DNA from: a virus
DNA: 55,501 bases
Virus record (IMG/VR): IMGVR_UViG_3300013110_000375
Span: 1 to 55,501 of that record
Direction: 5' to 3' (one strand)
Below are positions 1 through 55,501 of the stretch, piece after piece. Position 1 is the stretch's first letter. The number at the start of each line of letters is the position of its first letter. The notes under the pieces were generated by a model. It was not told the DNA's origin. It searched no databases and saw only the letters and a program-made list of their open reading frames with translations. The position numbers were made by a program, and so were the translations under genes.

Positions 1-874
1 ATTGCAAGTAACCTGTTCCAACCACTTCCCATTCCATATGGGTTTCGATGTATGAGTTTAAAGGCGCGTAAGGTACCATTGTGACCTTATGTCGCGCAAG
101 GTGTATGACCACTAGGCTATAGGCCGGAAACGCCGATAAATAAGCACCGGGGAAGGTTAAATAGCCTTGGTCTGGCCCAACACAGGCAGCATAACCAAGC
201 AGTTGGGTGCCCTGTTGATTATAAGCAGCTATCGTAACCATAAATACTCCACTTGAACCATATGGTGACCAAGTAAACGTCATTCCGCTCTTTAAAATGG
301 CCGCATCAAAAGCATATGATGGATCCACATAAAACATATTGTAAGGCTCGATAAAATCAAATCCCTCGATTGAGGTGAAAGTAAATTGTTCGTCATAAGC
401 TGATAATGAAACATCATGAATGGCATTTCTATCGTATTGTGTCTCATAAAGATATGCATAATGTTCTCCTATGCTTGATCGGGTTGCCACAAATGAATGG
501 ACAGGCCCTTCGACCGTAACCTCTGGCCCTATGTCGATTGGGTTGGTAGATGGAACTGTAACTAATAATTGATTTGTACATGTGCCCAATTCTGGGATCC
601 AACCTGTGTGGAAATCATTGATTGGCTCATGAAACTTTGTCTTGAACTCAACCAAGAGTTCTTGATTCTCTCCAACGCAAGCGGGACATGCCACTTGTCG
701 AAGATAGTAATTTATATATCCAGCGACACCCTCGATTGAAGGCTCGCTTGAGGGTTCCGAAGCAGGTTCGGGAGATACTTCAACAACAATATCTGATGTG
801 TCTTGTTTTTTGTCAGTGTAGCCAATGAGTCCAACTTCAGTCGAACATGCCAAGGCCAATATTAAACTAATCAT
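1..874 (-). CDS. Secreted lipoprotein, partial (3' end beyond the left edge)
   Basis: The frame is open from an ATG at 874 to base 1 with no stop, so at least 291 residues are coded and the C-terminus is missing. The N-terminus is a short lipoprotein signal, MISLILALAC, with the lipobox cysteine at residue 10, followed by a Ser/Glu/Pro-rich linker. A CPAC motif follows about 60 residues in. The rest is beta-type sequence rich in Gly, Tyr and Thr and I do not recognise a domain. A GGAG sits 5 bases before the ATG; an earlier ATG at 878 meets a stop after three codons. A consensus promoter lies just upstream at 891-918, so the gene starts its own transcript. Lipoproteins of this style are common in delta-proteobacterial hosts. 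A role at the host envelope is inferred from export only. Confidence 0.8.
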   Translation of the reverse strand, partial: MISLILALACSTEVGLIGYTDKKQDTSDIVVEVSPEPASEPSSEPSIEGVAGYINYYLRQVACPACVGENQELLVEFKTKFHEPINDFHTGWIPELGTCTNQLLVTVPSTNPIDIGPEVTVEGPVHSFVATRSSIGEHYAYLYETQYDRNAIHDVSLSAYDEQFTFTSIEGFDFIEPYNMFYVDPSYAFDAAILKSGMTFTWSPYGSSGVFMVTIAAYNQQGTQLLGYAACVGPDQGYLTFPGAYLSAFPAYSLVVIHLARHKVTMVPYAPLNSYIETHMEWEVVGTGYLQ

Positions 875-890
875 TCATTCTCCATATAAT

Positions 891-918
891 ATTATAACAC
901 GCTATTTGGATTTGTCAA
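891..918 (-). promoter_or_regulatory. Sigma70-type promoter for the left-edge lipoprotein
   Basis: On the minus strand TTGACA (918-913), a 16-base spacer, then TATAAT (896-891). Both boxes match the consensus exactly. The -35 box lies inside the last codons of the upstream gene at 902-1168. The start codon at 874 follows by about 10 bases from the expected transcription start, giving a very short leader. Confidence 0.88.
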
Positions 919-1168
919 GTGTTATTTTTAATAAAACTTCTGAGGACATATCAACCATATCGACTCCATCTTCCATCCATTTCACTTTAACAACTTGATA
1001 ACTGCTTTGGGAGCAGGTTCGGATTTCCAACACAATACCTAAATCACCAGCTATTATCCAAGATCCTTCACCATCTTGATAATAGGGCGCATACATTACT
1101 AAATCTCCAACTTTAAAATGGTTCGACCTTGAAGTGGTCTCGCCATCCTTTGGAAATCTTGATTTCAT
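902..1168 (-). CDS. Small SH3-like barrel protein, KxGDLV family (copy 1)
   Basis: This 88-residue protein of unknown function starts with a charged segment and then has HFKVGDLVMY, a loop, GDLGIVLEI and a VKVKWMEDG strand. The pattern of K-x-G-D-L-V, then G-x-G-x-V about 25 residues on, then a strand and a short acidic end is shared with the genes at 1310, 1600 and 10076. It looks like a small beta-barrel of SH3/KOW type, which is inference from pattern. The start at 1168 is supported by GGAG four bases upstream, although it overlaps the next gene upstream by 56 bases. Its last codons contain the -35 box of the following promoter. Confidence 0.72.
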   Translation of the reverse strand: MKSRFPKDGETTSRSNHFKVGDLVMYAPYYQDGEGSWIIAGDLGIVLEIRTCSQSSYQVVKVKWMEDGVDMVDMSSEVLLKITLDKSK

Positions 1169-1313
1169 TTACTCCAAGCACCTCACTGTTGCACCAAATA
1201 TAAAAATATTCACCACTATCATAAATACAATAATATTTCTCCTTTTCCTTGAAAAAGGAAAAATTCTCAAGACATATTAATGTTCGTCCTTGGAAAGAAT
1301 TTACAAGTTTCAT
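1113..1313 (-). CDS. Small hypothetical protein, 66 aa
   Basis: A 66-residue protein rich in aromatic residues (KYYCIYDSGEYFYIW) with a probable all-beta fold. It lacks the KxGDLV start of its neighbours but is of similar size and sits among them, so it may be another small barrel protein. The start ATG at 1313 overlaps the stop of the upstream gene as ATGA, which indicates translational coupling, and GGATG lies upstream. The end overlaps the next gene by 56 bases. No function can be assigned. Confidence 0.6.
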   Translation of the reverse strand: MKLVNSFQGRTLICLENFSFFKEKEKYYCIYDSGEYFYIWCNSEVLGVNEIKISKGWRDHFKVEPF

Positions 1314-1567
1314 TTTTTTTCATCCTTTTTTTTATCATAAAGTTTTAGTTCATCTTCAAAATATGCAACCTCCATACCTTTTATAAGAACTGTATAATCA
1401 TAACCGGAAAAATTATTTATTAAATCAGCATATTGTGGCTCTCCTATCACAAGTCCTACTTCTCCTACTTTTATTTTACATTCTTCTATATCTAGCTCTA
1501 ATGGGAACTGATTCACTACTAAATCTCCAAGTTTAAATTTTTTATTACTTTCACTCACATAAATCAC
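1310..1567 (-). CDS. Small SH3-like barrel protein, KxGDLV family (copy 2)
   Basis: An 85-residue protein containing KFKLGDLVVNQ, then KVGEVGLVIGE, a strand YDYTVLIKG, then AYFEDELKLY, and a lysine-rich tail. The spacing matches the copy at 1600-1866 almost residue for residue, so the two are clear paralogues that have diverged strongly. A GAGGTG site precedes the ATG. It couples by ATGA to the following 66-residue gene. Function unknown; a small beta-barrel is inferred. Confidence 0.75.
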   Translation of the reverse strand: MIYVSESNKKFKLGDLVVNQFPLELDIEECKIKVGEVGLVIGEPQYADLINNFSGYDYTVLIKGMEVAYFEDELKLYDKKKDEKK

Positions 1568-1599
1568 CTCTACAAAATATTTAGTTTATAGAGGGCAAG

Positions 1600-1866
1600 T
1601 TATTTTTTTAACAATATAAATTTTATACCTTTTGATGTTTTATTAACTACATTTTTATATAATTCTAACTCCTCTTCAAAAAACAAAAACTCTTTTCCAT
1701 TAATGAGAACAAAATAATCAACTCCCCAAAAAGCGAGTGGCTCAGATTCAGAAACTTTGCTAATAATGCCAATGTCTCCCACCGATGCCACAAGTTGATC
1801 TAGGTAAAAAGAAATTTTTTCTGTTACCACTACAAGATCACCAATTTTATATTTTGGTTCGGCCAT
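1600..1866 (-). CDS. Small SH3-like barrel protein, KxGDLV family (copy 3)
   Basis: An 88-residue protein with PKYKIGDLVVV near its start, then SVGDIGIISKV, VDYFVLINGKE and FLFFEEELELY. These four blocks line up with copy 2 (1310-1567) and with the single copy at 10076-10324. The gene is 12 bases after clpS in the same operon. The lysine-rich C-terminus (KGIKFILLKK) is not shared. Function unknown. Confidence 0.75.
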   Translation of the reverse strand: MAEPKYKIGDLVVVTEKISFYLDQLVASVGDIGIISKVSESEPLAFWGVDYFVLINGKEFLFFEEELELYKNVVNKTSKGIKFILLKK

Positions 1867-1878
1867 ATATAATAACTA

Positions 1879-2199
1879 TCATTCAGGCTCCATTTCGGCC
1901 AAAAGAGGAAGTTCATGTTGGATTGCGGCTTGCTTTACTTGAGCGCATTTTGTTTCTGCTATTTCTCTGGTGTAAACTCCTGCTATTCCTTTTCCACTAT
2001 TATGTACATTTAGCATAATCCTTGTAGCTTCGGCTTTTGATTTACGAAATAGTTGTTCCAAGATCACAACTACAAACTCCATCGACGTATAATCATCATT
2101 ATGAAGAATGACTTTATACTTTTTTGGAGGTTCGATCTTATGTCTTTGTCTATCCTTTATACCGATATCTGACTGTTTATCCATTTTTTTCTTTGACAT
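1879..2199 (-). CDS. clpS: ClpS-like adaptor of the ClpAP protease
   Basis: 106 residues. After a charged N-terminal tail comes YKVILHNDDYTSMEFVV, the ClpS signature (the Asn-Asp pair and the following Met/Phe helix form the N-degron pocket), then a helix ending in RIMLNVH with a histidine, and GVYTREIAETKCAQV. These match the ClpS core along its length. Bacterial ClpS binds ClpA and delivers N-end-rule substrates. A phage copy could redirect host proteolysis; that is inference. The ATG overlaps the Smr gene stop by one base (TAATG), indicating a coupled operon. Confidence 0.92.
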   Translation of the reverse strand: MSKKKMDKQSDIGIKDRQRHKIEPPKKYKVILHNDDYTSMEFVVVILEQLFRKSKAEATRIMLNVHNSGKGIAGVYTREIAETKCAQVKQAAIQHELPLLAEMEPE

Positions 2200-2420
2200 T
2201 AAAGATTCCTCCCATCAACTATTAAAAGCGATCCGTGATTGGTCCAATTTTTCAAATGGCTTTTAAACCCGTGACGAACAACTATTTGCTCAACAAGATC
2301 TCTCATTCTTTTGGATTTTCCCGTTATAATTTCAAAAGGCGGAGAATGTTTATAAATAAACTTTATTACCTCGTCCTCAACTGATTCGTGTTCTCTGCCG
2401 TGTAAGTCTAATTTTTCCAT
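2199..2420 (-). CDS. Small Smr-domain protein
   Basis: 73 residues, essentially a bare Smr domain. It opens with KLDLHGREHESVEDEV, containing the LDLHG motif at residues 4-8, and has the second family motif FEIITGKSKRM around residues 29-39 in place of the usual TGKG. Smr domains are found as nucleases or nicking enzymes at the C-terminus of MutS2 and as small free proteins. Whether this copy is active cannot be told. An AGGAAG site within the upstream gene precedes the ATG. It overlaps that gene by 13 bases and clpS by one. Confidence 0.82.
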   Translation of the reverse strand: MEKLDLHGREHESVEDEVIKFIYKHSPPFEIITGKSKRMRDLVEQIVVRHGFKSHLKNWTNHGSLLIVDGRNL

Positions 2421-2572
2421 TGCTCTTCCTCAATCTTACTTTTATATCCATAACCACATGCAAAAACACAAAACAATGTAAATGCTAGCGACAAAACGCT
2501 GGAGCCGTACACCATTAAAAGAAACAATATAGCTATGTTTATGCACATAAACAACAATAATAAATATTTCAT
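2408..2572 (-). CDS. Small two-helix membrane protein, 54 aa
   Basis: 54 residues, mostly hydrophobic: a first segment MKYLLLLFMCINIAILFLLM, a second around residues 24-41 (VLSLAFTLFCVFACGYGY), then a charged tail KSKIEEEQWKN. Two membrane helices are likely. The ATG overlaps the phosphoesterase stop as ATGA and GGAGG lies 7 bases upstream, so translation is well supported despite the small size. The end overlaps the Smr gene by 13 bases. Function unknown; holin-like size is noted but no lysis gene is adjacent. Confidence 0.72.
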   Translation of the reverse strand: MKYLLLLFMCINIAILFLLMVYGSSVLSLAFTLFCVFACGYGYKSKIEEEQWKN

Positions 2573-3261
2573 CCGTCATCCTCCTTAAAAGTTTTTAATC
2601 TCAACTGTTTATCTTTTATTAATATGTAGGTTGAATGTTCGATCCAATCTCCTATGTTAGCATAAGTTTTTATTTTTTCATTTTCGTCAACCCAAATCAC
2701 CACTTCTGGAATATGGGTGTGTCCCATAATAAAAACATCAGCCCCTTTGTTTAATTTCATTATATCCCAAACCCTTCTTAGTTTTCTTTTCTTCTGCTGT
2801 TGTCTAACATACCAAGCGGCAAGGTTCCATTTAAATACTCTCTCCAAAAGATCATGAAAAATAGAAACAACATTCATTGTAAATTTCCAATGAACAATAC
2901 CTTTTTCATATTTGTCGCCATGCTCTATTCTATATCTTCGACCAGCATAATCAAACTCATACTCTTCTACAAACTCGATTCCAGCTACAGTTTTTCCAAC
3001 AAACTTGCTGAAAGCAATATCATGATTTCCAACAATATAAATTATACGTTTCTTTTGTTGATTCATGTTTGCGATTAGTTGAAATAGATCGGCAGTATGT
3101 TCTGTGAATCTTGGTATTTTAATAAAATCTATTATATCACCAGCAAGTATTATTTCGTCAAAATCAGTTGAACTTAATAATTTCTTCAACTTTGATTCTT
3201 TTGAGTGAAAAGAGCCCATATGAATATCAGAAATTACAAGTCTAGTATAATCATCATTCAT
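2569..3261 (-). CDS. Metallophosphoesterase, LpxH/YkuE-like
   Basis: 230 residues of the calcineurin-like fold. The five metal-site motifs are present in order: SDIHMG (near residue 11), AGDIID, VGNHD, a HGDKYE block, and GHTHIP, followed by TYANIGDWIEHSTY, an ending typical of LpxH-related enzymes. LpxH removes UMP from UDP-diacylglucosamine in lipid A synthesis, but family members act on several phosphoesters, so substrate is unknown. A strong GGAG precedes the ATG. The gene opens a transcript from the promoter at 3281-3309 and is followed by the small membrane protein, Smr, ClpS and barrel genes. Confidence 0.85.
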   Translation of the reverse strand: MNDDYTRLVISDIHMGSFHSKESKLKKLLSSTDFDEIILAGDIIDFIKIPRFTEHTADLFQLIANMNQQKKRIIYIVGNHDIAFSKFVGKTVAGIEFVEEYEFDYAGRRYRIEHGDKYEKGIVHWKFTMNVVSIFHDLLERVFKWNLAAWYVRQQQKKRKLRRVWDIMKLNKGADVFIMGHTHIPEVVIWVDENEKIKTYANIGDWIEHSTYILIKDKQLRLKTFKEDDG

Positions 3262-3280
3262 GTGGGCTCCGTATATAATA

Positions 3281-3309
3281 AATATATCCTATTTATTGTT
3301 CTATGTCAA
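3281..3309 (-). promoter_or_regulatory. Sigma70-type promoter for the phosphoesterase-clpS operon
   Basis: TTGACA (3309-3304), 17-base spacer, TATATT (3286-3281) on the minus strand, directly after the stop of the phosphate permease gene and about 20 bases before the phosphoesterase start codon at 3261. Confidence 0.8.
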
Positions 3310-3310
3310 G

Positions 3311-4264
3311 TTAAAAAGAATCAAAATAAATAACTCCTGATACAACCGCAACACTGAGGGCCAGTCCTAACATAATTTTAAGGAAATCAGCAACCAACAT
3401 TGGGAAGATTACTTTAACCTCTTTATCTTTATTAAACATTCTATAGACAGCTAACTCTCGTCCAGCCAATAATCCAATAAACACCCATGTCGTACTCATA
3501 GGTATATCATTATAAATCTTGAAATACCACAGCACAAGAGCGTAGAATAAATCAATTAGACATGCTGATCGAATAAAGCGAGTTCCACTTTTAGAAAGAA
3601 CAATCTCTTGTATCTTCCCTCCGTTGGTCTTAAACAAGTGTGCAAGCCCAACAACAAGGATACCTATGATTCCAAGCATTATTGGAAGACTAACGCCTTC
3701 TCTTGGCAAATATACAAAGACGTTTGCAATATCGTGAGAAAGCCACATGTGCCACAAAAAGCCCGTAGAAAACCATTGTGCTATGGTCCAAAACTTTCTA
3801 TTGTTTTCTTTAACTTGTTCCTTCTCATTCAGGAAGCGAGACAATGCCGACCAAATAAGATAAGATGCTATGGCTGCAATTGCGTAGCCCATAGCTGATT
3901 TCATGATTATCTTCTCCAACACAAGTCCGCTTGAAAATGCACTCAAAGTTAATAATGTTGTAGAAACTGGTATACCATACCTCGTTAGTCCCAACAAAAG
4001 TGCAGGGGCCAGCGCATGATACCATTGAAATTGGCCCGGATGTGGTATTTCGTTTAGCCTTCCAAATGCCATGTCGCCTTGTAACCAGCCGTACATCAAA
4101 GTGGTGCCCAAGATGACCGATGTAAAAAGCCACATCCAATACCATTTAACTTTTTTACTATTGGAACTTATAAATGTTCCAAGAGTTTGGGCACTATCAT
4201 TTCCAATAACAGAATAAGCCGCCAAAAGAAAGCCAATGGTGCCAAATATTATTGATAAAGACAT
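3311..4264 (-). CDS. PiT-family inorganic phosphate permease
   Basis: 317 residues with about eight hydrophobic segments. Near the N-terminus is VIGNDSAQTLGTF, matching the PiT signature G-x-N-D-x-A; about residue 100 is GIPVSTTLL and near residue 270 PMSTTWVFIGLLAGREL, the second half of the inverted repeat that defines the family. PiT carriers import phosphate with protons or sodium. I chose the ATG at 4264 because GGAAGGGAG lies just upstream; the frame extends 43 codons further to 4393 but that stretch is not hydrophobic and lacks a ribosome site. A phage permease would support phosphate supply for DNA synthesis (inference). Confidence 0.78.
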   Translation of the reverse strand: MSLSIIFGTIGFLLAAYSVIGNDSAQTLGTFISSNSKKVKWYWMWLFTSVILGTTLMYGWLQGDMAFGRLNEIPHPGQFQWYHALAPALLLGLTRYGIPVSTTLLTLSAFSSGLVLEKIIMKSAMGYAIAAIASYLIWSALSRFLNEKEQVKENNRKFWTIAQWFSTGFLWHMWLSHDIANVFVYLPREGVSLPIMLGIIGILVVGLAHLFKTNGGKIQEIVLSKSGTRFIRSACLIDLFYALVLWYFKIYNDIPMSTTWVFIGLLAGRELAVYRMFNKDKEVKVIFPMLVADFLKIMLGLALSVAVVSGVIYFDSF

Positions 4265-4341
4265 TTTTTCTCCCTTCCTTTTAAATAGAAAAGAGTAATT
4301 AACTAATAACTTAAACTGTATAAATGGGACATCATTGTCAC

Positions 4342-4689
4342 TTATTTCATGAACACTTGTATCGCCAAAATAGCGCATGACAATATCAAGCAAAGCATTG
4401 TCTTTAAAGTAAACATGCTTTCATTCAAATGAAGCCAAGTCAGTATCGTAAATACAAAAATACCGCTCGTAAATCCTAAAAAACGACATGTCCACAATGC
4501 TTCAGCAGAGTCATAAATATTTTTTGTCCCAAACCAAAAGAAAAGTGAAACAGGAACAGAAAATATAATAGCTGAGAGAATGGCTTTACCTTCCCAAAAC
4601 TTCCAAACAAACTGGGAATTGAGTTGATACCATGCTAATGTTTGAGCGACAATAAAAAGTGTAAATCCATATACTATTTTTAAATCCAC
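4342..4689 (-). CDS. Four-helix membrane protein of unknown function
   Basis: 115 residues with about four hydrophobic segments (IVYGFTLFIVAQTLAWY, ILSAIIFSVPVSLFFWF, FTSGIFVFTILTWLHL, TMLCLILSCAILAIQVFM). I prefer a GTG start at 4689 with GAGGCGG upstream; an ATG at 4716 is possible but sits deeper inside the thymidine kinase gene and has no ribosome site. It overlaps that gene by 10 bases. Placement before the phosphate permease suggests a related membrane role, but no family is recognised. Confidence 0.65.
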   Translation of the reverse strand: MDLKIVYGFTLFIVAQTLAWYQLNSQFVWKFWEGKAILSAIIFSVPVSLFFWFGTKNIYDSAEALWTCRFLGFTSGIFVFTILTWLHLNESMFTLKTMLCLILSCAILAIQVFMK

Positions 4690-5237
4690 TTGTCCGCCTC
4701 GCAGTGTTTTAAACATCGAGGCTCATACATTTCACCTCCGCCAATTTCTAGTTGTTTATCCGATCCACGTTTTTTAAAAGTATAAAAAGCGTCCGCGCCA
4801 CAAATAGTGCAGACAGCAGGACAGATCTCCACCTTTGTGGCCCAAGGGAGCATCTTAGATATTTCTTCAAATGGCTGACCCTTTGAAGATAGTTGCAAGG
4901 ATGAGATCAATATTGAAAATCCCCTTTTGTATAGATCAATCAAAACTTCAGCAATATTGTCTATCATAAAGGCTTCATCAACGGCAACAATTCCCGATGT
5001 GGCTGATCGTTTTTCTAGATATAGAGTTATGTCCTCTGCTTTTTCTATTGGTGTGGACAGTGTTTCGTAGCCTGTATGTGATACAATTGCTATGCCCTTT
5101 GGATCATAGCGAGTGTCCTTAAGGGGTTTAAAAATGTAGACCTTTTTCTGTCTCAGTCGAAATCGTTCGATAGAACTCAGCAGCCTTGTTGTTTTTCCTC
5201 CGAACATCGGACCAGTAAAAATCACAAATTCATTCAT
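4680..5237 (-). CDS. tdk: Thymidine kinase (type II)
   Basis: 185 residues. The P-loop GPMFGGKTT is at residues 9-17, the DEAF block (VAVDEAFM) is at about residue 86, and the zinc lasso is made of CTIC and CLKHC near the C-terminus. SSKGQPFEEI corresponds to the FRGxPF loop of the family. The enzyme phosphorylates thymidine to dTMP, which complements ThyX at 10314 as a second route to dTTP. The gene starts a transcript from the promoter at 5261-5288 and is followed by the membrane protein and permease genes. Confidence 0.95.
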   Translation of the reverse strand: MNEFVIFTGPMFGGKTTRLLSSIERFRLRQKKVYIFKPLKDTRYDPKGIAIVSHTGYETLSTPIEKAEDITLYLEKRSATSGIVAVDEAFMIDNIAEVLIDLYKRGFSILISSLQLSSKGQPFEEISKMLPWATKVEICPAVCTICGADAFYTFKKRGSDKQLEIGGGEMYEPRCLKHCEADKWI

Positions 5238-5260
5238 ATATCACCAATAGAGTTACATAC

Positions 5261-5288
5261 ATTATAACTTATTATTTGCGTTTGTCAA
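5261..5288 (-). promoter_or_regulatory. Sigma70-type promoter for the thymidine kinase operon
   Basis: TTGACA (5288-5283), 16-base spacer, TATAAT (5266-5261) on the minus strand, a perfect consensus, lying immediately after the stop of the VWA lipoprotein gene and 23 bases before the kinase ATG at 5237. Confidence 0.88.
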
Positions 5289-5290
5289 GT

Positions 5291-6880
5291 TTATTCTTCA
5301 ATTTCTTCTTCTTGGCATCCAAGGATGGCATAAGTAATTTCTATTATCTCTCCATCTTTAGGAGCATCAGCAGAATTAAAACTTACTTCATTGTTGTCGG
5401 CATTATACCACCAAGCCGTAGATGTCTGTCCTTCTATTTTAACCTCAATGGTATCTTCTATAGCTCCGTCATCACTTAATGAATAAGATAAAACAGGGAC
5501 AGAATTAAAAGCCATGGACTGTAGCTGCTGGCCCCAGTCGGCTGCACAAATAGAATAATTGGTTCCACCGAAATGATTTACAATATCATAGTATCCATCA
5601 CCAAACGAAGCATGCCTATTGTATGAACCATTATAATAAGAACACCCGGAAGGATAATCTCCAATAACAGAATGCGCGATGATCATTGATTTATCTGCTT
5701 TTAGGGTTTCAATATAATTTGCATAAGTTTGCCATGAATATGAATATCCATCCCTTTCATCTGAGACATACACTATTATTAAACTTGCATCTTGTCTTAA
5801 AAAAGCCGAACCCGGACCTGCATCACCACCAACCTGTAGTGCATCGTGTGACATGCGGATTCCCCTCTCAAAGCCAGAGCCGCTTGTTCCAACCTGAACT
5901 TGGGATGACAATTCGACCACTGGATCTGGTGTGCCGGGAGTGACTATTTGACCTCTAAAGTCAGGATCATCAGTTGTTATAACAGCTATTTGATAATCAG
6001 CGTTGAGAAGTGCAAAAGCAGACATAAAAGAATTCATGTTAATTGCAAGATTTTGTTGAAAGCTGTGCATTGAGCCGGAGTTGTCCACAACAAATAAAAT
6101 ATCAACTCTTCTAATCGAAGCTTGTTCAAAACTATCAGTTATAAATTCTGAATAGTCAGATGTTGCGGAGAGGTCAACGGTCACCATTGGATCAATAGGG
6201 TCGTTAGAATTGATATCGACCATAGCAACATCTGGTATTAGATCTTCAGGGATATATGGAACTTCGATTATTTCCATATCATTCGGTGGAACAATAAGAG
6301 GCAGATTAGGGGCGACAAGGGAGAAATCATTTGGAGGACTGATCCAAAAATCCAAACTATTAATTATTAAATCCATATTTCCAAGATTATTAATCTCTAG
6401 CAAAGTTACCTCCTCACAGCCAAGATAAACAGTTTCCAAATCTGACTCTAAAGGGTTAACATTAATAACTGGTGCGTCACCATAGCCATGAATGGGTATC
6501 TCCACAACTGGTTCATCGGGATCATTAGAAATAATATAAAGATATGCGCTCTTTTCTTCAAAGGTTTCTGGTTCATAATAAACATTAAACTCAACCTTTT
6601 CAGAATTTTCTAAATCATAAGTCACTGGTCGATCAAAAGTAAAGTTTGACTGCCCATAGATTCCAATATCATCTATCTCAAGTAATCCACCACCAGCATT
6701 AACAATAGTGACCAAATCTGCTAGACTTTCAACACCGGCTACAAGGTGACCATATTCAATTGATTCTGGGGAGACAACGATATTTGGAGCGGGGATTTCT
6801 GGGTCAACCTTCTCCACCTTGACTATTGTGTGATCACTACAGCCCATTAAAAAACAAAACAAAAACAATAACTTAAGCAT
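5291..6880 (-). CDS. Lipoprotein with ASH repeats and a von Willebrand A domain
   Basis: 529 residues. The signal MLKLLFLFCFLMGC has a lipobox with cysteine at residue 14. Two ASH-type (choice-of-anchor D) beta domains follow, at about residues 35-135 (ending IPIHGYGDAP) and 136-240 (with SNDPIDPMVTVDLSAT). A VWA domain starts near 255 with VDILFVVDNSGSMHSFQQ, which has the metal-binding DxSxS site intact. A tail near the end contains SYSLSDDGAIEDTIEV and finishes in acidic residues. Proteins of this build are frequent in Myxococcota-like bacteria. On a phage genome it may act at the host surface after infection, for example in adhesion or exclusion of other phages; this is inference. Confidence 0.88.
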   Translation of the reverse strand: MLKLLFLFCFLMGCSDHTIVKVEKVDPEIPAPNIVVSPESIEYGHLVAGVESLADLVTIVNAGGGLLEIDDIGIYGQSNFTFDRPVTYDLENSEKVEFNVYYEPETFEEKSAYLYIISNDPDEPVVEIPIHGYGDAPVINVNPLESDLETVYLGCEEVTLLEINNLGNMDLIINSLDFWISPPNDFSLVAPNLPLIVPPNDMEIIEVPYIPEDLIPDVAMVDINSNDPIDPMVTVDLSATSDYSEFITDSFEQASIRRVDILFVVDNSGSMHSFQQNLAINMNSFMSAFALLNADYQIAVITTDDPDFRGQIVTPGTPDPVVELSSQVQVGTSGSGFERGIRMSHDALQVGGDAGPGSAFLRQDASLIIVYVSDERDGYSYSWQTYANYIETLKADKSMIIAHSVIGDYPSGCSYYNGSYNRHASFGDGYYDIVNHFGGTNYSICAADWGQQLQSMAFNSVPVLSYSLSDDGAIEDTIEVKIEGQTSTAWWYNADNNEVSFNSADAPKDGEIIEITYAILGCQEEEIEE

Positions 6881-6917
6881 GAGCGCACCCCCTAAAATAA
6901 CTAGGGCGCAAAAAGGG

Positions 6918-7547
6918 TTATCGCTTAACGAGCCTTATTCTAATTTTATTCTCACCAAGTTTCCTTGGAAGTGTTTCTTCGCCTGAAGTTGGTTCTCCAA
7001 AGGATTGTTCTATCTCTGGTGATATTTTAGAAATTTGAGGCTCTGGTGGAGGAGGAGGCATGGCAGACATTAAGTCTGGGTCACCTATTAAGTCTATAAC
7101 CTTTTTCTTAACTTTCGTTTCTACAGCAGGGAGGTCATAGTGTCCTGATTCTCGCCCAATCTCATAATCGGCATCATGGCTCTTCCAAGCGCGAATTCTA
7201 CCAATAGAAGACTTAGTTTGTGGATCTACAACATACATCTCCACAAGAGTTTTAAAAACTTCTTCAGCTTCCAATTCTGCCTTTGGGGCGTGCCTCCTTG
7301 ATTTTTCAACAATGCTGAATAAATAGGCGAACCCAGCCAATTTAAAAATTTCATTTAACAGCATGTTTTTCTGATAAATAATTTCTCCTCGATTGTCTGG
7401 ATTGTTCGGGTCCAAACTGAGGAGAGGGCCGAAAGATTCAACATTTTCTTTGTATGCTTCAGACATCCAATCTGCCCTTTCTACAATTACAGTTCCTTTA
7501 TAGTCTCTCGCAGTGCTAACAAAACGCTGTGTTTTTCCATTGCTCAT
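6918..7547 (-). CDS. Hypothetical protein, candidate late gene
   Basis: 209 residues, no family recognised. The N-terminal half looks globular and helical (NMLLNEIFKLAGFAYLFSI), the middle is charged, and a proline run MPPPPPEPQ at about residue 165 precedes a disordered tail ending in basic residues (KIRIRLVKR). The start ATG at 7547 follows AAAGG. A CTATTTAT element, the same as those before the capsid and tail genes, lies 22 bases upstream, so this gene is probably expressed late and may be a virion or assembly protein despite its position among accessory genes. Confidence 0.7.
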   Translation of the reverse strand: MSNGKTQRFVSTARDYKGTVIVERADWMSEAYKENVESFGPLLSLDPNNPDNRGEIIYQKNMLLNEIFKLAGFAYLFSIVEKSRRHAPKAELEAEEVFKTLVEMYVVDPQTKSSIGRIRAWKSHDADYEIGRESGHYDLPAVETKVKKKVIDLIGDPDLMSAMPPPPPEPQISKISPEIEQSFGEPTSGEETLPRKLGENKIRIRLVKR

Positions 7548-7562
7548 AAAAAAATACCTTTT

Positions 7563-8216
7563 TCATATATAAATAGTTTGTTCTTTGTAATCAAAGTTAA
7601 ATAGATTCTTTAAAAAAGAAATAATAATTTTATCCCTTTGTCGATCTGTTTCGGCCTGAGACATAAGCCAGCTATATGTTTTTTGTTTGTCATTTATTTT
7701 TTTATTAATATCTGAAATCTCATCTCTTAAAATTTCATTTATTTTAGTATACTTTGATGGATGAATATCTAGCTCCTCCGCTATTTCAAGCAACATGCCC
7801 CATTTATCATTTTCATAGGCATAAGTTGCTTTTTTAAATGTTTCCTCTTTCTCAGCAATTTCTACTGTCTTTTTCATATTTGAAAATTTGTCTGGATGAA
7901 TTTTTTTGGCAATTGACCTATAAATTCTTTGAAAGACCTTTCGCTTTTTTAATGTTTCCTCAGAAACCTCTATCCTGACTGGTTCTGTTGTATCTTTTGG
8001 TATCGGCTTTTGACCAAACAGATCATCAACTTTTTTTTGATTCTTAGATTCTAGATCGCCAATGGAAATATTATTTTTGGAACAAAACTCTCTATAGTAT
8101 TCCTCAAATACCTGCATGTTATCCGCTATTTCTTGTTCAACATAATCAAGCTCTGAATATCTAAACTTTAACTCATTTATTAGTTTTTTGTAAAGCTTGA
8201 ATGCGGTTATACTCAC
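7563..8216 (-). CDS. J-domain (DnaJ-like) protein
   Basis: 217 residues. The N-terminal half is helical and charged. A J-domain follows around residues 92-145 with IYRSIAKKIHPDKF, carrying the essential His-Pro-Asp motif, then FKKATYAYENDKW, the usual helix III/IV pattern. No Gly/Phe-rich region, zinc fingers or substrate domain follow; the C-terminus is another charged helix. J-domains stimulate Hsp70 ATPase, so it may recruit host DnaK to a phage substrate (inference). Translation appears to start at GTG 8216 inside the upstream gene, an overlap of 44 bases. Confidence 0.82.
   Translation of the reverse strand: MSITAFKLYKKLINELKFRYSELDYVEQEIADNMQVFEEYYREFCSKNNISIGDLESKNQKKVDDLFGQKPIPKDTTEPVRIEVSEETLKKRKVFQRIYRSIAKKIHPDKFSNMKKTVEIAEKEETFKKATYAYENDKWGMLLEIAEELDIHPSKYTKINEILRDEISDINKKINDKQKTYSWLMSQAETDRQRDKIIISFLKNLFNFDYKEQTIYI
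7569..7576 (-). promoter_or_regulatory. CTATTTAT element (candidate late promoter)
   Basis: Coding-strand CTATTTAT, 22 bases before the ATG of the gene at 6918-7547. The same 22-base spacing occurs before the genes starting at 36198 and 44101. It lies within the last codons of the J-domain gene. Confidence 0.5.
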
Positions 8217-8388
8217 TTATTATATTCTCCAGATTAGAATCTGATATTTTAATCCTGACGAATGTCTTTTTTTCTCCGTCAGATGATTCCCAAATTTGAA
8301 TGGCGGCTTCGGTTAGGTCGCTCATTTCTAAATAGAATCCGCTGCCGTGATTACCGTCTTTACATAGTCTATATTTTTGATCTTCCAT
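8173..8388 (-). CDS. Small hypothetical protein, 71 aa
   Basis: 71 residues, acidic to neutral, with a predicted beta start (KYRLCKDGNHGSGFYLEM) and a C-terminal helix (LENIISEYNRIQALQKTNK). GGAGG lies close upstream of the ATG at 8388, so it is very likely translated. It overlaps the J-domain gene by 44 bases. Function unknown. Confidence 0.68.
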   Translation of the reverse strand: MEDQKYRLCKDGNHGSGFYLEMSDLTEAAIQIWESSDGEKKTFVRIKISDSNLENIISEYNRIQALQKTNK

Positions 8389-8406
8389 GAATACCTCCTT
8401 TAATAC

Positions 8407-9318
8407 TTATTCTCGATCTTTTGCAATGCTATTAAATTCTCGATAAGAAAATAACTTTCTAGTTGGCCTTTGTATGTTTTTAGACAAATTCGTGCCCATG
8501 TACTCTCGATATGATTGCCAACAATCCAAATTGGAAAACTCCGGTGTATTATAAACTGTTGACTCTTCCAAATCGAGATCAGTAAAAACCTGAGAGGGAG
8601 AAAAAGATCTAGCACTCCACCTTTCTTCTAAAGGTAATCTTTGTGTTGGAATTGCGTTAACGTCATCAGGATTAGACATATACATTCCTGTTCCCTTTCT
8701 GATGTTTTTTCTATATTTTATAAATTCGTCTTTGCCAAATGTGAAAGAAGCATAATAATCATCCTGAATTGTTTTTTGATCAAAGGACACATAAAAATTC
8801 TTTTGTGTTTTTATTTGTCTTCTAAGTTTTTGTAATGGCCTTGGATCAAACATTCCATAAGGAAAAGAAACATAATACTTGTCTGGTATAATCCACTTAG
8901 ACAGATTGGAGCTAACCTTTAAACATGATACTGCTCCATGAATCACACTCCAAGAAAGACAATCTCTCTTGTCTCTATCTTTTGGATGCACTGGAACCCA
9001 AAAAATTGGTATCCTTCTTCTGTTCTGAGAAGGTCTTGGCCCAAACGTGTTATAAAAATATAAAGGATCTTCTATAAAGTCTCCAACTCTATATCTAATC
9101 AAGGGAGAAATATCGTCATTACATACAATCCATATTGTATCACACCCAGCAAATGCAGCCTCAACAATGGCTGCTTCAATCATAGTATAGTCTGGCCCCA
9201 CTGGTAAAAGACAGTCAGGATACGGCATTTTATAGTCTAAAGGTAATCCGGCAACTGGTATGATTCCCGCGAGGTGGAAATTTGTTTTTGACGGAACAGT
9301 TTTTTCGCTAAATTCCAT
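8407..9318 (-). CDS. Nucleotidyltransferase-like protein
   Basis: 303 residues. The N-terminal 100 residues resemble sugar-phosphate nucleotidyltransferases: AGIIPVAGLPLDYKMPYPD, then LLPVG, MIEAAIVEAAFAGCDTIWIV and NDD, matching the order G-x-x-x-R, LxPV and the helix and strand of the GT-A fold. The classic GGxGTRL loop is degenerate, so activity is uncertain. The C-terminal 150 residues have no recognisable family. GAGGAAG precedes the ATG at 9318, which fixes the start even though it overlaps the upstream gene by 82 bases. It may act in glycan synthesis with that gene (inference). Confidence 0.62.
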   Translation of the reverse strand: MEFSEKTVPSKTNFHLAGIIPVAGLPLDYKMPYPDCLLPVGPDYTMIEAAIVEAAFAGCDTIWIVCNDDISPLIRYRVGDFIEDPLYFYNTFGPRPSQNRRRIPIFWVPVHPKDRDKRDCLSWSVIHGAVSCLKVSSNLSKWIIPDKYYVSFPYGMFDPRPLQKLRRQIKTQKNFYVSFDQKTIQDDYYASFTFGKDEFIKYRKNIRKGTGMYMSNPDDVNAIPTQRLPLEERWSARSFSPSQVFTDLDLEESTVYNTPEFSNLDCWQSYREYMGTNLSKNIQRPTRKLFSYREFNSIAKDRE

Positions 9319-10079
9319 GTTCTTCCTCGATTTTTGGTTTTCTTTAACATTTCTTCCATATTGTACAATGGTTTGTATTTTTTAACTATCTCGCGATGAG
9401 AATGTTCAATATTGACGGCATAGTGTAGCTGAAGTCCTTTCTTGTTGTAGCCATTTGCTCGACCTCTGATTCCGCTGGCTTTCATCATTTTAAGTGCCTT
9501 AAGTCTTGCATATCCCTCGCTGTACTCGTAATCTAAAATCCTTTTCTTGTTTATAGTAGAAAAAGTAACGACATCTTTTTTAAATCTGTTAAACCCTTTC
9601 CTTTTGGAGGGATAAAAATATAATTTTTTAATAAAATTGGATTTACTATCTCTCAAGAGAGAATGTGAGTGGGACATCCCAGAGCGGACATCAAACCAAT
9701 CATAAACATCTACGGACGATTCCAATATTTTATCAAAATCTATTTTTTCCTTATATGAGACTTTAATTCTATCGTTGTTTTTAGTTGTTATAAAAAATGA
9801 TTTTGCTTGGTTTCTAATGTTTTTAACTATGTTTGGAAATAGCACGATTCCGTTCATTGAAAGTAAAAAACTCAAACGATCCCAAAGTTCAGCTTTGTAT
9901 ATATCTCTAAAATTTTCATAACCTAAAAAACTTAAGTCACAGCCATCATTAATCTTTTCTAGCTCAAAAGGGACGATGGGGTCTTTAATAATAATTGGCG
10001 TATCACTTAAAAAAGAAAATAGAAGAGACTCCAATGAGCCTCCGATAATTATTTTTTTAAAATAATATTCTTGTTTCAT
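9237..10079 (-). CDS. Hypothetical protein with a Rossmann-like N-terminus
   Basis: 280 residues. It begins YYFKKIIIGGSLESLLFSF, a hydrophobic strand followed by a glycine turn and helix as in Rossmann dinucleotide-binding folds, but the canonical GxGxxG is not present. The C-terminal third is very basic (KKGLQLHYAV, KKTKNRGRTWNLAKKLFRQK). No family is recognised. GAGG precedes the ATG. It couples to the preceding barrel gene by ATGA and overlaps the nucleotidyltransferase-like gene by 82 bases, suggesting the two work together. Confidence 0.7.
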   Translation of the reverse strand: MKQEYYFKKIIIGGSLESLLFSFLSDTPIIIKDPIVPFELEKINDGCDLSFLGYENFRDIYKAELWDRLSFLLSMNGIVLFPNIVKNIRNQAKSFFITTKNNDRIKVSYKEKIDFDKILESSVDVYDWFDVRSGMSHSHSLLRDSKSNFIKKLYFYPSKRKGFNRFKKDVVTFSTINKKRILDYEYSEGYARLKALKMMKASGIRGRANGYNKKGLQLHYAVNIEHSHREIVKKYKPLYNMEEMLKKTKNRGRTWNLAKKLFRQKQISTSRESYQLPDYL

Positions 10080-10324
10080 AAGTCCTCTTGTTCAAAGTAA
10101 AATATCATGAATTCTTGCGGCACACCAGTAATTAGTTCTCCTCCAAGCATTATATCATAGGCCCAAAAGCAAAATGATTCTTCATCAGGGCTTGCAGTTA
10201 AAGGATAAAGCATATTAGAAGGCGCAGAAATCACCAAACCAACCCTTTCTTTATTATTATCAATAACTAAGCGACCAAATTCGTTTAGTTTTATTAAATC
10301 CCCAATTTTATACTTAGGTGACAC
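10076..10324 (-). CDS. Small SH3-like barrel protein, KxGDLV family (copy 4)
   Basis: 82 residues when started at GTG 10324, where AGGA lies about 7 bases upstream and the protein then begins SPKYKIGDLIKL exactly as the paralogue at 1600-1866 begins. A longer frame runs to 10441 but that part only overlaps thyX. The GTG start overlaps thyX by 11 bases. It shares the K-x-G-D-L, R-V-G-L-V and acidic F-E-Q-E-D-L blocks with the left-hand cluster 8 kb away. Function unknown. Confidence 0.7.
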   Translation of the reverse strand: MSPKYKIGDLIKLNEFGRLVIDNNKERVGLVISAPSNMLYPLTASPDEESFCFWAYDIMLGGELITGVPQEFMIFYFEQEDL

Positions 10325-11033
10325 CCCGCAAATCCTCATAGGATTGAACAGTGACGGGCCAAAGATCTTTAGATATTTCAAGACAAGCCTGAGCAACCTT
10401 TTGGATTTCCCATTGAGCCCCTTCATGTGTTCGCAAATCAATAAACTTAAGCAAGTTATTAAGATTCACCGTTCCATAATATTCTGTATATAAATTTTGA
10501 GGAAGTATCATCCTAGCTTGCTCTCTACAGACACCCTCTCTTAAGAGTAGATTAAATGCTTTTAATGATTCGTTCGTCGTTCTTTTTAAAAATCTAGAGG
10601 CTGTAACGCCATAACCAGTATCATGCAAATCAGGTATAATGACCGGATCTATTAAGTCATTTTCGTTTGAGGCTTGTCTGTTTGATTTGTGCTGGGTTCT
10701 GAACTCGTTCGGAAGATAAAATTGTAAATCCTTCTGCGTGTATCTCCTAGATATTTCATTATATGACCAAGTTCTATGCCTGTGGTGTTGCGAACGAACA
10801 AATAAAGGCACAGTAAATTTAAGGGTAAGAACACAATGCTCCAATGTAGAAGTGTGCCTGTGCTTAATAAGGTATTTGATAAGTTTAGTGTCTCGTTCAT
10901 CCAGCCAGTGCTTTTGCACACCAAAAGAAACCCTAGCAGAATTGACAACGGTAAGGTCACTACCCATATGAGAAACGTAATCCACACTGCCAACATCGTC
11001 TTCATATATTTTAATTGATCTTTCATAGGTCAT
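10314..11033 (-). CDS. thyX: FAD-dependent thymidylate synthase ThyX
   Basis: 239 residues. The ThyX motif RHRxxSxNexSxRY is present as RHRTWSYNEISRRYT, preceded by the FAD-site HRHTSTLEHC block, and followed by EQARMILPQNLYTEYY. The enzyme makes dTMP from dUMP using folate, NADPH and FAD, without a host ThyA. GAGAG lies before the ATG at 11033. The gene belongs to a run with the ribonucleotide reductase and GroES-like genes, giving the phage its own route from ribonucleotides to dTTP. Confidence 0.95.
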   Translation of the reverse strand: MTYERSIKIYEDDVGSVDYVSHMGSDLTVVNSARVSFGVQKHWLDERDTKLIKYLIKHRHTSTLEHCVLTLKFTVPLFVRSQHHRHRTWSYNEISRRYTQKDLQFYLPNEFRTQHKSNRQASNENDLIDPVIIPDLHDTGYGVTASRFLKRTTNESLKAFNLLLREGVCREQARMILPQNLYTEYYGTVNLNNLLKFIDLRTHEGAQWEIQKVAQACLEISKDLWPVTVQSYEDLRGVT

Positions 11034-11042
11034 TCTTTACTC

Positions 11043-11720
11043 TCACTGGTTTGTTGGGTTTGGGGGTAGTCCTTGCGGAACAACATGTTCTTCGCCGCCG
11101 ATTTCTTCTGATTCATCAAAAAACGGAATATAAAACTTTTTTCCACCAGCTTGTGAAAACATATCCGATCTCTGTTGAATATCAGCATTCTTAAATACAC
11201 TCGTTCTATAATCAGTAATCTGATAACCAGCCATTGCATATGAATCATCATACTTCAATTCGACAAAGTAATAATGAACTATAACATCATCACCCATTCT
11301 TTCTTTTTTGCCAAAAATGAATGAATGTTGCGGCCAGCCTTCATTACTAGCCCAGTCTGACATTTCACGAATATTGACATCAGGTATAACAACAGAGTTC
11401 TCATCGTTATTAAAAAACCTTCCCTGAATTAATTCGACTGTCTTGTCAGATTGTTTAAGCAAATCCATGAGTTGTTTCATTCTTCTCTCATTATCAAATG
11501 GAGAAGATTGTTGACCCATTGGATTTTCTGCGCTCATGACTCCAAATCCAGCCATTGATTCTTCGGACGGTCCTATAATATCAATAACCCTTTTGAACTT
11601 ACCCTTAAAACGAGGTCGAGGAGCTTCCATAAGAGGGTGCTCAAGAACCATAGTATATTTAGGCTGTGAAGCCTTTGCTTCATTAATCATTTTTCTAATT
11701 GTGTTTGCGTCTAATTTCAT
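11043..11720 (-). CDS. Hypothetical protein, 225 aa
   Basis: 225 residues. The N-terminus MKLDANTIRKMINEAKAS resembles a short helix found at the start of many proteins in marine T4-like phages. The middle has mixed strands (DVIVHYYFVELKYDDSYAM) and the C-terminus is Gly/Pro-rich and probably disordered. The ATG couples to the GroES-like gene by ATGA. No function can be assigned; position beside the co-chaperonin might mean a folding substrate or an unrelated operon partner. Confidence 0.68.
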   Translation of the reverse strand: MKLDANTIRKMINEAKASQPKYTMVLEHPLMEAPRPRFKGKFKRVIDIIGPSEESMAGFGVMSAENPMGQQSSPFDNERRMKQLMDLLKQSDKTVELIQGRFFNNDENSVVIPDVNIREMSDWASNEGWPQHSFIFGKKERMGDDVIVHYYFVELKYDDSYAMAGYQITDYRTSVFKNADIQQRSDMFSQAGGKKFYIPFFDESEEIGGEEHVVPQGLPPNPTNQ

Positions 11721-12001
11721 TTTTTAATTCTCCCAAGAACGTAATTTTCTAATATTAAATAGAATTCATTTTGTTCTACCTCTATTTTTTGTATCATTCT
11801 TTCTTCTACAATTATAGTATCTCCATTATGTAGAGACCCAAGAAGCTTGCTGTCTCCAGCAACATCTAAAACTTTGCACAATTTATAAGGAGGTAGATCC
11901 TTTTTATAATCTTGTGGTAAAACAATAATAGATTGACTTTCTTTTTCAGGTACTTTTAATGGGTTGACTAATATGTGTCTGTTAGTTGGTTCTAACTTCA
12001 T
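11717..12001 (-). CDS. GroES-like co-chaperonin (gp31/Cpn10 fold)
   Basis: 94 residues, the usual length. RHILVNPLKVPEKESQSIIV at the start includes the mobile-loop region, followed by GDTIIVEERMIQKIEV and the dome-closing YLILENYVLGRI, as in Cpn10. T4 gp31 replaces host GroES so that GroEL can fold the capsid protein; this copy may do the same. No GroEL is seen in the window. The ATG follows GGAGGATAA, which is also the end of the reductase gene. Confidence 0.85.
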   Translation of the reverse strand: MKLEPTNRHILVNPLKVPEKESQSIIVLPQDYKKDLPPYKLCKVLDVAGDSKLLGSLHNGDTIIVEERMIQKIEVEQNEFYLILENYVLGRIKK

Positions 12002-13990
12002 TTATCCTCCAAAATTTATTTCACATGAATCGTTTGTACAGTATTTAGACCCGACACCACCTTGTTCGGTTTCCATTCTCTGTAATGGCTCAATGTTCAT
12101 GACCATTTGTTCATATTGTTCTTTTGTGATTGGCTCGTATGGAGCCTGCTCGTATCCCGTTTCTTGATATTTCAAAAATGAAACAGCTTTCAGACGAGAT
12201 TCATAAAGTTCTAAGGCATCTTTAATTTGTGATGCTTCTTGTCTATTAAAGGTCACAGTCACTGAAACTGAGTTGTCTGCCCAGTAATGTTGATACTGTG
12301 CGGCGATTTCCAACTGTTCCCACATGGAAACATCTTTTTTACCTTTAACATAAAAAGGTTCTTTAACCGGAAATTCTACGCAATAAGTATTAGGTGAGTA
12401 TTTGTCGTCCTCGATCTTGTAACCTGCGGCCTCAAGAGAGGGAATCAAATCTGAATCTTTTGAAAATCTTATTCTTCTTATATAATATTCACTCTCTGGA
12501 AAATGTATTCCGGGAGTTGAGCCATTTAATAATGACACTGTTCCAGAAGGTTTAATCGAAGTCATGCGAACTGATCGGGGAATACAAAGCCAATCTGAAT
12601 ATTCTTTGTCCATCTCGCATACATGCTCATAGGCATCATCACACCACTGGAACATGGTTCTTCGTGTGTGTTTATTAAATGCTTGGACTACGCCCGATTG
12701 CGAAAGACCAATTCTTCTATTTTTAAGCATAATGGCATTTGTCTCAGGCCAATGCGTGTTGACAAGAGTAACAGTCTTTCCATACATATATGCTATTTCA
12801 AGTGTCTTTAGATAGTCATCGTATGTCTCATGTTTTGCCGGGAAAGTCTCTACAAGGCAGCAAAGCTCTCCATCTTCAAGTTGTTGCTCCACGCACGGAT
12901 TAAAACCCATGACCTTCATATCATCGAATTTTTTACCATCTTTCATTCTTCCATAGTTCCGAGCGTTTTGAAGCCAGATGTAGCCCGGTTCGCCGTTCTT
13001 CTGAGATTGTTTTGCGAACCATGTATAATCCATTCCCTTTTTTGCTTCAAAGGAGTTATTAGAGCCCCAACGATGATGATAAAGTTTTTCTTGATCGTCC
13101 TTCATTGTAAGATATTCTTTGTCTGTTGCTTGACCAAGTGCAAGAGCAGCAGACCTTCGGACATTTCCGGCGACAACACATCGGCCAATCAAGTTTTCAG
13201 TGTCAACAATATCAACTGATCGGATTAACTTGCCGATTCGCTCGTCATACAAATTTTTAAGTGATTCGTGTAACTCAATCAAAGGACCAGCACCGCTTGA
13301 AGTTCCACCGAAGCCCTTTATTAAGGCCCCAGCAGGTCGTATATTAGAATAATCAAATTGCGGAACTTTTTTTCCTTGGAGATAGCCATCAAGAAGCATT
13401 TGAACAGAGTTAACCCAACCTTCGCGTGAATCGTCAATTGCAAAAACATCTTTTGTCCATTCAGGTTCTTCAATTGTTAATGTTTCCGACCCAAGAGTGT
13501 CAAAACCAACACCGATTCCGACCATTAAAGCATCCATCATCCAAGCAAACAAATATCCGCCCTTTGTTGTCAGATCCTTTGTTGATCGAAAGGCACAATT
13601 AAAAAGACCGGCCCCTGTTCGTTCATAAATAAACTTTGTTCCCATCATCCATAAGCCTCGACCCGGAGGTGTCCACTTGAGATTAAACAATCTATCGTAT
13701 GCCTCTTTGGCCGTTCGTTGAGCCTTTGCATCAACCCATTCAAGACCCAAAGCATGAGTGTGTTTTTTTTGAATATCAAACATCCCTTCGATTACTCTTC
13801 GACATGTTTGATACCACTCTTCCGTTCCCGTGGCATGGGGGTTAAACTCGCTCAGGCGGCGAGCATATGTTCTTTTAAAAGTCACATACCCAATCGGACC
13901 CCATGGGACATCTTGGTCCTTGTAGTTATTTATAAACTGGTCCGACAAGCGAAACTTTCTAACATTTTTTATATCTCCGATTTTCAACAT
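12002..13990 (-). CDS. nrdJ: Class II (B12-dependent) ribonucleoside-triphosphate reductase
   Basis: 662 residues, the monomeric Lactobacillus-type enzyme (usual length about 740). Visible are GAGLFNCAF with one active-site cysteine, the finger loop FNPCVEQQLEDGELCCLVE with the thiyl cysteine and the N-x-E pair, and the C-terminal redox pair in YCTNDSCEIN. It reduces NTPs to dNTPs using adenosylcobalamin and works with or without oxygen. The ATG at 13990 has AAGGAG five bases upstream; a GTG at 13996 overlaps that site and is less likely. The host or its surroundings must supply B12. Confidence 0.93.
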   Translation of the reverse strand: MLKIGDIKNVRKFRLSDQFINNYKDQDVPWGPIGYVTFKRTYARRLSEFNPHATGTEEWYQTCRRVIEGMFDIQKKHTHALGLEWVDAKAQRTAKEAYDRLFNLKWTPPGRGLWMMGTKFIYERTGAGLFNCAFRSTKDLTTKGGYLFAWMMDALMVGIGVGFDTLGSETLTIEEPEWTKDVFAIDDSREGWVNSVQMLLDGYLQGKKVPQFDYSNIRPAGALIKGFGGTSSGAGPLIELHESLKNLYDERIGKLIRSVDIVDTENLIGRCVVAGNVRRSAALALGQATDKEYLTMKDDQEKLYHHRWGSNNSFEAKKGMDYTWFAKQSQKNGEPGYIWLQNARNYGRMKDGKKFDDMKVMGFNPCVEQQLEDGELCCLVETFPAKHETYDDYLKTLEIAYMYGKTVTLVNTHWPETNAIMLKNRRIGLSQSGVVQAFNKHTRRTMFQWCDDAYEHVCEMDKEYSDWLCIPRSVRMTSIKPSGTVSLLNGSTPGIHFPESEYYIRRIRFSKDSDLIPSLEAAGYKIEDDKYSPNTYCVEFPVKEPFYVKGKKDVSMWEQLEIAAQYQHYWADNSVSVTVTFNRQEASQIKDALELYESRLKAVSFLKYQETGYEQAPYEPITKEQYEQMVMNIEPLQRMETEQGGVGSKYCTNDSCEINFGG

Positions 13991-14000
13991 TAACACTCCT

Positions 14001-15359
14001 TCATTTATTCATTGTTTTATATTTACTCTTTAAAAAATCAACAGTAGATTTAGTAGATTGTTGCACGGCATCCTCAAGAGTTTCGTCTTGGGGCTCCAGA
14101 ATCTTCATTGATACATTCGACCAGTCAGCAAATATAGGATAGACAAGGCCGTCAGGCCCATTGCGATTTTTAGCAATAAAAATCCGGCCTTTGTTGGCTT
14201 GCTTATCTTCAATGGTTCTCGATAGAGAAAATATGAAATCAGACACGAAACATTTATTAAATGCTTCGGAGATCGCCTCCATTGTAATGACTTCCGCATT
14301 TAGACCTGACCTGTTTGTTTGCGAAGCTGTCCACACCGGGCAGTCATAGATTTGAGCGGTGCCTCTAAGCTCTTCATAGATATTTTCCAGATCATGTCTT
14401 TTCTCACGGGTTATTTTGACTGGTCTCAACAGGTCAGCGTAATCTACAATAATCATATCCGGTTCAATTCCGCGCTTTTTTAAGCGTTCTATATGATTTT
14501 TAATTGTTTCTGTTGTTGCAGACTTTGTTGGATACTCTTTAATAATTAGAGCACCTTCAACATCTTTTACCCTTTCCAAAACTTTTTGTTTATTAACTTG
14601 CAAATCGCTCAATGGAATGCCAGATATCGCAGAATCATAACGTGACCCCACAACGGTATCGGCTAACTCAAGCGTATAATGAACGACAGTTCGGCCCTCT
14701 TTGACCGCTGATGCTCCTAATGACACAAGTGCCATCGATTTCCCGGCTCCTGTCGGCGCAATGACCACACCCAGTTCGCGTTTTCCGAGACCACCTTTGC
14801 ACAAATCATCAATACGAGAGTGCCCGGTGCTAACCGGATCTCGACTTTTAAGTTGAAAGCGTTTTTCAAAATCTTTTAAATAATCATGTCCGAAATCATT
14901 ATCCGTTCCAAGTTTCAATGCGTTCTCAATCACTTTTTGTATCTCATCAAACGACGATGTTTTAATTAGCTTTACAGACTCCATCATTGCTCTTTTCAAA
15001 ACCTGCTTGCGGCAGAAATCAAGCGCATTGTCCTTAATATACTGAGATCCGTCAACTTCGGACTCCGAAAGGACTTTGGCATAAAACTGCCTTATCTGTT
15101 TCTGAAGAGCATCGGAGTATTCACCAAGGCCCGATGAAATATGAGTCGCCATTATCTTATAAGACGGATGCATCTTATAGTCACGACGATAGTCCATAAT
15201 GGTCTTGATGAATACTCTTAAATACTCATATTGAAGAAACTCAAGATCAAGAACCTCTGATATTTGATCGCAAAATGGTCGATCCTGTAGCATTAGATGA
15301 CATAAGTCTTCTTGAAATGATTTGCCGAATCTTTGAAAAGTTTCGTTGGTGTTATCCAT
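14001..15359 (-). CDS. Replicative DNA helicase, DnaB/gp41 type
   Basis: 452 residues. The N-terminal 150 residues are helical as in DnaB primase-interacting domains. The RecA-like motor domain has Walker A APTGAGKS near residue 207, Walker B MIIVDYADLL, and downstream ASQTNRSGL and IAKNRNG motifs of the family. It unwinds DNA ahead of the polymerase. The ATG at 15359 has GGAGG just upstream; an ATG four codons earlier lacks one. A promoter is at 15384-15412. No primase gene is in the window. Confidence 0.92.
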   Translation of the reverse strand: MDNTNETFQRFGKSFQEDLCHLMLQDRPFCDQISEVLDLEFLQYEYLRVFIKTIMDYRRDYKMHPSYKIMATHISSGLGEYSDALQKQIRQFYAKVLSESEVDGSQYIKDNALDFCRKQVLKRAMMESVKLIKTSSFDEIQKVIENALKLGTDNDFGHDYLKDFEKRFQLKSRDPVSTGHSRIDDLCKGGLGKRELGVVIAPTGAGKSMALVSLGASAVKEGRTVVHYTLELADTVVGSRYDSAISGIPLSDLQVNKQKVLERVKDVEGALIIKEYPTKSATTETIKNHIERLKKRGIEPDMIIVDYADLLRPVKITREKRHDLENIYEELRGTAQIYDCPVWTASQTNRSGLNAEVITMEAISEAFNKCFVSDFIFSLSRTIEDKQANKGRIFIAKNRNGPDGLVYPIFADWSNVSMKILEPQDETLEDAVQQSTKSTVDFLKSKYKTMNK

Positions 15360-15383
15360 ATTTTCCTCCATGCATTTTTTAAT

Positions 15384-15412
15384 TATATAACATTAAAATG
15401 TAAGTCTGTCAA
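15384..15412 (-). promoter_or_regulatory. Sigma70-type promoter for the helicase-NrdJ-ThyX operon
   Basis: TTGACA (15412-15407), 17-base spacer, TATATA (15389-15384) extending into TATATAAT on the minus strand. The -10 box is weaker than in the other sites. Start codon at 15359. Confidence 0.65.
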
Positions 15413-15422
15413 GTGGGTATTT

Positions 15423-16382
15423 TTATCTTATGATATTTTTGAGAATATTCCATAAGTCCGTGAAATTTAAAGAACCTTGCCCATCTTCAAAAAGCATTTT
15501 TTTAAAATTTAGACCACTACCTAAACCTTCAAAATTGGCAAGGTTGTAGTTAATTGACTCTTTATTAATCAAAGAAAATGATGGGTCATATAATTGCATC
15601 AAATTGTAGTTTTGTTCCACTACGGTTCTCTGATTCAAAATATTCTTATGAATGACCATCTTCTTCTCTATTTTTTCGCATATTTCAAAGATTTCGTCTG
15701 AATCGACCTGTCGAGATTCCGAGAGGAATGAAAAATTTTTGGCGATGGTTTTTAACCCTACCCTGTCCACTCCTTTGAGGTTATCTGAGGGATCTCCCGC
15801 TATTGCCCTTGCCAATGCAAAGTTGTTGGGATGAATGCCGAACCTGTATGTTATCGATCCTTCTGTCTCCAACTCATCTTGGATTGGTCGATAGACAGCA
15901 ATGTTTTCATCACATAACTGAAAGAAGTCCTTATCACTTGATACTATAATCTTTTGCCAATCTTTATAATGATTGTGTTTTGCAACATAGGCGATTATAT
16001 CGTCGGCCTCAACGCCATCATAAGAAAGCTGCATAACAGGGAGTTCGTTCAAATATTCATGAAGTCGAACTTGCTGATAAATGCGATTCTGTTCTTGTTG
16101 TTTTGGGTTTAGTTCAACCATGCGGCGGTTAAAGCGAAGAGGTTTGCGACCAGCTTTGTAGTCCTTATTTTGAGACTTCTTTCTTTGAGAGCCGCCAATG
16201 CCGTCCCAAGCAATAATTACTTCATGGGGGCGGGTTTTCCTCATTAGTTTTTGAAACGATTTAAGAAACCCAATGGAGCCGCCAACGGGGATGCCATTAT
16301 TATCTAAAGTTGGATTAACAACATAGTTTCTTATAAAAAGATTTAATGCGTCAATTATTAATAATCTGTTTTTCTCGGTCAT
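15423..16382 (-). CDS. 5'-3' exonuclease / RNase H (FEN family)
   Basis: 319 residues. The PIN-like nuclease carries its acidic residues in LLIIDALNLF, AWDG, the arch RKPLR region, EADDIIAYV and SSDKDFFQL, followed by the H3TH element GDPSDNLKGVDRVGLKTI. Similar to T4 rnh and phage flap exonucleases that remove RNA primers. The short polymerase at 23808 lacks such a domain, so this gene can supply that activity. The ATG overlaps the purA stop as ATGA. Confidence 0.9.
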   Translation of the reverse strand: MTEKNRLLIIDALNLFIRNYVVNPTLDNNGIPVGGSIGFLKSFQKLMRKTRPHEVIIAWDGIGGSQRKKSQNKDYKAGRKPLRFNRRMVELNPKQQEQNRIYQQVRLHEYLNELPVMQLSYDGVEADDIIAYVAKHNHYKDWQKIIVSSDKDFFQLCDENIAVYRPIQDELETEGSITYRFGIHPNNFALARAIAGDPSDNLKGVDRVGLKTIAKNFSFLSESRQVDSDEIFEICEKIEKKMVIHKNILNQRTVVEQNYNLMQLYDPSFSLINKESINYNLANFEGLGSGLNFKKMLFEDGQGSLNFTDLWNILKNIIR

Positions 16383-17383
16383 ATTTTCTCCGGAGAGTTT
16401 GAAAGGAATACATGTTTAACAAACGAGTTAGATCTTCCTATTTGATCTGTTATAAAGCTTGTCATTTTGTCATAGGAGTCAAATGTTTTAAGTTCGTTAT
16501 TGTGCTTCAATTTATATATTCCAAGTTTTCTTATAATATCACATTTGTTAACAACCAAATGAGTGGTCCCTGTTTGTCTCACGGCCTCAATCATCATGTC
16601 CAGATTGAGCCAGTTACAGTGTCTTCGTCTGCCCGTTGTAACGCCGAATTCTTGCCCTATATCGCCCAAGGCGGTCAAATCCGGGTCTTTAAAGAGTTCA
16701 TCGGGGAACAATGGGTCCACACCAGAACGGGTGTCATATATCTTAGATATGCCCCATATATGGCGAATCTTTTGCGGGGGAAAACCAAGGGAACAAGCAC
16801 CATACGGCAATGTTGTCGATGACGTTACATAGGGATAGTTGCCTTGATCAACATCAAGGTAATAGCCTTGGGCCCCTTCACACAATATTCGACCAGATAG
16901 TTTTTCATCCCAAAGTAATTTTGAAGGGAGAATGTCTCTTGCCAATTGGCCTGTTCTTGCCATTTTATCGGCATAACATGGTGCGATTCCCTTTGATGTT
17001 GTTCCAAGTTTTTTTGCTAAACTTTTCTTATCTTTATTAATATGTTTATCGGTTACAATATGTGCCCTTGGTGATACTTTAACAAGAGTTCTATCAAAAC
17101 CGCTTCTCTCAAGGTAATCTAACTCTTCTATTAATGAATCAGGATGGACCACGCACTGTGGACCAATAATAGATTTAATCCCGTGGAAAACCCCACTAGG
17201 AACCAGATGAGTTTTATATTTTTTTCCTCTGAGGAAGACGGTATGTCCTGCATTATTTCCCCCTGCCCAACGACATACATAGTCGTAGTTTCCTTTTTTG
17301 GTCAAATGGGAAGTTACCTTTCCTTTTCCTTCGTCTCCCCATGAAATTCCGAACACAACATCAACGTATTTAATTTCTTTCAT
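16379..17383 (-). CDS. purA: Adenylosuccinate synthetase, short PurA/PurZ-like form
   Basis: 334 residues, about 100 shorter than E. coli PurA and close in size to archaeal PurA and to phage PurZ. The P-loop GISWGDEGKGK keeps the catalytic Asp at residue 17, which the PurZ enzymes of 2-aminoadenine phages replace. GNNAGHT keeps the catalytic His, GVTTGRRRHCNWLN forms the aspartate loop, and VNKCDI is the GTP-base motif. So the chemistry seen is that of PurA, making adenylosuccinate from IMP. Substrate on dGMP cannot be excluded from sequence alone. The ATG at 17383 follows GGAGG and a consensus promoter. Confidence 0.88.
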   Translation of the reverse strand: MKEIKYVDVVFGISWGDEGKGKVTSHLTKKGNYDYVCRWAGGNNAGHTVFLRGKKYKTHLVPSGVFHGIKSIIGPQCVVHPDSLIEELDYLERSGFDRTLVKVSPRAHIVTDKHINKDKKSLAKKLGTTSKGIAPCYADKMARTGQLARDILPSKLLWDEKLSGRILCEGAQGYYLDVDQGNYPYVTSSTTLPYGACSLGFPPQKIRHIWGISKIYDTRSGVDPLFPDELFKDPDLTALGDIGQEFGVTTGRRRHCNWLNLDMMIEAVRQTGTTHLVVNKCDIIRKLGIYKLKHNNELKTFDSYDKMTSFITDQIGRSNSFVKHVFLSNSPEKI

Positions 17384-17404
17384 ATGGACCTCCGTTGCTT
17401 CTAT

Positions 17405-17432
17405 ATTATAACATATTCTCACGATTTGTCAA
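17405..17432 (-). promoter_or_regulatory. Sigma70-type promoter for purA-exonuclease
   Basis: TTGACA (17432-17427), 16-base spacer, TATAAT (17410-17405) on the minus strand, perfect in both boxes. It follows the terminator at 17435-17460 by a few bases, which separates this transcript from uvsX. Confidence 0.92.
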
Positions 17433-17434
17433 AT

Positions 17435-17460
17435 AAAAAACCCCGAAAATTCGGGGTTTT
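17435..17460 (-). terminator. Intrinsic terminator after uvsX
   Basis: An 11-bp palindrome with core CCCCGAA/TTCGGGG flanked by A and T runs on the two sides (plus-strand 17437-17460), so it should work in both directions. On the minus strand it ends the uvsX transcript 20 bases after the stop codon. Confidence 0.88.
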
Positions 17461-17480
17461 TGGTTGGACTGGTCTGTTGG

Positions 17481-18566
17481 TTATTTTTTATATTTATCAA
17501 TAAATTCTTCTTCAAGAATTGACACGACAACTGATCTAAAATCTTTATCTTTTAGTTTGTTGATCCAGTCTTTAGACTGAAATTTATATTCTTTTCCATC
17601 TTTACCAAAGACTGATTTCCATGCGCCAGAAGCTTTAAATCTATCTGATTTAATATTTGACAAAGCGTGAAGCCATGATTCTTCATCAGCAATACGAACT
17701 TTATCGCCACCCCACATCACATTAAAAATACATTCTCGACCATAACCAGCAGATCGAACCTTTTCAATACGAGCCTTAACCTCAGAGCCAATCTGTGTGC
17801 CGTTTTCATCCAATATGCGGCCTGCTTTTGCTTTGCGTCGAGTCAACCAAATACGCAAAGCGGTATGATAGACAATTGATTTTCCACCGGGTGTGAAATA
17901 TGGTGTTGTCATCATCTCTGCTGGTCTGCCCATATTAGTTTTTAACTGATTGAGCAAAAGAAGTGTTGACTGAGTTCTTTCCAAGGGAATCTGCAATTTC
18001 TTAAAAGCCAATGAAAGTACCCTTGGTTTAACTGCCATAGATGATTGGGGGTTGAAATCGCCCTCAACATCTCTTTCGGTTGGAGTTGCCGCAACAGAAT
18101 CCCAAATAAACAATAATTGTTGTTCTGGCCATTTTTCCATTGCGAACTCTATTATTCCAAGAACCTTTTCAACTGAAATTGCTTGAACATAAAGAACCTC
18201 TTTCATATCACAACCAGCCTTCTCTAAAAAGTCTCTATCGACTGCTGCTTCAGCATCAAAATAGATCACCTTCATTCCCATCTTGTTGGCGTTAGCTGCT
18301 ATAACGGTTGCCATAAACGATTTACCAGCAGATGAAAGACCTGCAAGTTCTGTTATTCTGCCAACTGGAATCCCGGCTTTTTTGCCGGGATATATTGACC
18401 AATCCAGCAAAGATGAACCAGTTGGAATCCAATCTTTAATATGTGCTGGGTTGTCATGTTCTAAATCATAAGCCGCTTCAATACCAAGCTTCTTATTTAT
18501 TGCCTTCACCATATCGGTGGTATCAATCTTTCCCGGCTTAAGAGCCATTTGTAATAGTTTTCCCAT
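17481..18566 (-). CDS. uvsX: UvsX/RecA-like recombinase
   Basis: 361 residues. The RecA core has Walker A GLSSAGKSF near residue 76, Walker B LLFIWDSVAA near 150, and the L2-region sequence TTPYFTPGGKS. The protein binds single-stranded DNA and drives strand exchange for recombination-dependent replication, working with the gp32-like SSB at 20435. GGAGG lies five bases before the ATG. The start overlaps the preceding nuclease-like gene by 29 bases. An intrinsic terminator follows. Confidence 0.93.
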   Translation of the reverse strand: MGKLLQMALKPGKIDTTDMVKAINKKLGIEAAYDLEHDNPAHIKDWIPTGSSLLDWSIYPGKKAGIPVGRITELAGLSSAGKSFMATVIAANANKMGMKVIYFDAEAAVDRDFLEKAGCDMKEVLYVQAISVEKVLGIIEFAMEKWPEQQLLFIWDSVAATPTERDVEGDFNPQSSMAVKPRVLSLAFKKLQIPLERTQSTLLLLNQLKTNMGRPAEMMTTPYFTPGGKSIVYHTALRIWLTRRKAKAGRILDENGTQIGSEVKARIEKVRSAGYGRECIFNVMWGGDKVRIADEESWLHALSNIKSDRFKASGAWKSVFGKDGKEYKFQSKDWINKLKDKDFRSVVVSILEEEFIDKYKK

Positions 18567-19152
18567 TTAACCTCCAATAATTTTCTAAATCTTGCCTATT
18601 ATTAATTTTTTGACCATGTTCTTTAATATATTTCCAAGGAATTTTAGGATCATTCAATGAGGTTCCCACCTCTATTGTATAAAATAAACGTCCAAGATCC
18701 TCTTCATCTATTTGACCTTCCAACAAAGGAAGTATCTTTGTTTTCGCTTCGATAGAGCCGAAGTATTTTTTCCTACCTTCATTAAAAGGTTTTACAACTT
18801 TTTCTTGAATCCAAGGATCTAAAGCATCAAGGGTCAGTGCATAATGTTCATTAAAATTGCCATTCCATTTGGCACCAGAATATTCACTAAAGACAAATAT
18901 ATTTGTTTTTTTCTTCCATTCTTCTACCTTTTTAAGGCCGAAGCCCCTTGCCGTACTTACATCATTTTTAGACTTAAGTTTATTTTTGCGAATAACAAAT
19001 TCTGGTTTTGTTTTAAGTTCTACTGTAACCTCTTCATTATCAATAAATGTTTTTGCGTCTGGCCAATATTGGTTACCTCTGTTGGTTTCTGAAAAATCAG
19101 AGAGGCCAAAATGTTTAATTTGGGCCTTTTCTCTAACATCATCTTGTGCCAT
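18538..19152 (-). CDS. Candidate PD-(D/E)XK nuclease
   Basis: 204 residues. QYWPDAKTFIDNEEVTVELK contains a PD pair, a 12-residue gap and an E-x-K (ELKTK), the layout of PD-(D/E)XK nucleases, at about residues 31-50. The rest is helical and charged and gives no closer match. It lies directly before uvsX, overlapping by 29 bases, so a recombination or DNA-end role is plausible (inference). The ATG at 19152 follows GGAGG; a start four codons earlier has no ribosome site. Its leader has hairpin A. Confidence 0.55.
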   Translation of the reverse strand: MAQDDVREKAQIKHFGLSDFSETNRGNQYWPDAKTFIDNEEVTVELKTKPEFVIRKNKLKSKNDVSTARGFGLKKVEEWKKKTNIFVFSEYSGAKWNGNFNEHYALTLDALDPWIQEKVVKPFNEGRKKYFGSIEAKTKILPLLEGQIDEEDLGRLFYTIEVGTSLNDPKIPWKYIKEHGQKINNRQDLENYWRLNGKTITNGS

Positions 19153-19164
19153 TTTATCCTCCAT

Positions 19165-19194
19165 AAAAAACGAGGCATCTGTAACCCATGCCCC
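19165..19194 (-). promoter_or_regulatory. Leader hairpin A / terminator before the nuclease gene
   Basis: On the minus strand GGGGCAT, loop GGGTTACAG, ATGCCTC, then a base and six T. The stem is 7 bp with one G-U. It has the form of an intrinsic terminator but sits only 13-42 bases before the start codon at 19152, so it may act as an attenuator. It resembles elements B and C. Confidence 0.6.
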
Positions 19195-19208
19195 CCTGCG
19201 GTCTTAAC

Positions 19209-20147
19209 TCATTGGTTAAGTTTCTTTTTAAGATGCTTTTTATATCCTGAGAAACAGGATGACATCTTATTTTTACCAATAGTCGAACGCTGTGGGCTTT
19301 GATAGAATGACTCTATTATGCCCAAGGCAACCGACTCTTCGTGCATATTAACAACACTGCCGCCTCTTTGTTTGAAGTCGGAGGCTACATTTCTTTGCTT
19401 ACCTCTGGCGACAGACATGGCCCCGATGAAAGACTCAAAAGCACTTGAAATACTCTTGTCGCCAAGAACACCAGTATTTTTGAATACATGGGCCAAACCA
19501 CCAAGTAACTCATTTTGAGCCACCTTTTCATTAGTCCAAGTTTTTTGGATCAAGCTAGAGGCATTAATAACTGGACCTAAACCTGTTTTTTGAACAGTGT
19601 TTCTAAATCCGTTAATCTTGACTCTCCAAGCGGTGTTATTGTGTAACCCACTTGTTGCACCAACAGAGCTACCTTTTTCACCTGTTCCAAGCGACACACA
19701 CAAGCCAGACTTTGCCAAGTTACGGCTATCCTGCATTGCACTTTGGTCGCCAGAATGAACTTGGTGAACAAATACCTCATCGGAACTGAGTGATTTTCGA
19801 CCAGTTTTATTAATAATAACAAAGAGTTCACTTATCTGTTTTAAACTATCAACTTTGATAACTTGAACTGGCATTGTTTTAGCGTTTGGAAAAGCTTTTT
19901 TCCACAACTGGCGGCGATGGTCGCCGTCGAACAACAATCTTGTTCCGTCTGGTAGTTCTGCTACCAGTGGTGGTTGCCATAGGCCCCGATGAAACCCACC
20001 AACACAACTAATATATTTCTTAATTGTTTGGGATTCCGTTTTCCTATTAAGATAGGAAGGAATGTTAACATCTATATCAATAACTTGGACACTCTTGTTC
20101 AAGTTGTTGACTACGAAGCTTCCATTTCCATATAATTTTATTGACAT
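19209..20147 (-). CDS. ParB/DGQHR-like protein
   Basis: 312 residues. LLFDGDHRRQLWKKAFPNA at about residues 80-95, followed by MPVQVIKVD and FVIINKTGRKSLSSDE, corresponds to the ParB N-terminal / DGQHR motif region seen in ParB, sulfiredoxin-like proteins and DndB. No ParB helix-turn-helix or C-terminal dimer domain is evident. The C-terminal half is unknown. GGAGG precedes the ATG at 20147; an ATG four codons upstream overlaps that site. DNA-linked function is likely but the exact role is not known. Confidence 0.55.
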   Translation of the reverse strand: MSIKLYGNGSFVVNNLNKSVQVIDIDVNIPSYLNRKTESQTIKKYISCVGGFHRGLWQPPLVAELPDGTRLLFDGDHRRQLWKKAFPNAKTMPVQVIKVDSLKQISELFVIINKTGRKSLSSDEVFVHQVHSGDQSAMQDSRNLAKSGLCVSLGTGEKGSSVGATSGLHNNTAWRVKINGFRNTVQKTGLGPVINASSLIQKTWTNEKVAQNELLGGLAHVFKNTGVLGDKSISSAFESFIGAMSVARGKQRNVASDFKQRGGSVVNMHEESVALGIIESFYQSPQRSTIGKNKMSSCFSGYKKHLKKKLNQ

Positions 20148-20178
20148 TTTAACCTCCATTTTAGTTTCATATCAATTT

Positions 20179-20206
20179 GGCACATTTCAACCCGTGCCTA
20201 CTCACG
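20179..20206 (-). promoter_or_regulatory. Leader element C before the ParB-like gene, with two competing hairpins
   Basis: On the minus strand GGCAC, loop GGGTTGAAAT, GTGCC (20198-20179). The stem differs from elements A and B by a T-A to C-G exchange on both sides, so pairing is kept. A second hairpin, CCGTG-AGTAGG-CACGG, uses the same CAC and cannot form at the same time. No T-run follows. Confidence 0.5.
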
Positions 20207-20216
20207 GTGTTTTTTT
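20191..20216 (+). terminator. Possible plus-strand terminator
   Basis: On the plus strand CCGTG, loop CCTACT, CACGG, TG, then seven T. It fits an intrinsic terminator facing rightward, although no plus-strand gene precedes it. It may block antisense transcription or simply be the other face of element C. Confidence 0.4.
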
Positions 20217-20219
20217 ATT

Positions 20220-20328
20220 TTATTCAGCTTGGACTGCTGAATCTTGATCTTCTGATTGCACTTCTCCAGTGTCTTCAGATTTATCGCCACAAGCTATAAG
20301 CATTGCAGCTAACACAAAATACTTCATG
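20220..20328 (-). pseudogene. Small lipoprotein gene with an apparent one-base frameshift
   Basis: From ATG 20328 the frame reads MKYFVLAAMLIACGDKI and stops at 20275. The lipobox LIAC is clear and GGAGGA precedes the ATG. At a run of four A (20283-20280) a shift of one base would continue as SEDTGEVQSEDQDSAVQAE to a stop at 20220, an acidic tail typical of small lipoproteins of this type. Either a base was inserted in the run, the assembly has an error, or the ribosome shifts here. Element B lies in the leader. Confidence 0.6.
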
Positions 20329-20339
20329 TCTCCTCCATA

Positions 20340-20371
20340 AAAAAATGAGGCATCTGTTCAAGCCATGCCTC
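20340..20371 (-). promoter_or_regulatory. Leader hairpin B / terminator before the small lipoprotein
   Basis: On the minus strand GAGGCAT, loop GGCTTGAACAG, ATGCCTC, A, then six T. The perfect 7-bp stem with T-run looks like an intrinsic terminator, yet it lies 12-43 bases before the ATG at 20328. It is closely similar to element A over about 35 bases. Confidence 0.62.
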
Positions 20372-20390
20372 CCTGCGCTTCTAAAAATGA

Positions 20391-20429
20391 AGGGGCGCAA
20401 TTTATCTCCGCCGCGCCCCATGTGGCGGA
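20391..20429 (-). other. 3' hairpin pair of the SSB mRNA, possible pseudoknot
   Basis: Just after the SSB stop, stem 1 is TCCGCC (20429-20424) with GGCGGA (20412-20407), and stem 2 is GGGGCGC (20419-20413, inside loop 1) with GCGCCCC (20398-20392), then TTCATTTTT. Stem 2 alone would be a terminator; both together form an H-type pseudoknot with no base between the stems. Confidence 0.5.
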
Positions 20430-20434
20430 TGGTC

Positions 20435-21196
20435 CTAACTGTTCATGAATTTATTAAACGCAGCATCTACCTTATTTTCGGTATTATACTTTTGCGTTTC
20501 CACAGAACGAGACTCAGAGGTTGCATCGGAGGAAAGATATTCATCCAACAAAGCTTTAACTTCTTGAGTTGTAAGTCGTTGGAACAAAGTCTCAATTTCT
20601 GGGATAGATTCAACAAGTTCCTCACAATTCGCAACAGCCTCATCACATAACGCCGATGGTCTACGGCGCGGCTTTAGTTGGGTTTTGGGGAACGAGCCGG
20701 GAGTTCCGGGAACAGTATAAGTTAGGACCAAATCGGTTCCTGTCTCTGGATGTGTAATATCACCGTAATCTGGGTCAAGGACATATCCAAGAAGAGTTTC
20801 ATATGCCATCTTGCCGTAAGACCAGACCTTAACACCGTCTTTTTCTTTTCCTCTCACAAGAATCGGTGAAAAGTAACGCTTACGAACAAACAGCTTCTTT
20901 GCTTCACGCTTGGCAGTATCATCATTGTTTGAAACGCCATCTCTCCAAAGAGATGAAGCGAAATCACAAATGGGACATTCTTCGCCGTGATTCTTCTTAG
21001 GACAAAGAATTCCGGGATTTCTACCTACGTTATAATGAAAGTGATACTCTTTAAATGGGTCGCCATCTTCAGTGGGCATGATACGAATTGTTTGATCGCC
21101 CTCTTGTGGTCGCCATTTTGTACTGTTTTCACTTTTTTTACCTCCGTTCTTGGAGGCTTCTAGTTTTGCTCTCATTGCTTCTAAATTAATAGCCAT
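20435..21196 (-). CDS. gp32-like single-stranded DNA-binding protein
   Basis: 253 residues. It contains the zinc motif of T4 gp32 as CPKKNHGEECPICDF at about residues 65-79, between aromatic strands (YHFHYNVG) of the OB fold, and ends in an acidic region and a short helix (VDAAFNKFMNS) expected to bind replication partners. It coats single-stranded DNA for replication and UvsX recombination. AAAGGAG precedes the ATG. It has its own promoter (21276-21304) and a leader with a strong 5' hairpin, as well as a structured 3' end. Confidence 0.88.
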   Translation of the reverse strand: MAINLEAMRAKLEASKNGGKKSENSTKWRPQEGDQTIRIMPTEDGDPFKEYHFHYNVGRNPGILCPKKNHGEECPICDFASSLWRDGVSNNDDTAKREAKKLFVRKRYFSPILVRGKEKDGVKVWSYGKMAYETLLGYVLDPDYGDITHPETGTDLVLTYTVPGTPGSFPKTQLKPRRRPSALCDEAVANCEELVESIPEIETLFQRLTTQEVKALLDEYLSSDATSESRSVETQKYNTENKVDAAFNKFMNS

Positions 21197-21245
21197 TTTT
21201 TTACTCCTTTGTTGTTTGATCTTTATTGGGGATACACCCTAAAGT

Positions 21246-21265
21246 CGGGGGGCAAAAGCCCCCCG
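21246..21265 (-). promoter_or_regulatory. Hairpin at the predicted 5' end of the SSB mRNA
   Basis: CGGGGGGC, loop TTTT, GCCCCCCG on the minus strand, 8 bp and very stable. With transcription expected to start near 21269, it begins a few bases from the mRNA 5' end. No T-run follows, so it is not a terminator. A role in mRNA stability or regulation is inferred. Confidence 0.7.
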
Positions 21266-21275
21266 CTCATGTTAT

Positions 21276-21304
21276 ATTATAGCATTATTTTTGCATATTG
21301 TCAA
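21276..21304 (-). promoter_or_regulatory. Sigma70-type promoter for the SSB gene
   Basis: TTGACA (21304-21299), 17-base spacer, TATAAT (21281-21276) on the minus strand. The -35 box lies in the last codons of the gene at 21285-21539. Leader to the ATG at 21196 is about 70 bases. Confidence 0.9.
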
Positions 21305-21539
21305 ATGAAATTTCGACTGTTTTTTTACTCACGGTTCCATGGGCCGTTCCCCAGTTAAAGGTGCGAAAACCTTTTGCATTTACATCATAGACAATTTCTT
21401 GTCCAGTTTGAGTTTGGTGTGGCTTCTTCTTCCCCTCAAAGAGAGAAGATGGCATGTCGCCTGTCCGAACAAAAGTCATTGTACGAGTTTGGCCACCTTT
21501 GGTGGTAAAAGTTCCGGTATATGCGTTGTAGCTACTCAT
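21285..21539 (-). CDS. Small all-beta protein, possibly WYL_2/SH3-like
   Basis: 84 residues: TGTFTTKGGQTRTMTFVR, then GQEIVYDVNAKGFRTFNW. The pattern of a TKGGxxRTM strand and a later GFRTFNW strand resembles short SH3-fold proteins of marine phages, but the match is from memory and function is unknown. GGAG precedes the ATG. It has its own promoter at 21590-21618 and ends inside the SSB promoter. Confidence 0.6.
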   Translation of the reverse strand: MSSYNAYTGTFTTKGGQTRTMTFVRTGDMPSSLFEGKKKPHQTQTGQEIVYDVNAKGFRTFNWGTAHGTVSKKTVEISFDNMQK

Positions 21540-21589
21540 TGATTCTCCTTTATTTTAATGATTGCTTTTTTGTCTTAATTGACTCTTAT

Positions 21590-21618
21590 AATATAGCCGC
21601 TTTTGACTATATTGTCAA
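21590..21618 (-). promoter_or_regulatory. Sigma70-type promoter for the small gene at 21285
   Basis: TTGACA (21618-21613), 17-base spacer, TATATT (21595-21590) on the minus strand, just beyond the stop of the methylase gene. Start codon at 21539. Confidence 0.78.
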
Positions 21619-21627
21619 GTACTTTTT

Positions 21628-22497
21628 TTATTTTTTTCCTATCATCAATATCTCCCTCGCTTTTTTGGCACTATGGGTGCCGTCAGCGTTTTTCTTCCTT
21701 CTCCCTGCTGTATAAGTTACGTCGAAATAGACTAACTCATGATTGCCTGTGCGTTTTTCAAAGAATTGATCACCGATATCTCTGTTAGACATCAATGTAT
21801 ACGCTCCCTTGTCAACACAGGTATTTAAAAATTTAATAACTCTTTCTTGCATCTTGTCATCAAAATCGACTCCATATTGTGTAAATGAACCTCTGTATGG
21901 TGGGTCCAGAAAGACGTATGAGTCGCTCTGTACATAAGGTGTACTATCGGCAAAATCTCCGTCCAGCAATGTACACTGTTTGAGTGCTGTATGCCATGCT
22001 TTTACGTTATCTTTGTCGTATACCTTGGTCTTTTGATTTAGCAAGCCGCTTGGGGTCCCAAAGCGATTGTTGGTATTTTTATTAATTTGCCAAATGCCGT
22101 TAAATCCGGTTTTCATCAAGAAATAGAGTGACGCGCATTCTTCGGTCTTGGTCCACTTCTCATGATCATATGCATGTTCTTGTCGAAGAGCATAATAGAA
22201 CTTCTTACGACCGTCTTTGTCCAAAGGTAAATATGCATCAGACAACTGATCCATTCTTTTAAGAAACGGCTCTAAATCGCTTTTAATCGCTCGATATATG
22301 TTCATGATTGATTCATTATAATCATTAAGAACAAACTTTGCAGTTGGATTTAATTTATAGGCCCAAATAAACATTGCACCTCCGCCCAAAAATGGCTCAA
22401 CATAATGATTAACAGTTTCAGGCAAATAAGGTGCATATTTTTTAAGCATCTTGTTCTTGCCACCAGCCCACATAAATAAAGGTTTCATCTTGCTCAT
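21628..22497 (-). CDS. dam: D12-class N6-adenine DNA methyltransferase (Dam type)
   Basis: 289 residues. LFMWAGGKNKML (SAM-binding motif I of D12 enzymes), VEPFLGGGAMF, and the catalytic LDPPYRGSF (DPPY, motif IV) occur in the order of Dam and DpnM. The target is unknown, though Dam relatives methylate GATC. The C-terminus is rich in Lys (RRKKNADGTHSAKKAREI). It overlaps the stop-start of the EcoRI-like gene as ATGA, so the two are co-translated, as in a restriction-modification pair. It may instead protect phage DNA from host enzymes. Confidence 0.92.
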   Translation of the reverse strand: MSKMKPLFMWAGGKNKMLKKYAPYLPETVNHYVEPFLGGGAMFIWAYKLNPTAKFVLNDYNESIMNIYRAIKSDLEPFLKRMDQLSDAYLPLDKDGRKKFYYALRQEHAYDHEKWTKTEECASLYFLMKTGFNGIWQINKNTNNRFGTPSGLLNQKTKVYDKDNVKAWHTALKQCTLLDGDFADSTPYVQSDSYVFLDPPYRGSFTQYGVDFDDKMQERVIKFLNTCVDKGAYTLMSNRDIGDQFFEKRTGNHELVYFDVTYTAGRRKKNADGTHSAKKAREILMIGKK

Positions 22498-23009
22498 ATT
22501 ATCTCCTTAGTTAAGGTTTCTATTTCCATTTCCAAGTAATCAATCATATTTTGCTTCAACCAATCGCGTGAAAAGCCACCTTCATTCAAAAAACATGAAG
22601 GCCCCAAGTTGTGAAAAATGTTATATTTGCCTTTGTGGGGCCTATAAAGAGTTTTCCAGATCGGGTTATTGGGGCGAACACCAGAGCCAATTGCATATGT
22701 TACCAATGGGCAGCGGGGATTAGTAGACCTAATATGATCATAATTTTTAAACCAACGCTCTATGGCATTTCCTTCGTCATTTTGTTTCTTTCCCTCAAAG
22801 CTAGCTATAAGATGACCATCATAGAACCAAATTCCGCCATCGGGCTGGCAAGCACCGATACCATCAAGAAAGTATTCTTTGGGCAATTTATGTTTTCTTT
22901 CAAGAAGAGGATATTTTTCCATCATCTCATGGGCCACTTCTTTAGATATTTTTCGTATCATATCGTCATGTGATTTAGATTTTTCATCATATGCTTTTTT
23001 TCCTTGCAT
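22494..23009 (-). CDS. EcoRI-like restriction endonuclease candidate
   Basis: 171 residues. PDGG at residues 56-59, then E-G-K at 72-74 (SFEGKKQ), gives the PD-(D/E)XK catalytic set in the spacing of EcoRI (Asp91, Glu111, Lys113). GNAIER at 80-85 followed by KN matches the EcoRI stretch whose Asn, Ala, Glu and Arg read the AATT core of GAATTC. The segment between, which forms the DNA-wrapping arm in EcoRI, is missing, and the whole protein is about 100 residues shorter. It pairs by ATGA with the methylase gene and AAGGAG precedes its ATG. Cutting specificity is unproven. Confidence 0.72.
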   Translation of the reverse strand: MQGKKAYDEKSKSHDDMIRKISKEVAHEMMEKYPLLERKHKLPKEYFLDGIGACQPDGGIWFYDGHLIASFEGKKQNDEGNAIERWFKNYDHIRSTNPRCPLVTYAIGSGVRPNNPIWKTLYRPHKGKYNIFHNLGPSCFLNEGGFSRDWLKQNMIDYLEMEIETLTKEII

Positions 23010-23010
23010 A

Positions 23011-23814
23011 CTATTCTCCTTGGATGAAGTGGGTTGATTTTACTGAGTAATAAAACGATTGCTCATGCGGAGAAGAGAAAACTGCAAAAGATGAAAGAAT
23101 TTCATTTTCCTTGTCCATTGCAACTCTATCTGTAATCAGCGAAAGAATATCGTTTTGTTCTTCAAGTTCCTCTTGATTGATACTATACATGTATCCCGTT
23201 TCCTTTATATTGTCAAGGGGAAATACTAACTTTTCTTCACTTTCTTCTAAGGAACCCAATCCAAAGGTTCTAATCCTTGAAATTTCTTTTGGCTTTGCAA
23301 TGGAGCCCAGAACTGGGTCTTCTTTATTAAAATATTCTATTGTCTCGATAATACTTGCAATCGTTCTGTTAACATTCTCATATACTGAACTAATTGGACC
23401 TTCACCAACAATACTAACCATTTGTTCATTTGAGACAAGATATACGGCGTTTAAGAGCCCTGAGCGTGCAAACTGCTGAAGGACACCAAAGCATACTCTA
23501 TGCCTCTTTAATTGAATTGGGGTCGAGAGAAGTTCATCAGGACAAAGGTAAACAACGTTTATTGTTTTATTCTTTATCTTCTCCAGAATTCTTAAAGTGG
23601 CACCAGATACTTTTCCAGCACCACTAACAAATACCCAACACTCTTTTGCGCGGAATCCAAGCTCTTTCTTAAATGCGGGACATTTAGCCTCGTAATCTTC
23701 AACCTTTTTGCAAGTCGAAGGAAACTTATCCGCAGTGAATAATATTTTTTTATGACCTTTGGAAAAACAAGACGCAACGTTGCATCCAGCTTGACCAATT
23801 CCTATAACTACCAC
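23011..23814 (-). CDS. Tubulin/FtsZ-like protein
   Basis: 267 residues from GTG 23814. VVIGIGQAGCNVA at the start is the G-box of tubulin/FtsZ proteins, and VFVSGAGKVSGATLRILEKI occupies the position of the GGGTGTG T4 loop. NVVYLCPDEL and a helix then LLNAVYLVSNEQM follow FtsZ strand order. The T7 catalytic NxDxxD is not found (the region reads NKEDPVLGS), so GTP hydrolysis on assembly may be lost or changed. Phage PhuZ and TubZ proteins move DNA in the cell; a like role here is inference. Overlaps the polymerase stop by 7 bases. Confidence 0.62.
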   Translation of the reverse strand: MVVIGIGQAGCNVASCFSKGHKKILFTADKFPSTCKKVEDYEAKCPAFKKELGFRAKECWVFVSGAGKVSGATLRILEKIKNKTINVVYLCPDELLSTPIQLKRHRVCFGVLQQFARSGLLNAVYLVSNEQMVSIVGEGPISSVYENVNRTIASIIETIEYFNKEDPVLGSIAKPKEISRIRTFGLGSLEESEEKLVFPLDNIKETGYMYSINQEELEEQNDILSLITDRVAMDKENEILSSFAVFSSPHEQSFYYSVKSTHFIQGE

Positions 23815-24998
23815 ATTAACCTCTCAAAGTTTTTAAGATCCTTCCCAATATGTACTGATGTGTTGAATATACCTAGTTTTGTATCGCTGAAAAGCTCCAA
23901 TAGTGTTGGAAGAACCTGCCTTTCTTCTGTTTTTAAATCGATGATAATCGAGTCATGAACTACAGAATGGACAAATGACTCTTTATCCTTCAGAAACTTA
24001 TTAATTTTAATTGCTGAATATAAGCAGTTATCCGAAGAAGAAGATTGAAGCAAGTAGTTTAATGCATGGAAGTCATCTGATTGGATCTCTCTTCCAAACG
24101 GGGTTGAAACAACGCCATTATTATAATATTTTTTTAGGACCTCGGATCGATTGTAAAACTTCTCTGTTTCTACATCAGTTGAGTTCGGATTATAAAGCCA
24201 AGCAAAGAACCTCTGTTTTGCCTTTGCTCTCGTATCTACTTCGTGGTAGATATTCTTCATATTCCATTCATGAATATCGCCCTCTGGTTGTTCTTTTCCG
24301 GCCAATGATAAAAGCGTTCTAATCTCGGCCCCATTGAAGTCCAATTGGATAAAAACGTCATTCTTTGGAATCACACAATCGGCTATTTCTTTCTTCAAGT
24401 TGAGAATCGGAAATGACCCTGTTTTCGTGGTCAAACGTCCGGTTATAGAACCCCATACATCGTACATAATACGCTGTTCTTCGCCTTTAACTTGGTTAAA
24501 TAGGTGGTACGCCTTCCTATCATTCTTGCTATGCCTAAACAGCCGATTTAGGTCAATAGAGACGATGTTCTCAGAAATATCTTCGGTCATTTCAAGTAGG
24601 TCAACCATGAACTGATGGTTCTTTGGTTTTTCAAGATTTTCAAAGATCCATTGGCAAATTTCGTTCTTTACTTCGCAATAGTGGCGTAGGTGGTGATCGG
24701 GAACAATTTCAAACAAACAAACATCATCAAAGCGGATTTTGGCGTTTGTCATCGACCTGAGAAATCCTTTGATTTTCCTTGATCTCACTTCAAAGCGGTC
24801 AACGAGGTGAGGAGGGCCAACCTCTCCAATGGGCTTTCCTTGACACCATATTTGAGCATATTCGATGTTCTTCCCGGCGAGATTGCGGTTCCATGACCAT
24901 GTTTGATCAAAGCCATTTGGAAGCTTATCGTATGTGAAAGATCCATTAGAATAAACGCCGAAACATTGTTCTCGGTCATCCAAAATTTGAAATATCAT
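23808..24998 (-). CDS. Minimal family A DNA polymerase
   Basis: 396 residues, much shorter than PolA (600-930). It holds SITGRLTTKTG, motif A FIQLDFNGAEIRTLLSLAG with the catalytic Asp, a motif B helix TRAKAKQRFFAWLYN (Arg, Lys, Tyr in place), GVVSTPFGREI, and motif C SVVHDSIIID with the second catalytic Asp. There is no 3'-5' exonuclease motif, and the 170 residues before the palm match no exonuclease I see. So it appears to be a polymerase without proofreading in the same chain. AGAGG precedes the ATG. Confidence 0.85.
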   Translation of the reverse strand: MIFQILDDREQCFGVYSNGSFTYDKLPNGFDQTWSWNRNLAGKNIEYAQIWCQGKPIGEVGPPHLVDRFEVRSRKIKGFLRSMTNAKIRFDDVCLFEIVPDHHLRHYCEVKNEICQWIFENLEKPKNHQFMVDLLEMTEDISENIVSIDLNRLFRHSKNDRKAYHLFNQVKGEEQRIMYDVWGSITGRLTTKTGSFPILNLKKEIADCVIPKNDVFIQLDFNGAEIRTLLSLAGKEQPEGDIHEWNMKNIYHEVDTRAKAKQRFFAWLYNPNSTDVETEKFYNRSEVLKKYYNNGVVSTPFGREIQSDDFHALNYLLQSSSSDNCLYSAIKINKFLKDKESFVHSVVHDSIIIDLKTEERQVLPTLLELFSDTKLGIFNTSVHIGKDLKNFERLMW

Positions 24999-25009
24999 TT
25001 AAACCTCTT

Positions 25010-26383
25010 TTAGTCAAAACCATGTTCAAAACCGGCCCCTGAAGACTCATCAAATTCTTCAATTGTCGTCACTGGGGGCCTACGGTTTGGACGGGTTGGC
25101 CTACGTGATGATTCATCTTTATTTGATTGTGATAGGGGTCCGACTTTAGTCGCAGGTTTGATGTGTGAATTCCTTCTTTTTAGTTTTTTCGCGAGTGAGT
25201 TTAAACCACCCGGCTTAGATTTATATGTTTTTCTAAACTCTTCATTAATATATCCTATATCTTCTTGGTTGTCAATAGAAAAATTACTATTTTTTGCTTT
25301 TTGTATGATTCTATTAATTTTTGGCCTTGAAATAACGCCATTTTCTTCAATGTTTCTTACTTGCACATAAAAATTCAACCAATCATGATGTGAATATTCT
25401 TGATCAAGAGTTTCCATTGTGACTGGTCTTCTTAGAAACATATTAAAAATAGTATTATTTTTACAATTGCAGCCCAACTCTTTTTCAGACACAAAAGAAG
25501 AGGCAAATCTATTATAATATTCAAGAACCAAATCTTTTAATAATAAAATATCTTTATTATATGCAATCTCAAATCTTTTTTCAAATAGACTTTGTGGTGA
25601 ATTTATAATATACGGCAATCGCAAAGAATATTTCATCATAGGTGCGGATAATACATCAGCAACTAATACCCAAGGCGCATTATGTGAAATCAAAAAACCG
25701 TGTTCCTTGCAAATATTGAGATAAAATGGATATATTGGATTATCTAAAAACGATTCTTCTTTTATTTTATCATCATCAATTGGAAGATCAGCTATACTTA
25801 TCGCCAGTCCGGATGTAAAGATGCTGGATAATCTTGATCGTTGCCACGAAGTAAATGTCAAAGGTGCAAGTTTTTTATTGTCTCTTATAAAAAAATGTAA
25901 GTTATTAATAAAGTCTTTTATTTTTAAGACATTCTGTTTTTTATTTTGAGAGACCAAATAATCGTTTATATATTCATCCATCAAATTTTCTATGTATTTA
26001 CTATATTCAACAAAAGGATCAACAAATCCACGGACAGCCTTAATATGAGATAAGAATGGATCATTTGTTGGTATAATGTTGGTTCTACAAGCTTGATCGA
26101 ATTTTTTAACAAGATCGGAAAAAGCATCCGCAACAAAATCTATTGCTCTAGGATTAATATCAGAGGTTTGAATCGAGGTCAAATATTTCATGTATGATTC
26201 TATTGGATATACTGTATCCATTCTTGTATTAATACATCCATACATTGAGCTTTCAACAAAATTTAAATTTCTAACTTGATCGGGACCGGATGGGGTATCA
26301 TAGGCTGTCAATCTATAATCGGCTCTTTCAAAAAAAAGATCAATTGTAGAGTCTATATCATTTTTTCCATAAAAATTGGTCAT
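25010..26383 (-). CDS. Virion-associated protein, unknown, 457 aa
   Basis: 457 residues. Mostly helical with a long globular part, including a segment with CNCKNN near residue 300. The last 70 residues are basic, Pro- and Arg-rich (RRPTRPNRRPP) and end in an acidic stretch. No family recognised. GGAGG precedes the ATG. It follows the giant baseplate gene by 19 bases and is last in the structural run, so it is probably part of the tail or injected with DNA (inference). Confidence 0.68.
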   Translation of the reverse strand: MTNFYGKNDIDSTIDLFFERADYRLTAYDTPSGPDQVRNLNFVESSMYGCINTRMDTVYPIESYMKYLTSIQTSDINPRAIDFVADAFSDLVKKFDQACRTNIIPTNDPFLSHIKAVRGFVDPFVEYSKYIENLMDEYINDYLVSQNKKQNVLKIKDFINNLHFFIRDNKKLAPLTFTSWQRSRLSSIFTSGLAISIADLPIDDDKIKEESFLDNPIYPFYLNICKEHGFLISHNAPWVLVADVLSAPMMKYSLRLPYIINSPQSLFEKRFEIAYNKDILLLKDLVLEYYNRFASSFVSEKELGCNCKNNTIFNMFLRRPVTMETLDQEYSHHDWLNFYVQVRNIEENGVISRPKINRIIQKAKNSNFSIDNQEDIGYINEEFRKTYKSKPGGLNSLAKKLKRRNSHIKPATKVGPLSQSNKDESSRRPTRPNRRPPVTTIEEFDESSGAGFEHGFD

Positions 26384-26401
26384 TCGTTATCCTCCTTTCC
26401 A

Positions 26402-29400
26402 TCAAGAATCTTCTTTCTTCTTTTCGGCCTCCTGCATTTCTTTTAATTTTTTCAATGCGGCTTCATATTCCTTTTTATATTTTCTTTTCCGCCTTTTAAG
26501 CTGGCGGCTGCGTTCGCCCTTTTTCTTTTTCAAGTCGCTTGGTTTGACAGAATACTTTTCATTAAATTCTTCTTGAGCCTTTTGAAGTGCGGTTTTTTCT
26601 GCTGGTTTCTTTTTAGCTATCGACTTGGGCGAGTTCTTATCAGATACATTAAATCCGAAAACGGGAACCTTACCAGCCAAAGCAGCTTCTGTTGCTCGCT
26701 CCACGACACCCGCACACAGAGCATCTGATTTATTGCCTGAGTCTGTAATATCAGAAGAAATTCTAGTTGGTTCGCCAGTGCTTGCAATGAGGCTTGCTTT
26801 TCCATCTCCACTGTAATGGAATTGAGCGTCAACAACTGTTTCAAATTTTTCAGGAGTTATAGTTGATTTTACTTTTGTAACTATGTGATATCCACCAATT
26901 CCCAAAGCATTTGCTATTGAAGCTTCTCTGCGAATTACGTCATTTTTATCCACTTCTTGTGGAATCGTTGGGTCAAAATCTGGTCCTCCGAGGCCCCTCG
27001 GATCTATAAAAAGTTCCATTCCCGGATAATACAAAGTATTTCCAATCATATTAAGGGTGGCTTTATAAACCGCTCCCAACTGCATCAATCCATCGTGACC
27101 ATGATTAAAAAATCGGGCTTCTCTAATGTACTGCATATCGACCTTACTAAATTTAACAGTTTTTAATAAACCTCGATTTGAGCCTATTTGATAATGATAA
27201 ATTCCTTCTTCTTCATCAATATGCTTCTTGCCTTTCCCTGTATGTGTTGAAGCATTCATTGATGTAACGGGGTATATAAAAACATAATTCCAAAAATCAT
27301 CTATATTGGTGCCGTATTCAGAAGTGTTTAAGGGAAGATCTTTGGAATTATGTCTTTTATCGACATTAATCATATATGGAACATTGCCTTTAACTTTGTC
27401 ACCTTTAGATAAAGATCTCATAGCTGCCATTGGCTCATTTCCAGTTGTAGTTGCCAAAGCAAGAATTTGACCTGTTTCCAGAGAAATCGATTTATCAACC
27501 TGCCTATTAATACATGTCTCTAAAAATAAGTTAATTATCATTTGACACAGGTCTCTAATAAAATCTAATACTGGATAAGATTTTCTATCTGGTTCAACTA
27601 CATTCTCTGTCATCCATTTTTGAAAATATTCAAAAGACACTGGTATTTCTGATAAATTAATGTCATTAAACTTTTGTTTTTTATCTTCTGGTGTGCTGTT
27701 ATAATCGTCATATACAAAAGAAGATAAAAGAAGTCTTGTTCGGGCCACATCCGACCTCATTTTACCTTGAGATATGGAACCGGCACCATAAGGATCATAT
27801 TCTTCATCAACAGCCCCAGCAGGCTCATACATGCAATCAAGAATAGTGTGTAACAAGTCTCCTATAAAAAAGAAATTTATCTTTTGTTTGTAATCCCCCT
27901 TATTCATTTGTTCTATCTGATCCAAATCATATTCAAATTTGTTTCTAGCAATATGTATATCCCCATCACCGAGGACTGGCATTTTGCCGTCATTCACAAA
28001 ATCTCTAATATGAACCGAAGTAACATCTGCGTGATAAACTTTTTGCCTTTGAATTAGCCTTCTTTTGATAGATTGGTATTGGGCTTTCACAAAATTTTCT
28101 TGATTTTTAGAAAACAAACCTCTAATATAATTAAGATCAAAATCACTACAATGCCCTCCAGTGATTAACTCTCGCATTTTTTTATCTTGAAGACGCTTCA
28201 CTGCTATTGACTCAGGAGTTGACAAAGCGTCCAAACTGCTGGATCTCAATGTTGATTCTATATAAGCAGCGTAAGTGATCTTAACTTCAACTGTTCCATC
28301 TGGTTTAATATCTAAATCATGATCAATCATATTTAAATAAAATGATTTATTAATTTTATTCAATCCATCGTTAAATGTTGTAAGAGGGTCTTTAATATCT
28401 TTAAATACTGGGTCGAGAGCACACCTTTTATTCAAAATTTGTATAAAAGCATCATCATTTCTAGATTGCCATCCAACATCGGCGCGGATTTTATAATCTC
28501 CAGCCGAATAGCGATATGGGTGCCTATTCGGCTGGTCTTTGGGAGGCGCAGAAGGAAACAATAATAATTCAACAAAGCTATATTCTTCATTTGGAGTAAA
28601 TTTTCTCTTTTTTGTTAAGTCAAGAAAATTTTGAAAATACAAAACCAATTCTGCTTTTATATCTTTTCTAGCAGTCGCTGGGGTGGTCCCATCAAACGAA
28701 AATGAAAAAGATTTAATACCGGCACCATGTCCCTTATCCATAGCAGAATCCATAAAACTATTCATATCAACATTAGTAATATTTTCAAAAATAAATTCAA
28801 CTTCTTTGTATTTATCTCCTGCTCCTTGATTAAACACTTTAAATAATCTTATTTTAGGAGTAAGTGCTGAAATAATATCTGGTGTTACTTCTGTAAACAT
28901 TTTAACTGCGTCTTTTTTTGGAAGAGACAAGAGACTAGGAATTTTTGAATGTTCTTGTCCCGTATGATTTAAAAGATAAAACCTATCGCTATATGCAGAT
29001 CCGGCATGAACAAGGTTATTTCCTTTCTCTCTTATTTCGCTTTTGTTTTGTTCCCGATATTGTTTTTTTATTTTTTCAAGATTTCCCAAAAGCGTGCATT
29101 GACCAGCAAATTTTTCTCTTTCTCTTTGTTTTTCTTTGGCCTTGTCAGCCGCTGCTGATCTTTTATTTGCCAAGTCCATTGCTTCTCTACGAGCTTTAGC
29201 AGCGGCGGCGGCTTTTCTTCGCTCTTCCATTTCTTTTGCCAACGCTGCATCAGCGGCAGATATAACTTTTTCTCTGTTTTTACCGGCCCACTCAGCAAGT
29301 TCAGCGGGTGATTTATCTTTCTTAGCGGCTTGGTCGGCAAGGGCGTACCAAAGGTACACAATTGTATTGTTTGCTTTGATCCATTGGTGCCATTGCCAAG

Positions 29401-31897
29401 TAGCAAATGAAGCATACCAAAGATAATTTTTCAGCATACCGTGAGCACCAATGGACGTATCATCGTCTCTAGCGACTTTGCCAATCGACTTGGCTCGCAA
29501 TCTTGCATTGAAAGCATCGCAAAAAGTGTCGGAAATCATTGCGATTTTATCAAAATGATTATATATTCCTTTAAAACGAGGAATTCGGCCTTGGTTTGCC
29601 ATAAAAGGCTCCAGCAGTGCTTTATCCGCTTCATTGCCTCCAGATTTGTGTTCCTCCATATCCGAAACCTCGGCGGCCCTTTGTGCGTCCACTTTGTTTT
29701 GCAGTTTTCCAACCAAATCCCTTGCGCCAGTGCCTTCCGGGGCGGCCCCATGAGACATCCAACTTTTGAAATTAAATCCTTTAAAAATTGGCTCTTGATA
29801 TTTTTCAAACACACCACCGTTTGTGGAAGACTTTGCGAAATTGGTTGCTTGTTGCATTTTCAGATCATAGGCCGGAATACTGTCTGAAACATAAATTAAA
29901 GGATCTCTCTTATAATCTGCCTCAAGGGGGTTTCGGATCAGATTTGCCATACGTTCGGCCTTTTCTTTTTTTGAAATCGTCGCAGTCGGATATTCAGGAA
30001 CGGGTTTTAGGGCTCCCACTCCGGTTTTGCCTTTGGGATATCCTTCAGTAAAAAATGGAATACCCATATTGTGTATTGCTTGTTCATATTGGGCATCTAT
30101 GGCCTTCGACGGATCGGTTGACCCGTCTGCAAATTTTCCAAAAGCACGAAATATGGCATGTCTGCCATAGGCATTCCATATGGGGGCCCCGAAGCAATAT
30201 GCCAATTTGTGTTTTTTCTGTTTTACAAAAGAATTTTGTACTGCGTTCCATTCACCGGCGGGACGGTCGAGGTTGCCTATTTTAAAAAGCTGTTTTTCGG
30301 AGCCCCACAAATGATAACCCGGATCTTGCGGGTCTTCAGATTTCATCGCGCCCCAAGATTGGGGCACTATTCCGCCCTTGAAATCGGCAAAGCTGAAATT
30401 CTCTGTGGGGGTGTAAGCGGCGGCGACATCCTGACCTGCGAAAGATCCTGAACTGAGGGACTTCCATCCCACCGCGTGGAATGCGCCCTCACCCGCATTT
30501 ATCTTGGGGTGACCATGGACAATAATTTTTGAAAATGCATCACGGGTAATCCCGCCCTCGGAAGTGAGTTGGTCTGCTTCAAGAATACCCGTTAACATTT
30601 CTGCAACGGGCCTTTTTGGCATTGGGGGAGCAGTGTCCTTGTTCATCGCCAACTCCTGCCAATATTTTTGACAACCTCTTACCAGATCTGCTGTCGCCCC
30701 CGCGTCCGGGTTGTAAAGTTGATCATACATGGTCGCCTCGCTCATTTTAGTGAACGGATTGATGCTGTTGCTATTGTCCCAACCAGTCTCAGTGGACGAC
30801 TTTCGGAACTTTGGGGCACCTTGGACGGACGCATCGGCGCGTCCAGAGACAGCGATAGATTTTTTGTTCGTGTAATAGGCATGAGCACAAGGATGCACAC
30901 CGGTTTCACTTGGGGGGCCAGTCATCAAATAAAAGAGAGCACACTCTTCTTTGGTCATATTGATATCTAAGATTCTGTCGCCATCAGAACTATAACCAAT
31001 TTTCTTAGATTGCCACAAATATCTACAAAAGCCCCATGCAATGCTATGTCTTACTCCCGCGCCTGTTTGAAAGCCAATACACTGCATTGGGTGGAAAACA
31101 TACCTTGTCATAACACACTGTCGCCATTGGTTGAAAAGGGCGATTGCTTGGAGATCTTGTGTGCCAAATTTCGCTTTCATTTGGGTACCCCATATGCCTC
31201 CTTCTGCTCCAACAGGATATAATAGAGCACCGCCACCCCATCTGCCGGTTTCACCGTGATTCTGATCTCCTTCTTCGCCCATGCGAGTGCCCTTGAGATT
31301 ATAAACGTCCCAAAGATCGTTGAGGGCTCCGAAGAGAGGTCCAGCCTTGAGGGTTTTTGGGTAGTCTTCATGGGCTGATTGTCTAGCTCCAAAATATCCA
31401 GATGATGAAAATGTCGCCTTCATCAAAGCATCGGAGTTGTTAAGGAGGTTCAGGTCGCAGTCCTTGTCTTCAATATTCCAATTTTCACCGTCTGGCTTCA
31501 ATGTAAAATCAGCCATTGGGTAACACGCAAGTACCCACTTTGAAAAATCTTCTGTCCAATAAAAGTCATCTGAATCGCACATCACATAACTCCAAGCGCA
31601 TCCTGCGCCAAGGGGGAATCTTTCTGGTGGGTTACCATTATTGCTCTGTGCGGGCCAGCCCTTTGGTGGGCGTGCCCATAGCCAACCATCTTCTGTGGTT
31701 GATGGTCCACCAAATTTTCCACTAGTGAGATTTCTTTTCAAAGATTTTATGTGACCAGCATTATCCCGTTTCCATGTATCACCCTTCATCGAAGCTTCAC
31801 CCAAAACATAAGTTAAAAGACTTAAAAAAGCAAATTGTGTTGACATATCGCTTGATGGGGATTTTCCGACTTCTTCAAATACATCTCTAACTCCCAT
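26402..31897 (-). CDS. Giant baseplate/tail protein, 1831 aa, apparently chimeric
   Basis: 1831 residues. Residues 1 to about 860 are Trp- and Gly-rich with a high GC share in the DNA (29.3-31.9 kb); no family is recognised. A long Ala/Lys/Glu/Arg coiled coil (about 865-930, for example KEMEERRKAAAAAKARREA) links this to a C-terminal half with lower GC that reads as a beta-rich structural protein (SFSFSFDGTTPATARKDI) and a very lysine-rich end. Position after gp53-like and junction genes marks it as a baseplate protein. The N-terminal half may be host-specific. The ATG couples to the stop of the LysM gene by TAATG. Confidence 0.75.
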   Translation of the reverse strand: MGVRDVFEEVGKSPSSDMSTQFAFLSLLTYVLGEASMKGDTWKRDNAGHIKSLKRNLTSGKFGGPSTTEDGWLWARPPKGWPAQSNNGNPPERFPLGAGCAWSYVMCDSDDFYWTEDFSKWVLACYPMADFTLKPDGENWNIEDKDCDLNLLNNSDALMKATFSSSGYFGARQSAHEDYPKTLKAGPLFGALNDLWDVYNLKGTRMGEEGDQNHGETGRWGGGALLYPVGAEGGIWGTQMKAKFGTQDLQAIALFNQWRQCVMTRYVFHPMQCIGFQTGAGVRHSIAWGFCRYLWQSKKIGYSSDGDRILDINMTKEECALFYLMTGPPSETGVHPCAHAYYTNKKSIAVSGRADASVQGAPKFRKSSTETGWDNSNSINPFTKMSEATMYDQLYNPDAGATADLVRGCQKYWQELAMNKDTAPPMPKRPVAEMLTGILEADQLTSEGGITRDAFSKIIVHGHPKINAGEGAFHAVGWKSLSSGSFAGQDVAAAYTPTENFSFADFKGGIVPQSWGAMKSEDPQDPGYHLWGSEKQLFKIGNLDRPAGEWNAVQNSFVKQKKHKLAYCFGAPIWNAYGRHAIFRAFGKFADGSTDPSKAIDAQYEQAIHNMGIPFFTEGYPKGKTGVGALKPVPEYPTATISKKEKAERMANLIRNPLEADYKRDPLIYVSDSIPAYDLKMQQATNFAKSSTNGGVFEKYQEPIFKGFNFKSWMSHGAAPEGTGARDLVGKLQNKVDAQRAAEVSDMEEHKSGGNEADKALLEPFMANQGRIPRFKGIYNHFDKIAMISDTFCDAFNARLRAKSIGKVARDDDTSIGAHGMLKNYLWYASFATWQWHQWIKANNTIVYLWYALADQAAKKDKSPAELAEWAGKNREKVISAADAALAKEMEERRKAAAAAKARREAMDLANKRSAAADKAKEKQREREKFAGQCTLLGNLEKIKKQYREQNKSEIREKGNNLVHAGSAYSDRFYLLNHTGQEHSKIPSLLSLPKKDAVKMFTEVTPDIISALTPKIRLFKVFNQGAGDKYKEVEFIFENITNVDMNSFMDSAMDKGHGAGIKSFSFSFDGTTPATARKDIKAELVLYFQNFLDLTKKRKFTPNEEYSFVELLLFPSAPPKDQPNRHPYRYSAGDYKIRADVGWQSRNDDAFIQILNKRCALDPVFKDIKDPLTTFNDGLNKINKSFYLNMIDHDLDIKPDGTVEVKITYAAYIESTLRSSSLDALSTPESIAVKRLQDKKMRELITGGHCSDFDLNYIRGLFSKNQENFVKAQYQSIKRRLIQRQKVYHADVTSVHIRDFVNDGKMPVLGDGDIHIARNKFEYDLDQIEQMNKGDYKQKINFFFIGDLLHTILDCMYEPAGAVDEEYDPYGAGSISQGKMRSDVARTRLLLSSFVYDDYNSTPEDKKQKFNDINLSEIPVSFEYFQKWMTENVVEPDRKSYPVLDFIRDLCQMIINLFLETCINRQVDKSISLETGQILALATTTGNEPMAAMRSLSKGDKVKGNVPYMINVDKRHNSKDLPLNTSEYGTNIDDFWNYVFIYPVTSMNASTHTGKGKKHIDEEEGIYHYQIGSNRGLLKTVKFSKVDMQYIREARFFNHGHDGLMQLGAVYKATLNMIGNTLYYPGMELFIDPRGLGGPDFDPTIPQEVDKNDVIRREASIANALGIGGYHIVTKVKSTITPEKFETVVDAQFHYSGDGKASLIASTGEPTRISSDITDSGNKSDALCAGVVERATEAALAGKVPVFGFNVSDKNSPKSIAKKKPAEKTALQKAQEEFNEKYSVKPSDLKKKKGERSRQLKRRKRKYKKEYEAALKKLKEMQEAEKKKEDS

Positions 31898-32229
31898 TAT
31901 GACACCACCTGAAGGGCTTCTGAAAGATTAACCGGAATTCTGATTTCATCTCCAATTAAATTATGAGCTTCTGTTGGTTTTTTATTGAAAGAGGCGATAA
32001 TCCACCAATATCTTGAATCACCATAAAATAGCCTTGCCAGCCTCCAATAAGAGTCTCCCATAGACCACATATGAGATTGATATTCAATGGAATCTAAAAC
32101 TTTTTGTTCAACCGGGGTAGAAATAGGAGTTCTATATTGTTCTATTTGAAGAACGCCGCGTTGTTCAAACATTTTATCGTATTGTTCTTCAAAATTAATA
32201 GCTGTTACTCTTCTTGAATATCTAGACAT
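31897..32229 (-). CDS. LysM-domain baseplate protein (gp53-like)
   Basis: 110 residues. The C-terminal part HMWSMGDSYWRLARLFYGDS, then RYWWIIASFNK and GDEIRIP, has the LysM pattern seen in T4 gp53 and related baseplate wedge proteins. It is thought to help the baseplate contact peptidoglycan or other wedge subunits. It starts at an ATG overlapping the upstream stop by one base (TAATG) and ends in the same way on the giant gene. Confidence 0.82.
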   Translation of the reverse strand: MSRYSRRVTAINFEEQYDKMFEQRGVLQIEQYRTPISTPVEQKVLDSIEYQSHMWSMGDSYWRLARLFYGDSRYWWIIASFNKKPTEAHNLIGDEIRIPVNLSEALQVVS

Positions 32230-33089
32230 TATCCGTTTCCTTCTGATTTATTTGCGTCTGCTGTTTTCTGTTCCTCTGTAACTTTGGAATCGGCATCTTT
32301 TTGGCTTTGATCGGCTGGCTTCTTGGGTGCAGCGGATTTTCCTTGTTTTATTCCATCGCTTTTATGGGAATGGGGTCCCGGAAAAAAGCTCTGACTCTTA
32401 TATAAAGTTTGTGTTTTATTATCCCTATTCCAGCCGAGATCGGCTTGGTGTAGGACGGTCATTCCAAAGCTTAAATTAATAACTTTGGGATATATGTTCC
32501 CAGACCCATCAAGAAACACGCCCATATCCAAAGCAGGAGACCAGTTTAAACCATCTAAATATCCGAGAAGACCTTCAGAGTCCTGTTTTCCTTGTGATGG
32601 CTTTGAAGATTTTAACAAATTTGCAAATCTAACCTTTACCAAGGGCGGATGCGAGATTACTGATCCCATCGAAACTACTTTCCCAGCATTAACAATTTCC
32701 TCTTTTTTGGCCTTTTTTTTGTCTTCATCGGTTTGTTTTTTTATTCCCAATTCTTGAACACTGATATTGTTATAAGCTGGGTAGAGGAACTTCATTAAAT
32801 GGTCGCACTGTTTTAATGCGGCTTGAGCTTGTGCTATATTTCCCGATGGAATATCAAATGCCAATGATATTGTTCTAGTGGTTCCTTGAAAAGTTGCAAT
32901 TGGATCATTTCTGCCATATACTCTTTCTTCATTCCAATTGGATTTAAAAGCTTGGCTAAAATCGGACAAAAAAGCAGCAAATACTATCTGTTCCAAAGTA
33001 ATCATACTTTGAATGATCAGTTCCCCTTGGCCGCTTTTTCCTGCATAAGCGCGAGTTGCTTTACTATATAATGTACTTGGTATGGTCAT
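32229..33089 (-). CDS. Baseplate tail-tube junction protein (gp48/gp54-like)
   Basis: 286 residues. NEERVYGRNDPIATFQGTTR with TISLAFDIPS, and a later MGVFLDGSGNIYPKVINLSF, are the pattern of a tube-like beta-barrel that caps the tape measure at the baseplate in myophages. The last 60 residues are Lys/Gln/Asp-rich and likely disordered. GAGGA precedes the ATG. Located between the tape measure and the LysM protein, consistent with the role. Confidence 0.68.
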   Translation of the reverse strand: MTIPSTLYSKATRAYAGKSGQGELIIQSMITLEQIVFAAFLSDFSQAFKSNWNEERVYGRNDPIATFQGTTRTISLAFDIPSGNIAQAQAALKQCDHLMKFLYPAYNNISVQELGIKKQTDEDKKKAKKEEIVNAGKVVSMGSVISHPPLVKVRFANLLKSSKPSQGKQDSEGLLGYLDGLNWSPALDMGVFLDGSGNIYPKVINLSFGMTVLHQADLGWNRDNKTQTLYKSQSFFPGPHSHKSDGIKQGKSAAPKKPADQSQKDADSKVTEEQKTADANKSEGNG

Positions 33090-33099
33090 AAATAAATCC

Positions 33100-35838
33100 T
33101 CATGCTACTGAAAAGCTAGTATCAGCTTCGGCATCAGCTATTGCTTCTTTAAATAGCTTCTCTGTTGCAGGTCCGTCTAATTTTAGTGTCACTTTCATCT
33201 TTTCTTTGTCCTTTCCGAGCCCCATAATGCTGTCCACGACACTGCCCAAGGCACCAGCGAGACCACCACCAGCGGCACCTTTCATTTTTTCTGCTGAAGT
33301 TCCGGTTGATATTAAAGCCATATTTTCCAAAACAGAAGTTATCTTTACTCCACTTCCGGCCTCCAAGGATTGAAGTTGAGTTTGCGCTTTCCAGAGAGAG
33401 GGTCCGAGTTCGCCAATAGATTTAGATAAATCAACATCTCCTAATTTAGCCAATTCTGTGGCCATAGTTCCAATGGCCTCTGCCATTGATGCCATCGCTA
33501 AAGCTGCGCCAATGACACCAAGAAATAATCCTGCCAAAATGCCCACTGCGGCCCAACTTACCGGATTTGAACCAAGGGCGTTTAAGGCCAGTGTGATAGC
33601 AGCGATTCCCAAAGCTATAAGGAAAAATCCTGCTGCTGCTTGAAAAGCAGAATCTCCAGCTTCAACAAATATATCAACAAGATATGCAAAAGATAAAATA
33701 ATGGCAACAATTCCCAAAGCAATCAAAACTAAAGCACCAGCAACACCAGCCATTGCGCCAGCAAACGACCAAACTCCAGCAGATGCGCCGCCAGCGGCGG
33801 TTCCGAGCGCACTAACACCACCAGCGGCTGTTGAAGACGCAGTGCCAAATAATGGTATCAGTCCATTCAAGGCCGTAATCGGAAGATTCGCGGCGGCGGC
33901 GGCGGTTCCGAGGGTTCCAGTAGCTGTTGCCAAGGCCGCCAACCCACCAGCGGCGACAACGGCTTTTGAAAGGGCCGTCATTTGGACTGCGAGTGCCCCA
34001 ACAGGGACAGCAGCAGGTGTTGATGCTGCTCCCAAAGCTGAAATTGCTGGTACTAATGTAGCTGTTATTGAGATACCAGCAGCCGGGGCGTGCTTGGCTA
34101 TTTTTTTGATAGCTTTAGATTGGGCAATAAGCCCTCCAGCACTAGCAAAAGAAGCAACCTTTAAGGCTTTTATGGGCCCAAGTATGGTTGAAAGGATTGA
34201 TGTTAAAACAAAAAAGACAGCAACAACTCCACCAATCTTTACAAGGAGACCATCTTGCCACGATAGCCATTCAGCCAATTTTTCAATAAACGGGACCAAA
34301 GTTTCTTCAACAAACGGACCCATTGTTATTGCAAATTCCATAAATGCGGCCTTAAGTTTCTCAACAACAGACATTGCTTGCATCATCCTTTCTTGAAATT
34401 CTTCCTCGGCTTTGGCGTTGTCTTTGGCGGCATCTTTAAAGCTTCTATATTCTTTTAAGTTCATACCAAAAATCTTTTGAGCTTTAGACATATCTTTAAT
34501 GCCCACTGTGGCTGCGATTGCTTTTTGAGTAAAGCGATCCATATTTTTAAACTGTTTGCCTTGAGCTTGCATGGTTCTCATTAATATTTCAATTCTTTCT
34601 TCTTCGTTCGCCATTAACATTTTAGTTGAAGAAAGTTGAGTTCCCATAATAGCATTTAGTTTAGCAGTGGATTCAGCAGCACCGGCAAAAGTATCAAATT
34701 TATCTGCAAGACCCAAAAGATCATCAACCTCAACACCAGCGGCTTGTGCGGCGGCGGCCACACCTTTAAATATTTTTGGGGCCTGTTTGCCATAGACAGC
34801 CAAAGACTTCATTGCCTTATTGAAGCCTTTTGTTATTTTACTTGCTGACATGCCTAAAGCCTTTCCAACCATAGCCATTTCTTTAGTGGCATTTGCTGCT
34901 GCTGCTCCTGCTAGTCCTAAGTTTTTACTCATAAACATAATACTTTCTGATGAGTCACTTCCTGAAACTTTCAATTTTTCTAAACCAGCAACAATATATT
35001 CCATTTCTTCGCGGGTCTGAGAACTCAAATTTAAAAATCCGGGGAATGCATTAAAAAGATCCCCGGCGGCTTTTGCTGCATCTTTGGCAGATATTCCAAA
35101 ACGTCTAAAGTTTGATCCAACTTCTGCTATGTCATTATACAAAGCCTTACCTGCGCCTGTCTGCGCTGCGAAGGAGGCTGTTGCTTCGTCAACCGCAAGT
35201 GCATATTTTATTGTTTGTTGTGTAATATTTGTAAGCAAGCCAATAGCGAGACTCATTGGATTAATAACTTCTTTGAAGGCCATTTTCATCCCGGCTATGC
35301 CGCCTTTAGATCTGGCAAATTGTCCTATCGATATCATATTGCCAACTATTTTGTTTCCTTTTTGAGAAACTATTCCCATATGAGTTGCCATATCTTGGAA
35401 CATTGGGCGAAGCTTTTTTTGGGCGGCTTTGCCAGCTTCACCCATTTCTTCATACGCCTCTTTGAGCTTCAATGCCTCTTTTTCCGTTTTTTCCATCTGG
35501 TCGCGGGTGAAACCCATTTGGGCGGCAAATTTAGCCTCGGCGGTGGCGAGGTCTTCTTCGGACTCAATAAGATCGTCCATTGCTTCTTTTTTAGCTTTTA
35601 AAAACTCATTTGCTGCTTCGTATTGTGCAGTTGTGTCTCGCAAGATTCCAGCAAGTTCCATTTCGCGAGCGGATCTTTCTAAAGTAGCACGGGAAGACTC
35701 CTCAGACAATTTGTTATTTTCCAACAGCTTGTCATTCATTTCTTTATAAATCTCTAGTTTTTCTTTTTCAGTGAGATTTAGTTTTTTATTTGCTTCTGTT
35801 TGTTGTTCTGTATTTTGAGTCTTCTTATCTTTGGACAT
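33100..35838 (-). CDS. Tail tape measure protein
   Basis: 912 residues, the length expected for a medium tail. The first 200 residues are charged coiled coil (Lys/Glu/Ala). Several hydrophobic segments in the later half (KIGGVVAVFFVLTSILSTIL, GALVLIALGIVAIILSFAYL, AAGFFLIALGIAAITLALNA) could insert in the membrane during DNA delivery, as in other tape measures. Ala-rich throughout. GAGGA precedes the ATG. The protein sets tail length; the injected end is the C-terminal hydrophobic part (family knowledge). Confidence 0.88.
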   Translation of the reverse strand: MSKDKKTQNTEQQTEANKKLNLTEKEKLEIYKEMNDKLLENNKLSEESSRATLERSAREMELAGILRDTTAQYEAANEFLKAKKEAMDDLIESEEDLATAEAKFAAQMGFTRDQMEKTEKEALKLKEAYEEMGEAGKAAQKKLRPMFQDMATHMGIVSQKGNKIVGNMISIGQFARSKGGIAGMKMAFKEVINPMSLAIGLLTNITQQTIKYALAVDEATASFAAQTGAGKALYNDIAEVGSNFRRFGISAKDAAKAAGDLFNAFPGFLNLSSQTREEMEYIVAGLEKLKVSGSDSSESIMFMSKNLGLAGAAAANATKEMAMVGKALGMSASKITKGFNKAMKSLAVYGKQAPKIFKGVAAAAQAAGVEVDDLLGLADKFDTFAGAAESTAKLNAIMGTQLSSTKMLMANEEERIEILMRTMQAQGKQFKNMDRFTQKAIAATVGIKDMSKAQKIFGMNLKEYRSFKDAAKDNAKAEEEFQERMMQAMSVVEKLKAAFMEFAITMGPFVEETLVPFIEKLAEWLSWQDGLLVKIGGVVAVFFVLTSILSTILGPIKALKVASFASAGGLIAQSKAIKKIAKHAPAAGISITATLVPAISALGAASTPAAVPVGALAVQMTALSKAVVAAGGLAALATATGTLGTAAAAANLPITALNGLIPLFGTASSTAAGGVSALGTAAGGASAGVWSFAGAMAGVAGALVLIALGIVAIILSFAYLVDIFVEAGDSAFQAAAGFFLIALGIAAITLALNALGSNPVSWAAVGILAGLFLGVIGAALAMASMAEAIGTMATELAKLGDVDLSKSIGELGPSLWKAQTQLQSLEAGSGVKITSVLENMALISTGTSAEKMKGAAGGGLAGALGSVVDSIMGLGKDKEKMKVTLKLDGPATEKLFKEAIADAEADTSFSVA

Positions 35839-35841
35839 TTA

Positions 35842-36198
35842 TTATTCCTCATCTTTAAAGGGCCACAATAATCCTGTGGTTGCCTCAAACTTCCTTACTG
35901 CTGTATTTAGTCTTTCTCTGGCTTTTGCGGTTTGAAGATGATCTTTTCCGTGTTGAGAATAAGCATCAAGATAGTTTTTTTCACTAACAATGGCATCAGC
36001 ATAAGATTTAACATCTCTATGTTTGCCTCTAATAATAAATTTAGGACCTTGGACTACTTCTTCGTCGTCTTCATTCAAATTGGCAACCATTTGAACGTCA
36101 TCGCCATACATCCATTTTAAAAGAGTTTTAGACCAAGCTCCAAGTGCTTCCATATAACTCTCTTTTAATAGTTTTTTGTTTGAAAAATCTATAATCAT
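35842..36198 (-). CDS. Hypothetical tail protein, 118 aa
   Basis: 118 residues when started at ATG 36198. Helical with ALGAWSKTLLKWMYGDD early and KARERLNTAVRKFEATTG late. Located between the hub and the tape measure, the place of tail assembly chaperones in other phages, but no match seen. A frame to 36249 exists, but it runs through the terminator and promoter element and is rejected. A CTATTTAT element lies 22 bases upstream. Confidence 0.68.
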   Translation of the reverse strand: MIIDFSNKKLLKESYMEALGAWSKTLLKWMYGDDVQMVANLNEDDEEVVQGPKFIIRGKHRDVKSYADAIVSEKNYLDAYSQHGKDHLQTAKARERLNTAVRKFEATTGLLWPFKDEE

Positions 36199-36206
36199 AA
36201 AAAAAT

Positions 36207-36230
36207 CCCCCCAATCAAGAATAAATAGTT
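36207..36230 (-). promoter_or_regulatory. CTATTTAT element (candidate late promoter), in a 24-base repeat
   Basis: Coding-strand CTATTTAT at 36228-36221, in a 24-base stretch (36207-36230) identical to 44110-44133. It follows a terminator at 36236-36259 by a few bases and is 22 bases before the ATG at 36198. The repeat ends in a run of six G, which may act as the ribosome site. Confidence 0.6.
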
Positions 36231-36235
36231 TGAAT

Positions 36236-36259
36236 AAAAAAATGCCCAAGGGGGCATTT
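36236..36259 (-). terminator. Intrinsic terminator after the gp51-like gene
   Basis: AAATGCCC, loop CCTT, GGGCATTT followed by more T on the minus strand. The 8-bp stem starts three bases past the stop codon at 36262. Confidence 0.88.
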
Positions 36260-36261
36260 CA

Positions 36262-36489
36262 TTATCTTTTTCTAGACGCTTTATCATAATGCTTTTTTTC
36301 GTCTTCAAACTGTTTTTCAAGTCTTTTCAAGAACCAAAGTCGAAGTCCGACAGGCAAATTATATGCCTCTGTTAACGACCAACCACCATGATATTTTAAT
36401 AGAAAAAACTGTTCATAAACAGCTTCCATATATCTATCGGTCAGGCCAAAAAAAGTCCGCTGTAAAGGGCACCTCCATGTCCTCTTCAT
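36262..36489 (-). CDS. Small baseplate hub assembly protein (gp51-like)
   Basis: 75 residues from ATG 36489, but the start is unsure: GTG 36531 and ATG 36429 are also in frame and none has a clear ribosome site. The core YEQFFLLKYHGGWSLTEAYN with LPVGLRLWFLKRLEKQ follows a pattern seen in short hub assembly proteins of T4-like phages. It overlaps the gp26-like gene. Role as an assembly factor is by analogy. Confidence 0.6.
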   Translation of the reverse strand: MKRTWRCPLQRTFFGLTDRYMEAVYEQFFLLKYHGGWSLTEAYNLPVGLRLWFLKRLEKQFEDEKKHYDKASRKR

Positions 36490-37285
36490 GATTACAGGAG
36501 GAGCAAACATAGTTTTCTGTAATCTGGACACTGGGTGTGGCTTCTTTATAACATGCTCTCAAGTGACGAGAGTCCAAAGTTGGCATATTATTTACATAAT
36601 GATTAATAACGCCTTGATCAGTGTGTCCCTCAACTGAAACTATCATTCTTTTATATTGATCAGAGAACATAGCATCGGCATCTTTTGCTTTGGACTTCTT
36701 TAGAGTCAATTGACTAAGATAAGTTTCATCTTTTCCCATTAATAATTTAAATTTTACTTTAAATTTCGATAAAGGCATTTCAGTTGCAAAGTATCCATCT
36801 TCAGATTTGGTTAAGTCTATCTTTTCGTTCAATCGACTTTCATCAATCGTTCTTTTGTTTAGATCAAATGTAAAATGCACTTTCTCCCCACAAGAAGGAC
36901 AGCCAACTTGTGTTTCATAATCTGCCCCATAGCCAGAAATTCTAGCTGAAATCAAAATTGCATTACGATCCCCAACAAGCATTTCCGATGCTTTAAGATT
37001 TTTATTAACAATAATATTATCTAAAAATCTTTCAACAGCAAGACCTTTTTTTAATAATGTGCGAGAAGACAAAATATCTTCATCTTTTGCTGTCATAAAC
37101 CTTATTTCTATTGTTTCTTGGCCGCAGAGGGGGTGACCCTCTGGATATCCAACCCCGACAGAAGGCAGTTCAACAAATTCTGTCGGTGCAACAAAGTGTA
37201 AAGGACTTACACCTGATTCAACTGGAGGAGGCGGTTCAGCCTGAACTGTGGCTCCGGTTCTCTCCAAATTATTTCTTTTACCCAA
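36434..37285 (-). CDS. Baseplate hub subunit (gp26-like) with two zinc knuckles
   Basis: 283 residues. VGCPSCGEKVHFTFDL near residue 130 and VCSSCNHEEDMEV near 262 provide two CxxC pairs that can bind one metal, as in gp26-type hub proteins of cyanophages. The N-terminus is Pro-rich. Translation appears to begin at TTG 37285, since GAGGTG lies five bases before it and no ATG fits. In T4 gp26 joins the central hub. Confidence 0.75.
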   Translation of the reverse strand: MGKRNNLERTGATVQAEPPPPVESGVSPLHFVAPTEFVELPSVGVGYPEGHPLCGQETIEIRFMTAKDEDILSSRTLLKKGLAVERFLDNIIVNKNLKASEMLVGDRNAILISARISGYGADYETQVGCPSCGEKVHFTFDLNKRTIDESRLNEKIDLTKSEDGYFATEMPLSKFKVKFKLLMGKDETYLSQLTLKKSKAKDADAMFSDQYKRMIVSVEGHTDQGVINHYVNNMPTLDSRHLRACYKEATPSVQITENYVCSSCNHEEDMEVPFTADFFWPDR

Positions 37286-37310
37286 TTTTCACCTCGCTTA
37301 AAAAAGAAAA

Positions 37311-37796
37311 TTATTTTATATCACACCATTCATAGGATATAGTTATCTCTATAGTATATAGTTCGTCATCAGAATAATCTAGCTCTCCATAAGATATCCC
37401 GGAGATAAACCAGTCATTTAATTCAAAAGCTTGACCTGCTTTTGCGCCACTTTTATCAAGAAGTTCAATCAACATTTTTTCTTGAAGGGGGCCTTTAAAG
37501 TTACTCACTATTCCACCTTTGGGAGAAGCTGGATTCCAGTTATGTCCATTGTTATGAACGAGGGCTGTAATCTTTTCTAATGTTTTGCTATCTGCGACAA
37601 GTGTAATTGTAATGTCTTGCCAACTTAAAACCCCTGCAACCTTTGTCATATGATTTAGGACTTGATAAGAATTTTGATTTACTTCAAACGTTGGAAGTGT
37701 TACTGATTTAACAAGATGGATGTCTTCAGTGAGACCTGTGACTTTGAATCTATACTTTCTTAAAGGTTCAGATTCTGTGCTACTCCAAAATCCCAT
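37311..37796 (-). CDS. Tail tube protein, second paralogue (gp19-like)
   Basis: 161 residues: GFWSSTESEPLRKYRFKVTG at the start, VTLPTFEV, GVLSWQDITITLV in the middle, LNDWFISGISYGELDYSDDE and TIEITISYEW at the end. These blocks line up with the next gene (37810), which is the other paralogue. gp19 subunits stack in hexamers to form the tube inside the sheath. Two tandem copies mean either a mixed tube or one specialised copy, such as a cap (inference). Confidence 0.85.
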   Translation of the reverse strand: MGFWSSTESEPLRKYRFKVTGLTEDIHLVKSVTLPTFEVNQNSYQVLNHMTKVAGVLSWQDITITLVADSKTLEKITALVHNNGHNWNPASPKGGIVSNFKGPLQEKMLIELLDKSGAKAGQAFELNDWFISGISYGELDYSDDELYTIEITISYEWCDIK

Positions 37797-37809
37797 TTAT
37801 TAACCTCTG

Positions 37810-38340
37810 TTAGGCACCCTCTTGGGTAAAATAAGTCGCACCGTCGGAGTCGGTATGAACAGCCCAGTCATAACGAATTGTAAGTTCAACTGTTTTTAAT
37901 TCATCATTGCTATAATCTAAATCTCCAAATTTAGCAGCTTTAATAAAAGAATTCTTTAACTCCCACTTTTCGACGGATACGCCTTCTTTATCAAGAACCT
38001 CGATTACAACAAGTAAACCACTATTCGTTTTGTCAATGGTAGCTTTGTTCACTGCACTAGTTGAGCCTCCGGGAACAAGATATCCCATCTCCTTCAACAT
38101 CTTATTTAATTCGGCGGCTGCATCGGGAGTAATTGGATCAACCATATTAACGGTAACCTCCGACCAGCTAACTCTACCCGGAAAATAATATTTATTATCC
38201 ATATGATTATGTTCTACCTCAGAAACATCATAAGAGGGTAAAGTACAAGTTTTAGCATACCAAATGGCATTGCCTCCAATGGTAACTTTAAATCTATAAT
38301 TTCTCTTTGCTTCTGAGTCTGCGCTGCTCCAAAATGCCAT
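37810..38340 (-). CDS. Tail tube protein, first paralogue (gp19-like)
   Basis: 176 residues. AFWSSADSEAKRNYRFKVTI, CTLPSYDV, GRVSWSEVTVNMV, LKNSFIKAAKFGDLDYSNDE and TVELTIRYDW match the paralogue at 37311-37796 block by block, and the pattern is that of T4 gp19. It is placed next to the sheath gene and is likely the main tube subunit. AGGAG lies upstream of the ATG. A weak CTACTTAAT variant of the late element is about 28 bases before the start. Confidence 0.87.
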   Translation of the reverse strand: MAFWSSADSEAKRNYRFKVTIGGNAIWYAKTCTLPSYDVSEVEHNHMDNKYYFPGRVSWSEVTVNMVDPITPDAAAELNKMLKEMGYLVPGGSTSAVNKATIDKTNSGLLVVIEVLDKEGVSVEKWELKNSFIKAAKFGDLDYSNDELKTVELTIRYDWAVHTDSDGATYFTQEGA

Positions 38341-38381
38341 AATATGTTTTCTCCTGTTACTTTATATTAAGTAGTTGATTA

Positions 38382-41300
38382 TTAAAATTCAATGCCGCTT
38401 CTGGTAACAATAAAGTCGATTGCAATGAATTCGATTGATTTTGTTGGTTTAATAAAAATCTTAGCGTTCATAATGTTCTGATCTTTTTCCGCGTCTGTGG
38501 TTGTTGAGTCATCTAATACAATCTTGTATTCTTCAATACCAAATCTTCCTTGAACATCTCTCAAGATCAAATCGGCTTTGGTGCTAAATTTGGTCCAAGT
38601 AGTTTGCTCGTTCGGATCGAAAAGAATCGAATCAGCAACTTTACTAATTTTCTTTTTAAGATAAACTAGAAGTCTTCGGACATTTACCCTATCGAGTGCC
38701 GAGGCTTCGACCTGAAGTGTTTTTTGTCCAAAAATGACAATTTCGCCAACAGCGGGGAATCTAGCAATCGGGTTAATATTCACCTCATAGAGGTCATCTC
38801 TATCTGATTTAGAAAGATTTTTCCATGTTCCTACACACGCTGGACCTTGGTTTCCACCCAATCGTGATAGACCTCCGCGATTAAACCCAGCAGGGGCAAA
38901 CCAAGGCCCATCGGAGTTCGCATCTGAGAATGCAAGAGCCCCAATGGCACCAACAGACGCTGGAGCCACAAGAACATCGCCATTTGCATTAAGCGTGTCC
39001 CTAAGTCTAATTCTTGGGAAATATGCGGCGGCATAGCTTGTGTCTAATTCTGTTCTAGATGTCATAGTTGATAATACAGATGCAACTGTCCCGCCGGTAG
39101 TAAGTCTGGTTCCGCTGTTTTCATAAGTTTCTTTATAGCCATCATTTAAATCAAGAATGGCCAAAGCATCGCCACGTTTTTCAACTATTTCAATCAAATC
39201 ATCAGTTAGTTGTGTGTTTGTCAGCCCCGGAGCACTAATAACGTCATATTTTACCACTTCTTTATCAGAGACAGCGTCTAAAGCTTTTCCGACAGAATAG
39301 TTGGCATAATGCGCTGTTCGCGAATTGGCAACATCTAAAATATTAACATTTGAAAAGGGATCAACCTGTTCAACATCAAGGCCGTCAAATCCACCGAACA
39401 GCGGAAGTGCAAACTGTTTGACTTTGTCATCAAGAAGGCTTTGTGAGCCGGATGCAGCAGTTTCTGAAACTGGACTTCCCGATACAACGGCACCGTTTCC
39501 AGCAGCAAACGAGCCAGAAAGCCAATAAAACTTTCCATCTAGCTTATGAACTTCGTCTAAAGTGAAAACAAACGAGGGCTCTGTGCTTGTGTTGTTAGAC
39601 TCATGAACATCCAATTGGGCACCCATATGTCTAAGCAAGTCAACATAACTATTATCATTATATGCTTCCTTAGAATTCTTACTAGGGACCTTGTGATGAA
39701 GTCCAAACATATCAGTTTTAAGCCAATTTTTTGAAGCGTTAGTATTTTGTTCAGACATACGCAATTTTGGATAAACGAAAGAAGCAGTGTGGTCTGGCAC
39801 TGAAGAAGATAGATAGCCACCGGCTCCTTGCTGTGCGAGATGTTGCCAACCCATCGCAAGACCACTACCAGAGCAGCTTCCAACAAAGTGATGTGCATGT
39901 TGGGTTGCTACGACCGTCGATCCCGTTGCAATTGCGCCCAAATTATGTATTCCGGTCACGGAGGCAGCCGTGGCGGGGGCTGTGCCATTGTCTCTTTTTG
40001 ACAACCAAGTAAATCCTTTTAATTTAGCTGGGCCGAAAAAGCCCCATGGAATAGCGTAAGAATCAGACAAGCCACCGACACTTTTCAGGGCATCCGCCAA
40101 CTCAATTCTAACATAACTTGAAACATTTTCGTAATCCCCATAAAGGTCATACTTATCATTTTGCGAGTCCCAAGATTGATATTGAGTTCCAATTCTTTTA
40201 CCAATGAAATTGGACGAAGGTTTACTAAGGTTTAGATTTGTATATGTTTCAAGTGCTTTTCCAGCCTTGCTTCTTACAACAAGGGAGAAAGTAGAATTCG
40301 GATCTTTTACGGTTCCAAGTCGAAGGTTCTCAATGGTGATATAGTGGTTATTTTGAAACCATTCTCCATCATGAAGAGAAGTGACTCTGAACAGCTTTGT
40401 TTGAGCGGATGCAGTAAAGGCTCCATGATTTTCTGTAGGAGATGGATTTCTTGAAATAACCCAGCCTGATTTACTTGGCTTTGCTTCTGATTGTCTGTCG
40501 ATCCACGATACAGAGCCAGACACCAAAGGAGCGATGAAAGCCCATTGCTCCCCAACAACTGGTTTGGGAGTCGTAACATAGTGTTTAACTGATTCTTCAA
40601 AAGTTTCTCCAAGAAAATATTTCTTGACTTCTGTTGAAGGATAATTAGTTGAATTTAGTTTTTGAGGATTGGTATTAAGAACATTTCTAATATATCCGTC
40701 TCTCTGATCTGGGTCAAAGTGGAAAACATGACTTTCAAGAGGATTGCCGTTACCATAAGAAGCACCGCCGTGAACACTATCCCAAATGTCCAACCTAAAA
40801 GTGGCTGGTTGGTTGGCAGTGGAAATTGATGTAATAAAGGTTCCAGCCGATGATGTCGTATTACCGGCATGGGTGGAGGCTGATACTCTCATAATATTTC
40901 CACTAAGCGTCATAACGGCACCAGTGGTGTACAAAATAGCAGCCAAGGTTCCAGTGACGTTTGTCGCATTATAGGCACCAGACGGCGCAACCCAAAGGCC
41001 ATAAGCAAGTCTGTTGACGTTTGCAGTAGTACTTTGAACATGTCCGCCAAGATTCCATCCGGCCTTAGTATATCCACTGTCTTGCTCTGGTGAATCAGAG
41101 CCCAGAAGTCGAACAAAAGTAACTGGTGATGTGTTGGAAGCTAACCATGCTTGTGCTGCATAAGAAGCATATGTTGGAACAGATTGGTTTCCATCACGCC
41201 AAACATCAGCATCTTGAACTCCAACACCAGATTGTGGTTTTCCAAAAACAGCGGTAAAATCTTCTATAGTTTTAACCTTAATCGGTTGCATACCGGGTCC

Positions 41301-41417
41301 AGTTCTTGCGGGACCAATCAACAATACGCCATCGTCTCCTGCGGGGCGAGTGACTTGGCTTTCGTCAATCTCTGTAATTTCCACACCGGGGGAAATAAAA
41401 TCAAAAATTCTAGGCAT
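38382..41417 (-). CDS. Tail sheath protein (gp18-like)
   Basis: 1011 residues. The N-terminus FISPGVEITEIDESQ with VLLIGPARTGP and the C-terminus (RVNVRRLLVYLKKKISKVAD, then DVQGRFGIEEYKIVLDD and KSIEFIAIDFIVTRSG) are the sheath core that forms the contractile lattice. The central 600 residues form extra surface domains, so the protein is longer than T4 gp18 (659). AAAGGAG precedes the ATG, and a late-type element is 32 bases upstream. Confidence 0.93.
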   Translation of the reverse strand: MPRIFDFISPGVEITEIDESQVTRPAGDDGVLLIGPARTGPGMQPIKVKTIEDFTAVFGKPQSGVGVQDADVWRDGNQSVPTYASYAAQAWLASNTSPVTFVRLLGSDSPEQDSGYTKAGWNLGGHVQSTTANVNRLAYGLWVAPSGAYNATNVTGTLAAILYTTGAVMTLSGNIMRVSASTHAGNTTSSAGTFITSISTANQPATFRLDIWDSVHGGASYGNGNPLESHVFHFDPDQRDGYIRNVLNTNPQKLNSTNYPSTEVKKYFLGETFEESVKHYVTTPKPVVGEQWAFIAPLVSGSVSWIDRQSEAKPSKSGWVISRNPSPTENHGAFTASAQTKLFRVTSLHDGEWFQNNHYITIENLRLGTVKDPNSTFSLVVRSKAGKALETYTNLNLSKPSSNFIGKRIGTQYQSWDSQNDKYDLYGDYENVSSYVRIELADALKSVGGLSDSYAIPWGFFGPAKLKGFTWLSKRDNGTAPATAASVTGIHNLGAIATGSTVVATQHAHHFVGSCSGSGLAMGWQHLAQQGAGGYLSSSVPDHTASFVYPKLRMSEQNTNASKNWLKTDMFGLHHKVPSKNSKEAYNDNSYVDLLRHMGAQLDVHESNNTSTEPSFVFTLDEVHKLDGKFYWLSGSFAAGNGAVVSGSPVSETAASGSQSLLDDKVKQFALPLFGGFDGLDVEQVDPFSNVNILDVANSRTAHYANYSVGKALDAVSDKEVVKYDVISAPGLTNTQLTDDLIEIVEKRGDALAILDLNDGYKETYENSGTRLTTGGTVASVLSTMTSRTELDTSYAAAYFPRIRLRDTLNANGDVLVAPASVGAIGALAFSDANSDGPWFAPAGFNRGGLSRLGGNQGPACVGTWKNLSKSDRDDLYEVNINPIARFPAVGEIVIFGQKTLQVEASALDRVNVRRLLVYLKKKISKVADSILFDPNEQTTWTKFSTKADLILRDVQGRFGIEEYKIVLDDSTTTDAEKDQNIMNAKIFIKPTKSIEFIAIDFIVTRSGIEF

Positions 41418-41448
41418 TAAAAAGTTCTCCTTTAAATTAATATCTCAC

Positions 41449-41457
41449 AGTAAATAG
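41449..41457 (-). promoter_or_regulatory. CTATTTACT element before the sheath gene
   Basis: Coding-strand CTATTTACT, 32 bases before the ATG at 41417 and after the stop of the neck gene at 41478. One base from the main form. Confidence 0.45.
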
Positions 41458-41477
41458 TATTGTTTTAGTGGAAAAAC

Positions 41478-42371
41478 CTATTCTGTATAATCGTTATCTT
41501 TATCTTTCCAAGGCACCTTGTCTCCGACAATTACTCTCTCGTTAGATATGACAGTTCGGACAGCATTTTCTCTTATTGTGATCTTCGGTCGTTCATTGTT
41601 GTTGCCATCACCAATTAGATAACCAAGGACCTTTATTTGAATAGCTGTTTCAAACATTCGTTCATCTTCGCCCATGTCTTTGATATTCTTTGTTTCAGCA
41701 AAATCTTGCTGAATGAAGGACTCATATTTCCATTTGTTTCTTTCAAAGAAAAAACTATTTATACCTCCGGTTCTCGTTATAAATGGAGTAACAAGGTCAT
41801 TCATTTGTTGTTGATATTCTGTTCTCAAAAGAACGTTATAAACAACTGTTATGTAGCTTGGAACTGGAATCGTTATTTGTTGATATAATATCTTTTTTTT
41901 ATCAATAAAATTTCCGTCTTCATCTTTGGCGGGGCGAAGACCTGCGGAGCCAGACCAGTATGTACCTGTTACTCTGCCGTCCTCATAAGCTTGCGAAACA
42001 ATGGTATTTTGATAGTTTCCATGTGCTCTGTGGCTTATTCTTCTATAAATTGTTACTGTTCCGCCTTTATAATCATTATCTTGAAAATAATGCGCCTGAA
42101 ATGCCCCTTTGAAGTTGGGGTCTTTGGTAATAGATTCCCTATTTATAGCAATAATTGGAAGCTTTAAGCGGTTATCAGAGTTTCTTAGTTCTTTGTTCTT
42201 TTTTAGCTGATATGCTCTCTCTGTTCCCAACCAAATGACTGGGACTGGTTTATATCCATCATTGGTTGTGGTGTGCAGATTTAATTTATCCTTAACCCAC
42301 TCATAGAGGCCCATATCGATGTTTTCTAATGTTGAAGGATCAAATGTTATTTCTTTTGGATTAACTGGCAT
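41478..42371 (-). CDS. Tail completion / sheath-terminator protein (gp15-like by position)
   Basis: 297 residues. The start FDPSTLENIDMGLYEWVKDK and RLKLPIIAINRESITKDP are unfamiliar as exact motifs, but the place between the gp14-like neck protein and the sheath gene is where gp15 lies in T4-like phages. The C-terminus is acidic (DKDNDYTE). Overlaps the gp14-like gene by 11 bases. Function by context only. Confidence 0.6.
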   Translation of the reverse strand: MPVNPKEITFDPSTLENIDMGLYEWVKDKLNLHTTTNDGYKPVPVIWLGTERAYQLKKNKELRNSDNRLKLPIIAINRESITKDPNFKGAFQAHYFQDNDYKGGTVTIYRRISHRAHGNYQNTIVSQAYEDGRVTGTYWSGSAGLRPAKDEDGNFIDKKKILYQQITIPVPSYITVVYNVLLRTEYQQQMNDLVTPFITRTGGINSFFFERNKWKYESFIQQDFAETKNIKDMGEDERMFETAIQIKVLGYLIGDGNNNERPKITIRENAVRTVISNERVIVGDKVPWKDKDNDYTE

Positions 42372-42849
42372 TGAATAAACCGTCCCTTGCTCTTATACAC
42401 TCAGCAGACATTTCAAATTTATGTTCGACTTGTCCGAAAAGGTGTTTTGTGTTAGATATTTTGACTATCTCATAGTATTTATCTCCATATCTAACAAAAT
42501 CACCGACCCTCACTTCAAGATCTTGGTCTTCGGTTAGTCGTCTTCGGTGAAATTTAACCGTGATTTTAGTCATTTCATCGACTGCGATGTTAGACATGTA
42601 GTTTGTTTCTTCCCCTCCATACTCAACAAGGGCATATACACGAATTGGGGGTAAAAAAGTTTTTTCTATGGCCTCGCCATAAAGAGGATGAAAGTTCGTA
42701 TATTCAATATCAATCGGAAAATACAATATTTGTTGTCCGACTACTCTTTCAATGATTTCATCATTTACTTGTTTTACTAAATCTCGTTCTTTTTCTCCAA
42801 GAAATAATGGAGGAGGAGGTTGCGCTGATTTTGACCATTTGTCTGACAT
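42361..42849 (-). CDS. Neck/head-closure protein (gp14-like)
   Basis: 162 residues. Pro-rich start (SAQPPPPLFLGEKERDLVKQ), then VGQQILYFPIDIEYTNFHPL with GEAIEKTF, the pattern of T4 gp14 family neck proteins that attach the tail to the head; and a DFVRYGDKYYEIVKI strand pair. GGGG lies before the ATG. Overlaps the next gene by 11 bases. Confidence 0.66.
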   Translation of the reverse strand: MSDKWSKSAQPPPPLFLGEKERDLVKQVNDEIIERVVGQQILYFPIDIEYTNFHPLYGEAIEKTFLPPIRVYALVEYGGEETNYMSNIAVDEMTKITVKFHRRRLTEDQDLEVRVGDFVRYGDKYYEIVKISNTKHLFGQVEHKFEMSAECIRARDGLFNAS

Positions 42850-42853
42850 TTAT

Positions 42854-44101
42854 TTACCCCACAAAAATCTTTAATGGTACATTTTCAACCATTTTTTGAG
42901 CATTCTCTGACATTTCTGAGTCTCTCTCAAGAAGCTTGGGATATGTCATTTCATCTAACTGGGTTTTGAGTTCATCTCTTAAAGAATTTTGTTCTTCTTT
43001 AGCTTGAGATAGAAGATCAGTTGCATTTAAAGTTATATTGTCTCCGGGAACAGGAATTGAGCCTCCAAATTTGCCCCTAATCTGCCCCAAAGTCTCTTTA
43101 GACAGAGCGAGGCAAAATCTTCTAATCCATTGTTTTCCAATGGAGTTAATATTTTCATATGGCAAGTTCTCAAATGGAAGTGTATTCATATTATTAACTC
43201 CATTTTGACCTGCTTCTGTGTCGTCGGTCCACGGGTCATCTCCGGGGTCTATTGAGAACCTAAACCAAAATGTATTTTGACGCGCAGTATTTGGTGTGGG
43301 ATATAGCCTCAACTTATTATTAATAATTTCATAAGAATAGTGAGAAGTTCTTGTATATAAATGATCTTCATATGCTATAGCTTGGGCTTTATTTTGCCAA
43401 GCGGGAATCACATTAAAGCTAGAATCATCAGCATATTGGCCATAATTTTGAAAATCTCCAACGACATTAAGACCTCCATAATATCCATAAAACCGCCACA
43501 TTTGGGTTGGGGATATATAATATACTTGATGCACCTTTATTCTTTGATTTCCTATTTTATTATAAAAAGGACTTGATGAGTCATCGGCATGAGTTGCAGC
43601 TATGGTTTGAAGGTCATAATCTTGCTGATCTGTCACAACAGCAATTGAGGCCGAATACATCTCCCGACGACCTCCGACTAAAGCCTCAGATGAATATGAA
43701 TCAGCCAAGCGAAAAGCTGTTTCAAAGGAGAATTTGGGATATTTAAGGGCTATGTTTAGGGACCCAGAGGTAACCTGCCCTCGATGGTTAAAACTCGACG
43801 TAGCGGCCCCTAAGACCGATCCTAGGACGTTTTTTGACTGATGTATGTTAACTATATAAGAGTATTCAAGACATGCTTCTTCATAGTTCGCATATACGTT
43901 ATCTGCCTTAAGTTCAATATCAAGTATATCTCCACCTAATTTCTTATAAGTGTATGCAACTTGAGCAGCAGCACCCGCAAGAAATGCTGAACCTGTATAT
44001 GCTCCCAATGGCAATGCGGCAACAACATCGCCTGTGGCCCCAGTTACTGGAAGAACAAGTGCGCTTTTAGTTGAAGCTGGTGTAAGTGTTGGTAACGCCA
44101 T
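42854..44101 (-). CDS. Neck protein (gp13-like)
   Basis: 415 residues. The core is near residues 330-370: FCLALSKETLGQIRGKFGGS with IPVPGDNITLNATDLLSQAK, the characteristic end of gp13-type neck proteins (in T4 KFSG, PLPGG). The front part is Gly- and Tyr-rich beta. The ATG has GGGGGG upstream as in the gene at 36198, and a CTATTTAT element lies 22 bases before it. Confidence 0.77.
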   Translation of the reverse strand: MALPTLTPASTKSALVLPVTGATGDVVAALPLGAYTGSAFLAGAAAQVAYTYKKLGGDILDIELKADNVYANYEEACLEYSYIVNIHQSKNVLGSVLGAATSSFNHRGQVTSGSLNIALKYPKFSFETAFRLADSYSSEALVGGRREMYSASIAVVTDQQDYDLQTIAATHADDSSSPFYNKIGNQRIKVHQVYYISPTQMWRFYGYYGGLNVVGDFQNYGQYADDSSFNVIPAWQNKAQAIAYEDHLYTRTSHYSYEIINNKLRLYPTPNTARQNTFWFRFSIDPGDDPWTDDTEAGQNGVNNMNTLPFENLPYENINSIGKQWIRRFCLALSKETLGQIRGKFGGSIPVPGDNITLNATDLLSQAKEEQNSLRDELKTQLDEMTYPKLLERDSEMSENAQKMVENVPLKIFVG

Positions 44102-44109
44102 TCATAAAA

Positions 44110-44133
44110 CCCCCCAATCAAGAATAAATAGTT
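44110..44133 (-). promoter_or_regulatory. CTATTTAT element (candidate late promoter), copy of the 24-base repeat
   Basis: Coding-strand CTATTTAT at 44131-44124 within a 24-base stretch identical to 36207-36230, 22 bases before the ATG at 44101. It follows the Lys/Ala-rich gene at 44152. Confidence 0.6.
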
Positions 44134-44151
44134 ACATCTAATGTAAAGCTA

Positions 44152-44490
44152 CTATTGATTAGTCGTTCTGGTTTTGGTTGTTCTTTTGCGTCTGGTTGTC
44201 TTGGGCTTAGAAGTGGTTGTTTTCTTTGTTGTTTTGTTTAATTTGACCTCAGACTCTTTTTTTGCTTTTAATTCTGCTTCTTTTTTAGCAGCGGCTTCCA
44301 TTGCGGCTTTTTTTGCAGCTTCGGCTTGGGCCTTAAGTCTTGCGGCTTTCGCTTCTTGCTCTTGTTGCTCTTTTAACTTTTGAATACGAACAGAATTCTC
44401 TTCTTGGACTTTGAGTTCCGCTTGTCTTGCGGCTTCTTTTCTGCGTTCAATGATTTTTGCCCTTCTTAGGCGTTGTGATTTTCTAGCCAT
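44152..44490 (-). CDS. Lys/Ala-rich coiled-coil protein with a basic tail
   Basis: 112 residues. Residues 1-80 form a charged coiled coil (RRAKIIERRKEAARQAELKV); the last 30 residues are Lys/Arg/Thr-rich (TSKPKTTRRKRTTKTRTTNQ), like histone H1-type tails. It may bind DNA or act in head filling or as scaffold; unknown. The ATG has AAGGAG, and the gene lies between the decoration and neck genes. Confidence 0.65.
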   Translation of the reverse strand: MARKSQRLRRAKIIERRKEAARQAELKVQEENSVRIQKLKEQQEQEAKAARLKAQAEAAKKAAMEAAAKKEAELKAKKESEVKLNKTTKKTTTSKPKTTRRKRTTKTRTTNQ

Positions 44491-44561
44491 TATAACTCCT
44501 TGATAATGTTATAATTAGGCTCAAATCTCAAAAATTGGCCGGAAATAAAATTTGCGGAATT

Positions 44562-44587
44562 AAAAAAAGCCCACACAATGGTGGGCT
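44562..44587 (-). terminator. Intrinsic terminator after the decoration gene
   Basis: AGCCCAC, loop CATTGT, GTGGGCT then seven T on the minus strand. Confidence 0.88.
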
Positions 44588-44614
44588 TGATTTTATTATT
44601 TTGAAGATTAAGGA

Positions 44615-45052
44615 TTATGCACAAGTAATGCAATCGGCAGCACCTGAACATGATTCGCCGGAAACATACCAAAGTGTTCCATCCGTGTATACTTCTACAA
44701 AGTCACCTTGAACAGCATCGGCTGTAATAGTAATAAGATCGAACGCATCACCTTCATTCGCCGGGGATAACTGAACAGCGGCATTATCCGTAAAAGACTT
44801 AACATGTCCAACCATTTGGTTAGCAGTATCAGAAGCATGTTGTGCAATGGTCACTTGTGCGGTTTCGTCGTTGACAACAAATCTGCACCACCAGCCCTTA
44901 CCAGCACTAGACAACAATGGCAACACTACAGCAGTTGCGGCTGCGCCTACAGTAAAAATAGTTCCGCAATCGGCAACATCCACGGTTTTCGCGGTCGCCG
45001 TAAGGTTTTCAACTTTTAATCTATTTGAAGCATATCTTCCAGATTTTGACAT
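44615..45052 (-). CDS. Head decoration-like protein
   Basis: 145 residues. NRLKVENLTATAKTVDVADC, GTIFTVGAAATAVVLPL, KGWWCRFVV, and GTLWYVSGE match a beta-sandwich often found beside gp23 in marine T4-like phages and seen as a capsid decoration or short fibre module. The end SCSGAADCITCA has three Cys in eleven residues, unusual for a cytoplasmic protein. AAGGAG precedes the ATG. Confidence 0.65.
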   Translation of the reverse strand: MSKSGRYASNRLKVENLTATAKTVDVADCGTIFTVGAAATAVVLPLLSSAGKGWWCRFVVNDETAQVTIAQHASDTANQMVGHVKSFTDNAAVQLSPANEGDAFDLITITADAVQGDFVEVYTDGTLWYVSGESCSGAADCITCA

Positions 45053-45097
45053 ATTAATAATCTCCTTAAAATCTTTGCACTTTCAATGTGCGATCAA

Positions 45098-45106
45098 TAG
45101 TAAATA
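45098..45106 (-). promoter_or_regulatory. CTATTTACT element before the decoration gene
   Basis: Coding-strand CTATTTACT, 46 bases before the ATG at 45052 and just past the capsid terminator. A short hairpin GCACATTGAAAGTGC lies in the leader between. Confidence 0.48.
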
Positions 45107-45120
45107 GTATGGTGAAAAAG

Positions 45121-45151
45121 AAAAACCCCCGATGAAATAAATCATCAGGGG
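45121..45151 (-). terminator. Intrinsic terminator after the major capsid gene
   Basis: CCCCTGATGA, loop, TCATCGGGG then T-rich on the minus strand, about 30 bases after the capsid stop at 45183. Confidence 0.85.
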
Positions 45152-45182
45152 CATTTTTGTAGCATTGCTATTCTAAGTTAGA

Positions 45183-47009
45183 TTAGCTAGCTCCACCTTC
45201 ACCAAGAAGTCCTCGGACGATAACAAGGCCGTACATATCAGCACGAACCATCTTCTTACCGTAACGGGTCATGACACCCTTACGAGGCACGAAGTCCTCA
45301 GTTCCGAAGATCGTTGGAGTGACTTGGAGAGGCACATAAGGTGCATACACATAGCCACTTTCAAGGAAAGAGTTTCCTTTACGACCAACAAGAATAACAT
45401 TTCGATGGAAATAAGGATCAACGATAACATCAAACTTGCGGCTCAAAGAACCAACTTTTTCTGCTCCAATAACGCCTTTATCGGCATCAGCGGTAACATT
45501 AGCGCGGAACCCAGAGGTGAACTCAAGAATGTTAGCAACTTCAGGAGAGCAAACAACAAAGTTTGCGCCACCACGAAGCGTCTTACGATGAATTTGAGCG
45601 GAAATATCATTGATAGTTTCGATCAAGGTTTCATACCATTCACTAACCGTTCCAGTGAAGTCAGGGGCAGCAGCAGTTGCGCCCAATTCCAAACCAGTTT
45701 GGCGGTTCACAAAAAGTCCCGGTGAACGAGACCAATAGTATTTTCCAGCAGTTGCACCGTTAACGAGATCAGCAAGAATCTCACGATCAATTTCAAGAGC
45801 GATTTGCTCAGAAAGGATCGAGGTCAACTCAACTTCAGCATCCAAGTTATGATAAGCATTCAAGTCTTGACCCAATTCTGGAGTCCACTTGGCTTTCAAT
45901 TTCTTGGTTTGTGCCGTGATAGCAATACTATCGACCTTGATGTCGATTTCTGGGATTGCTGCTTCGCCTTCAAGGCCCCACTCAGGTGACCCAACGACAG
46001 CACCAAGAGCACCACCAGCAATCAGATCATCCCTGATTGGAAATTCCAATAATCCAGCACCCAAGTCAGCGGTTCCCGCTGCTGCTGAAGTCCGTGCAGC
46101 CTGAACGCCATTCGCGGCAGGTTGCATCAAAACAAAACGAATTGCTGCTTCTGACAAAGCAGTATCAGCAGCGGCAACTCTTGTAGTCAAACGACGAACT
46201 TGAGTTGTGGCGGCATCAGCTTCATTATTCCATGCAGTATTACCGTCACCAATGGTAAAGGCAGAAAGGTTGTTGGTATCAGCCGGACTTCCACCGTGAG
46301 AAGCAGTAAAACAAGAAATGCCGACATCGACAACGAGAACACCTGTGCCATCAGTAATAGCCAACAAGTCAGGGTCATACTGAATGTGTTTTGCGGCATC
46401 TTCGCTAACTGCACCATTAAGGTCGAAGGCCCTTTGGCACTTAATATTGTTCACATGAATAACGAGGTTTGAGCCAGTTGGGGATGCATAAGCATAACCG
46501 GAAGCACCAGCGCGAATAGGGCCTCCACCGGATTCAATACCGCGAGCATCAACAAGACTCACCCCATCAATGATGTCTTTACCGACATCACTAGTACCGT
46601 AAATTGACTCGGTGCCGCCCATGGTGTTGCCAAAGCGGTCTGCTGTCGTTGCGGAACCTCCAAGTTCATCGCCAAATACGAAGTCAAGGAAGAAAATGAG
46701 ACCTGATGGAAGGCTCATTGGTTGAACGCTAACAAGATCGTTAGCAATAAGTCCAGCGAATACTCGACGGACAATTGGGAAAGCAACAGCAGCAAAACCT
46801 TCGACATCGCCGCCAAGTCCCATAGAAGAAGCCTCACGAAGAAGCTCCTTGGCTTGATTTTCCAAGAGACGAGCCATAGTAGACTGTTCTCGTTGTGTTT
46901 GAAGACCTTCAAGTAAGCCGGTTGCTGACCATTTATTAAGAAGAGCTTCGCCTTCTTTAGCCATGTCGCGGTTTACAATGCCTTCACTAAGTGTTTCTAT
47001 AATAGACAT
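45183..47009 (-). CDS. Major capsid protein (gp23-like)
   Basis: 608 residues. FPIVRRVFAGLIANDLVSVQ with PMSLPSGLIFFLDFVFG near residue 85 and VYAPYVPLQVTPTIFGTEDF with TRYGKKMVRADMYGLVIVRG at the end are gp23 signatures. The HK97-fold shell protein forms hexamers; the N-terminal part is probably cleaved by a prohead protease, which is not in the window. GGAGG lies before the ATG, and the gp22-like gene is 24 bases upstream in the same transcript. Confidence 0.94.
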   Translation of the reverse strand: MSIIETLSEGIVNRDMAKEGEALLNKWSATGLLEGLQTQREQSTMARLLENQAKELLREASSMGLGGDVEGFAAVAFPIVRRVFAGLIANDLVSVQPMSLPSGLIFFLDFVFGDELGGSATTADRFGNTMGGTESIYGTSDVGKDIIDGVSLVDARGIESGGGPIRAGASGYAYASPTGSNLVIHVNNIKCQRAFDLNGAVSEDAAKHIQYDPDLLAITDGTGVLVVDVGISCFTASHGGSPADTNNLSAFTIGDGNTAWNNEADAATTQVRRLTTRVAAADTALSEAAIRFVLMQPAANGVQAARTSAAAGTADLGAGLLEFPIRDDLIAGGALGAVVGSPEWGLEGEAAIPEIDIKVDSIAITAQTKKLKAKWTPELGQDLNAYHNLDAEVELTSILSEQIALEIDREILADLVNGATAGKYYWSRSPGLFVNRQTGLELGATAAAPDFTGTVSEWYETLIETINDISAQIHRKTLRGGANFVVCSPEVANILEFTSGFRANVTADADKGVIGAEKVGSLSRKFDVIVDPYFHRNVILVGRKGNSFLESGYVYAPYVPLQVTPTIFGTEDFVPRKGVMTRYGKKMVRADMYGLVIVRGLLGEGGAS

Positions 47010-47033
47010 TTTTAATACCTCCTAAAGTATGTC

Positions 47034-48104
47034 TTATGAAATTCCTGCTAGTTTTTTCATTTTATCAGAAAATGAAAAACTTTCATTCATTTCTTTTTTG
47101 TTTCTCGGCAAAATATTTGATAAGTTAGATTTTCTTTGAACCGACTCACTAAGTGATTTTGGACCATTTTCTTTTGTTGATCCCACTGTAGCTTTTAGAG
47201 TTTCGCAAAGAGTTTTTGCCTCATTCAGTGTTTTTGCCTGTGCGATAGCTTCGACAATTTTATCTTTTTGTCGCTCATTCAAGGAGGTATCGCTTAAAAT
47301 CTTATTAGAATAAACCAATTTTGCATTTGACAAAAGTGATTCATCCAATTTGACTTTTAATTCTTTAACAGCAGAATACAATTTTTTATTGTCTGCATTA
47401 TATTTGTTAATTCTTTCTTTTAATTCTTTGACCTTTTTATTAAGTTCTTCGTTTTCTTCTTTTGCTTCGGTCGATTCTTGCTTGGCTAATTCCATTTCTT
47501 GTTGGTATTGTCTTGCGCCTGCGTCTGTCGCAAACCAACCAGATTTCGTCTCACCAGCATCAACAATCAACTCTTCTTCAAGAACCTCTTCTTGGTCAAT
47601 TTCGTTCATTAAATTAATAATTTCTTGAAGTGCAAGTTCGTCTTCTCCGCCCTCTGCTCCGAGGTCGCCAAGAGGAGACTCTTCTCCACCTTCTTCTCCA
47701 CCCAAACCAAGATCTGCCATAAGATCGTCTGTTCCCATCATTTCTTCTTCTCCGGGAGGCGGCTCTTCTTGGGCTTGTTGTTGGAGTGCTCCGAGATCAA
47801 TGTTAAAATCTTCAGGGTCAAACTCAAATTCAATAGACATCTCGACTGGTTGATTTGGGCTTTGATCGGCCACAGCAAAAGGTGCCTCAACAGGTGTTGA
47901 AGGTGGTGCCGATGTGGCCATTGAGCCTCCTAGCATTTCGTCCTGTTCTTGGACAATGGTCTTTGTTGAGGACTCCAGCAGTGTATCAACTGCTGCTTTA
48001 ATTTCTGGTGCATATTTCTCAACGATTGCCTGCTCGGCATTCTTTAGGGCGGCTTCACGGAGGGCAGCGGCATCAACTATGGCTTTTTCTAACATTGAAG
48101 ACAT
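47034..48104 (-). CDS. Prohead core scaffold protein (gp22-like)
   Basis: 356 residues. Helical N-terminus, then an acidic Gly/Glu-rich stretch (GGEEGGEESPLGDLGAEGGE), a long coiled coil and a C-terminal block LLSNAKLVYSNKILSDTSLN with KDKIVEAIAQAKTLNEAKTL that is typical of gp22. It directs capsid assembly and is degraded on maturation. The ATG at 48104 has AGGAG nine bases upstream; TTG 48113 is inside that spacing and less likely. A late-type element lies 34 bases upstream. Confidence 0.88.
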   Translation of the reverse strand: MSSMLEKAIVDAAALREAALKNAEQAIVEKYAPEIKAAVDTLLESSTKTIVQEQDEMLGGSMATSAPPSTPVEAPFAVADQSPNQPVEMSIEFEFDPEDFNIDLGALQQQAQEEPPPGEEEMMGTDDLMADLGLGGEEGGEESPLGDLGAEGGEDELALQEIINLMNEIDQEEVLEEELIVDAGETKSGWFATDAGARQYQQEMELAKQESTEAKEENEELNKKVKELKERINKYNADNKKLYSAVKELKVKLDESLLSNAKLVYSNKILSDTSLNERQKDKIVEAIAQAKTLNEAKTLCETLKATVGSTKENGPKSLSESVQRKSNLSNILPRNKKEMNESFSFSDKMKKLAGIS

Positions 48105-48137
48105 TAATAACAACTCCTAATAATACTATTATCATCA

Positions 48138-48145
48138 ATAAATAG
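48138..48145 (-). promoter_or_regulatory. CTATTTAT element (candidate late promoter) before gp22
   Basis: Coding-strand CTATTTAT, 34 bases before the ATG at 48104. It overlaps the 3' arm of the hairpin at 48144-48167 by two bases. Confidence 0.52.
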
Positions 48146-48167
48146 TGTTTTATTGAGGAAAAACACT
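48144..48167 (-). terminator. Weak hairpin terminator after the large fibre gene
   Basis: AGTGTTTT, loop TCCTCAAT, AAAACACT on the minus strand, then ATTTATT. AT-rich and weaker than others; it merges directly with the late-type element. Confidence 0.5.
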
Positions 48168-48175
48168 TTTAATGT

Positions 48176-51100
48176 TTAGTCAAGTAATATGGAGCCAGAT
48201 TTCATTGTTCCATTAGAATATCTCACACTAACCATCAACTTATTTGATCCCTCATCAAGATAAAATGAATAAGAACCAGAATGCAAATTTGCGTTATTAA
48301 GAGCAGCGGTTGGAGCACCAACAACGGCTGCACCAGAAACATATAAAGAAGCGTTAAAAGCAGCGGGAACCATATCCACTCCGACCATCCCAGCTTCATT
48401 AACAGAGAAAAGGTTTGCTTTGGTCGGAGTCGTAATTTCTAAAAGACTTGTGTTTCCAGTAATAGACTTTGATGCAGATAATTGAAGTTGAGGACTACTT
48501 CCGAAAGACATCTGAACATCAGAGCCAGAAACTCTCATAGATCCACTGACCGCCAATGACCTATTAGCTGTTCCTGTTGTTCCAATGGCAACTTGGCCGT
48601 CAAGGACAATATTTCCTCCTGCTGGATCTAAAGTGATGTCTCCATCAACATTAAATGTAAGATTAGCAGCAGTAGCATCATCATCAACTGTTGTGATTGT
48701 GGTTGCCCCATGGGCAGTGGTTTGAATCTGAAAATAATCGCCACTATCGGCTGAACTCTCAATTCTAAGATCAACGCCGCCGTCCTCAACATCAAGCTGG
48801 AGTCCGTAGTTGATATCGCCGCCGCCTGCTTCGATCCTTGCACCTTGGACGAAGCTGGAGCCGTTTGTGTTGCCTTGTGCATTTATCAACGCACCGTATA
48901 CAAAGCTGCCACCAGCATCAGCGGCGTGCGTAAGTGTCGGCGTGACGTACAAACCATACATATAGTTGTTGCCATTGGTGGCAGTTGTGTTGTCCATGTC
49001 AATATTGAGACCATACATAGTGTTATCTGATGTGGAATTCCCGGTCTTATCAAAATCTATTTGTAGACCGGTTATTGTTGTTGCGTCAGTATCGGAGTGA
49101 TTCTTATCTATTGTCGAATCTCCTGTTACCGTAAGTGTTGAGCCATCAAATGTTAGGTTCGCTTCGCCATTCATTCCATCTGTGCCTGTTGCTGTTACAA
49201 CCCTGTTGTCTGAACCGTTTGTCATAAAATCCGAAACATCAACAGAAAGACTAGCAATAGAATCAACACCTCCAGAGTAGTCAAGTCCGTTCCCGGCAAG
49301 AGAACCAGAAATAGCAACCTTATCAGAGGTGATTCTGAGAGAGCCTGAAGTTTGTACAGCCATAACACCAGAAGATGCTGTTAATCCATCGCCAGCAAGG
49401 CCAGAAGCAACATCATCATTCATCATGGAATCGGTAATACCGCTTGCTTTTACACGAAGACTATCTGAGTTGACTTCAATAGAAGAGTCATCAACATTAA
49501 CTTTCAATGAAGAAATAGAATCTACTCCACCTAAGTACCCAAGTCCATCACCGGCAAGTGATCCAGTTAGTGCAACTTTGTCACTTTGTATTTTAACTGC
49601 TCCCGATACTTGAACAGCAAGTGCGGCTCCTCCTCCACCAGTAAGTCCATCGCCAGCGACACTAGTTGCAATCTGGTCTGCTTCTACAGAGTTATTAGCA
49701 AGTGTCAAAGCACCGCCAGAAGCCACTGTGGCATCACCTGAGACTTTACTAAAAGTTGCTCCGTATAGATTGGCCCAAGTAATCTTTTTCTCGGTTCCAT
49801 TATCTGAAAACATAAAGTGGTCTTGAGAGTCATGAAGCCCTGTTCCGCCGAGGGCAGATAGGGCATCAATATCAACGGTGTCTGCCGAAGAGGTCAAAAC
49901 GATGTGTCCAGTATTGCTAAGTCCAAGATAACTTCCATTGCCAGCAATTGTTCCAGAAGCGATATTCGGAGCATGAATCTGAGCGGAAGCAGAAACAGTA
50001 TTAATAATAAGTTCTGCGGAAGCAGATACGCTTCCAACTACAGATAGTTTCTGTGCCGGGGAGGCAGTTCCAATGCCAACTCTATCATTTGAAGCACTTA
50101 TAAATAAAGTATTTGAGTCAAAGTTCAATCCATTTGGAAGAGTCACAGCTAAAGAGTTGATCGTGAGGGTGTCAAGGGATGAATTGCCAATAATTGTATT
50201 GCCATTGATCGCAACATTACTATCGAGTGTTATATCACCGCCGGAAGGAGTAATCGTCAGGTCACCGCCGGAGTCTGATCCAAGCGTTACAGAGTTTGAA
50301 GCATCATAAGATAATTTAAGCTGGGTTGTTGATCCGGACAAAATCTCAAGAGCGTGATCGGGATCTGCAACACCGATACCAACGCGACCTGTGGAACTGG
50401 TTATGAAAAGGGCCATTCCACTTGTAACGACTTTAAAATCAGAACCATCAACTTGAACTTTCTTAGTAGCCAGATTTCCATAAGTAGTAAGCATTTGGGT
50501 TCCACCGGCCATGACTCTCCAATTATCTGCGGCAGCGAATCCGAATTTGGTATCAGTATCTCCATCGTGAACCACATCGCCAGCTAATAACATAGAAGAG
50601 CCAGTAATATCTGCTGTTGCATACAAATTAGCAACTTGCGCGAGGCCCCAACGCAAACTTAAATCCCCAGATCCAGAAATGTGTGAACCAATATGCAACG
50701 TAGTAGAGCCAGAAATGGCACCAGTTACTGCAAGAGTAGAGCCATCAAAAGTTAAATTGGCCTCGACATCAATTGTGTCCTCGCCTCCAGAAGTTAGAAC
50801 TCTGTTTACATTGGTTCCGTTATAACTTGTAACAGCAGCATCTCCAAGAACCAATGAAGATAAAGTAGATATTTGAACTTTTTTGGGAAGAGCCACATCA
50901 GCATCATAAATTCCAAAATAGTCACCCGCAGCCAAAGATGCGGCGGTGGCTAAATCATTTGGAGACCACTTTAGACCGCCTACAACAGATTCTAAACCAG
51001 AGGCGGAGCTTAGGTTAACAATGAGTCCTCCACTGCCTGATATAAGACTTGTGCCCTTTAATATTTTTTCTGGGTGGATGAGTCCGGTGATAGCAGAGCT

Positions 51101-51562
51101 TGTAACATTTGTTAAATTCATAGCGTTGCCGTAATAGTATGATGCTGATACCGCATGCGAAGCCGTTATGGCACCAACAACTTGAAGCGCATGGCTAGTT
51201 GGATCAACACCGATTCCGACATATCCAGTTCCCTCATCAACATAAAAATCGAGACCAGAAGTGTCAATTTTAAAATCAGAACCAGCAACTTGAACTCTTT
51301 TTGGACTAAGATTACCATAACATGTTAATATTTGAGTCCCGGCGATGAGAGCAATGTTATCACTGCCAAATCTTATTTTAGTATCGGCATCTCCCGTATG
51401 AATAATGTCATCAGCAACCGCTATATTACTAGCTGTCAAGACACCGCTAAAAGTTTTTTGTCCTTGAATGGTTTGAGTTGTGTGTGTATCAACAAGGTCT
51501 TCAACTGTTCCTTGTCTGGTTCCTACGAAATTAACATTTCCGCTTAATAAATTATATGACAT
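48176..51562 (-). CDS. Tail fibre / receptor-binding protein, 1128 aa
   Basis: 1128 residues rich in Gly, Ser, Thr, Asp. It is made of repeats: GAITASHAVSASYYYGNAMN, segments such as DKVALTGSLAGDGL and DKVAISGSLAGNGL, and two copies of a VQV-SDFK block (VQVAGSDFKIDTSGLDFYV; VQVDGSDFKVVTSGMALFI). These are typical of trimeric beta fibres in marine phages. The C-terminus (NLHSGSYSFYLDEGSNKLMV) is not an intramolecular chaperone type I know. GGAG precedes the ATG. Confidence 0.82.
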   Translation of the reverse strand: MSYNLLSGNVNFVGTRQGTVEDLVDTHTTQTIQGQKTFSGVLTASNIAVADDIIHTGDADTKIRFGSDNIALIAGTQILTCYGNLSPKRVQVAGSDFKIDTSGLDFYVDEGTGYVGIGVDPTSHALQVVGAITASHAVSASYYYGNAMNLTNVTSSAITGLIHPEKILKGTSLISGSGGLIVNLSSASGLESVVGGLKWSPNDLATAASLAAGDYFGIYDADVALPKKVQISTLSSLVLGDAAVTSYNGTNVNRVLTSGGEDTIDVEANLTFDGSTLAVTGAISGSTTLHIGSHISGSGDLSLRWGLAQVANLYATADITGSSMLLAGDVVHDGDTDTKFGFAAADNWRVMAGGTQMLTTYGNLATKKVQVDGSDFKVVTSGMALFITSSTGRVGIGVADPDHALEILSGSTTQLKLSYDASNSVTLGSDSGGDLTITPSGGDITLDSNVAINGNTIIGNSSLDTLTINSLAVTLPNGLNFDSNTLFISASNDRVGIGTASPAQKLSVVGSVSASAELIINTVSASAQIHAPNIASGTIAGNGSYLGLSNTGHIVLTSSADTVDIDALSALGGTGLHDSQDHFMFSDNGTEKKITWANLYGATFSKVSGDATVASGGALTLANNSVEADQIATSVAGDGLTGGGGAALAVQVSGAVKIQSDKVALTGSLAGDGLGYLGGVDSISSLKVNVDDSSIEVNSDSLRVKASGITDSMMNDDVASGLAGDGLTASSGVMAVQTSGSLRITSDKVAISGSLAGNGLDYSGGVDSIASLSVDVSDFMTNGSDNRVVTATGTDGMNGEANLTFDGSTLTVTGDSTIDKNHSDTDATTITGLQIDFDKTGNSTSDNTMYGLNIDMDNTTATNGNNYMYGLYVTPTLTHAADAGGSFVYGALINAQGNTNGSSFVQGARIEAGGGDINYGLQLDVEDGGVDLRIESSADSGDYFQIQTTAHGATTITTVDDDATAANLTFNVDGDITLDPAGGNIVLDGQVAIGTTGTANRSLAVSGSMRVSGSDVQMSFGSSPQLQLSASKSITGNTSLLEITTPTKANLFSVNEAGMVGVDMVPAAFNASLYVSGAAVVGAPTAALNNANLHSGSYSFYLDEGSNKLMVSVRYSNGTMKSGSILLD

Positions 51563-51582
51563 TAAAAGTCTCCATTTTCTTA

Positions 51583-51590
51583 ATAAATAG
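51583..51590 (-). promoter_or_regulatory. CTATTTAT element before the large fibre gene
   Basis: Coding-strand CTATTTAT, 21 bases before the ATG at 51562, directly after the stop of the fibre gene at 51593. Confidence 0.55.
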
Positions 51591-51592
51591 TT

Positions 51593-52402
51593 TTATTTCT
51601 CAGAGATTACTATTCCTGTATCACTTGCTGTAATTAAGACAACACTGGTTTTATTTTGTGCTAAATCTATCATCGCGCCGCCTGCGATTGTGAGTTTGAC
51701 TGCATTTGTATTATCTTCTTTTATTATTATAAGACCTCCGACAACAGGGTTAGTAATATTTAAAGTGTTTGCGGGATCTGGGGGGTTTCCCATATGACCT
51801 GTAACATCAGTATAGGCATTCCCATCTGAAATATAGTCTTTTTCTTGATTTCCGCTCCCTACATTAACATTTGAAGCATAAATTTTAAAAGGATTTGAAC
51901 CTCCAGTAAAATATCCAAACCCATCGACATGAAGTTTTTGACTTGGTGAGTCTGTTCCGATTCCGACACTAGCAGCACTCGCGTCACATCGTAATACTGG
52001 GTCATTACTATTATTATTACTATTGACAATAAAGTCAATATTATTGTTTCCATTATTGATTGTGACTTGGTGAGGAGAGGAACTTTTCTTATGCATTCCA
52101 ATAAAACCCATTCCACCAGCCTTAAGTCTTATCCTATCATCAGTAAAATTGATATTTGTATCGGCATCTCCATTGTGATAAATGTATTGGTCCACGCCGA
52201 TGTCTCCTGCTACATCAAGATCATAGTCGGGAGTGGTGGTTCCAATACCAACTCTAGATCCAGAAACAATCAGAACATCATTATCGTTCGTCCTCAAAGA
52301 AATATAATCTTCCTCAAAGTCAATACCAGTATTTCTATTTGAATCATCAGAACCAGAAATGTCTCCAATTATCTGATTTCCTCTTGTATATTTATAAGAC
52401 AT
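51593..52402 (-). CDS. Tail fibre protein, 269 aa
   Basis: 269 residues. Contains RVGIGTTTPDYDLDVAGDIG and VGIGTDSPSQKLHVDGFGYF, two copies of the VGIGT-x-x-P-x-x-x-L-x-V motif common in phage fibre stalks, and ends in a beta domain VKLTIAGGAMIDLAQNKTSV. Similar stalk motifs occur in the adjacent larger fibres, so it probably joins the same fibre assembly. GAGG precedes the ATG. Confidence 0.78.
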   Translation of the reverse strand: MSYKYTRGNQIIGDISGSDDSNRNTGIDFEEDYISLRTNDNDVLIVSGSRVGIGTTTPDYDLDVAGDIGVDQYIYHNGDADTNINFTDDRIRLKAGGMGFIGMHKKSSSPHQVTINNGNNNIDFIVNSNNNSNDPVLRCDASAASVGIGTDSPSQKLHVDGFGYFTGGSNPFKIYASNVNVGSGNQEKDYISDGNAYTDVTGHMGNPPDPANTLNITNPVVGGLIIIKEDNTNAVKLTIAGGAMIDLAQNKTSVVLITASDTGIVISEK

Positions 52403-52414
52403 ATTTTACCTCAC

Positions 52415-52423
52415 TTTAAATAG
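52415..52423 (-). promoter_or_regulatory. CTATTTAAA element before the 269-aa fibre gene
   Basis: Coding-strand CTATTTAAA, 12-13 bases before the ATG at 52402, right after a terminator. If it is a -10-like box the mRNA would have almost no leader, a point against a simple -10 reading. Confidence 0.4.
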
Positions 52424-52431
52424 ATTTTAAA

Positions 52432-52464
52432 TAAAAAAAGGGCGATTGCCCGAAGACAACCGCC
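52432..52464 (-). terminator. Intrinsic terminator after the 754-aa fibre gene
   Basis: GGCGGTTGTC, TTCG tetraloop, GGCAATCGCC then seven T on the minus strand, a 10-bp stem with two wobble or mismatch positions. Confidence 0.9.
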
Positions 52465-52493
52465 ACAAAATAAAGATAAATGTTAATCTTAGA

Positions 52494-54758
52494 TTATAAG
52501 ATTCTCCATGAACCAGTAACAACATAAACGCACTTAATAGCGGCAAATGGTGATTCAAGAACAACAGAAGTTCCACCGTCACAAGTTTGACCAGCTTGAA
52601 CATTAAGAGTCATTGAGTTGGTTGCAGAGCCAACAGAGTGATTCTTGACTTCAAACCAATCTCCAACAGAAGGATTCTGTGGGAAAGAAGCGGAAGCAGC
52701 AGCGTTAATATTATCAAAATAGGTAAGCTTTCCTTTGGTAAGGGTAGCACCATTAGAACCAGAAGCAATTGTAACTGAAGATGAGAAACCACCATTAACG
52801 GTCAAGTCACCGGTAACAGTGAGGTTATCAGCGACAGTAACTTCAGAAGTACTGTGACCGATAGTAACAGCGATTCCAGAAGTTTCAGTTGCGAGCTTAA
52901 GAGCACCGACAGCATTTGCAATATAAGAATTCGTACCGTCATGATAAATTTTCATATCAAGACCAGTACCAAATTCAGCAGAAGCATTATCAGCAAATTC
53001 AAGCGCATCTGCTGATTTATCCCATACCATATTGGCAGCAGCACCGACGATAGTAATGTCACCAGAAGCATCAGCAGTAAGAACTTTAGAAGCTTCAGAA
53101 GAACCCAAAGTGGTAATATCACTGTAATTCAACTCAGTAGCAGATGCATCAACACCAGCCAACTTGGTCAAGTCAGCGATGACAAGGCCATTACCAGCGC
53201 AGCCAGCAATAACATTTAAGTCAGCAACAACAAGTCCAGAGATACCGTCAAGAACATTAAGTTCAGCCGGGGTTGAAGAAATGGCTGTTGTAGAAGCAGC
53301 AGCAAATGGGATCAAATAACCATCTTGGTTTGCAAGCTGAATCGTTCTGTCGGCAGTTGGATCAACCGCTTTCAAGGTTGTTTCATTATTGTCAGCAGAA
53401 GCACCTTCAAAAATAACACCATTAGAAGTTTGAATAACTTCAATGTCAACAGTGGTTGTAGTACCATTAACAGTCAAGTCACCAGAAACAGTAAGGTTAT
53501 CAGCAATAGTAACTTCAGAACTACTGTGACCGATGGTTACAGCAATACCGGAGTTTTCGGTTGCAATTTTCAAAGCTCCCGTGCTATTAGCAATATAAGA
53601 GTTGGTTCCATCATGATAGAGTTGCATATCGTTGCCAGCCCCAAGACGAAATTTCTTGGAATCTTGCATTGCAAAGTGACCACTAGCATCAGCAACAAAA
53701 CACTTAGAAGCAGAACCAGTACCAGCAGTAATGCCGTCAAGTTGCTCAAGATCAGCTTCGCTCATATCAGCAGAGCCGATAATGAAAGAACCTGCTGCGG
53801 TTACAGTACCATTGAAGGTAGCGTTACCTGCTGCGGACATATCAAGGGTCAAAGCGGTAATCGTAGAACCACCGTCATTTCCTTTGAAAAGCATATCCTG
53901 ATCAGAGATTGCAGAATGAACAACAAAATCACTACTTGCGTTGGTGAAGCGTCCAAACTCAGTACCGCCATCCTTAAGGATGATATCGGCACCGTCAGCG
54001 TCAAGAACGATGTCCGTAGATGAATCAAGTGTTAAATCTCCAGTTGAATTAACAGAAATTGGAGTAGCAGCAATTGTTAAACCAGTTGTACCATCGTGAG
54101 TAAAGGTAGCATCACTGCCAACGCCAAGGCTAAGAACCGCTGAATCAGTTAATAACTTAACGTCATTTCCAAAAATCGCATCTTTTGCAACACTCAAACC
54201 ACCATCGGTCTGCAAAGATCCGTCAGTTGTTGAAGTTGCTTCAGTGGCATCATCAACGATGACACGACCACCAACATAGGCATTCTTAGCAACACTCAAA
54301 CCACCATCGGTCTGTAAAGATCCATCAGTTGTTGAAGTTGCTTCAGTGGTATCATCTGTTTTAAGAATGCCACTATAAGTACCAGTGGTTCCGACAACAG
54401 CAGCAAAACTACCGGGAGCAACAGAAGCAGCACCGATAGTAACACCGTCCATACTACCACCATTAATATCAACAGTGGTAAGAATACCCATGTCAGCCAC
54501 AGTGCGGCCAGCATTGGTCCAGTTATTGGCCATACTAGCAATACCCAAAGCATTGATAGTATCAATGTTCCGAGAAGCATCTAAGACCAAACATTTATTA
54601 GCAGCACCAGTACCATTGGTGATGCCGTCAAGTTTTTCAAGCTCGGCTTCGGTGAGTTCAGCATTGCCAATTGTTAAACTGGTGTCGCACTCAATCGCGC
54701 CTTCTTGTACAAGGGAGCCACTCATAGTGGAGGCCCCTAATTGAAATTTATAAGCCAT
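52494..54758 (-). CDS. Tail fibre protein, 754 aa, with internal repeats
   Basis: 754 residues. Contains a tandem 34-residue repeat (EATSTTDGSLQTDGGLSVAK, twice) and further duplicated blocks: LTEAELEKLDGITNGTG versus MSEADLEQLDGITAGTG, and SYIANSTGALKIATENSGIA versus SYIANAVGALKLATETSGIA. The C-terminus (SPFAAIKCVYVVTGSWRIL) resembles the end of the partial fibre gene at 54901. Modular stalk with a shared tip is likely. AAGGAGG precedes the ATG. Confidence 0.82.
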   Translation of the reverse strand: MAYKFQLGASTMSGSLVQEGAIECDTSLTIGNAELTEAELEKLDGITNGTGAANKCLVLDASRNIDTINALGIASMANNWTNAGRTVADMGILTTVDINGGSMDGVTIGAASVAPGSFAAVVGTTGTYSGILKTDDTTEATSTTDGSLQTDGGLSVAKNAYVGGRVIVDDATEATSTTDGSLQTDGGLSVAKDAIFGNDVKLLTDSAVLSLGVGSDATFTHDGTTGLTIAATPISVNSTGDLTLDSSTDIVLDADGADIILKDGGTEFGRFTNASSDFVVHSAISDQDMLFKGNDGGSTITALTLDMSAAGNATFNGTVTAAGSFIIGSADMSEADLEQLDGITAGTGSASKCFVADASGHFAMQDSKKFRLGAGNDMQLYHDGTNSYIANSTGALKIATENSGIAVTIGHSSSEVTIADNLTVSGDLTVNGTTTTVDIEVIQTSNGVIFEGASADNNETTLKAVDPTADRTIQLANQDGYLIPFAAASTTAISSTPAELNVLDGISGLVVADLNVIAGCAGNGLVIADLTKLAGVDASATELNYSDITTLGSSEASKVLTADASGDITIVGAAANMVWDKSADALEFADNASAEFGTGLDMKIYHDGTNSYIANAVGALKLATETSGIAVTIGHSTSEVTVADNLTVTGDLTVNGGFSSSVTIASGSNGATLTKGKLTYFDNINAAASASFPQNPSVGDWFEVKNHSVGSATNSMTLNVQAGQTCDGGTSVVLESPFAAIKCVYVVTGSWRIL
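54187..54356 (-). repeat. Tandem direct repeat in a fibre gene
   Basis: Two 68-base units, 54187-54254 and 54289-54356, differ at only three positions and have a period of 102 bases (34 residues), so the reading frame is kept. They may allow fibre length change by recombination. Confidence 0.85.
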
Positions 54759-54793
54759 ATATTATTTTCCTCCTTAAAATATAACTATACGAA

Positions 54794-54813
54794 TTGGCAC
54801 GCGCACGCACCAA
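54794..54813 (-). promoter_or_regulatory. Leader hairpin of the 754-aa fibre gene
   Basis: TTGGTGCG, loop TGCG, CGTGCCAA on the minus strand (8 bp with two G-U), in the 142-base gap before the ATG at 54758. No T-run of terminator kind directly after. The rest of the gap is AT-rich; I see no clear promoter in it. Confidence 0.4.
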
Positions 54814-54900
54814 TCCTATCGCCATAACTAGAGAGCAGTAATCCATTTAGGCAAAAAAAAATAACTTTTTTTTCTTTTTGTTTATAACATACTAATAATA

Positions 54901-55501
54901 TTAAAAAATAAAATATTTGCTAATACCATCTGTATAGACGTTTATTGCAGCATATGGACTCTCAAGTCTTACAAAACTTTGTCCGTCAATAGTTTGAGAG
55001 CCGCTGGCGTTTATTTTAATAACGTGAGAATTAGCCGATCCTCTTTCATCTTTAAATATAAATGTTTGTCCGCTTGTTAGTGTTGAGGCATCTGGTAGCC
55101 TAACATCGAGGTTTGCTGATGCTGATATTCCAATAAAATAATCTGTAACCGATGCTGTGGTTACAGATGAAATCTGTCTCCGCTTTAAAACAAGACCACC
55201 TTGAAGGGATAACTTATTTCCATCAAAAGTTAAGTTCGCTTCTCCAACAATACCACCGGAACCATTGGCTGTTGTTATTCTGTTGTCTCCGTCATTAGTT
55301 ATAGAAACTGTCCCTCCGCCAAGAGAAGAAGTTAAAACAAGGTTTCCGGCTGTGTTTAGACCAATAAAACTTCCATTACCAGCAATCGAACCAGAAGATA
55401 TATTTGGAAAATGTATTTGACCCGATGCAGATAGATAAGTTCCAATCTCAATTCCACCAGATCCAGTTATATTTCCAGTAACAGTTAGCTTGCCACTCTC
55501 A
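54901..55501 (-). CDS. Tail fibre protein, partial (5' end beyond the right edge)
   Basis: The frame is open from the window end to a stop at 54901, about 199 residues. Contains SASGQIHFPNISSGSIAGNG, closely like the 1128-aa fibre (SASAQIHAPNIASGTIAGNG), and GEANLTFDGNKLSLQGG as in the same protein. It ends SPYAAINVYTDGISKYFIF, a C-terminal barrel-like domain similar to the end of the 754-aa fibre. So at least four fibre genes lie in tandem. Confidence 0.82.
   Translation of the reverse strand, partial: ESGKLTVTGNITGSGGIEIGTYLSASGQIHFPNISSGSIAGNGSFIGLNTAGNLVLTSSLGGGTVSITNDGDNRITTANGSGGIVGEANLTFDGNKLSLQGGLVLKRRQISSVTTASVTDYFIGISASANLDVRLPDASTLTSGQTFIFKDERGSANSHVIKINASGSQTIDGQSFVRLESPYAAINVYTDGISKYFIF

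Follow-up and report, generated by a model that had tools for sequence, protein, structure and literature searches.

A T4-like phage encodes a 529-aa lipoprotein that is composed of a signal peptide, two ASH domains, a VWA domain with a complete metal-ion-dependent adhesion site (MIDAS), and a C-terminal beta region. The initial annotation had placed a lipoprotein with ASH repeats and an intact VWA metal site at positions 5291-6880 of the minus strand, and the lipobox, the ASH and VWA domains, and the MIDAS are all confirmed here. We infer that the protein is expressed and located at the surface, and hold the chances to be even that it is an exported, lipid-anchored protein of the cell surface or outer membrane which remodels the infected cell and was derived from a host long ago. 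A role at the infected-cell surface is the best reading because of the lipidation, the ligand-binding site, and the neighboring genes.

Phage and gene content

The window (the whole stretch of DNA that was analyzed, 55,501 nucleotides) is a 55.5-kb virus record with a GC content of 39%, and its main genes all lie on the minus strand. It is assigned to a T4-like myovirus on account of the gp23-like capsid protein (Table 1), the tail genes (sheath, tube, and baseplate hub), UvsX, a DnaB-type helicase, and a single-strand binding protein. The large phages that carry the lipoprotein family are apparently marine, according to our reading of the collection. The window also comprises an adenylosuccinate synthetase gene (16379-17422, minus strand) of the phrog_1211 family ('2-aminooxy adenylosuccinate synthetase'), in which the Asp of the GDEGKG motif is retained, a gene for a ClpS adaptor (1879-2199, minus strand; 56% identity to ClpS of the relative G002), and a PHO4-like phosphate transporter gene (3311-4393, minus strand), a gene similar to which is found near the VWA lipoprotein gene in L229.

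Table 1. Positions of the lipoprotein genes, their domains, and associated features in the window.
Feature	Position	Strand	Evidence
Second lipoprotein gene, 291 aa, only the stop codon missing at the window edge	2..874	-	Homologues in G001 and G002; 48/71 genomes of one class
Predicted sigma-70-type promoter (TTGACA-16-TATAAT) between the lipoprotein and thymidine kinase genes	5261..5288	-	12/12 consensus positions
Lipoprotein gene, 529 aa (signal peptide, 2 ASH domains, VWA, C-terminal beta region)	5291..6880	-	Open ORF; full-length homologues in relatives
C-terminal small beta region, GWxYxxxxNxVxF-type motif (residues ~463-522)	5315..5494	-	Alignments; model strands
VWA domain (residues ~255-460)	5501..6118	-	VWA_2; partial matches to NF052240 and CglD; model
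MIDAS loop 3, acidic residues D374-E375	5756..5761	-	Invariant in 28/28 phage rows
MIDAS loop 1, DNSGS (residues 266-270)	6071..6085	-	Same D, S, S in all 28 phage rows
ASH / choice-of-anchor D domain 2 (residues ~137-243)	6152..6472	-	NF012200, second stretch; Pfam HYDIN-Ig and ASH, weak; profile to PDB
ASH / choice-of-anchor D domain 1 (residues ~32-135)	6476..6787	-	NF012200; model strands; Foldseek to HYDIN/CEP192
Signal peptide and lipobox LMGC	6839..6880	-	Lipid-bearing Cys14 at 6839-6841, Ser at +2; sequence
Third lipoprotein gene, 35 aa, lipobox MLIAC, intact	20220..20327	-	Sequence
gp23-like major capsid protein	45183..47009	-	phrog_138, E 1e-69; relatives

Domain structure of the 529-aa lipoprotein

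The N-terminus of the ORF is MLKLLFLFCFLMGCSDHT, and the precursor starts with MLKLLFLFCFLMGC followed by SDHT. Under the E. coli rule, the serine after the lipobox is compatible with sorting of the lipidated protein, as predicted from its sequence, to the outer membrane. A hydrophobic stretch followed by a lipobox with an invariant cysteine, the hallmark of a bacterial lipoprotein, is found in all 28 phage rows of the alignment, and the cysteine is conserved in 56/60 of all rows. The NCBIfam model NF012200 (choice_anch_D) matches the protein in two stretches with E 3e-14 and 53.3 bits, above its curated cut-off of 45 bits, and in the comparison of the family profile with solved structures the ASH domains of HYDIN, FAP65, and CEP192 were matched (best E 1e-62). 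The Pfam VWA_2 match (24.8 bits, E 3.5e-5) is slightly below the gathering score of 27 bits; the identity of the VWA domain is upheld despite this, by the agreement of the motif, the alignment, the partial matches to NCBIfam VWA models, and the predicted fold. In the C-terminal beta region, W490 and C522 are invariant among the phage rows.

The AlphaFold2 model, calculated with 60 sequences, has a mean pLDDT of 92.8 and a pTM of 0.67, so the domains are confident and their mutual arrangement is less so. In the Foldseek search with this model the ASH domains rank first and integrin beta headpieces next. In the headpiece, a VWA-type domain is joined to Ig-like domains, as in the phage protein (E ~1e-8); the TM-score is low (~0.3) and the likeness is one of fold.

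The MIDAS site

A MIDAS requires the DXSXS motif, a threonine in loop 2, and an acidic residue in loop 3. All of them are present in the VWA domain, as D266-N-S268-G-S270, T302/T303, and S373-D374-E375. The 28 aligned class I phage proteins (see below) are identical at D266, S268, S270, T302, T303, S373, D374, E375, and Cys14, which excludes chance for the lipid-bearing cysteine and the MIDAS residues. Four further cysteines are also identical in 28/28. The other 27 proteins are only 31-44% identical to that of the window, and the lipid, MIDAS, and cysteine positions are therefore under selection. We propose that the VWA domain binds a ligand in a metal-dependent manner through the MIDAS, as predicted from the residues present.

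The same conservation bears on another explanation, in which the protein would belong to the virion, e.g. as a fibre or as a decoration protein, and its hydrophobic N-terminus would be something other than a lipoprotein signal. ASH and VWA domains do occur in annotated phage proteins, glycoside hydrolases included. We nevertheless regard this as very improbable, as all 28 class I rows retain the cysteine of the lipobox despite great divergence, nearly all of the shorter class II proteins have a lipobox as well, and the gene is located outside of the structural module, often with exported proteins adjacent.

Distribution in phages

The profile scan of IMG/VR gave 110 relatives of the 529-aa lipoprotein. 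Full-length homologues are encoded by the two closest of the long phages (127 and 187 kb; 36-37% identity) and by three additional contigs of 49-192 kb. The best 80 of the 110 relatives form two classes of lipoproteins, and the lipobox is present in nearly all of them: class I (ASH-ASH-VWA, ~500-550 aa, two ASH domains) is close to the window protein, and class II (VWA only, ~310-355 aa) is distant, with a charged linker replacing the ASH domains. A T4-like capsid gene is found in 20 of the 50 records tested, the contigs of which are possibly partial. The phage family is an old separate phage clade that is widespread in large viral contigs. No match was obtained by tblastn with three family members against 50,697 deposited phage records, and the clade may thus point to an overlooked means by which phages influence the infected-cell surface. 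Single-sequence pattern scans of viral and genome contigs also gave zero matches, a misleading absence, since relatives were found by the profile scans.

In one phage, a second and shorter VWA lipoprotein gene is found immediately before the ASH-ASH-VWA gene (L204:3359-4240). The class II proteins (L240 4773-5807 and other class II loci) have a VEVEVE-type linker and acidic tails of the DTGDTG type; DTG-rich stretches that resemble these tails also occur in the candidate host class described below, among its lipoproteins (e.g. L283).

Gene neighborhood

Within 5 kb of the lipoprotein gene, four families recur among the best 80 of the 110 phage loci, some of which are near-copies of each other and are included in all the counts. 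Trypsin-like proteases were found at 31 loci, Nudix-type proteins at 27, thioredoxin-fold lipoproteins at 23, and zincins that have a membrane stretch at the N-terminus at 15. These families were confirmed by Pfam, except for Nudix, which was assigned from sequence. In 48 of the 80 loci, the lipoprotein gene directly adjoins a zincin, a trypsin-like protease, or a thioredoxin-fold lipoprotein gene. The zincin follows directly on the same strand in 13/35 class I loci, with gaps of -18 to +2 bases; the relative G002 has an adjacent zincin. The trypsin-like protease is directly adjacent on the same strand in 21/80 loci (6/35 of class I and 15/45 of class II), and the thioredoxin-fold lipoprotein in 14/80 (4/35 and 10/45, respectively). 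No member of the neighbor families was found in the 831 kb screened around capsid genes, a control that is biased because these regions are structural.

Neighbors such as exported proteases and thioredoxin-fold lipoproteins fit a role in the envelope, and phage-borne MIDAS lipoproteins beside exported-protease genes suggest a rebuilding of the infected-cell surface by the phage. Somewhat more tentatively than for the single protein, we suggest that a cassette for envelope remodeling is shared among large phages whose hosts are uncultured deltaproteobacteria. It would combine a MIDAS lipoprotein of host origin with an exported protease, either a zincin or a trypsin-like one, and with a lipoprotein of thioredoxin fold, which may jointly refashion or guard the infected-cell surface. 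Two observations count against the remodeling role: the position of the lipoprotein gene varies between relatives, and in the window the gene downstream is for a thymidine kinase, with the protease and thioredoxin-fold neighbors absent.

The overlapping or abutting zincin genes and the adjacent trypsin-like proteases would also agree with an egress module that breaks the envelope, in which the metal-dependent VWA domain would hold or target the exported proteases while they loosen the surface layer before lysis. We judge it unlikely. In ~40% of the 80 loci, the window among them, none of the three neighbors is directly adjacent, the 35-aa lipoprotein at 20220-20327 is better sized for a lysis accessory, and we know of no lysis system with a VWA lipoprotein.

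Bacterial relatives and candidate host

In the genome scan, relatives of the VWA lipoprotein were found mostly in Myxococcota and Bdellovibrionota. The initial annotation had considered the domain order typical of predatory or social deltaproteobacteria and not of phages; the first part agrees with this distribution (and with one class in which the family occurs in 71/71 genomes), but the second does not hold, given its spread in large viral contigs. Bacterial relatives had also been expected to name the host lineage, and they do indicate one deltaproteobacterial class as the best candidate. A metagenome-assembled genome of this class, JAUXQH01 (8.1 Mb), encodes relatives of the VWA lipoprotein as well as of ORF 2-874. 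The GTDB class to which it belongs is uncultured and, by RpoB, a separate lineage among the deltaproteobacteria. The ASH-VWA family is present in 71/71 of its genomes, mostly in multiple copies, and the 2-874 family in 48/71. The latter gave 38 matches in a phylum sample of 284 genomes, every one in the JAUXQH01 class, and 0/78 in Myxococcia; 68 of the same 78 Myxococcia genomes match the VWA profile, more weakly and mostly within proteins of ~1000 aa. Taken together, the two lipoprotein families of the window offer a host-lineage marker for T4-like phages of unknown host.

The ASH-ASH-VWA lipoproteins of the JAUXQH01 class (also of VGRE01) are collinear with the phage protein over the full length, with identities up to 38-39%, and share with it the lipobox, the C-terminal region, and the four cysteines. 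They differ in the MIDAS motif, which is mostly DNSCSM or DQSCSM in those looked at and DNSGSM in the phage protein, and, unlike the phage, their genomes have many paralogues and a GC content of 60-72%. In the full-length tree, which is unrooted, the 30 phage proteins of class I group together as a single clade (100/100) that adjoins one paralogue group of the JAUXQH01 class. This position fits a single old transfer from that class or its kin, the direction of which we infer. The distance to the GC content of the phage, 39%, is a serious objection to the class as host today, and another lineage may now fill this place.

The best match in the genome scan, a 306-kb contig (L113, NHDW01000006.1) binned as Methylococcaceae TMED69, was dropped as host evidence. 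It encodes a T4-type capsid protein and a tail-fibre-like neighbor, and is therefore probably a misbinned phage.

Comparison with characterized lipoproteins and proposed function

Metal-dependent adhesin lipoproteins serve bacterial predation, gliding, and cell contact. The closest characterized relatives of the 529-aa lipoprotein are the MIDAS adhesins of Bdellovibrio and CglD of Myxococcus. Bd0875 of Bdellovibrio is a lipoprotein with a VWA domain and a MIDAS, found at the predator-prey junction, and its MIDAS aspartate is required (PMC11003981). With these adhesins (Bd0875, Bd1483; NF052240) the phage protein has in common the lipobox, the DXSXS MIDAS of the VWA domain, the acidic residue of loop 3, and a small beta region with a conserved aromatic residue after the VWA domain. 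The class II phage proteins resemble them in length and order, and the window protein has two extra ASH domains. In the NF052240 layout, a lipobox is followed by a VWA domain flanked by N- and C-terminal parts of a beta domain, and of these the lipobox and the C-terminal beta strands are present in the 529-aa protein. In the case of CglD (NF033765), the adventurous gliding motility lipoprotein, the VWA domain aligns with that of the phage (E 2e-8), but the model has 1124 positions and another domain order.

These likenesses, together with the integrin beta headpieces among the fold matches, would allow the protein to be a cell-cell adhesin of the Bd0875 type, by which infected cells stick to neighbors or prey, so that the progeny find hosts or aggregation is altered. 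It seems to us improbable, since the scores of the whole protein are far under the equivalog cut-offs (34 against 700 bits for NF052240, 32.3 against 400 bits for NF033765) and the function in Bdellovibrio is tied to a cap region particular to Bd0875.

For the preferred role, remodeling of the infected-cell surface, the following course is envisaged. The phage lineage would long ago have acquired the gene from a deltaproteobacterial host lineage, in which such surface lipoproteins form a large family of paralogues. The gene would now be circulating among large phages, in many cases next to genes for exported proteases and thioredoxin-fold lipoproteins. The infected cell would make and export the lipid-anchored protein to the surface or outer membrane, where the two Ig-like ASH domains would lift the VWA domain, and the latter would bind its ligand via the MIDAS. 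The infected-cell surface would thereby be altered, with superinfection exclusion or receptor masking as the first choice of purpose, and blocking or imitating the host's own adhesins as the second. The initial annotation had put forward surface change, a block to superinfection, and cell contact as possible effects.

Phage lipoproteins that block superinfection are T5 Llp (PMC9586334) and Rtp45 (PMC12685063). Llp, Cor, and Rtp45 are phage-encoded lipoproteins like the 529-aa protein, and a similar role may be suggested by analogy. Unlike it, they are of ~6-8 kDa, act at the periplasmic face of the receptor, and are without VWA or ASH domains; the size of the window protein, 529 aa, thus counts against the exclusion role. 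None of the lipoproteins of the window was assigned to a defence family by PADLOC.

The two other lipoproteins

The initial annotation had counted at least three lipoprotein genes in the phage, and all three (5291-6880, 2-874, and 20220-20327) were found. Two of them had been described as partial or broken, and this does not stand. The ORF at 2-874, taken as partial, is complete except for the stop codon, as its homologues terminate at the same residue. The gene at 20220, taken as broken, is an intact ORF that begins with MKYFVLAAMLIACGDKSEDTGE and is preceded by a strong Shine-Dalgarno sequence (GGAGGAG). Its 35-aa product is in the size range of small phage lipoproteins and is nearer to the known exclusion lipoproteins than the 529-aa protein.
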